Assembly (NCBI GenBank): GCA_011033025.1
Contig: WFMF01000154.1
Coordinates: forward strand, 124,001 to 188,000
Direction of reading: 5' to 3'
DNA from: Beroe forskalii
Lineage: Eukaryota; Ctenophora; Nuda; Beroida; Beroidae
DNA length: 64,000 bases
Position 1 is the first letter of the stretch. Each line of letters opens with the position of its first letter. Below, piece by piece: positions 1 through 64,000 of this stretch. Made by a program: the position numbers and the translations under genes. The notes below the pieces were generated by a model. The model had not been told where the DNA came from and did no database searches. It worked only from the letters and a program-made list of their open reading frames with translations.

Positions 1-690
1 GTCTGCTATGTCTGGCAAATGACTGAAAATCAATTTTTGGCCCATTACTTTGTTCCTGAATATTTAGAGGAAGTTTTCTGTAAGAATTACATAAAAGCAT
101 GGCCTTTGCGATTCTTTTGCTCCCAAAACGAAGTCTCTACGACCTTCCTGGGCCGAGATACAAAAATTACATCCAATATGTCTTGCGAATGACCAAAAAA
201 TTAGTTTTTCGCCAATTACTTTGTTGCTGAGCATTTAAGGGCATATATTCAGGAAGAATTGTATACAAACATGGCCTTTGCAATTCTTTTGCGCCCAAAA
301 CGAAGTCTCTACGACCTTCCTGGGCCGAGATACAAAAATTGCCTCTGAACTGTGTATTGCGCTTCACTGAACAAGTGGTTCTCGGCCCATAACTTTGTTC
401 CTGAGCACTACGGGGCATATATCCAGAAAGAATTGTATAGAAACATGACCTTTGCCATTCTTTTGCGCCCGAAACGAAGTCTCTACGACCTTCCTGGGCC
501 GAGATACAAAAATTGCATCCACCATGTCTTGCAAATGACCAAAAAATTAGTTTTTCGCCAATTACTTTGTTCCTGAGCATTTAAGGGCATATATTCAGGA
601 AGAATTGTACAGAAACATGGCCTTTGCGATTCTTTTGCGCCCAAAACGAAGTCTCTACGACCTTCCTGGGCCGAGATACAGAAAATCAGC
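1..690. repeat. ~174-bp tandem satellite, about four copies
   Basis: The block ending in CGACCTTCCTGGGCCGAGAT recurs near 130, 305, 480 and 655, a spacing of about 171-176 bases. Between these anchors runs a shared segment containing TTACTTTGTTCCTGAGCA. The array enters from the left edge of the window. Short open frames across it on both strands simply repeat with the unit and are not genes. Confidence 0.9.
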
Positions 691-725
691 CAAGCGTATA
701 ACAGAAAAAAGGGTGTGGCCGATTT

Positions 726-765
726 GGGCCTGTTGCCAACAAAAATTTCGTTGGCAACAAGGCCC
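726..765. repeat. Short inverted repeat (hairpin)
   Basis: GGGCCTGTTGCCAAC is followed after about ten bases by GTTGGCAACAAGGCCC, giving a stem of about 15 bp with one bulge. It sits just beyond the satellite. Its function is unknown. Confidence 0.7.
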
Positions 766-857
766 ATTTTGTTTTTGATGGTCTTAATTACCGAAATCAG
801 TCGAGAAAACGCTTTTAACAAAGAAATCTAACGGATGGAGGTTTGGTCTCTGACTAT

Positions 858-1022
858 AGGGATCGTTCACATATTATGTAATCGCCTAGGGGGAAGAAGG
901 GGGGTTCCAAATGATTACGTTACATGTTATTGTAACAAATACAACTACTGTAAACTTGATTATGAGGGGGAGGGGGGGGGAAATCGACCAAAAATTGATT
1001 ACATAATATGTGAACGATCCCT
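858..1022. mobile_element. MITE-like element, GGGATCGTTCAC family (copy 1)
   Basis: A perfect 26-bp terminal inverted repeat bounds the element: it begins AGGGATCGTTCACATATTAT (858-883) and its reverse complement lies at 997-1022. The interior is G-rich with no coding capacity. Related copies lie at about 42378-42488 and 53394-53557. I see no clear target-site duplication. Confidence 0.85.
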
Positions 1023-1029
1023 TACAAAA

Positions 1030-1588
1030 AGGTAATGGGATAGGGTTGGCAATGGACAAGTGCCATGAAAATTTGTGCGTAATACTTCTGTACTAAGGTC
1101 CCTATTCTATTTTTCCCTGAATCCACTGGTTTTGCCTCAAACAGGTCTGTGTAATCTCATTTGGGCCTTTTCATGTTTCAGATGGTCCTATGATGCCTCA
1201 AATGGGCTTGTTTTATCTCAAATAGGCCTGTGATGTCACAGATGGACCTCTGATTGTGATCAATGTTTTTCTGCCAAAAAGTGGGCCTGTGGCAGAAAAA
1301 GTGGGCCTGAACAATGAAAAAAACAGCATCTGAGGGTGGGCCTATGCCCTATGGCTACCTGAAAAGAAAAACCTTACCCTATGCAAGCAACCACTCAGAC
1401 GCAGTATTTCCATGTGCATGTTGTAGTGCATGCAACAGCCACCTGTTGTCTATCCATTGTCTATCTGTGCCCTTAACCTTTTCTAAAATTTCAGCTTCAA
1501 TCAACTAGTCAACTGCTCCTTCAATTTCATAATTTATCTCTCATGTTAAAGTGTTGTGTGCAGTAAATCCTAATTTCACTCATTTCAG
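1030..1588. other. No gene seen; presumed intron or upstream flank
   Basis: The stretch contains loosely repeated phrases such as TCAAATGGGC and AGTGGGCCTG, but no convincing coding exon. It ends in an acceptor (TTTCAG, 1583-1588) that begins the monooxygenase exon. I looked here for the missing N-terminal GxGxxG exon and did not find it. Confidence 0.6.
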
Positions 1589-2996
1589 TTATAAAATCTA
1601 TGAGAAGAACCCCGAGGTTGGTGGGACATGGTATGATAACATCTATCCAGGAGTTGGTTGTGATGTTATGAGTCACCTTTACAGCTTTTCATATGCAGTG
1701 AACCCTAACTGGAGCAAAGGTTATAGTGAGGGCCATGAAATCTTACAGTATATTAAGGAGCTTGCTAAGCCTATCAGATCAAAAATCCAGTTCAATACAT
1801 CTGTTGTTAGTGCCACATGGAATGACGTTGTATCTAAATGGACCATTGTTCTTAGCACTGGAGAGGAATTAGAATTTGACATCTTGATTACTGCAACTGG
1901 TTTGCTTCATAAGCCATACTATCCTAAGTTTTTAGGTGCTGAGCTCTTTCAAGGTGTTAAATTTCATACTAACTGCTGGAAGAGGGATGAAGATCTTAGG
2001 GGAAAACAAATTGGCATCATAGGGACAGGAGCTTCAGCAGTTCAAGCTATACCAAAAATTGCAGACATGGAAATTGATAGTTTAAAAGTCTTTCAGAGAT
2101 CTGCTTCCTGGTGTCCCCCAAGGACCAATGATAAATATGGCCATTTTTGGAAGAAACTATTTCAATTAGCACCACCAATCCACACATTATATAGATGGTT
2201 TATTTTCTGGAGTTATGAAATACCTTTTTTCATCATGTTCATGATGCCATCTGAACAATTTCCTATTATTGGTAAGATTCATTCCCTCATTCAAAGTTTA
2301 GTTCATGCAAAATTTAGGCACCATGTTAGAACCACAGTAAATAATCAGAAAACAGCTTCAAAACTGATTCCAAATATACCTTTGGGTTGTAAAAGAACAA
2401 CACCCAGTGAAAATTATTTGGAAACATTCAATAAAGATAATGTTCAATTAGTAACTGAAGCTATAACTGGCATCAATGAAAAGGGAATCATAACATGTGA
2501 CAATACTTGCCACACTTTAGATGTAATAATATATGCCACTGGATTTGATCTGATTGGGAGTGTAAATTCATTTGAAGTAAAAGGACTGGGTGGGATATTG
2601 CTGTCAGATTACTATGGAGATGCACCCAAATCTTACCTTGGTATCACTAATCACCTATGCCCCAACTTCTTCACCATTGGTGGACCAGGTATTGTACTTG
2701 GTCATAACTCTGTTCTCTTCATTGGAGAGTGCCAAATGAATTACATCAGGCTTGCTCTTGAAGATATGCTCATTAAGAAAAGCAAAGCCCTAGTTCTGAA
2801 AGGAGAAGCTCTAACAGAATATCAGGAGTGGGTTGAATTTGAGATGAAGAACAAGGTTTTTGAAGGTGATAAGCACTGCACAAGTTGGTACCGAAATGCC
2901 AGAGGCATCAATTGGACTTTTTGGCCATCAAATTTGACACGTTTTTGGTGGAAAACGCTAGCTTTTGACTCTCAAAATTATACATTTTCATTGTAA
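1589..2996 (+). CDS. Baeyer-Villiger-type flavin monooxygenase, large 3' exon (5' part missing)
   Basis: A single exon of about 469 codons encodes most of an FAD/NADPH monooxygenase of the cyclohexanone-monooxygenase type. These enzymes insert one oxygen atom next to a carbonyl, or oxidise soft heteroatoms. Visible are the end of the first Rossmann fold (YEKNPEVGGTWYDN), the class fingerprint FxGxxxHxxxW as FQGVKFHTNCW, the second dinucleotide motif GIIGTGASAVQ, and a late IIYATGFD motif. The exon starts after the acceptor at 1587-1588. The N-terminal FAD-binding GxGxxG, roughly 40 residues, must lie on an exon not found here, probably left of the window. The stop is at 2994-2996, with AATAAA at 3221. 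BVMO-type enzymes are patchy in animals, so old transfer is possible but not shown here. Confidence 0.88.
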
Positions 2997-3730
2997 ATGA
3001 TTATATTATGCTTAATGAAAATATAAATGTTGTATGAAGGATTTATCATTCTAGATTGTGATGTGAAATGTAAAACATGATATGTTATTTAATATATAGG
3101 TATAGGCAGTTATTGATTGGGTTTTATTTTCAAAACATCCTTGATGATAATTTTATGTAGCTAATTTAATCAGATATTTTAATATTTCATCGTACAGATC
3201 TCAATCAAAATCTCAATCAAAATAAAGACCGTGGTTTAAATATTTTTTACTTTCATAAATTTGTAAGCTTTATAATTTCTAATTTCATTGACTTTTTTGT
3301 GCATAATTGATTCCGTTGATTACATCTCTTTTAATTTTCAGATATTATATTTTATGGTTACCCTTTTAGAATAAAATAGCTTTAAAAAGTTTGTAGTTTT
3401 TCTCAATGACATCGTTGATATTCAGAAATATAAAGTGTCAAAAGAACTCAGGTTAAGATTAAAGAGCTTCAATAATCTGCTGTTTCATGACTTTAGCCGA
3501 GCAATTTGTTGAATTTTATCAACAAATAATGTAATTTTGGTCTTGGGGCCAATTCAAAGAAGGGCAGTTAAAAAGGACTGGGTAAATAAGCATCTATTTG
3601 GTACCTAAATTAAATTTTTGCCGAAAATTGAATTCAATTAGAAATTTAAAATTCAATTTTGATAATCCATTTGTTCACCACTGATTACTCATATTTTTGC
3701 ACCTAAATTCTAATCCATGTTTTGAATAGA
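2997..3730. other. Intergenic: 3' UTR of the monooxygenase, then PHF12 upstream region
   Basis: AT-rich with no coding signal. AATAAA at 3221-3226 is a likely polyadenylation signal for the monooxygenase. The next 500 bases would hold the promoter of the plus-strand gene starting at 3731; I recognise no specific element. Confidence 0.6.
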
Positions 3731-6700
3731 ATGTCAAAGAAAGATAAGAACTTATCCCTTGATAATATCTCATACGAAAACGGAGATGGACTGTCCGAGG
3801 TTTGTCATGTTGTTTAGATGTACTCCAGGGGAAGTTTTTAAATGTTGATTGTATATATTCTAACACATAATTACTATCGAAAGCCAATAACACCCTCCTC
3901 AATCCCCTCCATTATAGCTGCTATTCAAAATTAAACGCAATCACTCTGCTCCCCTGACAGTGTAAAGCTAAACGCAATCACTCCCCCTTCAGCGGATTGC
4001 TGAATGTAATCACTCCCCCTACAGCAGATTGCTGAATGTAATCACTCCCCCTTCAGCAGATTACCCAATGTAATCACTCCCCCTACAGCAGATTGCTGAA
4101 TGTAATCACTCCCCCTACAGCAGATTGCTGAATGTAATCACTCCCCCTACAGCGGATTGCTGAATGTAATCACTCCCCCTACAGCAGATTGCTAAATGTA
4201 ATCAGACTAAATGTACTCCCCCTACAGCAGATTGCTGAATGTAATCACTCCCCCTACAGCAGATTGCTGAATGTAATCACTCCCCCTACAGCAGATTGCT
4301 GAATGTAATCACTCCCCCTACAGCAGATTGCTGAATGTAATCACTCCCCCTACAGCAGATTGCTAAATGTAATCACTCCCCCTACAGCAGATTGCTAAAT
4401 GTAATCACTCCCCCTACAGCAGATTGCTGAATGTAATCACTCCCCCTACAGCGGATTGCTAAATGTAATCACTCCCCCTACAGCAGATTGCTGAATGTAA
4501 TCACTCCCCCTACAGCGGATTGCTAAATGTAATCACTTCCTCTACAGCGGGTTGCTAAATGTAATCACTCCCCCTACAGCAGATAGCTAAACGTAATCAC
4601 TCCCCCTACAGCAGATTGCTGAATGTAATCACTCTCCCTACAGCGAATTGCTAAATGTAATCACTCCCCCTACAGCGAATTGCTAAATGTAATCTGAACG
4701 TAATCCTCCCCTACAGCAGATTGCTAAATGTAATCACTCCCCCTACAGCGGATTGCTAAATGTAATCACTCCCCCTTCAGCGGATTGCTAAATGTAATCA
4801 CTCCCCCTTCAGCGGATTGCTAAATGTAATCACTATCTCTTTGCAGCGGATAGCTAAGCTGATTGCAGCTCCAGGCAGTCTGTCTACTGAGGGCCATGAC
4901 AAAGCCCCCTCAACAACTTCGGCAAGCGGGAAGGGGAAGGGAGTGCGACCCAACAACGACTTCTGTAACTACTGCAGTGAGGGAGGACCGTTGATCTGCT
5001 GCGAGAAGTGCCCTGCCGCCTACCACTACCACTGCTGGTACGTGTTTCTGTGGTGGAAGTGCTGTGTTTCTGTGAACTTGGAAGTGCTGTGTTTCTGTGG
5101 TGAGAGTGCTGTGTTTCTGTGGTGGAAGTGCTGTGTTTCTGTGGTAGAAGTGCTGTGTTTCTGTGGCAGAAGTGCTGTGTTTCTGTGGCGGAAGTGCTGT
5201 GTTTCTGTGGCGGAAGTGATGTGTTTCTGTGGTGGAAGTGCTGTATTTCTGTGGTGGAAGTGCTGTGTTTCTGTGGTGGAAGTGCTGTGTTTATGTGGGT
5301 GAAATGCTGGGTTTCTGTGGTGGAAGTGCTGTGTTTCTGTGGTGGAAGTGCTGTGTTTCTGTGGTGAGAGTGCTGTGTTTCTGTGGTAGAAGTGCTGTGT
5401 TTCTGTGGTGAGCGTGCTGTGTTTCTGTGGCGAGGTGATGTGTTTCTGTGGTGTAAGTGCTGTGTTTCTGTGGTGGAAGTGCTTTGTTTCTGTGGTGGAA
5501 GTGCTGTGTTTCTGTGGTGGAAGTGCTTTGTTTCTGTGGTGGAAGTGCTGTGTTTCTGTGTTGGAATTGCTGTGTTTCTGTGGTGGAAGTGCTGTGTTTC
5601 TGTGGTGGAAGTGCTGTGTTTCTGTGGTGGAAGTGCTGTTTTTCTGTGGGGGAAGTGCTGTATTTCTGAGGTGGAAGTGATGTGTTTCTGTGGCGAAGTG
5701 ATGTGTTTCTGTGGTGGAAGTGCTGTTTGTTTTACTGATTAATATTTATATGATATGTATGATTCGTTACCACTCTGCATTTAGGAATTTTATACTGATA
5801 CAATTTATACGATGTATACCGTATACATAGCAATTAACAATATGAAATTAGCAATATGAAATATTTTTCTCCCTCGTATAAACTCATGCGAACTCCTAAC
5901 TCTGTGGGCGTGGTCTCCTTTGACTGTCTGCGTCCGTGTGTCTACCTGCACGATGCATCGAATTGCGTTCAACCTCCGAAATCGCTGGTTGGCTATTTCC
6001 TTTTGTCTTCTTTGTTCTACTGAAATTTCGTCCGCTGTGCCCTATAAAATCCGTCGGATGGCTTCCCAAAACTCACATACTGACCTTGTTATGTAATTTT
6101 GTACTTCTATTCTACCTTGTATTGCATTTCAGGCAAACCAGTCTTCAGAAAGTTAAAAATAACCTTCCAAAAATCAAAACTCTTAATTAATCTTATAGCC
6201 GCAACGACCAAAGGAATTGTCCTTCTAAGGAAATCTTTAATTAGATCGCCGTAAATTACGCAATGATGTTCAAGGAAATTTGAGTTTTTGTAACGAGCAA
6301 GTTATAGTCAAGAAGTCTTTTTTCTGTTAGATTTACAGATCAGATGACAATAATCACGTAACTATTTCAGCGAGCCCCCTCTAGACCCGAACAACCTGCC
6401 GTCGGAGGAGTGGTTGTGTAACAGCTGCATGCCCCCAAAACCCTTCCCTATCACTGTGAGTACTGTTCAATTGTTATTTTAATCTACAATGTGTTCTACT
6501 GAAATTTCGTCCGCTGTGCCCTATAAAATTGTACATTATAATTATACATTACTTTTCAGTCTTGTTATACGGTTTGTCCCAAAACGCTTAATTCATCATA
6601 ATATTATTTACACTATGTTATAGCTGCCCCAAAAAATCAATTCTTAATTAATCTTTTTAGCCGCAACAACCAAAGGAAGTTAAATTCATAAAATCTTTAA

Positions 6701-9700
6701 TTTCGCCGTAAATTACGCAGTGATGTTCAACCTTTTGAAGGTATTAATGTAACGATAAATTATAGTCTAGACACCCTTTTTAATTTAGACAATACAAGAT
6801 CAGATGACACTAATCACGTAACTTTAGATTTTTTGACCCAACAAACCCGTTAGTATTTGAGGAGTGGTTGTGTAACAGCTGCATGCCTGTACAAACTATC
6901 CCTATCCAGTACTGTTTAGGTGAAGCACCTCTAATACAATGTAGTGTACTACATTATACATTGTTTACGCTCGTTGTACCAGTATACGCAATCCATCATA
7001 CATTATGAACACTATGTTAGTATATGCCCTTACAAGTTCATGACGTGTGCATAATGATAAGAACACCTTTTGAATGTATTTTGAATGTATACATTGAATA
7101 TGTACAGTGAGCACCACTGCTACTATTTGAACAGCTCGGTACACTGTGTGTTAATACACACGGTACACTACCAATACATTAATAAATTTGTATTGAAACA
7201 GTACACTGTACACACAATACATGTACGTAGGTATGTGCTCTGTACACACAATACATGTACGTAGGTATATGCTCTGTACAGCTGTGTTAATAAACAGATC
7301 GGTGTCTTGTCCGTGTAACTCCCAGTGTACTAAGCTTACTAATAGTTTACACACACACAGAGTACAGTTTATAACGTGATACTCTAGAACTTTACTGATC
7401 AAGTATATGAGAGCTTCATGTCACCATGACAACCTTCCTCTTTGGCGTTTGTGTGTGTGTCCTTCGGAATTTGACTTACGTGAGACATGAGTGTGTAGTG
7501 TGTGTATGTATACAATATATGCTACACAGTAAGTATATGCTACACAGTAAGTACACACTGCTACACAGTAAGTACACACTGCTACACAGTAAGTACGCAC
7601 TGCTACACAGTAAGTACACACACGATGGTAAGTAGTATGCACTTGTACACAGAGCTACTTGCATCAAACATACCCACACTATGCATAGTGCATACCAATA
7701 CATTGCTATATTTATATAAACTATTTGTGACGAAGTTACACGCACATGATATGTTACTGAGCAATACACGCTTTAGTGTGTACTTTCTGCGAGCGTGCTT
7801 TTTGATTAGCTGTGCAATGTGCAGGTGGTTCGTGTATTTTTATTTACAAATCACAGAACAGAAGAGCTTTAAACTGATCAGATCAGGTTTTCAGTTCTAG
7901 TTCGCACATTCGCACAATTTGTATTTAGATGGGCCCAAGTTGGTTGGTTACACTCAGTACACTTTTCACTGTGTGTACACTGCACATGTTGATGTGTATT
8001 TATTGGATGCAATTTCTAGTTTATTCAATTTGTCACAAGATGACATGTTGTCACTTGATGCTGTTATTTTGGAGAATAATAGAATATCTGAGTTTTTGCA
8101 TGATCTCCTTACTCACAGATCATATTATAAACAAGTCTACACTACTCATATTATTATGCACACTCTTCTTTTGCACCGTATACACAAGCATTATGTATAC
8201 ACAAGCATAATGTATACATAATGCTCAGTACACTCTTGCTCGCATTGCTCAGTACACTACCAATACACTTGCTCGAATTGCTCAGTACACTACCAATACA
8301 CTTGATCACATTGCTCAGTACACACACTACCAATACACTTGCTCGAATTGCTCCGTACACTACCAATACACTTGATCACATTGCTCAGTACACTACCAAT
8401 ACACTTGCTCGCATTGCTCAGTACACTCCCAATACACTTGCTCACTCATATTGCTTAGTACACACGCACTCAGTTTCGTACCGTGTACATACGCACAGAC
8501 ACAGCCATTATTCAAACAGACTCACAACACACCCACACGCCCACATCTGGAATGTACAATAGTGCTAATGGAATGTTGTGTACACATTAGCCACTCTAAT
8601 TTGTACTACTAATAGGTATACCTCTGTGTGTGTGTTTGTGTGTGGGTGTGTGTGTGTACACTAACCAGTGTCCGATGTTGCTCGTATATAATAATGATGA
8701 AATGTATGTACACACAGTTCAACACGGCGCTGTATGTACATTGTACACTTTATATGTGTGCGTGTGTGTGTAAACTTAAATTACACGAATATACACACGA
8801 TTGTATTGTGTAGTATGGAAATCCCCCTGCATTTCGCCAAGCACTCTGTTACACACATTGAGAAGAGATGTATGTGATTCTGTCTTTGCGATTGTGCACG
8901 TGACCGAGTGTACTGACGTGTACTGACACGTGTTTAGCAATGTTATTACATACTGTACAACATGACCCAACGTTGCAGAATAGCCAAAATTAGCGGCCAA
9001 CCAACAACCAAGGTGTAATTCAATATCTCACATTCCCTAATTATTGCGTAGGTGTGTAGAATATGAAGTTTGTGTGTATGTATGTATGTATGTGGGTGTT
9101 TTAACTGCAAGTTTTGGTGTATTTGTTGCATACGGTTGTGTAAAGTTTACACATTAGTTTTGTTGGTAGGAATGCCCATTGCCCGTGTAGATGGAATAAG
9201 TTTTGCATACCCATTACCCATGTGTATGTGTGTGTATGTTCGGTGTAAAACAGTATTATATTTATCATGTGATTGTCCAGCATTTCTGGTGTTTGTGTGC
9301 CGTAGGTTCTATAATCGTACGATTTATTACGTTATTCAAGGCACAAATGTATACTTCGTCATTATGAAATGTGATATGTGATGTAATACAACCTTTCGTA
9401 ATGAAGGACTAGTTGGGTCCATCCCATATTAACTGTCTGCCGTTATGGATTGCTATGGCAATCTTCGTGGTTTTTCAACTTATGAAATCGATTTTTGTGC
9501 AATTTCCGTCCTTGTATCTTGCAATGAAATATCTACATAAATGTTTTAATTGGCTTGTTTATTCATAAGTACATCTCATTATAATCACCAATCATTTTGG
9601 CAGTCGTCTCAAGTTCAATTACGTACTCTGGATCATTAATTTGTTTGAAAAATGCGTGTTTACATTTTGCCGCCGAATTAAAGCAAAAATTGTCAGCAAA

Positions 9701-12638
9701 ATTTTCGCCTTTTTCTTATTAGAGAGTTTCATTGTCACGTCTTACTCAGATGCGCGCGTCGCGCGCGCATTGAATTTACATAATTTCTCAGAAATGTCCA
9801 CATATTTCATCACGCACATGTTCAGTTAAATATTCAGCAATCTTAATCTACATGAAATGTGCTTGTTCGTTTTGTGTCGTGTATTTTAATGAAAGCCAGC
9901 TTGTAAGATTTACTTAACCGTGATATTCATTTCAGAACCACTCAAACAAATTCCTGGCTAACGCGGTATTTGATATCGGTTTAGTGCCCACTCCCTACGA
10001 ATTACCCGACGACTTGCTACCCTCTTCTGACTTACCCGGCAGTACAGGTTGGTTGGCGGTTTATGCCGAGTTATCGTGCTGTGACTTAGGACATACTCGC
10101 GGTAAACCTTGTCACGAATAATTTTTCGAAAATATGCATTATCTGAATTCTAGAATGTTCCAACTTCTTGCATTTGCAAACACGATTATTATATTAACTC
10201 AGATTCTCGCCTGATTTTCCGGTATTCACCCTAACTTCATTGCTTCCAGAACTGCAGTCACGAAAGCGACGTAATCTGAACCCGATACCCTCTGAGCAAA
10301 CGAAGAGGAAGTTCAACCCCTCCTACCCGTACGATCTCCAGAACTTCACTACCACTCCGGTGTGCTTCAAGTGTGACAAGAGCTATCTGGGGAACAAGCC
10401 GCTCATATTCTGCAGCTACTGCCCCCTCGCCTTCCACCTTGACTGCATCTACCCGCCCCTCCCATTCAGGCCTAATGGAATGTGGATGTGCCCCCTGCAT
10501 CCGCAGTATTGTATACCTAGTGAGTCGCTTTATTCGCCCTAATTGCTTCCTTGCCTTCCCATTATCCAACTTCTACTTCTGACTGCATAATTGCTTTATG
10601 TTTTCTCGTGGGCGAGCTTTATAAATACAGCATTAACTATATACACGGATGATGCAACTTGGTCACGAAGTACTGTAACGGAACAGCATCTGTCAGATTG
10701 TAACCGTGATTTCCCGTGTTTCAGAGTTCCACTCGCTGCGTCTGAGTGCCCGTATACAAGCTCATGAGGCAGCCTTGGAACCCGTACAGGAGCATGCTAT
10801 CCGGTCTAAGTTCCTCAAAAAAGCTAAGAAGTGTCAGAATACCCTCGAGTCAGTGCAGAGGATGACTTCGGTTAGAGTTTTAAATTTCTTCTTTGCATGT
10901 TTTCCAACTTTTTCCCATACCAGTGTCTGGCTTTTAGATCGTAGTTTTATTTTCAAACTTTCCTTTATAACGTCACATCCCTCCTCCAGATCCCAAACGC
11001 AGTGGAACAGTACTACAAGATCGGCCTGGTCTTCTGTCGGAACAACATCACCCTCAAATCCCCCCGACCCCTCAAGGAGTTGAGTGCCGCTAAGGTTTCC
11101 GAGAACATGGTGAAAGTGGAGGCGAGTGAGCAGCAGGTGTCTAGTTTGTGCACGTCTGGTGGGTGTAAGCACGCTGCTAAGCAGTGCAAACACTACCGGG
11201 GCACCAGTTCATCCTCCCTCCTCCAACCCTCCTCCTCATCCTCCTCTACCACTGCTAGTGGGAGCAGTGGTGGGGGATCCTCCCTGTCATCCTGGTCTGC
11301 TAAGAGTAAGAGGAGGGGCGCTGTCAAGACGGAGCAAGTGGAGCATCACTCCAGGGATAGCGGTGGTGGTGGTGGCAAGGGAAGGGACAACGGCGTGAAG
11401 TCCAAGGATATCGGTTAGTGGGAGTGGTATTTTGACGCATCTGTGATTGTTGATGCGTAACTATGATATCGTCCCTTGATTGTTCTGAAACAACAACGTA
11501 GCTGATCTGTCTGTTACATTGTGAGATTTTACTCATGAAATTAAGTCTGAATATTAGCACATTCTCTGGTCTTTAAATGAAGCCGTGATGCTGCCTCAGA
11601 TAAGATGTTGAGTGGCATGTCGGAGAGCATGCTCAGGGAGCTCGCTGCCCAGTGCCTGCTGAGAGGGGTGCTCTCGAATGGGGAGGTTCTGGGGAAGGAC
11701 CCTTCCCCTCCCACTCCTCCTCCCCTCACCCACCAGTTCGCTGTTCCGCGACCCCCAAAACCAACTCACCAAGGTAAAGGAACTCCCATACTTTTCCTAC
11801 ATGGTTCATTTCATAAACTCGGCGTTTTAACCTTTCATATTGATACATCTGTTTCTTTGTATCTGTTTGATGGTGACCAAACTCATGCCTAGAAAAAATC
11901 CAAACGACGTTGTTTCTCTTATTTGTCCACTTTCTTCCCCAATATCATTTGCGAACAGAGTCCTCGCAGTAATTGTGCAAATAGTTTCAGATAACTGCAT
12001 CCCATCCTCCCACTTGATGGCACATTCCTTCCTGACACAAGGCGAAACTAAGTATTCCATCAGGAAGAATTCCTTCTGCATAGGCATAGGTATGTCAATA
12101 CAAGTGGTGAATGGTGAAGGTTTGAGGTGTCATTGTCAAGTGTTTCTTGCTTGGTTATATTCAAGACCCATGATGTCAGAATGTTTTTGGGTTTTGAACC
12201 GTATTACTGACTCTGCATTCTACCACAACTTGGTGAGTAATATCAGCCCTAACCCCCCTGTGCCCAGGTCACCAAGCCGATCTGAAGCTGGACCCTGGGT
12301 CGTGCAGTGCGCTGTCCGTGCGGCACTGCTGCATCCTCTTCGACAAAGTGACGGGGGTGCACGAGCTGCTCAACTACTCGGAGTACGGCACCCTGGTGAA
12401 CTCCCTGCTGTACGGTTGCAGCTCCTCCCCCCACTCCACCGCTCGCTGCACTTGCTCCCCCTCCGTGCCCCTCAACGGCTGGGAGGGGCCCTGCCAGCTC
12501 ACTGAGGGGGCACAGGTCCAGGTCGGGTGCCACACCTTCACCTTCCGGACTAACCCAGAGTTTTTGTGGACTCCCGAACTTGTTATTCCGTCCGATAAAC
12601 TGTACCATTCGCCGGATAAACTCGATTACATGTCATGA
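3731..12638 (+). CDS. PHF12: PHF12 (Pf1) homologue, PHD-finger subunit of a Sin3/HDAC corepressor; nine exons
   Basis: Exons: 3731-3799, 4847-5037, 6371-6455, 9936-10047, 10250-10519, 10725-10870, 10990-11413, 11600-11773, 12268-12638. All phases join without a stop, giving 613 residues. PHD1 (about 63-107) reads C-x2-C, CCEKC, HYHCC, then LCNSC across exons 2-3. PHD2 (about 191-240) has CFKC, CSYC, FHLDC and WMCPLH. The last 120 residues form the FHA-like domain with HELLNYSEYGT. This order (PHD, PHD, FHA) and many local matches identify PHF12, a nuclear protein that links Sin3-HDAC and MRG15 to chromatin. It is shorter than the ~1000-residue vertebrate protein, mostly in the low-complexity middle (Ser, Gly and Thr runs in exon 7). 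The exon-1 start is inferred from phase and similarity; its donor GTTTGT is weak. Confidence 0.92.
3936..4846 (+). repeat. 32-bp minisatellite built from a 3' splice-site sequence, PHF12 intron 1
   Basis: About 27 copies of a ~32-base unit contain ACTCCCCCTACAG followed by C(A/G)GATTGCT(A/G)AATG. Each unit is a pyrimidine tract, a CAG, and bases matching the true start of exon 2. The array ends at the real acceptor TCTCTTTGCAG (4836-4846) and exon start CGGATAGCTAAG. It seems to have expanded from the intron/exon border, leaving a ladder of decoy acceptors. Confidence 0.93.
5044..5735 (+). repeat. 22-bp minisatellite against the donor of PHF12 intron 2
   Basis: About 30 units of roughly TGCTGTGTTTCTGTGGTGGA plus AG (22 bp) begin six bases after the exon-2 donor at 5038. 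The first unit grows out of the donor sequence GTACGTGTTTCTGTGG. Because 22 is not a multiple of three, all three forward frames stay open for long stretches rich in Cys, Val and Trp. These are artefacts of the repeat. Confidence 0.93.
6010..6935 (+). repeat. Diverged ~470-bp tandem duplication containing PHF12 exon 3
   Basis: Both copies open with CTGAAATTTCGTCCGCTGTG (about 6020 and 6501) and share an ordered series of blocks: TCTTAATTAATCTT, CCGCAAC(G/A)ACCAAAGGAA, CGCCGTAAATTACGCA, TCAGATGACA and AATCACGTAACT. Each copy ends with a PHD exon segment. Copy 1 holds the functional exon 6371-6455; copy 2 is decayed. Confidence 0.85.
6831..6925 (+). pseudogene. Decayed second copy of PHF12 exon 3 (PHD1 C-terminal half)
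   Basis: GAGGAGTGGTTGTGTAACAG and the following CTGCATGCC match the functional exon exactly, so the final zinc-binding Cys pair is still readable. The 5' half has lost the acceptor AG, the CEPPLDP segment has drifted (CCCGTTAGTATTTGAG), and the donor is gone. It most likely remains as intron sequence. Confidence 0.8.
7206..7280. repeat. Two tandem copies of a ~37-bp unit
   Basis: TACACACAATACATGTACGT, then AGGTATRTGCTCTG, appears twice in direct succession within PHF12 intron 3. The whole 7.0-8.8 kb part of this intron is rich in TACAC and GTGTA words. Confidence 0.8.
7518..7625. repeat. 21-bp minisatellite, about five copies
   Basis: The unit is TACACACTGCTACACAGTAA plus G. It begins from shorter TATGCTACACAGTAAG forms. 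It is intronic in PHF12 and open in several frames only because of its period. Confidence 0.85.
8221..8460. repeat. ~35-bp minisatellite, about seven copies
   Basis: The unit is near TTGCTCAGTACACTACCAAT followed by ACACTTGCTCGCA, with variants at its end (CTCGAAT, ATCACAT, CTCGCAT). It lies in PHF12 intron 3. Just before it, GCATTATGTATAC and GTATACATAATGC form a short dyad. Confidence 0.85.
8470..9935. other. Rest of PHF12 intron 3; no gene seen
   Basis: TG-rich low-complexity runs (about 8620-8770 and 9070-9095) give way to unremarkable AT-rich sequence. It ends at the acceptor ATTTCAG before exon 4 at 9936. Confidence 0.7.
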
Positions 12639-13470
12639 AGCGTTCTGTGCGAGAGTGTGTGTGAGACATATGTGTTGCCTAATCATGTGTGTAAACGTTG
12701 TTTTCTTGTCGCTGGTTTGTTTTACTAACCGAATTAATTGAGCTTCTAGCACCCTTTTTCATAGAAAAGGAGCGCATTTCTTATTTTGAAATGTGTCAAA
12801 ATTCCATTTTCTCTTTACTTTAAAAATTTTCTTAAATGATGTTGGTGGCATCTATATTTGATTGTTTTTAACAGTCATTTCATTTGATATGATATCTCTA
12901 AAAGACGTGCCCATCCCACTGTAATTTGGAAAATGGAAGAACAACATGTCGTTTGGATTCCAATGAACCACGAGAGTGTGCAATGAATCTGGCATCCAGA
13001 TTCAAGTAAAAGTCTAAAAGTGATATAATAAGTGAAGTGAGGTTATATACATAAATTATAACATATATATCCCAAATATATATAATATAATAGAAAATGT
13101 TAATACGTTGCCTGTAGAGTTGGCTTGTCAGACTATCTGTAAATAGATATTGACTCTGTCGCTTACCTTTGTTTCTATAATGATGATAATATAAATCATA
13201 ATCATGACAATTGCAATTTCTATTTATTTCTCCGCGATGTAATAATATAGTGTTTTGCACTTATTCATAATCATACCCATGTTTCATTGAATTTATTGCT
13301 CTTTGTCCCACCAATATATCCATTGCTGGGCAGACTGGAACTGGAAGAACACGGATTTTCAAAACGTGGAAGCACGATTCCTAAACAAAAACCTAGCCCT
13401 AAACCTAACCTAAGTGTTTATGGTTAGGATAAGGTAACTAACTTGGTAACTTGGTAGAGTTTTCGTAGAG
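12639..13470. other. PHF12 3' flank; no gene seen
   Basis: AT-rich, with no credible exon on either strand. A short run of CCTAA-like words lies at about 13390-13430. The flank runs into the 3' end of the minus-strand retroelement. Confidence 0.6.
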
Positions 13471-13481
13471 TCGTAGGGTCA

Positions 13482-15692
13482 TCAGAGGTCCGACCACCGC
13501 GTTGATGAGTAGTCTACCAAAGAGTTAGACCAGCTGCAGCTGTAACCGACGACCGGAGGCTTGTCCGGTATCAAAGCAATATATTTCGACAAACTGGTTT
13601 TAAAGGTGTCAAACTTATCGAATGCTTTAATAGTGCTCGGTACTTGGTTCCATAGTTTTGGACCTAGGACTGCAAAAGATCTATCATAAAGCGTCTGATT
13701 GGCTAATGAACTTAACCTAGACAGAGGAGGAATAACTGCTACTGCACCGTGCCTTGATGTCAAACTAAACTTGATATTGCAACAGTTTGGGACAACATTG
13801 TGGAAGATCTTCCACATCATAAGAATGATGTACCTTTCCCGTCTGCGTTGAAGTGACATCAATTTCAGCTTAGCCAATCTCTCCCAGTAGTTCAGGTGGC
13901 GGAGGCCTCCTATCCGGCTTGTAAAATGTCCTTTGAACCCCTTCAATCAGTTGAATGTCAGTTATCTTGCTCGGGTTCCACAGGGGACAGCAGTACTCTA
14001 GTGTACTTCTTACAATTGACTTGTACATTGTAGTCATGACAGTACTGTCACGAGAGTTTTGAAGACACTAAACACCCATGATAGCGTACTTAGCCTTGGT
14101 GACCATGCTTGCGATGTGTCTTGACCAGCTTAGATCGCTTGCTACCTGAACACCGAGGTCTCTTACATTCTCAACAGGGTAGAGTACTTCCTCGTCGGAT
14201 ACCTTGTACTGCAATGCTTCAGCAAAGAACTTCTGTTCGTGAAGTTTCATGTTATTGGCATGTGACCAACCAATAATACGGAACAAATCATCCTGAAGTA
14301 ACAAACAGTCTTCGTAGCTTCTGATCTGTTTTGAAACTCTTGTGTCATCAGCAAAGAAGCTCACCTTTGTTGAGAGTACTATATGTTCCAGGTCATTAAT
14401 GAACAGGATGAATAATAGCGGCCCCAGAACACTTCCTTGAGGAACACCACTAAGAACTAGAGCACTGTCAGAATGAGTACCATTAAGTACTACAGTTTGC
14501 TCCGGTTAGAAAGGAAGGACTAGATCAATCAATGATTTTATCATGAAATCCATATCTCTTCAGTTTCTGAACAAGGAGACTTAGATCCACTTTATCAAAC
14601 GCTTTTGCATAGTCGAGGTATATAGAATCTGTGTCCTCGCCACGCGTGAACCCTTCAAAGATGTCATCAAAATGGTCGAGCATTTGGGTAAGGCAGCTTC
14701 TATTTGATCTGAATCCGTGTTGTTTATCGGTGAAGACTGTTGGATTCAATATACCATGTTTCTGACCACCCTTTCATAGACCTTGACAACATGAGAAGTC
14801 AGAGTGACAGGTCTGTAGTTAGCCGCTTCACATCTACTACCTTTTTAAAAAGCGGTAATGAGTCCTTTCTTGTAGAAGCTTGGCACAACACCAGAAGACA
14901 TGGACTCCGTCCAAAGAAGATGGATGGGAACACTGAGACTCTCCGCACATTTCTTTAGCAGAACAGCTGGAACACCGTCGGGGACCAGGGGCAGAATCTA
15001 TCTTTATCTCAGATATAGCTTCCATAATGCTATCCAGCGTCACAACAGGCTCTGGGTCATGGCTACCAAGAGGGGGCACCGTGGTCTGACTTTTCTGGAC
15101 AGTTCGGGTCGCTGAACACCGAACAAAACTGCTTCTGAAGAATATTGGCAAGTTCTTTCCTGTCAGTAACCAGTTCTCGCTATCATTCAGTAGAGTTGTT
15201 ATACTGTGCTTGACCTTTGAGAAGGACTTTAGCGTATGAGTAGAAATACTTTGGGTTGGATTTGATTCTTTCCACAGCCCGTTTCTCACCCTTATCAAGA
15301 TGGTTGACTATAGCGTCTTTTTATCTCGAAGCATACCAGTCCAATCTCGTCTTCCGTTCTTTGATTCGGGCCGAGTTGAACATATAGCAGCGAGACGGCT
15401 TTTTAGCCATACTTCCTCCTAAGGGAATTATACACCTTTGGTTTTCCAGTTGGAGGCTTTTTTTCGGACAGACTCAGACAGATCTCGAGCATGGCTTGGT
15501 TGAATTTGGCAAGAAATTCCTCGAATGTGCCTGAGTCTCGCAGTTCTTCCAGGTAACCTTTGCGAACATCTCATTAAGTTGGTCGAAATCAGCTTGACTG
15601 AAATCTAGCGACCGGAAGTTCATTTCGTCGAGATATGTAGCCTGAGTTTCCTCCATAGTACCAGGAGTGAAGGACAGTAACACATCCACCAT
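13482..15692 (-). mobile_element. Decayed non-LTR retrotransposon (LINE), reverse-transcriptase part
   Basis: Read on the minus strand from 15692, broken frames give the pre-RT linker (FRSLDFSQADFDQLNEMF) and RT blocks HGFRSNRSCLTQM and YLDYAKAFDKVDL (motif A). Then come SGVPQGSVLGPLLF (motif B, about 14450-14400) and SFFADDT (motif C). The C-terminal region ends with RRRERYIILMMWKIF and TLYDRSFAVLGPKLWN. This is the layout of jockey/CR1-like LINE ORF2 downstream of the endonuclease. Several frameshifts and stops break it, and no endonuclease domain is seen, so it is 5' truncated and dead. Confidence 0.9.
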
Positions 15693-15699
15693 ATCGTGG

Positions 15700-18600
15700 T
15701 TTAGCCATTGTGGTTAGGGTTATGGTTGGGGTATAAGACAGAAATAGCACTCCCACTTTTTGAAAATCGGTGTTCTTCCAGTCTTCCCATTGCTGCCTTA
15801 AATGATTTGTTCTTCACTGTGTTTGCGAAATCGAAAAGTGAAATACAAAAGTGGATATTTTTACATTTAAACCGGAATCTGTTGTTTTTATTTCAATACC
15901 ATGTCATCAGTTTGAAACCATGCAAAGCCCCCAAACTATCACAATTCTCATCAACCATTCCCTTAGCCATGATAGAATGTATGTGGAGCATGTTCCAGAC
16001 TAAGTGTCTTATCACGGAAGACACATCCTTGTGCATTTCTTCCTGCAGTGATGTGCCCAATCTGGTGTTTCCGGCTGACCAATGAGCATCATAGAACATG
16101 ATCCAACCCACAGTGCCACAGTGCTCGAAAAGGTTAGATTTCTGTGCATAGTAATTTCACTGCTTTTTCCAGTTCCTGTGTTGATGTCTTGGATCAACTC
16201 GACATTTATACTTGTGCATTTGCAAAAAATGCATTTCCATATTCTAGTTAAAAATATGGCGACCATTCATATCTCTCAAGACAACGTTTAATCGAACCTT
16301 AGAACTGTTATTATGCAACAGGTTTATCTACGTCTCTACGTCTCGAACCTGTTTATTTGCCACACCCACAAACCATTAAACAGCAACGAAGGAAGATAAT
16401 CGATGTGTTTCCGTTTTTATTTTCTTATTTCTGAGTTGATATATGGCCCATTTGGTAGAAATAATCTTCATTTACTTTATCGCTCCTTTCTATAATTCCC
16501 CGCTCTCGGTGCGCCTTCCTAATCCCACAATTACCTCCCCGGTTCCCTCTAGTTTCCTCCTTCCTTGCCATACAGAGCAGCGTTAACCCTGATAAGAAGG
16601 AAGATAGTTCAACGTCACTAACACACCACCTTGCTCTATGATAATGATTTTAACACTACTTTATACAATCAAATTTGAGATTTGTAGTTATGACAGTTAT
16701 AAAAGTGCTGATGATTAAAGAAATTAATTCACTATTTGTTATTAAAACTCTGCTTCTCACTGCCATGCATCCCTCTATCCTCTATGTAATGCACTTGGCT
16801 TGCTGCCAACCTGGAACTCAGCCAATTGAGAGAGAGGGATGTTGTTGGTATGATGCGATTAGAGTGCTTCTATAAACACGTACGTGATCAGGTGACCCGC
16901 ACTTTATGTCTCTTAATAGCTCTATTTAGCTTTCGTATGATGACGTGTACCTCCTCGAGTTCGAACTATCGCCATTTAACGGTGGTTTATTGTGCAGTTT
17001 CTGTCACGAAAACACAGAGCAAGAGACACGATATAAAAGCGTGTTGCCTCTTTCTTCATATATGGTAATGCTTTTAGGAAGATATTCTGGGATTCGCTGA
17101 CTGCTTGTGCTCGCACACATCATGCCATTTCATACATAGCATCATGTGGCTTACGTCACGCAAAACCTTTTATCTTTTATCTGTTTCAACATACGTTATC
17201 AGCTAATGGAATTATGGAGAACGCACGTCAGAGTTTAAAATAAAGTGTGTGCATGAGCCCTGGAGAGAGAGAGAGCGCGTTTGTTAAGTCACAGAACTGC
17301 ATCATTCCTTGTGCCTGAACTTGAACTCCCAGAGTATACGCAGTATCTTCCATTGTTCCCGGTGGTTGCGTTTCACAATGCCTTCTTCAAGTTCATTGTT
17401 GTTACTCTTTGTTATTCGTGCGTATCTGTGCTGTCACGATCTAAAAATCATTTGATAAAGTCATCGATTTGATTAACCAATAACCCTGATATTGGAATCA
17501 TTCTCAATTCATCGTGTGAAACATCGTGTAGTTTTAATCGTGTGTGTCTGCATCTTTTCAATCGTGTCTCTCCAGTTTCCAACTAGACACTACGACACAC
17601 GGTCTTACTACACATGCTTGGTAAGATACTGTGTCTCACCAACTAGACACTACGACACTATGTCCCATACTACGCATATGCTTGTTAAGTACTGTTCTCC
17701 CCCTCATGAGAGAGGATGAGAGCATCATCATCCCACTCTCTCTCTCTCGCTATCTCATTATTCTCCTTGGCTAGGCTCCCACTGGCGCTCGATCCAAGTA
17801 TTACATAGACCATGTCATCATCATAAGTAATATACATCATACACATATAATAATAATAAGAGAGAGAGGGGGAGCGCTCTATATTATAAACACAAGAAAG
17901 AGAGATTTGAGCTCTCTTTTGTCAGCCTCACCTCCTCCCTCTCCCTCACGAGAGAGCTTGGTTACTTGAAGTCACTAATTATTACAATTACCTATGTTTT
18001 GTGTACTGTGCAGCGCGTGCGTGTGTGGACGCGCTACCTAGTCTAGGACTCCTACCAAAATCTTCTCTATTTTTCGAGGTATGTGTTTTATTTTGTTGTT
18101 TCCTTGGTAGCGCTTAGACCACCGCAGACCTCTCGTCTTTTTTCCCTCTTTATGGAGTTTCTCCTCTTTCTCTTGCCACAGAATCACTTATATGTTCTAC
18201 AAAGACTCCCCTTTGTCCTTCCCCCCTCTTTTTCGCGGTGCGCACTGTCTCTGGCAAGATGTTGCCGCTACATCCCCGACAATACACATCAAGTATATAC
18301 AATGGCTTGCTGGTGTCATTGTCTATCTGCCAGAGTCAGACTGTCTAGGTTCTCAGTGTAATTGATGTGTCTTGAGCTCTCTCTCCCTGACCTCGTTAAG
18401 TTGTTAGTTGTTACCTGCCTCTCTGTAATGTAAACATGACGTAGCCTGGTTAAACATGATGTAGCCTGGTTACATCACCCGTATTCAAAACAAGGATGTT
18501 AATCACGAATTACCGTTTAATTTATATCTGAAGGTAGGTGGCTATTTTTAACATTCTCTGTATTAGATACCTTGACCTCTTGGGATATAATCACAACAAT

Positions 18601-20845
18601 CAGTGAGGTATGACGTCACATGGTGTGAAGGCATATGGTGACTGATGTCAGTGTTTGTCATCCTGGTCTGAAGGTTGGTGTTTGCTGTCAGTGACTATCA
18701 TCCTGGTGTGGAGACTGCAGACTGGATGTGGAGACTGGGTTGGATCGAGTCACACAGTGTACGCTCCACAAGTCTCACCGCTGTTAATTGATCTGTTGTT
18801 TAGTGCGTCTTTTTGTCTACTCATGTGAAGCTCTGTTGTGTGTCTCCAGGTGTCATTCTCAATCCCAATTGACGGAAGTGCGGTCTATTAGTCTAGAATA
18901 TGGCAGCTGCTATTCTCGATTGATTTCATCACGTTCCTGTCTGTGCCTAGCACATATTTAACAGTTGAGGTATGCGTCTTATCACGCAATGCTTGTACAA
19001 TAGGACTTCTTAGTACCAATTATTGTTAGTTCTCGGCTTCATTACCTCAGTCAGTTTCTCAGTTCGTACTTAGTTTGTTGTTGTCAGGGTTTCTTCAACT
19101 TTTTTCCTTCAAATTCTCTTTCAAGCTGTCGACCCCATTTGAAGCAATTGAGAACCCAGTAACTCTCAACAAGTTTCATGAAATCACTGATCTCCATTAT
19201 TGCAATTGCAAATAGCAGGAGTTTGTCCCCTGGGGACCCGGTGAGAATTGACAAGCGTAACAGGTATGTGTACTTATGTTGAAACTGAAAGAGTGAGAGG
19301 TAGGTCAAAAGGTAGATTTAATTTTAAGCGAATATATTCTCATATCATACTCCTGTTCGGACAATTTTTCTTCAGCTACTAAATTTCTGGTAACTCGGTA
19401 ATCTGCCGATGCACACCTGGGGCACAACCTGGGCACAAAACACACCTGGGGCTTTCTCCTGAAGATTGGAACCATACAATGCAACCAGCAATTCTATAGC
19501 CGTGGGTAAACTATGCCCAGCACGTATTCACCTACATTTCGAAGTGTTGTTTTCGAGCTATGCGCTCAATACCAATCAGTCTTGTTTATAACTATAAGCA
19601 AGGTACAAGTCCGCTTCAAGCGTACGAGCCGCTATTTAAGCTGCGTCTATTTCGAAGTTCATGTTTCTGCACCGGGGACGTAGGCAGTTGGCACCAGATC
19701 ATTTTGATGCATGACCAGGTCTAAATTGTTGGTTAAATCACCCATTAGGCTATTATAGTCCCGCCTCAACCTAATCAGTTCAAGCTGTAATTGTATGGTA
19801 ACAATTGCAACCTTTATTTCAGTCTATTGTGGTGACTTCACTCGCGTAAATGATCACTTTAAATTGCTTGAAGTAGTCGAGATGTAATATATTTTGTTGT
19901 GCTACGTATCAAAGTTGGCAGCGTTCCAGCGAATTGTGACAATCTCGTAGTCATCTTTCTCCCCGCTGAGAGTTTTGTAATGCGTTATTTGGCGTGATTG
20001 CCTTATATGCGCATCGGTTGAGGGTCAATTAGAGAGGACTTAACCATTCCATATATATTTATTGAACGGTATTGGTGATTATAGGTCTATAAAACGTGAT
20101 GATCTCATACATCATATATACCGGTATATATTACTGATATTGATTATTGAGAGACAGTACACAATGATGGGCATCCTCAGAACGCAAGTTAGAGGAAGAG
20201 AGAGTTGCGAACCTCGTTATTGAGTGTTTGTTCACTGCTCAGAGAGAGTTAGATTTTATTTGTTTCATGTTTGTTTGTAATCATTTTAACTCTAGGTACT
20301 TGCTTGTTTTCGTACTGTTCTCAAGAAACGTAGCAATTTCGATAAATAGGAATTTCTAAGGAATTTTGAATGACGTGTGGTTGATTCGCATGATTGTGAT
20401 ATCACTGGAATTTTGAATTTCATTGGAATTATAGTTTGATCTTAAGTTTTTAAAACTAGAACTTTTTTGAGAACTTAGGCACTGCTTTTGTTTGATATGC
20501 GCCAAAAATACTCTCGCCATTTTCATGGCACCCAAAATGCATGCTTGTCATGGACCATGGTTAGGGTTAGGGCAGATCCATAGCAAAACGTCAGCGTGGC
20601 CGTAATCACCTCGAAAATGAGTATTAATGATAATTGTTATCATCACAAATGGCTGATTTCGTTCAACCCTGTGCATGGTGCTTAGTGGTACGCTGAGGTA
20701 TTGCCTTGAGATGGTCTCTTCCATCTCCTGGCCTCTTTAGCCGTTCTGTTTCATCACATGCTGTTCCCTTCACTGCTCCTCCTATCTCAGAAGAATTTAA
20801 TCAGGCTTCCTACTTCCTCGCTCTGTTTTACATTCCTCTGCTATG
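15700..20845. other. Long gene-poor stretch
   Basis: I see no gene I can support. It holds GAGA-rich simple sequence (17265-17280, 17855-17905) and a partly repeated ~65-bp block (AACTAGACACTACGACAC at about 17580 and 17640). There is a local CACACCTGGGG repeat (19410-19450) and TTAGGG-like words near 15713 and 20560. A 74-codon minus-strand frame ending at 19084 reads like protein but matches nothing I know and has no supporting exon structure. Confidence 0.5.
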
Positions 20846-20849
20846 AACT

Positions 20850-22565
20850 TACAGCTAATTCCAGGGCTCTATCCCTATAACTAAATTACAGCTAATTTCA
20901 CTGCTCTATCCCCTGCCTTACTTACAGCTTATTTCACTGCTCTATCTCTAACTAACTTACAGCTTATTTCACTGCTCTATCCCCTGCCTAATTTCACTGC
21001 TCTATCCCCTGCATGACTTACAGCTTATTTCACTGCTCTATCCCCTGCATGACTTACAGCTTATTTCACTGCTCTATACCCAGCCTGACTTACAGCTTAT
21101 TTCACTGCTCTATACCCTGCCTGACTTACAGCTAATTTCACTGCTCTATACCCTGCCTGACTTACAGCTAATTTCACTGCTCTATCCCCTGCCTGACTTA
21201 CAGCTAATTTCACTGCTCTATACCCTGCCTGACTTACAGCTTATTTCACTGCTCTATACCCTGCCTGACTTACAGCTAATTTCAGTGCTCTATACCCAGC
21301 CTGACTTACAGCTTATTTCACTGCTCTATACCCTGCCTGACTTACAGCTAATTTCACTGCTCTATACCCTGCCTGACTTACAGCTAATTTCACTGCTTTA
21401 TCCCCTGCCTGACTTACAGCTTATTTCGCTGCTCTATACCCTGCCTGACTTACAGCTAATTTCACTGCTCTATTCCCTGCCTGACTTACCTGACTGCTCT
21501 ATGCCCTGCCTGACTTATTTAATTTCACTGCTTTATCCCTGCCTGACAGCTTATTTAACTTACCCTGCCTGACTTACAGCTAATTTCACTGCTCTATTCC
21601 TGCCTGACTTACGCTTAATTTCACTGCTCTATACCCTGCCTGACTTACAGAGCTCATTTCACCTGCCTAACTTGCTCTATACCCTACTAACTAACTTGCT
21701 AATTTCACTGCTCTATCCTGCCTGACTTACAGCTAATTTCTATACCCTGCCTGACTTATTTCACTTACAGTTTTTTATTTCATTTCACTGCTCTATACCC
21801 TGCCTGACTTACAGCTAATTTCACTGCTCTATACCCCGCCTGACTTACAGCTAATTTACTGCTTTATCCCCTGCTGCTCTATACCGCCTGACTTACAGCT
21901 AATTTCACTGCTCTATTCCTGCCTGACTTACAGCTAATTTCACTGCTCTATCCCCTGCCTGACTTACAGCTAATTTCACTGCTCTATACCCTGCCTGACT
22001 TACAGCTTATTTCACTGCTCTATACCCTGCCTGACTTACAGCTAATTTCACTGCTCTATCCCCTGCCTGACTTACAGCTAATTTCACTGCTCTATACCCT
22101 GCCTTACTTACAGCTAATTTCACTGCTCTATACCCAGCCTGACTTACTGCTAATTTCACTGCTCTATACCCTGCCTGACTTACAGCTAATTTCACTGCTC
22201 TATACCCTGTCTAACTTACAGCTAATTTCACTGCTCTATCCTCTTACTAACTTACAGCTAATTTCACTGCTCTATACCCTGCCTGACTTACTGCTAATTT
22301 CACTGCTCTATACCCTGCCTGACTTACTGCTAATTTCACTGCTCTATACCCTGCCTGACTTACTGCTAATTTCACTGCTCTATACCCTGCCTGACTTACA
22401 GCTAATTTCACTGCTCTATACCCTGTCTAACTTACAGCTAATTTCACTGCTCTATCCTCTTACTAACTTACAGCTAATTTCACTGCTCTATACCCTGCCT
22501 GACTTACTGCTAATTTCACTGCTCTATCCCCTGCCTGACTTACTGCTAATTTCACTGCTCTCCCT
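20850..22565. repeat. 36-bp satellite, about 47 copies
   Basis: The unit is CTGCTCTATACCCTGCCTGA then CTTACAGCTAATTTCA. Copies are near-identical at 21050-21480 and 22130-22550, and scrambled or partly deleted at 21480-21900. Because 36 is a multiple of three, open frames on both strands repeat a 12-residue motif (LYTLPDLQLISL). I take these to be non-coding. Confidence 0.93.
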
Positions 22566-22918
22566 CTCCCTTTGGGCATGAATGGGGTGGGTGGTATTCG
22601 CAGTGCTTGGCACCAATTACATATCCTTACCTCATACATAAATACTGCCCCCTGAGCGGTTGCCAGTGTGACGTCATCAACTCCCCTCTCTGAAGCCTGA
22701 TAAGTACGTCACTCTCCGGACCTATGCGTGGTGCGTGCCCTGAATAAAATACCTGGGGTGCCTGGCTCAGCAGCCCGCTCAGCATACAAAGCAGAGAGGG
22801 TTATATTCGTTAGGGTTTATTTGCCAAGTTTTACATTGTTATGCACATAGCATGATATGCTGTGGTCTGCAATGAGGATAGCACTGGGTGATGGACAGTT
22901 GTTATGGGTGGTGGGTGT

Positions 22919-22951
<33 letters not shown>
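22919..22951. repeat. (GT)n microsatellite
   Basis: About 16 GT dinucleotides follow GGTGGGTGTAA. It is intergenic, upstream of the gene starting at 23417. Confidence 0.9.
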
Positions 22952-22952
<1 letters not shown>

Positions 22953-23416
22953 TATCACATGATAGAATATATGTTTGTTATAATGTTTAACGCCTCAATT
23001 CGCTGACTGTAGCTGCTGCAATTGTGTCATTGTGTCACAGGTGACTCAGCAGCTTCCGTACGCTGTATAGCATTGGGTTTCCTAGGTGTCAGTCGGAGGT
23101 ATATACATTATACACTTGGCTCATGTAGATCATAATCCGTGTACTGTGTATTTCATTGTTTCTCATCAAACTTTAGTTTATCTGTAGGACTCTTCAATCT
23201 TCATATCTCTCATCATAATCTATATTTTTGCATTTTTGAAGGAATTGGTTGGAAATGTATTCGATTTTTCAATTCCAAACTATTTTTGTTGCTGATCACA
23301 ATTGTAGAAAATGAGAAACTATAATTCCTCATTTCTCTATATTTCCTCATTAAATTCTACCCCCTTTCCCTCCCTGTTCCACCATTATCTGACCCCATCA
23401 ACCACCCCTGAGTAGC

Positions 23417-34406
<10,990 letters not shown>

Positions 34407-36540
34407 TACGTGTAATGCTTGTAATGTGTATACTATGTATTGTGTATACCATGTATTATGTTTACAATGTACACTGTGTAAACAATTAATGTTGTGTACA
34501 AACTGTACTACTGTTCAGGAAAATGTAGAGAGTAAGTTCTTGTATACCTGACTGAAACACGTGTATTGTGTACTGAGTATGATTATATGCAACGTATTTG
34601 CTCCGTCCAGATTATGTGATTTTTACTGGAAAATTTTAATTACCATGACTCAGCGTTTCTTTTCATCCACTTGAACATAGCATGGTTGTACAATAATATT
34701 TCCTATTTTCGAAGGGTCTTAGTGCTCCGCAGTTATTCTATGTGCGGCGCAAATCTTTCCTCAAAACATCCGGTAATCACTTTACAGTGGTGACAGGATC
34801 TAGCGACTCCATATTCAATAATAAACATTATGGTTCATTACGACAATATAGTCATGATTATTGCTTGGCTTGCCTGGCAGGTTCCAAGCGTTTGTTGAAT
34901 AAAGTATCTTCAATTTGTAATGGCATAATACATTGTACAATATGCATTCGATTCCTGACATGATAATCATATAATATTTGATTTTGAGGTGATTGTATCA
35001 GTCATGATCTTGTTTTGAATTTGAAGTAACGTTTGTATCAATATTGTAATTATGTGTACTGCTGTATTATGGAAAGTTATATGAATTAAAATGGGGATTT
35101 GTTTTTATCGTGAATTCGTTATTGTTCAAGAAATGAGTTCGTGTAACAATTCATCACTATAAGATACAAATCTTATTTAAGTACTTCGAATTTTCTGGGA
35201 TCTTTGTTGGTGTAACCTGTATGTGTGTGATCATAGGTCGAAAGCAAAACGTCGAAAAGGGCAGGTAAACAGGGTAGACAAAGATTATCCACAGTTTCAA
35301 AATTACATAACATACTCAATCTTCAAGAGAGTTGAGGTAGAGATATTTTCTAAAGAAAAAAAAAGGAGAAAAACTATGCAAATTGGGGGCTATGGGTCCA
35401 ATGTTCGGTTCCATCCAAGTGTCCTTTAGACCTATGAGTGCACGTGCGTGTTTTATTTAAAGGAATATTGTTCTATTTGTCTCTAAATTAGACTGAATAA
35501 TTTTTGTCCTTTTTAATGATTTTATGAGAAGGCAATTATACATGGAGGCGATTTATTTCCAGCAACATATGATCAGTAATTTTCATGAAAATATGTATGA
35601 ATTTATTTATCTCGATACGAGCCATCAGCCAATCTTGACTGTCACACGTCAGCCACAAAAGATGGGTTGTAATTTTGCTTCACAGCTTTTACAGTAATGT
35701 CAGCATTACTGGACCTGGGCCAGGTCATTAGATTTTTAAATGAAGCCATACGTCAAAGTAGAAGCACGATTATTGAAGGTGCTGACGAATTGATCGTGTG
35801 CAAACACTCTCGTTACCCGCTGTTTGCTGAATTTTTTAAAAACTGCAACAAACGGTTTCAAGCAGACTTCGAAGATGTTGGATATCATAAAACTATTAAA
35901 ATAAATTTCTTTTTGTTATTCTACGAAACTGTTTGTTGAAGGTTAAATAAATGTCAGCTACCGCATTAAACATATTACAGGGCCATTCACAAATTAAACT
36001 GATATCCATTTACATTTGACCTATTCAAATTTACAGTTTAGTTGTGGGTACTTCAACTCCTATTTGCTACAAATGTACCGTAAATGTAATGTTTTAAAAG
36101 ATATGATAATCTTCTCATTTTCCATGGAAATTCTTATTTTCAGTGAATGGTCTCTGATCAGTTATTTGCTTTTTTGGCTATCTCTTAACCAGCATCAAGT
36201 TTATTTTATCGTATTTATGAATTAGCTGGTTACTAATTGATTTTCAATTAAAATATAACTTTATCAAATTTATAAATAACCTTGTTAAAGGTTTGTGTGT
36301 CAATTTATTGTTGCTTATTTGAGTACAATTATTGATTTAATTGCGCACTATCAGGGTTGTTGTTGTTGTTGTTTTAAAAATATTTCTCCAAATGCCGAAG
36401 CTTTTCATTTGTTTATTTACAATAAAACTATTTCCTCTGTTATATTTTCAACTTGCCTGAGTTCAGACGTTGCCTGGCCTCTTCGCGCGCGCCCAGACTC
36501 TTATTTAGAATATAGGCCAGAAAACGTTTGGCAAACTGGG
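34407..36540. other. 3' flank and gene-poor stretch
   Basis: TGTATAC-rich sequence at 34430-34530 is probably the 3' UTR of the preceding gene. An 80-codon frame at 35697-35939 starts with ATG just after an acceptor-like TTTTACAG and reads as amphipathic protein (VIRFLNEAIRQSRSTIIEGA). I do not recognise it and it could be chance. The rest is AT-rich and featureless. Confidence 0.45.
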
Positions 36541-36542
36541 GC

Positions 36543-39305
36543 ACAGTGCTGTCATACTCATAGCAGGACACAGTGTCAGCAGCAGTGCTGCAGACACTGT
36601 CACAGCAATAGGGCACAGTGTCACGCAGGCGTGTGACACTGTGTCCTGCAATGCTGTGACACTGTGTCCTGCGATGCTGTGACACTGTGTCCTGCAGTGC
36701 TGTGACACTGTGTCCTGCGATGCAGTGACACTGTGTCCTGCAATGCTGTGACACAGGGTATTCGGTCATTTGGCCTAACTGGGCATCTGGCCTAACACTG
36801 GTTAGGGTCAGGGGAGAGAGATAAATTCAAAATCTCTTGAGTATTTCTTGAGTTTAATGCGTTAGGCCAAATGACCTAGAACCGTGACACAGTGTCCTGC
36901 AATGCTGTGACACTGTGTCCTGCAATGACACTGTGTCCTGCCGTGCTGTGACCCTGTTTCCCAGTGCTGTGACACTGACACTGTCCTGCAGTGCTGTGAC
37001 ACTGATTCAGTGTCCTGTAGTGCTGTGACACTGTGTCCTGCAGTGCTGTGACACTGTGTCCTGCAGTGCTGTGAGACTGTGTCCTGTAGTGCTGTGACAC
37101 AGTGTCTTGCAATGCTGTGACACTGTGTCCTGCAGTGCTGTGACACTGTGTCCTGCAATGCTGTGACACTGTGTCCTGCAATGCTGTGACACTGTTTCCT
37201 GCAGTGACACTGTGTCCTGCCGTGCTGTGACCCTGTTTCCCAGTGCTGTGACACTGACACTGTCCTGCAGTGCTGTGACACTGATTCAGTGTCCTGTTGT
37301 GCTGTGACACTGTGTCCTGCAGTGCTGTGACACTGTGTCCTGCAGTGCTGTGACACTGTGTCCTGCAGTGCTGTGCCACTGTGTCCTGCAGTGCTGTGAC
37401 GCTGTGTCCTGCAGTGCTGTGACACTGTGTCCTGCAATGCTGTGACACTGTCCTGCAATGCTGTGACACTGTGTCCTGCAATGCTGTGACACTGTTTCCT
37501 GCAGTGACACTGTGTCCTGCCGTGCTGTGACCCTGTTTCCCAGTGCTGTGACACTGACACTGTCCTGCAGTGCTGTGACACTGATTCAGTGTTCTGTAGT
37601 GCTGTGACACTGTGTCCTGCAGTGCTGTGACACTGTGTCCTGCAGTGCTGTGAGACTGTGTCCTGTAGTGCTGTGAAACAGTGTCTTGCAATGCTGTGAC
37701 ACTGTGTCCTGCAGTGCTGTGACACTGTGTCCTGCAATGCTGTGACACTGTGTCCTGCAATGCTGTGACACTGTTTCCTGCAATCCTGCAGTGACACTGT
37801 GTCCTGCCGTGCTGTGACCCTGTTTCCCAGTGCTGTGACACTGACACTGTCCTGCAGTGCTGTGACACTGATTCAGTGTCCTGTAGTGCTGTGACACTGT
37901 GTCCTGCAGTGCTGTGACACTGTGTCCTGCAGTGCTGTGACACTGTGTCCTGCAGTGCTGTGCCACTGTGTCCTGCAGTGCTGTGACGCTGTGTCCTGCA
38001 GTGCTGTGACACTGTGTCCTGCAATGCTGTGCCACTGTGTCCTGCAGTGCTGTGACACTGTGTCCTGCGATGCAGTGACACTGTGTCCTGCAATGTTGTG
38101 ACAGTGTGACACAGTGTCCTGCAATGCTGTGACACTGTGTCCTGCAATGCTGTGACACTGTTTCCTGCAGTGACACTGTGTCCTGCCGTGCTGTGACCCT
38201 GTTTCCCAGTGCTGTGACACTGACACTGTCCTGCAGTGCTGTGACACTGATTCAGTGTCCTGTAGTGCTGTGACACTGTGTCCTGCAGTGCTGTGACACT
38301 GTGTTCTGCAGTACTGTGACGCTGTGTCCTGCAGTGCTGTGACACTGTGTCCTGCAATGCTGTGACACTGTGTCCTGCAGTGCTGTGACACTGTGTCTTC
38401 CAGTGCTGTGACACTGTGTCCCAGTGCTGTGACACTGTTTCCCAGTGCTGTGATACTGTGTCCCAGTGCTGTGACACTGTGTCCTCCACTGCTGTGACAC
38501 TGTGTTCCAGTGCTGTAACACTGTGTCCAAGTGCTGTGACACTGTGTCCTGCAGTGCTGTGACACTGTGTCCCAGTGCTGTGAAACTGTGTCCCAGTGCT
38601 GTGGCACTATGTCCTCCAGAGCTGTGACACTGTGTCCCAGTGCTGTGACACTGTGTCCTGCAGTGCTGTGACACTGTGCCCTGCAGTGCTGTGACACTGT
38701 GTCTGCAGTGCTGTGACACTGTGTCCTGCAGTGCTGTGACACTGTGTCCTGCAGTGCTGTGACACTGTGTCCCAGTGCTGTGACACTGTGTCCTGCAGTG
38801 CTGTGACACTGTGTCCTGCAGTGCTGTGACACTGTGTCCTGCAGTGCTGTGACACTGTGTCCTGCAGTGCTGTGACACTGTGTCCTGCAGTGCTGTGACA
38901 CTGTGTCCTGCAGTGCTGTGACACTGTGTCCTGCAGTGCTGTGACACTGTGTCCTGCAGTGCTGTGACACTGTGTCCTGCAGTGCTGTGACACTGTGTCC
39001 TGCAGTGCTGTGACACTGTGTCCTGCAGTGCTGTGACACTGTGTCCTGCAGTGCTGTGACACTGTGTCCTGCAGTGCTGTGACACTGTGTCCTGCAGTGC
39101 TGTGACACTGTGTCCTGCAGTGCTGTGACACTGTGTCCTGCAGTGCTGTGACACTGTGTCCTGCAGTGCTGTGACACTGTGTCCTGCAGTGCTGTGACAC
39201 TGTGTCCTGCAGTGCTGTGACACTGTGTCCTGCAGTGCTGTGACACTGTGTCCTGCAGTGCTGTGACACTGTGTTCTGCAGTGCTGTGACACTGTGCCCT
39301 ACAGT
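36543..39305. repeat. 23-bp satellite array (left arm of an inverted pair), over 100 copies
   Basis: The unit is CTGTGACACTGTGTCCTGCA plus GTG. At 36880-38400 it is organised in higher-order blocks of about 280-380 bp, each marked by GCCGTGCTGTGACCCTGTTT then CCCAGTGCTGTGACACTGAC. At 38400-38650 21-bp units with CCCAG occur. From about 38765 to 39270 the 23-mers are essentially identical. Minus-strand frames of up to 537 codons (repeating HSVTALQDTVSQHCRTQC) stay open in all three phases and are artefacts. Confidence 0.95.
36764..36876. mobile_element. 113-bp MITE-like insertion inside the 23-bp array
   Basis: Perfect 16-bp inverted ends, GGTCATTTGGCCTAAC (36764-36779) and GTTAGGCCAAATGACC (36861-36876), enclose unrelated sequence that interrupts the array. 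There is no coding capacity. Confidence 0.85.
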
Positions 39306-39309
39306 GCTT

Positions 39310-39925
39310 ACAGTTACCGTACTCTAACCAGAGCTGTCTTGGCTGTTCGGCGTTAGTATCTGGTTAGATGAAGTGCTGACCACATGCTGTGTCCCTGTTT
39401 GCTCGTGCACACTTTACATTACGCAAAATAAGGATCCGTAAGATGGAGTAAATATGCAGTGCTGTGACACTGGGTCCCACTTAACCGTTCCCTGAGAAAG
39501 CGCCGCGCGACGATAACATGGGAATACGTGTTTCGACGGGCGATGTCCGTCCCTTTCTTCTGACTTGTTGTTGACTTCGCCGAAGGCGCAAAGTGACGTC
39601 CAAATGTGGAACGTTGCGTCGCGCGCGCGAGGGTAACATCCTACGAATACGTGTTTAGCATCACTAAGACAGTGGAATGGGCACTGCACAGCTCGACGGA
39701 CGTCCAAATGTGGAACGTTGCGCCGCGCGCGCTAGTGTAGGGTAACTTGACGGACGTTGCCCCGTCTATTTCTTCTGACTGGATGGCTAGGTTGCAAAGT
39801 GACGTCCAAATGTGGAACGTTGCGCCGCGCGCGAGGGTTGTCTGACGTCGTCAGACCCATTATCTAAAATTTTAACGCCTGACAACGCGAGGGTAGGGTA
39901 ACATCCTACGAAGGGTAACATCCTA
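39310..39925. repeat. Spacer between inverted arrays with its own GC-rich repeats
   Basis: GACGTCCAAATGTGGAACGT then TGCGYCGCGCGCG occurs three times (about 39594, 39701, 39803). GGGTAACATCCTACGA occurs three times. The CpG-rich character contrasts with the surroundings. No gene is seen. Confidence 0.85.
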
Positions 39926-41180
39926 CGATGGCACAGCACTTGGACACAATGTCACAGCACAAGGACAAATTGTCACAGCATTAGAACACAGTGTCACAGC
40001 GCTAGGACACATTCTCAAAGTACTGGGACACAGTTTCACAGCACTGGGACACAGTGTCACAACACTGGCACACTGTGTCCAGCACTGGGACACAGTGTCA
40101 CAGCACTGGGACACAGTGTCACAGCACTGGGGCACAGTGTCACAGCACTGGGACACAGTGTCACAGCACTGGGACACAGTGTCACAGCACTGGGACACAG
40201 TGTCACAGCACTGGGACACAGTGTCACCAGTCACAGCACTGGGACACAGTGTCACAGCACTGGGACACAGTGTCACAGCACTGGGACACAGTGTCACAGC
40301 ACTGGGACACAGTGTCACAGCACTGGGACACAGTGTCACAGCACTGGGACACAGTGTCACAGCACTGGGTCACAGTGTCACAGCACTGGGACACAGTGTC
40401 ACAGCACTGGGACACAGTGTCACAGCACTGAGATACAGTGTCATAGTGTCACAGCACTGGGACACAGTGTCACAGCACTGGGACACAGTGTCACAGCACT
40501 GGGACACAGTGTCACAGCACTGGGACACAGTGTCACAGCACTGGGACACAGTGTCACAGCACTGGGACACAGTGTCACAGCACTGCAGGACACAGTGTCA
40601 CAGCACTGGAACACAGCACTAGGAACAGTGTCACAGCAGTCAGCACTGGAACACAGTGTCACAGTACTGGGACACAGTGTTACAGCACTGGAAGACAGTG
40701 TCACAGCACTGTGACACAGTGTTACAGCACTGGAACAGTGTCACAGCACTGCAGGACACAATTTCACAGCACTGGGACACAGTGTCACAGCACTGGGGGA
40801 CAGTGTCACAGTTCTAGGGGACAGTGTCACAGTACTAGGACACAGTGTCACAGCACTGGGACACAGAGTTACGGCACTGGGGGACAGTGTCACAGTAGTA
40901 GGACACAGTGTCACGAGCACTATGGCACAGTGTCACAGCACTGGGACACAGTGTCACAGCACTGGGACACAGTGTCACTGCACTGGGACACAGTGCCATA
41001 GCACTGGGATACACTGTCACAGCACTGGTATACAGTGTCACAGCACTGGGACACAGTATCACAGCACTGGGACACAGCGTCACAGCACTGGAACACAGTG
41101 TCACAGCACTGGAACACAGTGTCACAGCACTGGAACACAGTGTCACAGCACTGGAACACAGTGTCACAGCTTTGGAACAC
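39926..41180. repeat. 21-bp satellite array (right arm of an inverted pair), about 58 copies
   Basis: The unit is CAGCACTGGGACACAGTGTC plus A. This is the reverse complement of the 21-bp variant of the left array, so the two arrays face each other. Homogeneous copies lie at 40080-40600; degenerate ones at both ends. Open frames on both strands are artefacts. Confidence 0.95.
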
Positions 41181-41220
41181 AGCCGAAGGCGAGGGGGGCA
41201 GACGATGTCTGACAATGAGA

Positions 41221-41324
41221 GTTGGGGTATGAATCATTTTCTTTTGATTTGTGAGTGGGGTCATTATCATATCTATGATAATGACCTCACTCACAAATCA
41301 AAAGAAAATGATTCATACCCCAAC
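41221..41324. repeat. Near-perfect 104-bp hairpin (49-bp arms, 6-base loop)
   Basis: The left arm, beginning GTTGGGGTATGAATCATTTT (41221-41269), pairs with 41276-41324 across the loop TATCTA with one mismatch (G against A near TGAGTG(G/A)GGTCA). It starts about 40 bases after the right satellite array ends. It could be a fold-back element or a transcribed hairpin. Confidence 0.93.
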
Positions 41325-41329
41325 CTCAT

Positions 41330-42229
41330 CTAGATAATCAAGGAGAAGAATCCTGGATTCCCGACTTTTCATCTAACGTCATTTGGGCCGGCATTCAGTT
41401 AATAAATAACAACTAATAATATCCCATTTTACACAATATTCAATGATATAAACATGAAACAGTCATATAAAAATTTCAACTACACACATTTCATTAAACT
41501 CTATGATTTCCAACGATATTCATTGCTAATGATAAGAAAATAAGATTGAGACTGATAAACAAAAATAAAGGGGACGGACTCTTGTTGTCTGGCAAATCAG
41601 TATCACACAGGATCAGTTATTTGAATCTTAGGTCACATGTCACTTAATCTGGGTATTTGCCCATGTAATACCGGGTGAGTGACGTCACGGACCCAAACCT
41701 ACCTATAGTCTATACCCTAGCCTCAACAAGAAAGTTAAGAGATTCAGGGTTGATATAGGATTACTGAGGTGTCGCTGCCTATGAGATCGGTGTCTGAAAT
41801 TTCCACAAAATCACAATTTGTACGCGTGTGATACTGATTTAACAGTATATTCACCGCGCGATCGGAAATTTCAGAAGAATTCTCATTTCTCGAGGTGGCG
41901 ACACCTGCCTTAGCAGTTTGTTTGGTGATACTGGACCCAGGAAGGTCTATAAACGATGTCGACAAGGTTCACGTCCATCACGTCACCCGACCACTGTTAT
42001 GTGGGAGGAACACCGATCCCTTAATTTCTACCCATCTCTAGCTCTCAGGCAAAAGAAAGAGCTGGGAGTGAGTGGGGCTGTCAAACACCCACTCAAAATA
42101 AATAAAGAACCACATCGTTTACATTTGTATTTGTACCATTGAGTCAAAAGAGACTTTAATAAATTACTCATCAATTTTAAATAAATCACCGATAATCTTA
42201 TGGGAGGGTCGGGGGTGGTTGATTTGAAC
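41330..42229. other. Intergenic; one unassigned minus-strand frame
   Basis: A 73-codon minus-strand frame (41965-41744) is polar and protein-like (GSSITKQTAKAGVATSRNEN). It lacks an ATG, and a stop lies just upstream, so it could only be an exon. I see no partner exon and do not assign it. The GLRX5 3' UTR should lie at the right end. Confidence 0.4.
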
Positions 42230-43003
42230 TCATTTGATGAGAGAAGTGATTCCCACGTCTTTTAACACGTCTATGAGTTCCCCGTTCTGGTGTAACTGGA
42301 TCATGATATCACATCCTCCCACGAACTCACCTCCCACATAAACCTGCCAAAACATTATAATAGAAACTATTTCTTATGGGATCGTTCACGTATTACGTAA
42401 TCATCTGGGGAGGGGGTGTTTCCAAATGATTACGTTTGATTACAGGGGGGTGAGGGTGGGGGTTTGGTGGTGGATTACTTGAAGGATCAAAACCTGAGGA
42501 ATGGTAGGCCAATCAGAAAACTCTTTGATGTTTTCCCTCAGTTCTTGGTCCTGAAGAATGTCGTGAGCCGTGAACTTGTCGACTCCGTGCATGTCTAGAA
42601 TCTGGCACACTGCTCGGCTAAACCCACACCTTGGTTCTTCTGGCACCCCTTCATAAATACCTGGCAGTTATTAATATTTTAGGAATTTACAAGATATCAA
42701 AAGTAATTATGTGCATTTTCATTCATTCCAGTTACACAAAACTACAAAAACCTTATATGAAACTAAGACACATCCTGGTCATTCGAGCGAATTACTGCGG
42801 GAGACTCCCAGGAGTCCCCCGGAAGAACATATGGGAGTACCCGAGAGTCCTCATGCCATTTGACGATTCAAATTGAACCTTACCACAACTTTGTCCTCCT
42901 TGATCTTGCTTTCAATGTCGCCCCTTTGTTCGGCCGTCATGGCTAAATACCTACATGTCGTTGTGATGCCTGGTCTCACCAGACGTCCCACAGCAGCAAA
43001 CAT
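42230..43003 (-). CDS. GLRX5: Mitochondrial monothiol glutaredoxin (GLRX5), three exons, with a one-base lesion
   Basis: Exons on the minus strand: 43003-42884, 42660-42494, 42343-42230. Exon 1 encodes an Arg-rich, Ser/Thr-rich leader ([20 protein letters not shown]) fitting a mitochondrial presequence, then the start of the domain. Exon 2 has the monothiol site CGFS, the [20 protein letters not shown] helix and the conserved WPTIPQ. Exon 3 has [24 protein letters not shown]5 binds a 2Fe-2S cluster with glutathione and passes it on in mitochondrial Fe-S assembly. Exons 1 and 3 require phase 0, but exon 2 is 167 nt, one short of 168. The VFMKG and [10 protein letters not shown] parts lie in different frames around the G run at 42646-42649. 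One missing G would explain this. Intron 2 is mostly a MITE copy. Confidence 0.9.
42378..42488. mobile_element. MITE-like element, GGGATCGTTCAC family (copy 2), inside GLRX5 intron 2
   Basis: GGGATCGTTCACGTATTACG at one end and the decayed GGATTACTTGAAGGATC at the other enclose the same G-rich core as copy 1 (TCCAAATGATTACGTT). It takes up about 110 of the 150 bases of the intron 42493-42344 and ends about five bases from the 5' splice site. Confidence 0.8.
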
Positions 43004-43903
43004 AACCTCAGTTAGTTAATTCTGTCAGTCAAATCAATCGATAGTCTTGATAAACAGTGAAAAACAGAACTTGATATTTATACAAGAGGCGTATACAGAA
43101 TTATCTCACAGCTTCGGAATAAGATTTAAGTAGATAAATTCCATAAAGCAAAAGCAGCGCGCGCTAGTACTGTCGTGCACCGATGCGTATAAGAAGCAAT
43201 AAATGCAATGCGCCCGACGCAACCACAGGAGATTTACGACCGTGCAGTAGATGTTCGAGCTCAAAATTGTCACAAAGATTACCGGTCAGCGCGTACGTAG
43301 CTCAACACAAGCAAGCCGATACGTAACGCTGTTTCCGAGAAAGTACAAAACTGAGGTATTAAGTTTCACTTGCATTTTACCAACCAAGGGCAGAAGTGTC
43401 ATGTATTTATGTTGTGGTAATGCGCAGTGATTTGACGTCATACATTCATATCATAATGTCAATACTTCTATACTTGACATAGTAAAAGCCACAGATCGAA
43501 GAGTGGGAGGAGACAGAGAGAGGGAGGGAGCCCTCCAGGCTCCAGCGGTACAGACATGGTGATACTTTAAATAACGGAATCAGACGGAATTCATATAAAG
43601 TTCTTGTAAAAATTGTGACATAAATCTCAATAAACCTCAACCGGCTTCATGTAAAAATTGTGACGATTTTGTGACAATAATGCCCGAACACCTTCTCCGA
43701 CCGTGAATTTGCCATAAAGCCTACCGCGCAGGGCCTCACCATCAATTCTTACATCCTTCCTTGCTCTGAATTACCATTCAGCACGTGCAAACTCCCGTTG
43801 CTAGGCGACGCAAATTTCAAAAGTTGTCAAAGCCTACGTGGTCCCCAGTTTTCGTTACAATACACAGTTTAAGTTGCTAATTTCTACTTTCATCAAATAG
43901 AAG
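43004..43903. other. Intergenic between divergent genes
   Basis: It separates the GLRX5 start (minus) from the small plus-strand gene at 43904, so it may act as a shared upstream region. There is a GC-rich patch at 43155-43170 (CAGCGCGCGCTAG). No exon is seen. An 86-bp repeat copy lies at 43614-43700. Confidence 0.5.
43614..43700. repeat. ~86-bp direct repeat flanking the 43904 gene (copy 1)
   Basis: TGTGACATAAATCTCAATAA, then ACCTCAACCGGCTTCATG and GATTTTGTGACAATAATGC. A second copy lies at 44770-44859, just beyond the 3' end of the small gene. Confidence 0.85.
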
Positions 43904-44701
43904 ATGCTTTCAGCAATCGAAATACTGACGGTGGCAGAACTTCTTCTGCTAACGTCCATGGTGGTGATACTGACGTACGTCAGTATCACATTAAAAAGGA
44001 TTCTGGAGATGCTACGTGAGAGTGCGAAGCCAGAGGAAGAATATCCATGACAAGGCTGAAAAAGATGTTCAGAAGAATGGAGAAGGAAGAGCAGGCGGAC
44101 ATGGGAGACCTGTAAACTCCTTTCCAAACCTTGATCATTGGGGACACGGAGCTGTCAGGGTCGGGAAGCGAAGATTTGCTGAGAGACGCAACCTTCAGCC
44201 TTCCACCGCTTGACTTCAATGACGATTTTGTGATTGAAATGTCTGACGACATCGCGAGTTTGATTTTTTGATCATATTATAATAGTCAAAGCATCATATT
44301 AATTATGTCTGATGCCTTCTCCAACAGTCCGTTATTTTAAATATTTATTTCGTAACATATTGAAATTTGGAGACACTCGAAATGAAAGGTCGACATTGAC
44401 ATCAACCTCTCTTTACAGGAGCCAGGTGAAGTTGTGGATGATGTTCCGGTGGCTGACTCTATGTCAACAATCGGAACGAGAAGGCTGTTCATGGTAAGCC
44501 AAAATGCTAATATCTTTTCACTCTAGACGCTTTTACTCAAAAATCAACACTCATATTGATTATTACATTATGAGGGGTTCCAAGTGTGAAATTTCACTAA
44601 TTCAACAGGTTTGCTTAATGGAAAAAGACTTTCAGGAGGACAGTGAGGAAGAAGGAGACGCTACAACGCCTCCAGCTGATTGGACAGCCTTCTTCCCCTG
44701 A
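43904..44701 (+). pseudogene. Small single-pass membrane protein gene, unrecognised, apparently damaged
   Basis: An ATG at 43904 begins a frame with a strong membrane segment (ILTVAELLLLTSMVVILTYV) and a charged end, but it stops at 44050. From 44047 another frame carries coding-like sequence (TRLKKMFRRMEKEEQADMGD). This meets TAA at 44113 and continues with RDATFSLPPLDFNDDFVIEM to about 44257. Two downstream exons fit: 44426-44493 (or from 44419; GEVVDDVPVADSMSTIGTRR) and 44609-44701 (EKDFQEDSEEEGDATTPPAD, stop TGA). The acidic frame runs through both. I read this as one gene with a frame break and a stop in exon 1; a genuine 48-residue peptide is the alternative. A 22-bp perfect palindrome sits in the membrane-segment codons. 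Family unknown. Confidence 0.4.
43966..43987. promoter_or_regulatory. 22-bp perfect palindrome with two overlapping TGACG/CGTCA motifs
   Basis: GATACTGACGT is followed directly by its reverse complement ACGTCAGTATC. The core TGACGTACGTCA contains two CRE/bZIP-like half sites. It lies within the membrane-segment codons of the small gene, so coding constraint alone does not require the symmetry. A binding role is only a guess. Confidence 0.5.
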
Positions 44702-44769
44702 TACAAGACCCGGGGAACACGGATCTTTGGTTTATCCTTTCTAAAATGTCGTTTTCTTTGCCCCGCTAT

Positions 44770-44859
44770 TGTGACATAAATCTCGATGAACCTCAACCAG
44801 CCTCATGTAAAATTTGAGGCCGCGATTTTGTGACAATAATGCTCGAACACCTCGGACAG
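44770..44859. repeat. ~86-bp direct repeat flanking the 43904 gene (copy 2)
   Basis: TGTGACATAAATCTCGATGA, then ACCTCAACCAGCCTCATG and GATTTTGTGACAATAATGC, in the same orientation as copy 1. Together they bracket the small gene at about 1.15 kb spacing. Confidence 0.85.
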
Positions 44860-45493
44860 TTTCCAGTACTCCAGTAGATGTCCCCGAATGAAGCGCACTA
44901 TAAACAATCAGTTTGCAGGATTGAATTTATAAATTTACATAAACATGAATTGACATTAAAGAAGCGAATTGAATAATACGACATCAGAACCACAGCATAT
45001 AACTACAGAAGTACAGGTACAGAAGTATAATGTAAAATATCGGTGGCAGCCTATGTACCGCCTTCATGATAACAAACAGGAAATTACTGATGGTACGTTC
45101 AGTGACAGCTTACGCTGTGACTTAATACAAGTGTCATGGAGCATAACCATGCAAAGCAATTGGGAATGAATTAGTACACAACACAATATTATCAGTTGAT
45201 CAAACATGAACTTCAGGTATGGTTCATTATTGCAGAATGCAGATCTATTCACAAACAACAATCTAATTTTAATCTAGGTATGTGTATAATCTTTATCTTT
45301 TTCAATTATGGTTTTTAAATGGCATTTGGCAACACTGCCCCCTTCAACACATCTTCTACATAATTTATCAAAATCACAATGACTTACAAGACATACGGCC
45401 CTAATTAGAATTAAATATAACCTACAGTATAAATGGTCGAAACCTAACAAAAAGCTTAGTACACAAAAAGCGATAAACATAAAAAGCGATCGT
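44860..45493. other. 3' flank of ZDHHC gene; no other gene
   Basis: AT-rich, with no exon I can support. The part next to 45493 is probably the ZDHHC 3' UTR. Confidence 0.6.
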
Positions 45494-47232
45494 CTACACG
45501 CTCTGAACGGGGTCAAGGTTTAGGGGTCGCTCCGCGTCGTATATGGTCATTTCCTCCTCCTCGCTGTCGAGTCCGCTGCCTGCTAGCAAGTGTCTGGTGT
45601 CGCCCTGGGGCTGCTCCCTCCGCTCAAACAACACCCCGTTCCCTTGGCTGGTGTACACGGGACACAGGATGAAGGGCCCTGACCCGTACACATCCGTGCA
45701 GTTAACCCGGCACCCCATGTCGTAGGGGTTCCGCGTGTCTACGCGGGGCTGCCGGAACCGGGGGCTCCGCCCCATCTCCAGCGTAGACTTGTTGTGAGCG
45801 GTCAGGAAAGCGTGGAACACCCATAGCCCGGATACGGCAAGAAAGAACATGGCTGCAACGAAAAACACGATCATAACATGGAACTTTGTCATTTCAGGAA
45901 TGTCACGGTACGCAGGAACTTTGTTCCAGACAAAGACAGCCCAGGGAGCCACAAGCAGACAGACCGTCAAACAGTAGACACAGCTGGGGAGAGGTAAGGT
46001 GGGTGAGGAGAGATTGTCATGGCACTGTTAAAGTTTCAAATCTGACAATGGAGATTCGAGCATATATTCGATCATGATAATATATGTCCACAATAGAATG
46101 TCCATAATAGAATGTACCAGATTGAGCAAAATAAGTTACCTGTACAGTAAGAAGGTTACAAAGAACTTGTAGTTCCTGAAGCCAACACAGTTGTTGATCC
46201 TGATAAATTTGAATTTCTTCAAAGCCGCATAATGACAAATTACAGTAAAGAGTAAAAGTTTACAATAACCATCAGGAACTTAAGTAAATAGTACTTCCCT
46301 TCCAATCGAACAACTTGTTTTTACATCTTTACATCATCATCAATCATAAACAATCCTTACCAGCAAGTCAGACACCACAGAATGGAGGTACATTAAATAT
46401 TTCCCAGCTCAATAAGTCCCACTTACCACGGACAGTGATGATCCATCTTGAGGACACACCGCCTGCACATGGAACAGTGATGAGACCGGTCCGGTTTGAT
46501 GCACATGCACGCCTCGCAGTACCGCACACTAGCCGTCAGCGTGGTCTCGTGAACAGGGAGGCGCTCTCCAACGCTCTCCAGAAACGAACGGGAGTCTTCA
46601 GACCTGAATAGGCCAACAGTTTGTTTCGGGTTGCAAATATTGTATTCTAACGTGCTCATAGTTGATAACCATAAAGCGATTTTTTGTTGAATCATTATAG
46701 CCAAATCAATGGTTTGAAACTCGTTAATTAATTTGAAATAATTTGATGCCAGTTAAAACCGGATTTAATCGGAAATTTTGAAGCACGTTGGCGATACATT
46801 ATACATGCCACCTTACGATACTAAAAGTAAAAGATGAAAACTTTGAATGAATTTCGATAAAAATCTTTAAAAACCCCTAATGTCACTCTGTCACCTACAT
46901 CGTAATCATCAAATAAACGTTTTAAGAACCCCTCCACAGCACACCCACCTATCAAGGGCCTCCTTCTCTGCGGGAGTGAGGTAGAACTGCGGGGGCACGC
47001 CCCCAGCGTCAGAGAATATGGCTCTCAGGTAGGACGCGATGAAGAGTAGGAAGACCACGTGGTACACCACCAGGTAGAAAGTCTTGAGTTCAGTGCCTGG
47101 CAGCATGGAGCACAGCGCCACCACGAAGGCGTAGTACGACCAGATGACGATTGACAGGATGATTATGACGGGGATGGAGAAGGCTACTCGCTGGATCTGG
47201 TGAAGAACACCCATGGTTCGCTTGCCAACCAT
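45494..47232 (-). CDS. DHHC-type palmitoyltransferase, ZDHHC2/15/20 group; four exons, complete
   Basis: Minus-strand exons: 47232-46949, 46603-46427, 46199-46140, 45983-45494. They join in phase to 336 residues, close to vertebrate ZDHHC15. It transfers palmitate from acyl-CoA to protein cysteines in Golgi, endosome or plasma membranes. Topology is four membrane segments: about 17-39 ([20 protein letters not shown]), about 53-76, and two after the Cys-rich domain ([19 protein letters not shown] and [20 protein letters not shown]). The zinc-binding domain reads [19 protein letters not shown], then the catalytic DHHC at about 149-152 and [16 protein letters not shown]. The TTxE-type motif appears as NKSTLE. 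The tail is acidic and ends PVQSV. The start is the first ATG of the exon. The ZDHHC2/15/20 grouping rests on overall similarity; the exact paralogue is not resolvable here. Confidence 0.93.
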
Positions 47233-47940
47233 TCAGTGGGTGAAGTGGGTGGGGGGGAGGGATTTCTTGGGGTGATATAAAGGTGGGAAGAGGGTTCTGT
47301 TAGAGGACTAAAAGAGGGATGATGTGAAGTGAGGAGGGACGGGAGGATTGAGAAGGACAGGAAAAGGGACAGGTGGCGACAAAATGGGACAGGATTACTG
47401 TACTCCTACCCAGCGTCCTTTCCCTAACATGCTATTATGATACGTATTGTTATTGCAACTCTTGTAATAATTAGAAGCTTTACAATAATTAGAAGCTCAT
47501 GAAACAAGCAATTAAGCGTAATTGCGGTGAATTACTCAATTATATTCTACATACTTACTAAGTTATCTAAATGTTGATATTTCAACTGTTACCTCACTGC
47601 TTTATAGCGATAGCGAGCAAATTACTAATGAAACAAACTTTTTTGTATTTTCTCATTTCGATTTAGTGCAGAACTCCCTGCGTATAAGTTGCAAAGGATT
47701 ATTTTGTAAATATAATGCTATTTGTCTTCTGAAGATTGAGTAACCATTGCCCTCATGAAACTACAATCGTACAATACCCAAATAACTGTTTGTTTCACTT
47801 ACAAATAGTACACTGTGCATCTTAAACCAATTGAGAATGGTATCAAGATTATAAGTACAATAAAGTAAAAACAGTTGATTATTGAATTATTACTACAAAC
47901 AGCTACAAAAATGAAACAATTTCAATATCTCTAAAAATAA

Positions 47941-48015
47941 CAAGAATTGCGCCTGCTGTCTTAATTCTTCAAATCTTGTTTGTGGGATGTACCCATATGC
48001 AGGCGCTTAATTTCC
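47941..48015. mobile_element. Short inverted-repeat element, GGAAATTAAGCGC family (copy 3, inverted)
   Basis: CAAGAATTGCGCCTGC at the left and GCAGGCGCTTAATTTCC at the right are the reverse complements of the ends of the 32453 copy. The cores differ, so only the ends are conserved. Confidence 0.75.
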
Positions 48016-48672
48016 CTCCCCGGAGGTGCTTGATGAGTTGATGTAACCTTAGCATCATACTACATCAGGCAGGAGATAAATATTGTGCCAATGCTGCGCG
48101 CGACCACCGAGAACATTCATTGGCACGTGCCATTTCTTCTGAAATTCTTGCGCGCGCGTTCTTGCGTACCAAGTTGTTGTAATCATGATTCGTTGTAAAT
48201 TTCGCGCCATTTCGTTGGTTTGGTTTCTGTTTCGCATCAGATTGTGCAACCGTTTGTTCACGCGCTGTATTTTATTGACTGTTGATGTCACTTTTCATCT
48301 GATCTTCAAAATTTCAAATTTCATGCTTTCTGTTTCAATGCTGTCACTCGTTCCGAAAAGAATCATTCGTCTTTCACAAATCACATCGACCCACCGTATT
48401 TTTTGAACGTCGAAATCAGTATACAGTCGAATAGTGATACAGTTTTGTACTAAAGCTAATACAGAACCGAAGCCTTATCATCTTATCCCTCAATCTATAG
48501 CCCAACTCACTCCTAAGATTTTAAGTCACGAATTCTTCAACAGCCCTTCAATTTAGAATTTATCATAATTTTAGAGAATTTGAGCATTTTCCACGGATGG
48601 ACCAAGTCAGACTTTAGTTTTGACAACCGACAGCCAATGATTATAAAATTTGTGATTTTGAAGATTTGTGAT

Positions 48673-48722
48673 AAGGGGACGGACGGAAGGACGGACGGAC
48701 GGACGGACGGACGGAGGGAGGG
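48673..48722. repeat. (GGAC)n microsatellite
   Basis: GGGGACGGACGGAAGGACGG followed by more GGAC units, ending in GGAGGGAGGGAC. Confidence 0.95.
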
Positions 48723-48853
48723 ACATTTTCGCGACTGATATTATAAAGGAGCAATCCGGGCACTTTCCAGAAATTACAGTAGTTCTATTGTAAATCTGGA
48801 CCTGATATACACATATCCCTCTTCTCACATTCCCAAACCATGATCTCTGCCAA

Positions 48854-48900
48854 CCCTCTCATTTGCTTTTTTGTATTCACAAAAAGGCCAATGGGGAGGG
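48854..48900. repeat. Hairpin repeat family CCCTCTC...CAAAAAGGC (copy 3)
   Basis: CCCTCTCATTTGC, a T run, then TATTCACAAAAAGGCCAATGGGGAGGG forms the same stem-loop as at 25354 and 26111, with a T run pairing the A run. Confidence 0.7.
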
Positions 48901-49262
48901 AAAAAATTAGTATTAAACCTAGATATTGTGAAATAATAATTTAAGTTAAATGTTGGTTAATAAATAATTCAATAGTTCAATATAGGAAGAAGTCATCCAC
49001 TATTCCAATCCTAGGTGTATTGGAATTTAATTCGAATAAAAATAACTTAATTCTACTACGCTGGACGATTTGAAACTTGAAATTCAATTTCAATACCTCA
49101 TTAAATCAAATTAGAAAATCACACCTTGTAAAACATAAATTAATTCAAGTCATTGTAGCAACTGAACTTCATACCCCAAACAGTAGCAACTGGAAAAAAC
49201 CCGACTCAATCAATCAATAATTCGAATAACAACGTTAAAACACCTCATATCATTAGCAAGAA

Positions 49263-52200
49263 TCAGGAGAATTCAGAGAATGATAAGCACTCTAAATCTA
49301 GATGAGTATTTATCATTGCCTGCCGGAACCTTCTTTCACATATGGGACATTGCACCATATCCTTGTCAATAACAGGCTCTGCCTTGACACCACTGATATT
49401 CCGTGATCCATTGGAACTACATGGTTTATTGTCAATATCAGCTGGTTTGTTGTCAATGTCCCCTGGTGTGTTGTCAATATCCCCTATCACCACGACATCA
49501 TCGTCGTCATCTCCGGGGATAGAACTCATACAGACATTGAGGTGTGTTGTCATATCACACGTTATATTCTTACCACAGACTGGACAAGTTCTAGTCGTGG
49601 TGATGTCACTGACACCCGCAGACCTGGTATCACTGATGTCAAGAAGACAGGAGTCTTGTGAAGTGTCATTTGACTTCTGGGAGACACTCAAGTAATCTGT
49701 AATAGAAACTCTCCGCTTTTTACTACGTTCCGGTTTGGGAAGTTCTTCTATCGAATCGCCTGACGATGGAATCGCACCACTTACTTGGGAAGTAGGACCA
49801 TAAACAGAGTCTTTTCCAGCAGTTTTCAACAGCTGATCATTCAAACACAAATTAGCGTGCATATTCAAATCAGGAAACCCTGTTTTGTTACAGATGGGGC
49901 ATTCTGGAGTGCCTGGTTTTGGGGGATCAACTCGCTTCCGCTTGTTCGGGGGTGACAAGATAAGGAGTTCTGAATCAGAAGACAAATCGAGTGGGGGTTT
50001 AGAGAAATACGACGAAATATCCTTGTGTCCTGACTTTTGAGGGGAACTTGAAATGGGAACTTTGGGTTTTTGAGTGGCTCCTCCTCCTTTGACACGTGAC
50101 TGAGAAGAGGTACTAGCACTACTGGAAGTGGAGGAGGAGGCTGAGGAGCCGAGTTTGTGACCAGTCCCGGAGAAGGCTTTGAAGTTGGTGGGGAGTTGGG
50201 ACAGGAAGTTAGGTGGAGACGAGGATATTATCTTCTCTGGTTGCGAGGCAAAGTCAGGGGGAGAGGAGGAGGTTTTCTTCTGGAATACCGAGGTTATTTT
50301 AGGAGTACTTGATATCACGGGCTCTTCCTTTGCCACTTTACTTTCTTTGTTGGTACCTTTAGAACCCTTCTTCTGAAAATGATTTACATTTTAGTACGAT
50401 GATATGCGTGTACACTGTACACTGTACTGTGTACAGTACTGTACACGCGAATGGTCGTGCATGACTGAGACAGTACTTATATGATAAGATAACAGCAAAT
50501 TTTCAAAATCATACGGTGCCCTAGAGGTTTTTTCAAACAAATGCAAATTGATCTACATTGAAATTTTGAAAATTTCAAAATAGCAAATTACTAAAATACT
50601 AAAATATAACCCGATATAATAACGTAATATTTTACCTTGCTTTTGAAGCCTGGTGGTTCGAGAATCTTAACGAAAGTTCCCCCGCAGGTAGCCTTGTGTT
50701 GGGCGTGCCACAAGTCGTGGGGCCCGGGGGCCCTGTTCATGCTCCTCCTCACGTATCCGTGGAAGGGGGGCCGGTCCTTGCACGGGCCCTCACACCGCCA
50801 CACGTGCACTTTCTGCGCGCGCACCTCGTCATGGAACGTGTGGTAAACCTGGGACAGGTCACTGTTATTGGAAACTTGGAAAATGTGCTTTTATTCTTTT
50901 ATTCAAAATATTTTGAATATACAGCATCCCCAAATTCAGATAAAGATAGTTAAATGTGTAAATATACCGAATGCTAACAAAATACAATTAACAAATTACC
51001 TTGGACTTAGTCTCATTTATTTTCAGCGGTGCATGAGCAAGGTTCATGTAACATTGACCAATCAGCGCGCGATTTGACCGTCAAGGCGTGTGCTGATTGG
51101 TCAATGTCATAAAGATTTTGGCACCTGATATCTTAATATGGATGAGCTGATACAGCACCAACTCACTAATATACAACATACAACCACGTACGGATATGTT
51201 GGAGCCTATCTCGCTGTTGATGCGGTACATGTGCTTGTGGAACTGCGGACCGTGGCCGTCCCTGTCCCGGTTGTTGTGTGTCACAAAGAGGAACGCGTGG
51301 ATCATCTCGTGCTGGAAGGGGGAGAAAAAGGGGAGTTTAATAGGAGAAGAAAAGGAAGAAAACGGGCAGGTTTATTAAGGGAAAGAAAATTAAGAAAAAA
51401 GGTAGGTTTTTAGGGGAAGAAAAGTAAGAAAAAAGGGGATGTTTATCAACAGCCGTGTATTATTAACAACGTATTAGAGTAGGAAAGTTGGGAGCCAATT
51501 CACCGAGTATAGAGTGATAGGGTTGAAGGGCCACTGAAAGTGGTCAACACTATTGAGACGGTAAGATGGGCAATACTTCAATATCTATAGCTCCATCAGG
51601 GGGCTCCATAATTCACATAAATCTATGAAAACAACGAAGTGGATCTCTGATTTGATTCTGGTAGAGCAACCGTTGTCTAGATATTATAAGAGTAGGTATG
51701 AAGTAGGTGGTTCATAACAGTATGACCGTATTACAAGATTATATTATGCCTTGTTCAGTGTCAACGAAAAATAGGCAGTTATTTTCAACAGTTTGGCAAC
51801 CGGTACAATGTTCATGACGTCATTGCGAATTAATCTTTCGCCAGGAAGCGTGTCCAGGTGTCCTGGCATGTTGGCATACGGTTCGTTGGTTTACAAGTTT
51901 ACAATTTCATTGTATATTGCTTAATACTTTAATACTTAAATACCTATAAATAGCTATTTAAGCAATTATTGAGTAGAAAGTAATGCTTATGCAAGCAATA
52001 AAAGAATAAACACGGACATGTTCAGGATTCATGTATTCATAGTATTCTGCACATGTTTGATTTCAGAAGTTTGAAGTCAGTGTACAACATACATTCGTAT
52101 AAATATCCATACAAGAATCCATGTTATTTCTTCCATATATCTTCACATATTTCCAAGCTCACATTTTGACGCGAATTGATAACTCAATGAGTGGATGTCA

Positions 52201-54117
52201 TAGGCATATGTCACAGCAGGCCACACCGCGTCACAGTAGAGCAATCTTAATGACGTGTAATTGCAGCTTCCACAGTTCGCACAGTATGCAGTTCAGGAGT
52301 TCTGAGTGAGAACTTATCGATAGTCATGCTTACAAATTTACAAATAATAAAATCAGTTTACTACATCGTGAAATATTTCGTGTACTGTGATAGCAGGACG
52401 AAGCATGATAAAATATTGACAGCAAAACAAGAGTAAATCACACGGTAATATTTTCAAGAACAAACTGGCGATAAATTGGGGCGATTTCAAACACAAGGAA
52501 GTTCCCCTTGCCACATATAATGGCCAATTAGAGCCCCACACCAGCTATTCAAAAGGGCTCATGCTTACTCATAGCACAGGGCAGCTCAGGTTGTCCTGCG
52601 GAATCGATATCAAGAGATTTCGTGAGCATATTCTTTCCTGAGGAGTCAGTAGTCTCACTAGACATGCGACTCCGAATATAGATTGAAAGTTTAACTCCAC
52701 AAAGCTTCGGATGAGCAACTCTATCGTATCAGTTAAAACTTAAACAGTTATTAATCATCCACCTCCTACTCAGAAAATAAGAGTTTTGATGAGTAGTTTG
52801 AAATTCATCAGAGCTCCCTGTCTTGCCTTAATATCTTGGGAGAATTACGACAGTTTACAAGGCATAATAATATATTCTTACTTTGACGGCAATAAAACAA
52901 ATGTATTAGCTGCATAACACTATTACAATCTGCAACATCACGTGGTATTTTGAAAATACTGTATGAATATTCAATAACGGCTTCAATGCAAGTGATAATT
53001 AGTGTAAATGGTATACATTAATTTGTATGACACAATAGGCTAAATTAAGCCTGTACAGTGTACTCCTGTATCATATAGGTACTTATGTAGGCACTACGTT
53101 TTATACTTTTATATGTGATCAATAATACATGTGTGTTTTGTTCAGATATCTCACACCAATGACGAAAGCTCAGAATTGTTAAAATATTTTGATGCAAACT
53201 TTCAGTTAGTGAGGACTTAAGAAGCTACATTTTAGAACTTACAAAATATATCTCATGAAATACAGTAAGCGATAAATCTGGAGCAGATCAGAGCTTCTAT
53301 ACCTTCTCAGTGACACGCACAATTGCAACTCAAAATAATGATATTAAATACATAAACCCGTGTTTTGAGAATGAAAGCGAAAACAGGGGAAAAGGGATCG
53401 TTCACGGTTCACACTAAACTGTTATCAATGTTTGGCATACATTAATAAACCTCTAGCCCTCAGTGTATTTGTTACATTATATTATCTTATCATAGAGTAT
53501 GATCATTCCTCAACCCCTCACTTTGCTAATTCTATGATATGAACGATGAACGATCCCAGATGTGACAGCCCGCTTACCAGAAGGGTCTCAATTAGGTCCT
53601 TTCTGGGTCTGAGGGAAAGGAGAGGTCTGCTGAGCCCTATGGTGCAGTACCCACTGCGTGTCTGGTAGCGACATATACCAGCACACCTGTGATGGGGAGT
53701 TACTGTGAGCTGGGGTGTGACTGCTTGAGGATCAACGAGATACTCACAGCGCCATATTTAGGTGATATTTAGGAAATAAATTTTCTAGATATCGAGGCAT
53801 TACATGGTAAATCTAAGTAAACGGGTGGTCGTTCAGGTACAAATTAATTACGCAGCTAAACGCTAAGTCATGTCCCCAGGCGATCCAACGCAAACTTACT
53901 GTGTCATCCGGGGACTCCATTTCACTTCAACTGCAATGAGTTTACCCCAGAAGAAGCGCTGATCGTAAAGTTGGAAAAGTTGGTGGATGTTGGGGTTGGG
54001 GTCAAGGAGCTCAAGTTTGGGGTCCACTGGGGACAGTGAATGGATTTCTGCCTGTCTCGTCAATTCCTCGATGTCGTCCTCCTTGACTTTAGACTTACGG
54101 GCCTGTGATCCAAACAT
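49263..54117 (-). CDS. SPRTN: SPRTN (Spartan) DNA-protein crosslink protease; five exons
   Basis: Minus-strand exons: 54117-53900, 53686-53578, 51311-51192, 50848-50636, 50372-49263; 589 residues from the ATG at 54117. An acceptor at 54144 means the true start may lie on an earlier exon. SPRTN is a replication-coupled nuclear metalloprotease that degrades proteins crosslinked to DNA. The SprT domain shows FFWGKLIAVEVKWSPRMTQC, LRPRKDLIETLL, the catalytic HEMIH at 110-114 and GHGPQF, then the zinc-binding part with CEGPCKDRPPFHGYV and HKATCGG. The tail has a p97-binding SHP box FSGTGHKLG (about 287), a PIP-like HKDISSYF (about 336-343) and three C2HC zinc fingers: CPICNKTGFPDLNMHANLC, CPVCGKNITCDMTTHLNVC and the terminal CPICERRFRQAMINTHLDL. 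Vertebrate SPRTN has one UBZ4 finger. A MITE sits 21 bases after the exon-2 donor. Confidence 0.94.
53394..53557. mobile_element. MITE-like element, GGGATCGTTCAC family (copy 3) in a SPRTN intron
   Basis: GGGATCGTTCACGG at the left and GAACGATGAACGATCCC at the right are inverted ends. The interior differs from copies 1 and 2. On the transcribed minus strand it begins about 21 bases after the SPRTN exon-2 donor. Confidence 0.75.
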
Positions 54118-54742
54118 TTGCCTCGACTTGACATAACCAGTTCCTGCAGCAGTGTGAAATCATTTTCAACTTATGTGATTGAAATCGAATATCATCGCCT
54201 CAGAAGAAAACATCAGGAAACTAATTTGATTTATAAGATGAAATTGAGAGATAACATCGAGAAATTTCATCGAAGAATGGATTAAAGAAAACATGATCTA
54301 GAATAAATACGGAGATAGAAATTTTTTTATTATCAAGCATACACGCAAATAAGCAAATAGCAAAAATCAAACAATCACGATATAACAAAAATATATTCAC
54401 AGCGGAAAATCACAATATCATTATTATATAATAATTCACAAAGTTTGCGGCTTGGAAAGCTCGTTATTTATAGTATTTTGATAATAACACTTCATTCAAA
54501 ACCTGACATAGGGAAAATATAACAGTATAACACATCGAGTTACAGCTGAATATCATAATTTACATCCACCCAAACCAACAGACATCAAACCTTAAATTTT
54601 CGTAAATCGTACCAACATGTAAAAACTGAAAAAAGAAACTCTTGGTCATTTTCAATTAAAAATTGAAATTTGTATAAATCTGCATTTAAATGTATCAATT
54701 CAATATCTCAAAACTTCGCATAAGTAAAATAATAAGTCAAAA
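54118..54742. other. Between EXOC3 stop and first recognised SPRTN exon
   Basis: AT-rich. It should hold the EXOC3 3' UTR, the SPRTN promoter and possibly a short first SPRTN exon, since an in-frame acceptor (CTGCAG, minus strand) precedes 54143. I could not identify that exon. Confidence 0.5.
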
Positions 54743-57483
54743 TCAATCAAAGCCGTTGTCTTCCTCATCATCATCGAATGGATTTGTCGATTTCAGGGGA
54801 GTGGATGATCCAAACGGATTACCTGACTTGCTGGGTGGAGTAAATCCTTTATTTGGCGGGGTTGGCGCCGGTCCTTTCTTCTTGGCAGGCGGAGGCCTAG
54901 GGGCTGGACCCTTGTTATCCCTAGTATCAGTATCAAACGGGTTTGTTCTATCCTGGGTAGTTCTATCTGGATTTTCAACATTGGAGAAATCAAGTGCTCG
55001 CGCAGCCTTGCTTGGCAGTTGGTCCTTCTCCTGCCATGCCTGGTTGATAGCATGATAAACAGGAGAGTTGCTCAGTGCCGTTGATATGTTAGTTCCTATT
55101 TTGGAGAACGATGTTCCGGTTGCATTCGTAACTGCTGAAGTATTGAGATTACTGGTCTGAGAACGGAGGCCGGCTGTTCGAGGTGCTACAACAGTTTGGA
55201 AGAATCTAGAACCAAGAGGGCCCATGATTTCGTTAACTTTTGAGAAGATCGTTTTCTTCTGACTTGGTGAACCCGGAGTCTCGGAAATACCATTACTTGT
55301 CACTGAGTCTCGTATAGCATCTCTGTTCATGTCACCCCTGAGAGCCAGTATTGCCACACACTGGTCATAGGTGATATCAGGGTAGTCGTTGACAAATGTG
55401 GCCATCACAATATCGACAAGGTCTTCTGTTTCTGAAACAACTTCTGCCACAACCTTTAAACAATCAAAATCAGCCCTGGCAAAATCTTCACCTAGCTGAA
55501 GAGTCCTTTCAAAGAAGATGCAAATCGATTCATAATCGTCCAGAATGCAATTTTTGAAATCAGTAATAGAAATGCTAAGAGATTTAGTATTAAAAAGCGC
55601 TATGAAATATTCAAGAGCAAGTTGATCAGCTATAACTTTTATAACTTCCTTTTCTCCATTATCGTCAATTGACTGGAAGAATGATTGATAATAATCCTTT
55701 ATGGTTGCCTTAGCTAATTCTAAACATTTTTTGTCCGTCCATTCAGGGGTGTACAGCTTGGGCATAATCGATTTAAGGTCAGAAAAGACTAGTTCTGAAA
55801 GTAATATACATGTTCCATGCAACATTTGATCCTTGAAAAGTTGACTTTTGTTAGATATGAATGAACCATTTTCTATAAGATTGAATTTGGCAGCTTCTTT
55901 ACCGCCTTTTGCACAAGTGAACTGAGCAGCTCATCATTTAGGGCGAGGCATTTAATAGCATTATTTGCCGCTGCAAGAAGCCATTCAACATATTTCATAT
56001 CTTCTTTATTCTCATCGGGGACAATGAAATATTTCTCTTTGAACTCAGAAAGATCAGCCATGTAGCCTTCAATGAAAGAAGATATTTTTGAATCAACCTT
56101 CTTCAAAACCGGCAGGAGATGTTCCTCTGACTGAAGCTTGAAAGCGAATTCCATATTTTGGTAAAGCATTTCGTAGAACAGGACAGGTGTGGTGGTATAG
56201 TAACGAGGAACATCGAGATTAGCACCATCTGGCGATTTGTTTAGCTCATATCGACTATCCCTTTCGAGTTTTAGTATTTTTTGAGTTTGTCTTGTGAGTT
56301 GGGACTCCAGTCGGTCGGTGTACATAGTAACTAGAGTATGGATATTTTCCGGGGTAAGGATTCCCTCGCCTTTTCCAGTTTCCCGATATGGCTGTATGAT
56401 ATTGTTGAGTACTGTAGTCCAGTTGTAAACAATCGTGTAGCTACTCGCCTCACCCTCGCTGTTCTTGATTTGAGATATTATTTTTTCGAATCGATGTCTG
56501 ATGTTTGAAACATACTCGGCACAGAAAAATTCTAAAATATCCCAATGGGGAGGAAAGCAGTATTGTAGATGCTGATCTATCACTCGCAAATCTGACTCCG
56601 TAATCCCCTTTATTTTTTGGGCAAACTTTAAAATCCAAGACTCATCATCTTGATTTATTTCCCAAACACTATCGAAAGTATTAGCCACAGAGCTCTTCAT
56701 AACTTCAAGTCCCTCAACTTTCCACTTTTTTGGCCTCCCTGGTATACAGAGCTTAGGGTCCGCTTCCATTTCACGCCTGATGATTAAATCTTTTTTCTCC
56801 TCCCTTTCGATTATTCGAAGCATTGAAACCAACTTGTTAGTGTTGTTGGAACGGATACTGTTTAAAGATCGAGTAAGGAAGAACTGTATTTTCTTCACAA
56901 AAGCTTTATTCAAACCTTTCAAACCAGAGAAAAACTGCTCAACTTTTTCTCTTTTCTCAGGGCCGATATCCTCATGCATGACTTCCTTATAAATACCATC
57001 TCTACAATCCTCCAACTTCATTAGTATTTCATGGGCTGGAAGCAGTTGGTCTGTGTTGATCAGTTCATGGGCTTGTTTCACATCTTCCTTGAAGTTGTAG
57101 ATGCTTTGAAGGTAGCTGTGCAATAGGGCATGTTCTTTATGTACAATCCGTGTGTCTTTTATCTCCTTGACATCCTCGCCAAGCTGCTCATTGAGTTCCT
57201 TGTACATGTCGTTGACATCCTTCATGCTGACACATATCTCTTTTGCCTCGCCCATGACTTTCTGCAAGTTGAACAGCCCTGTTCGGACCCCCCGGAGTTG
57301 AGCCTCAACAGCTTCTTTCAGACGAGTTTCAACCATATCCTTCTTCCGTCTCATACGATAGATGTGCTGCTCAATCATGTCCAAACTCTTGCCATCCTTG
57401 AGTAACTCCGCCACCTCGATAACTGCATCGTCAATAGCATCAGCCTCGCTCTTCTCGAGAGTCTCCGGCTCAGATACTGACAT
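54743..57483 (-). CDS. EXOC3: Exocyst subunit EXOC3 (Sec6), single long exon with one frame break; unusual NPF-rich C-terminal tail
   Basis: From ATG 57483 (MSVSEPETLEK) a minus-strand frame runs to a stop at 55873. The rest follows in another frame from about 55907 to 54743. The switch fits one missing A in the run at 55907-55910. EXOC3 is a core exocyst subunit tethering secretory vesicles to the plasma membrane. Matches to Sec6 include EAQLRGVRTGLFNLQKVMGE, LVSMLRIIEREEKKDLIIRR, PGRPKKWK and CFPPHWDILEFF. The C-terminal part has DYPDITYDQCVAILALRGDM. The product would be about 910 residues against about 745 in vertebrates. The surplus is a ~140-residue disordered tail with PAPRPPPAKKK and PAPTPPNK and three NPF motifs (TNPFDTD, GNPFGSS, TNPFDDDEED), which resemble EH-domain ligands. 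The upstream 29 codons lack an ATG and include a possible acceptor. Confidence 0.93.
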
Positions 57484-57764
57484 CTTCCACTGTTTCCTAC
57501 AGTCACATTCTTTCCTAAATGTTTCGATAGCAATTAGAACTTTAGAAATATTCTCAAATTGCGGTAGCAATTCACAGGTATGTAAGCATTACTAAGATAG
57601 ATGAAAGATAAATTTTCGGTTTATAAATTTTCAGTTAATAAGGGTAGTATTACTAAAGCAAGGTTCACTGCTGGAAAACTCTTCACAGATGTGTATTGCA
57701 TAATATAATTCAAAATAATATTATTATTTTGAGTACTATATCATTTACTATTCCAAAGTCTTAT

Positions 57765-57977
57765 CTATAAAGGTGTATGGGTATATGACAAACATAAATA
57801 AATTCTGAATATCAATTTTCTAATCCAAAGATCGGAATGGAGAGGGAAGAGACTAAACTGCGAATCATCAGCGGTTACCCTGCAGATGCAAGGTCCTCCC
57901 TTGTCAACTGCGATGAGGTTTTCCATCAGCAGGTGACGAGAGAGAACGGAGAGGTTTCGGCCCACCGTACCCCTCAC
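57765..57977 (-). other. Isolated coding-like exon, faintly VPS36-like
   Basis: The minus-strand frame reads VGRNLSVLSRHLLMENLIAV, then DKGGPCICR and ADDSQFSLFP. It is more GC-rich than the flanks. The pattern (helix, LLxxE, acidic/Gly, CR, DDS, F) weakly recalls the last winged helix of the ESCRT-II subunit VPS36. There is an in-frame stop just upstream, a possible acceptor (GTAAG before CTGTGAGG) and a possible donor (CAGG/GTAACC). No other VPS36 exon is seen between this and 58489. It may be a stray fragment or an upstream exon of EXOC3. Confidence 0.25.
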
Positions 57978-58488
57978 AGCTTACAACTGCAAGGCTGGTA
58001 ATCAGGAAGTTTGAAGTAATCTGATCATTGATCTTTTTATGAACGATTTTAAACTAAGTACACAAATGAAAAACAATAATGGCAGAAACTCTTTGTTTAT
58101 TGATACAGATTACAATACCTTAATCTTTGATAATGGAATAATAATACTTTAAAATGTTGGTTGACAGGTAAATATCATATTACTTACCGAAACTGAACAA
58201 ACGTGCAAAATTTTCAAATTTCAATTACGAAGCATAAATTAAAAAGAAAAAAATTGACATATTTCTAAAAATCGAAATTAAAGTATTTAATAATTACCTA
58301 CCCAATGAATCTATCATAAAGTATTAATGATCGACTTAGATAAGTATGTCGAATGATCCTCAAAATAACCAATAAATATTGTTCCTGTTTAATTTAACTA
58401 CATACATTATACACCTCATCTCTTCTGAATGTTTTACTATTCTATTGCTTTGGTAAAACTTATATTCTTAGGATCAGTAAACCAGTCA

Positions 58489-58605
58489 TCAATCATCGTC
58501 AACAGCACTTGAAGTAAAACACGAGCAAATTTTGATAGTGGCGGCAATGATGCATATGCCAATAACCGAGCCAAGAACAATGTACAGAATGGTTATGGAG
58601 AACAT
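58489..58605 (-). CDS. Possible 38-residue single-pass membrane micropeptide
   Basis: On the minus strand an ATG at 58605 opens a 38-codon frame. It has one strong hydrophobic segment (ILYIVLGSVIGICIIAATIK), a Cys pair (CSCF) just inside the membrane edge and an acidic end (AVDDD). A good acceptor (TTTATTTTCAG) lies a few bases before the start, so the 5' UTR would be spliced, and an overlapping upstream ATG at 58611 lies in another frame. The form (short, single membrane helix, charged tail) is that of sarcolipin/phospholamban-like or SMIM-type micropeptides. I do not recognise a family, and a chance frame cannot be excluded. Confidence 0.4.
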   Translation of the reverse strand: MFSITILYIVLGSVIGICIIAATIKICSCFTSSAVDDD

Positions 58606-59410
58606 GACTCATGACTGAAAATAAATTTTTTAGCGTAATTTATTTGACGATTAACATAATATTATCTCGAAAAAGCAACAAAAACTCTTTTTATGAAGTC
58701 CAAGTAAACAAAAATACACATCAACTTCAAGCATAATCTACTCACTTACACACTATCAAAACTATAAAATCCACAGCGTTTTTGAAGAAGCTGCGAATAA
58801 ATCTATAGAATTAACGTGAAATCAAAAATAAAGTTCATAAATCTGCAAATAAATCGTTCAATCAAAAATACAATCAATGAAAACTTGTAAAAACTGAATA
58901 TAAATCGTCAAAACAAAGGTTCAAAATTTAATTAAAGAATTAAATGTTAATAAAATATACTTCTAATGACTAATGTACTTACCATACTTTATAACTCCAT
59001 TAAAACTCAAAAACGTTCAGTAAATATAAATTGTTCTATTGTTTGAAAATATTAAAATAAACTAGAGGATACAGAAAACAAGCAGAAACAAAAGCGTTTA
59101 AAAATTTGGTTTTAAAACCAAATATGGTCGTTAATACTTTGATAGTGTTTACGTTTAACATTTGCATAAATTTCTCAAATAATTTGACAGTTCAAGGTCA
59201 CTATTACAAACAATAAAAATAATCTATAATAGTGTGTTAATTAAACTCGATAGCGACCGAGCACCCAAAACGGCAGTATACCTGCCAAATACCTGCCAAA
59301 TACCTGCCAAAAGTACACCTATTCGACGAATATCTGGGTTCGATAGATGGAACTATCGCGATATCAATTCTAGGTAAATGAAAGCGTTAAAACGTAATGA
59401 TAGAAAATAA
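58606..59410. other. AT-rich intergenic stretch
   Basis: No exon is seen. ACCTGCCAAAT is repeated three times at 59280-59310. The right end is the 3' UTR region of the F-box gene. Confidence 0.6.
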
Positions 59411-60739
59411 TTAACTGATACTTAATTTCAGTGCTTGCTTGATTAAGTCACAACGGTTGCAAGCGAGCACTCGAAATTTATCTCTGGTACATAAAATTTT
59501 TCCGATGTTCAAGATTTCAAATCGTTCACTACATTCGACCAATTTTTGCAACACAGCTATATCATGACATTCGAGGCCACTAAATGGTTTCAAATTCAGC
59601 TTTCTGACCGATTTGAACGTTGTGGCAACATTCCCCAAGAAGCTGGCGACAACCAATCCCTCGGATCTAGGAACACGACCAGGACATTCTATTGACAGTT
59701 CGGTGAGGTTTTCTAGAGAGGAGAGGGGAGAAAATACCCCGGTATAATCAACTTTACAGTACGAAAACGTCAAAGACTCCAGTTGTGGACATTCAGAAAC
59801 TATAACTGAGATGAAGTCGTCAAAGATGTCTGTCAAAGTCACGGTTAGAGATTTAAGGTTGGGAAATAAATTCAAGAAGGACTTTGTCCGAGCTTTGGTG
59901 TGCGGAGCATTTTCTTCGGATGTTCTTTGTGTCATGATCTCACTGATGACAAGCTTTCTCAGCTTTCCCATTTTACAGTTATTGAGGTTCTCGTCCACTG
60001 AGAGCAAATCCCCGCAACAATTAATACCCAACTCCACTAGAGTGTCCTTCCAATTAATAGCAATTTCCTTGACTACAGAGGCATCAACACAGTTTATATC
60101 AGAGATATCAAGTTTAATCATGGAATTGTTAGCTAAATGCGACACGATTGCCATAAGGCTAACATCAGAACAGTGACATCCATCGCCATTTGACTGTGAG
60201 CCCCATGATCTCAGTGATAACTGCTCTAAGGAATGAGCTGATTCCAAGATCTTTCCTAGGTCTTCCTGACATGCCACATTGCTAAGCACCAAATCTCGTA
60301 TCTTAGTTCGAGTAAGGAAGTCTGCAATCATATCCACATCTGCTTCAGCCAGACTGAATGAGCACTCCAAGGGGTATGCAGAACCACTCTCCAAGTAAAG
60401 ACTCTCTAGATTAGGACAGTGCTGCACAATAGCATCAAAGATTTCCTTGTCGACGGGAACAAGTCCACCGAGATCCAAACAACGCAGAGAACCGTTGTTT
60501 TTCTTGATAATTCCGATAACACTGCTTCTAGTCCTTTTTACAGGAATTAAACTCTCCTTATCCTTCGATAGAGCATTCGTTAGAGCTTTGCTATCGACAA
60601 TCTTTAGGCTGGATATCAAATGTTTGCTCACTTCGAACCAATCTCTACAAGTCCGGGAACTGCTTATCAAATCCACGGCATTGAGATAAGATAAGATATG
60701 GAGTAAACAATCAGTGTTAAGAAGATGAAGCCGTGGCAT
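59411..60739 (-). CDS. F-box/leucine-rich-repeat protein (FBXL type), intronless
   Basis: A single 442-residue frame starts at ATG 60739. The N terminus is an F-box (LLNTDCLLHILSYLNAVDLI, then SSSRTCRDWF), which binds SKP1 in SCF ubiquitin ligases. It is followed by about ten irregular leucine-rich repeats: LRCLDLGGLVPVDKEIFDAI, CPNLESLYLES, LEQLSLRSWGS, LRKLVISEIM, FPNLKSLTVTLTDIFDDFI, CPQLESLTFSYC, LTELSIECPGR and VRKLNLKPFSG. The LRR part would choose the substrate. The protein is cytosolic or nuclear with no membrane segment. The family is clear; I cannot assign a specific FBXL orthologue. Lack of introns contrasts with most neighbours. Confidence 0.88.
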   Translation of the reverse strand: MPRLHLLNTDCLLHILSYLNAVDLISSSRTCRDWFEVSKHLISSLKIVDSKALTNALSKDKESLIPVKRTRSSVIGIIKKNNGSLRCLDLGGLVPVDKEIFDAIVQHCPNLESLYLESGSAYPLECSFSLAEADVDMIADFLTRTKIRDLVLSNVACQEDLGKILESAHSLEQLSLRSWGSQSNGDGCHCSDVSLMAIVSHLANNSMIKLDISDINCVDASVVKEIAINWKDTLVELGINCCGDLLSVDENLNNCKMGKLRKLVISEIMTQRTSEENAPHTKARTKSFLNLFPNLKSLTVTLTDIFDDFISVIVSECPQLESLTFSYCKVDYTGVFSPLSSLENLTELSIECPGRVPRSEGLVVASFLGNVATTFKSVRKLNLKPFSGLECHDIAVLQKLVECSERFEILNIGKILCTRDKFRVLACNRCDLIKQALKLSIS

Positions 60740-61419
60740 CCTTATCAGCTACGATGTGAATTCAGTTGTAGGAAGGGACGTTTTCTTTCTGTGCAAAATA
60801 ACGATGATTTTCTGATCAGTGCAATGTAACGAGCTAGAATAAAGCTTTCGTTCCCACTTAGGTAGCCATTGCTACGGTCCTGTAATGAAAATCATTAATC
60901 AATTGGCTTTGATGAGGTTGAAAAAAATAGGGAACTTTCAAATTTACTACTTTATTAATTCATCTAACAGGAATGAATTGAAGGATAGAATGAAAGAATA
61001 ATATACATACATAACTTGACAGAACGTAAATGTACAAATAATATCATGAATGAAACAATGAATGCTAATTACTAATTAAACTGTAATCAACTATAAAACT
61101 AAAAGCATAAATAGAGAAAATTTCTAAAGTAACAAAAACTTCACCCACATCCTTTAAATTGTACAATTGTGAAACAAATTATAAATACTTTGAGAATAAA
61201 ATTGTAACAGTAAACTTGACGATAATATATAAAACTACATTCAAATAGGATACTCAATAACTCAATAAAACTTTTCAAACTTATTTAGATTTCAGATAAT
61301 GAATCACAGGAAGGCATATCATTGAATTAATGAGGAATTATACAGCAACAATTATATAACTTGCTAAACATTAAGCAAGAAAATAATTATACCTAGCTTT
61401 TCACATTTAAACAACTAAA
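60740..61419. other. Intergenic between F-box gene and RTCA
   Basis: Strongly AT-rich, with no exon. It contains the F-box gene upstream region and the RTCA 3' UTR. Confidence 0.65.
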
Positions 61420-63270
61420 TCAATCTGTCAAATAGGCGTTCTTCAGTCCGATACCATTGCACTCGATAAGGTACGATAGTTCCCCTAGATTACAGTCGGT
61501 GTCCTTGGTGACTGAGAACTGAGCATCAGTGAGGAGCTCCACCACATGGATGGCTGTTTTAGTGTGCATGGTGAGGGGTCCGGTCCTGACCCTGGACACC
61601 CCCGTAGCCAGCCCCATCAGGATGATCATCTGATCCTGCATGTGCACGTCCACACACCCTCCCTCGTCAATGTCCCGGATCAGTTGCTCGGCTGTCTCGC
61701 TCGCCAGCTGCTCCGGCTTCTTCTTGGGGTTCCCATTGCCGCACGCGGTGATGATGCAGTTAGAGCTGGTCTTGGCGGATATGCAGAGCCCCCACCCACT
61801 TCCCGAGCTGTCCTCGTCCCGGTGTAGGGTGCTCTTAACCGGGACCTTGCTGTCCGTGAAGCGACGTTCTACCATCCGTTGTGCGGCGTGCAGACACCGC
61901 TCTCCCAGGGAACTTGGCAACGTGCCACACATGTACACGTCCACAGCCACAGAGGTCACGGTGCCCCGCACGGTGATGTCCACAGGACTCAGCTTCCTGA
62001 CCGGGTCAATGGTGAGCTTCACTTCGCCTCCTCCCTTCGGGTTGAAGCCTCGGAGCACGCTGCTGACGGAGAAGGAAACGCCGAACATCTTGGCGTAGTG
62101 AGCGAAGGTGAAGCGGAAGTAGTCGACAGGGGGCGCAAAGTCGGCGTCAGTTCCGCCCTTGAGATCGAGGGTTGAGGGGAAGGGGGCGTAGAGGAGACAC
62201 GGCAGAATGGTTTGCAGGAGGAGGACTATACTTCCGGCTGTTTTCACGTCCACATTGAACTCCCCTGATCTGATGCACTGCGGGGTTAGGGACACGGAAG
62301 TGGAGCGCAGAGTGTCCCCTACTAACTCCCCTTCACAAGCCACAGCTACCAACTTCAAACCTGAGTGGGAGAGGTATAAATCATAGAGTATAAGTGAAGT
62401 AGTGTTCAGATACTTTGCAGATTTGATGGACTAATTTCAGAGTGAATTGATGCCCAACTTATCAGTTGTCAGAGTTAACCGCAAGATATCGAGGTGAAAG
62501 TCTGCCCTAAAGTGGTTTGAAAGGACACGTGTCAGGCAGCTATGTTATCAAACATCAACCCTCTATCAGTGAAAGATGCCGAGTACCTGCGAGATGTTGG
62601 GCACTGAGTCCCGGCTTAGGTCGGCAGGCCCTGATCTTGGAGATGTTGATAGGTTGAGCTACGATGCAACTCAGAGCTGCCGATATACGGAGGATCTGTC
62701 CTCCTCCCTCCAGAACCGAGCCGTCCACTTCAATAAACTTCTCCTTAGCTCGGGCCTGGTACTTCTTAGGCAGTACCAGGGACAGCTCGGGACTGTGCCA
62801 ACTCACCTGAGGAGGCGGAATTATGACAATTCGGGCATAATAAGACAGAAAATTATATCTTCATTTTTATTATCACAATAATATTGTGATAATAAAAATG
62901 AAGATATAATGAATATTGAAGTACAGTAGAATTTCTGTGAAAATCGTCATATTATGACGATTTTCACAGAAATTCTACTGTACTTTAAATTTTATCGTTA
63001 TGAATTATGATTTAACACTCAAAAAATTCTAAATTACTGACTGATTTACTGATTCGAGGAAATTAAGTAAAAATAACTTACTTCAGGTTCGTTGCCAGTA
63101 CCCCGTTTCCTGTTACCATTACCACCACTAGACTGACTTATTGAGGTGTCCGTGTTGTTACCATGGTATCCCCCCTCGTTACCATGGTACGCTCTCTTGT
63201 TACCACCCCGACCACTGCGACCGTACGGATCACCACGGTTATACACGTCCTTGTACCCGCCTCTAGACAT
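61420..63270 (-). CDS. RTCA: RNA 3'-terminal phosphate cyclase (RTCA), three exons
   Basis: Minus-strand exons: 63270-63082, 62806-62587, 62360-61420, joining in phase to 449 residues. RTCA uses ATP to convert an RNA 3'-phosphate into a 2',3'-cyclic phosphate through a covalent His-AMP intermediate. Family motifs: [40 protein letters not shown], the [10 protein letters not shown] block, and the catalytic His within [11 protein letters not shown]. The enzyme core is usual in length, but an extra N-terminal extension of about 80 residues, coded mainly by exon 1, is Gly/Arg/Tyr/Asn-rich ([20 protein letters not shown]). It resembles an RGG-type RNA-binding low-complexity region, absent from the human protein as I know it. 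The first ATG is at 63270. Intron 1 (63081-62807) contains two perfect palindromes. Confidence 0.93.
62852..62910. repeat. Perfect 59-bp palindrome (29-bp arms, 1-base centre) in RTCA intron 1
   Basis: The left arm 62852-62880 (begins ATTATATCTTCATTTTTATT) is exactly the reverse complement of 62882-62910 around the single base 62881. Confidence 0.97.
62919..62985. repeat. Perfect 67-bp palindrome (33-bp arms, 1-base centre) in RTCA intron 1
   Basis: The left arm 62919-62951 (begins AAGTACAGTAGAATTTCTGT) is exactly the reverse complement of 62953-62985 around base 62952. It begins eight bases after the first palindrome, and its sequence is unrelated to it. Confidence 0.97.
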
Positions 63271-64000
63271 GGCCTCAAATCAGTATTGCGAGGAGTGGTC
63301 ACATTGTAACTGCATCAAAAAAGGGGGGTCACTAGGGTGTCATTGGTACACTTTCAATTTTCATACACCCAAAAAACTTATAACTTTATAAAACAATTCA
63401 TCAAAACTTAGGTACTTCTGTAAAACTGCAAAACTAATAGACCGCCTACAGTTCTCATGACTATATAAGCATACAATAACTCATTTGCGTTATCGAAAAT
63501 AATCAAACTCGGCTAACTCCTCGTGTGGTGATTTTTGATAACACACTTCCGTTAGTTATAAATCACTCAGTATGCGGTGTATATGCTTATTACATCAAGA
63601 GTATAAGGAAATGAATAAGGAAATGCAACTTGAAAGAGACACGCTTAGTACACAAATGATATGAATGCTTATCTGACAACTGATAAAAGGTCTTACAGAT
63701 AAAAAGATAAACAATCAGGATTTTGTAGACACGTACTGATACCATTCCTCCCAGCTAACTGACCAATGAAATGAATCGGAATATTCATTCGTCGGTAATT
63801 TAAGTTAAACAAATTTTCAAACAAAAATGTGTTGAAAATGATTCACAACATTATTGAAGTAAACAAATAATATATATTGGGCTGAAAATATCTTTGGATT
63901 GGGTAGACAGTAGACACATATTATAAAAAAAAGAATTAAATGGGTGTCATTTTGTCACGAGTTTTCAAAAAGCTCTAATCAATACAGCTTGTTAAAAACG
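63271..64000. other. RTCA upstream region to window end
   Basis: AT-rich, with no exon recognised on either strand. It would contain the RTCA promoter. Confidence 0.55.

Follow-up and report, generated by a model that had tools for sequence, protein, structure and literature searches.

A 32-bp minisatellite with 27 decoy acceptors upstream of PHF12 exon 2 in Beroe forskalii is one of a class of splice-border arrays in this genome

How the spliceosome chooses among near-identical competing sites has usually been studied with engineered minigenes. Intron 1 of PHF12 in Beroe forskalii poses the same question in a resident gene. The window, a stretch of 64,000 nt (C197:124001-188000, within a 216-Mb assembly; positions below refer to the window unless a contig is named), carries PHF12 on the plus strand, from about 3.7 to 12.6 kb. 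A first-pass annotation had proposed that a minisatellite, grown from the 3′ splice site of exon 2, leaves about 27 decoy acceptors ahead of the real one. How might such an array arise, and how could the gene still be spliced?

The exons bordering the array were placed by homology, all on the plus strand. The coding part of exon 1 (MSKKDKNLSLDNISYENGDGLSE; 3731 to 3799), assigned from human PHF12, ends at the donor GAG|GTTTGT; exon 2 (4847 to 5037; 191 nt) carries the first part of PHD finger 1, and exon 3 (6371 to 6455) carries the rest. When joined, exons 1 to 3 align with human PHF12 (8bpb_C; query 16-106 on chain 15-102; E = 4.6e-23), in line with the exon model originally proposed, and Pfam finds a PHD finger in the joined piece (E = 1.4e-10). 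Because the joined exons align in this way, homology supports both splice borders of exon 2, and the frame is intact across the true junction at 4846|4847. The first codons of exon 2 are in register with human PHF12 (GLSERIAKLIAAP versus GLMEQIQALLAPP), which favors an exon border older than the array. Beyond exon 3, the gene was placed by eye from open frames, with the later exons left unjoined. De novo exon calling via codon bias was abandoned after it gave no more than 13 exons in 264 kb.

Intron 1 is 1,047 nt long, and 889 of these belong to the 32-bp minisatellite (3939 to 4827, plus strand, units split by hand; Tandem Repeats Finder places the array at 3976 to 4834). In a typical unit, TGCTRAA, which resembles a branch site, is followed by a C-rich tract, CAG, and the exon-start-like C(A/G)GATTGCT. 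CAGs in register number exactly 27 decoys, or 28 with the true CAG at 4844 to 4846; the decoys span 3958 to 4812, with the first base after the AG running from 3961 to 4813, and are spaced by 32 nt except at three places, where the spacing is 43, 41, and 34 nt. A last partial unit (4828 to 4857, plus strand) crosses the true acceptor into the first 11 bases of the exon. Thus, the array is real, its decoy count is as first estimated, and it does end at the real acceptor. Recursive splicing was rejected, since the unit is without AG|GT.

The likeness of the units to the exon start is best seen in this fixed register. The first 11 exon bases are identical to the corresponding decoy bases at 8 to 10 positions for 26 of the 27 decoys, with 6 at the odd one (4057), while the best of 1,732 control YAG sites elsewhere in the window reaches 7 of the 11. 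The match also weakens the farther a unit lies from the exon (rho = −0.62, a value found in 0 of 5,000 permutations; −0.61 without the first unit). When 25 exon bases were aligned locally to the unit without a fixed register, 36 of 5,000 random stretches did as well or better; the strength of the likeness is in the fixed register, not in sliding alignment.

Splice and branch sites were scored with generic consensus weights that are not fitted to this species. By these weights, the true acceptor scores 6.1 versus 1.9 to 4.6 for the decoys and beats all 27, owing to a T-rich tract where the tracts of the decoys are C-rich. The choice of site in PHF12 is therefore probably easy. Scored as an acceptor cassette, again by generic weights, the PHF12 unit reaches 9.4, the highest value among 34 arrays on both strands of 264 kb (the next scores 8.4), and shuffled versions reach it in 4 of 200 cases. 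For 23 of the 27 decoys the best branch-site-like motif is TGCTAAA or TGCTGAA, usually 22 nt upstream of the exon-side edge of the AG. The best such heptamer for the true acceptor, TGCTAAA at 4818 to 4824 (plus strand), lies inside the last full unit and would put the branch A 24 nt upstream of exon 2. A branch-site-like GCTAA lies in the stretch of the unit equivalent to the start of the exon (exon, GATAGCTAAGC; unit, GATTGCTAAAT), so that duplication would turn an exon start into the branch site of the next copy.

What would use of the decoys do? When exon 1 is joined to each in turn, an in-frame stop follows in 26 of 27 cases; counting every AG in the tested stretch, 46 of 47 lead to stops, and skipping of exon 2 (191 nt, 2 mod 3) likewise gives a stop. 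The expectation that many misuses of units of 32 nt, being 2 mod 3, would shift the frame needs a correction for the decoy at 4781, which lies 66 nt, or two units, upstream and stays open and in frame because the last spacing is 34 nt, adding 22 residues (RIAKCNHSPFSGLLNVITISLQ). Rare use of decoys would mostly yield mRNAs with premature stops.

Exon 2 is flanked by a minisatellite on its donor side as well, a 22-bp unit present 31 times (5042 to 5726, plus strand) that starts at position +5 of the intron 2 donor. This array has no significant likeness to the end of exon 2 (280 of 3,000 random stretches align as well), and we rejected it as a copy of the exon end, or donor-side mirage; it merely abuts the donor. 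Three GTs within it, at 5100, 5364, and 5408, score 3.55 versus 3.50 for the true donor by generic weights. Farther downstream, exon 3 and flanking intron have a tandem copy at 6642 to 6916 (plus strand; 225 of 302 aligned columns identical), which is decayed and has lost both the acceptor TTTCAG and the donor GTGAGT.

Arrays of the same class are found at other loci of this genome. The first-pass annotation had noted neither these, nor the donor-side minisatellite, nor the branch-site-like motif that most PHF12 units carry. When the PHF12 piece was used as a protein query, exons on four other contigs matched, and the surrounding stretches were fetched blind to repeats. The two in which repeats appeared were extended; C458 and C181 were left as fetched and so cannot count as array free. 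An NSD-like gene (L029 and L033 on C536; Pfam PHDvar_NSD, 3e-13) repeats its exon end, CCGCACATGTCTACACAG|GTAAATG, in 47 further copies, 44 of them with GT; with the first copy taken as the true donor, 41 score at least as high as it does, and 28 of the 47 are identical to it over 28 nt. In a BAZ-like gene (L031, L032, and L034 on C268; Pfam WSD, 8.7e-11), an acceptor array has 18 further copies with intact AG at the set cut-off, 16 of them at least as strong as the true site, and a CCCTAAC within the exon-derived part. The exon after this array matches WSD at 0.0071, below the curated cut-off, and the donor side has a 66-bp repeat in three copies, all without GT.

Two more genes carry such arrays. 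A GLI-like zinc finger gene on the minus strand of the same contig, outside the window (C197:91624-97153 and 89946-91377; 2gli, stretch 2-77, E = 4.8e-35; the artificial finger protein Aart ranks first owing to the number of its fingers), repeats one acceptor in 32 further copies. Every one of the 32 has an AG, scores at least as high as the true site, and leads to stops; the true acceptor is itself weak (−0.7, generic weights). The preceding intron holds 197 donor copies, 192 with GT; immediately upstream of the first, the reading frame is broken by 2 nt, perhaps through an assembly error. In a CAP-like gene (Pfam 6.4e-4, slightly short of its cut-off), six donor copies with intact GT form two blocks, and the frame breaks shortly upstream of the array. 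Given these breaks, the true donor is less certain for both the GLI-like donor array and the CAP-like array. Together with those in the kinesin genes described below, we count eleven splice-border arrays in nine genes, some of them judged by eye; the cases on C197 are a biased sample because they were found by inspecting arrays. In several of these arrays decoys score no lower than the true site (generic weights), and some are a cleaner test bed than PHF12.

The window and its contig have further arrays. One at 20847 to 22561, a 36-bp unit present 49 times, reads as an acceptor cassette, CTTACAG|CTAATTTCAC, with a score of 6.3 that 44 of 200 shuffles equal; no exon was identified at its ends. 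Related arrays on GACACAGTGTCACAGCACTGG are found at 36614 to 41182 of the window and at C197:226358-228988 and 257255-259026, in both orientations. A long open frame at 28584 to 30599 looks by eye like a Penelope-like retroelement, with no match in a Pfam search, and similar frames recur in C197.

How often arrays sit at splice borders was estimated from kinesin exons, of which a Pfam profile gave 120 matches; 15 short stretches with 60 matches were taken, chosen by the clustering of matches. A script called 53 acceptors and 47 donors; arrays with 2.5 or more copies contain 4 of these 100 borders, against an array cover of 2,107 of 24,594 non-coding bases (8.6%) in the same stretches. Arrays at splice borders are therefore tolerated, not preferred: they occur at about 4% of these kinesin borders and are not concentrated there, and the kinesin sample speaks against the idea that arrays prefer exon borders. 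All four arrays are on the acceptor side. Judged by eye, coding bases are plainly repeated in L039, a piece of the exon's beginning is repeated in L046 and in L049, and L047 is degenerate; the script mistook a decoy for the border in L039. At another acceptor (L040), a degenerate 15-bp pyrimidine repeat ends one base before the border and was not counted. Elsewhere, at C291:171201-174881, kinesin profile positions 221-264 and 263-302 are matched repeatedly on one strand, which suggests serial exon duplication.

Given the branch-site-like motif in the PHF12 unit, we compared seven acceptor arrays by their best branch-site scores, again with generic consensus weights: 7.2, 7.2, 6.7, 6.2, 5.6, 3.9, and 1.9. 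The search was limited to the sequence downstream of the previous decoy AG, except in L049, which had no such limit. Random scores have a median of 3.4 and a 90th percentile of 5.8; the weak values are those of the GLI-like array (3.9) and one kinesin array (1.9). The best motif lies at the exon-homologous offset in the PHF12, GLI-like, BAZ-like, and kinesin L039 arrays. This fits the idea that acceptor arrays may survive only where each unit brings its own branch site, for a small sample and a mild excess. A control on 49 ordinary kinesin acceptors outside arrays weakens this idea. Their median is 4.6, and 20 of the 49 reach at least 5.6, so the arrays are only mildly better; at least 6.2 is reached by 4 of the 7 arrays versus 7 of the 49.

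The PHF12 array belongs to a known kind, the splice-border minisatellites of amphioxus and of human CBS and ABCA7. In amphioxus, minisatellites termed mirages lie over intron-exon boundaries of Adh3 and the globins BflGb6 and BflGb9, and also of PGBD5 and TnC; they are found at either border, and many carry splice signals (PMC3087553, PMC3902484). As there, the PHF12 units span the exon-intron boundary, include exon bases, and carry an AG (the 27 CAGs) in an otherwise normal gene, and the mirages are reported not to disturb splicing (PMC3087553). The amphioxus case differs in scale: BflGb6 is described with 6 and 3 units of 150 to 160 bp in two haplotypes (PMC3087553, PMC3902484), whereas PHF12 has 27 decoys of 32 bp and the GLI-like gene up to about 190. 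In the intron 18 VNTR of human ABCA7, the 25-bp unit opens with the GT of the exon 18 donor, and retention of one unit shifts the frame, as many decoy misuses would in PHF12; the ABCA7 effects were shown in RNA (PMC5954066). This is a donor-side mirror image of PHF12, nearer to the donor arrays of the NSD-like and GLI-like genes. The 31-bp VNTR of human CBS, c.1444_1467+7, is polymorphic at 16 to 21 units and, by its name, spans the end of an exon and intron bases 1 to 7, again on the donor side, unlike PHF12 (PMC2630376). The tandem dual-specific splice sites of UBC also place splice sites at every unit boundary of a tandem repeat, but those units are coding ubiquitin monomers with AGGT sites used both ways, unlike the PHF12 array (PMC10809524). 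Among the matches listed in a literature search that left most subscription journals outside, no paper dealt with splice-border minisatellites in ctenophores.

How, then, did the PHF12 array come about? Growth from the 3′ splice site, as first proposed, is the most likely course, given that the array ends at the acceptor and has exon-start bases in register, and we consider an exon-first origin probable. A tandem duplication reaching from the 3′ end of intron 1 into the start of exon 2 would have seeded the minisatellite, which would then have grown through ordinary repeat turnover. Because the duplicated exon start bears the branch-site-like GCTAA, a typical unit would be a self-contained acceptor, with a putative branch site, a pyrimidine tract, and an AG; the exon-side copy would thus have kept its own branch site, and PHF12 would have stayed spliceable. 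The exon-proximal acceptor is probably used almost always, since its tract is T rich, those of the decoys are C rich, and it adjoins the exon body. The same process has probably acted at splice borders of other genes in the genome. The reverse order, in which an ordinary intronic minisatellite came first and converted the exon start, so that the acceptor in use is its last unit, seems unlikely. The last unit is indeed continuous with the array, the donor-side minisatellite reaches intron position +5 without exon likeness, and isoleucine is the only residue encoded by the 11 matching exon bases that is common with human PHF12, which leaves room for an array that overwrote the exon start. However, the exon matches human PHF12 in length and reading register, and sequence coding for a conserved domain is part of the repeated piece in the array of kinesin L039, the BAZ-like array, and the GLI-like acceptor array, so that this genome shows the exon-to-array direction at other loci.

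The array might instead be maintained as a regulator, with a sizeable share of transcripts using decoys, gaining stops, and being degraded, so that copy number sets PHF12 output. The stops that follow from nearly all decoys and from skipping of exon 2 fit this, and longer VNTRs in human ABCA7 accompany increased skipping of exon 19 and lower expression (PMC5954066). Against it, the true acceptor is clearly stronger than the decoys by generic weights, and retention of one unit in ABCA7 is reported at about 2%, independent of VNTR size (PMC5954066). Tuning of PHF12 output is thus possible but unsupported, and we rate its chances as low. An assembly artifact, affecting the copy number or the whole array, is more improbable still. 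Arrays are hard to assemble, this one is present at a single place in the assembly with no second haplotype seen, and the frame breaks beside the GLI-like donor and CAP-like arrays hint at local errors; yet the units vary by point changes and indels, their likeness to the border is graded, and similar arrays are present on several contigs. The exon-first origin remains the reading that we prefer.

The COX1 contig has AGA at conserved arginines and TGA in frame, its GC content is 17% over 10,000 bases, and ARAGORN finds no tRNA genes in 10,000 of its 13,339 bases. Ctenophore mitochondrial DNA uses code 4 (AGR for arginine and TGA for tryptophan) and is very AT rich, tRNA poor, and fast evolving. 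These features suggest a ctenophore, and we take the mitochondrial code of the contig to argue against a bilaterian, including a cephalochordate, source. What may be new is the number of such arrays in one probably non-bilaterian genome and, in some of them, the number of equal decoys.

As a more speculative and rather doubtful extension, this lineage might routinely expand splice borders, about one in 25 to 50 by the kinesin sample, into stacks of near-identical sites from which the spliceosome reliably uses the exon-proximal copy; units would persist only with their own branch site, often one that the exon start supplies, and the share of unproductive mRNA would depend on copy number in some genes. 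The arrays would extend splice-border minisatellites from chordates to a probably non-bilaterian animal. Within one genome they form a natural series of 6 to about 190 copies, at acceptors and donors, in PHF12, the GLI-like and NSD-like genes, and kinesins, all of which must be spliced correctly, and counts of junction reads there would allow a direct test of the rules of proximity, branch site, and exon definition.
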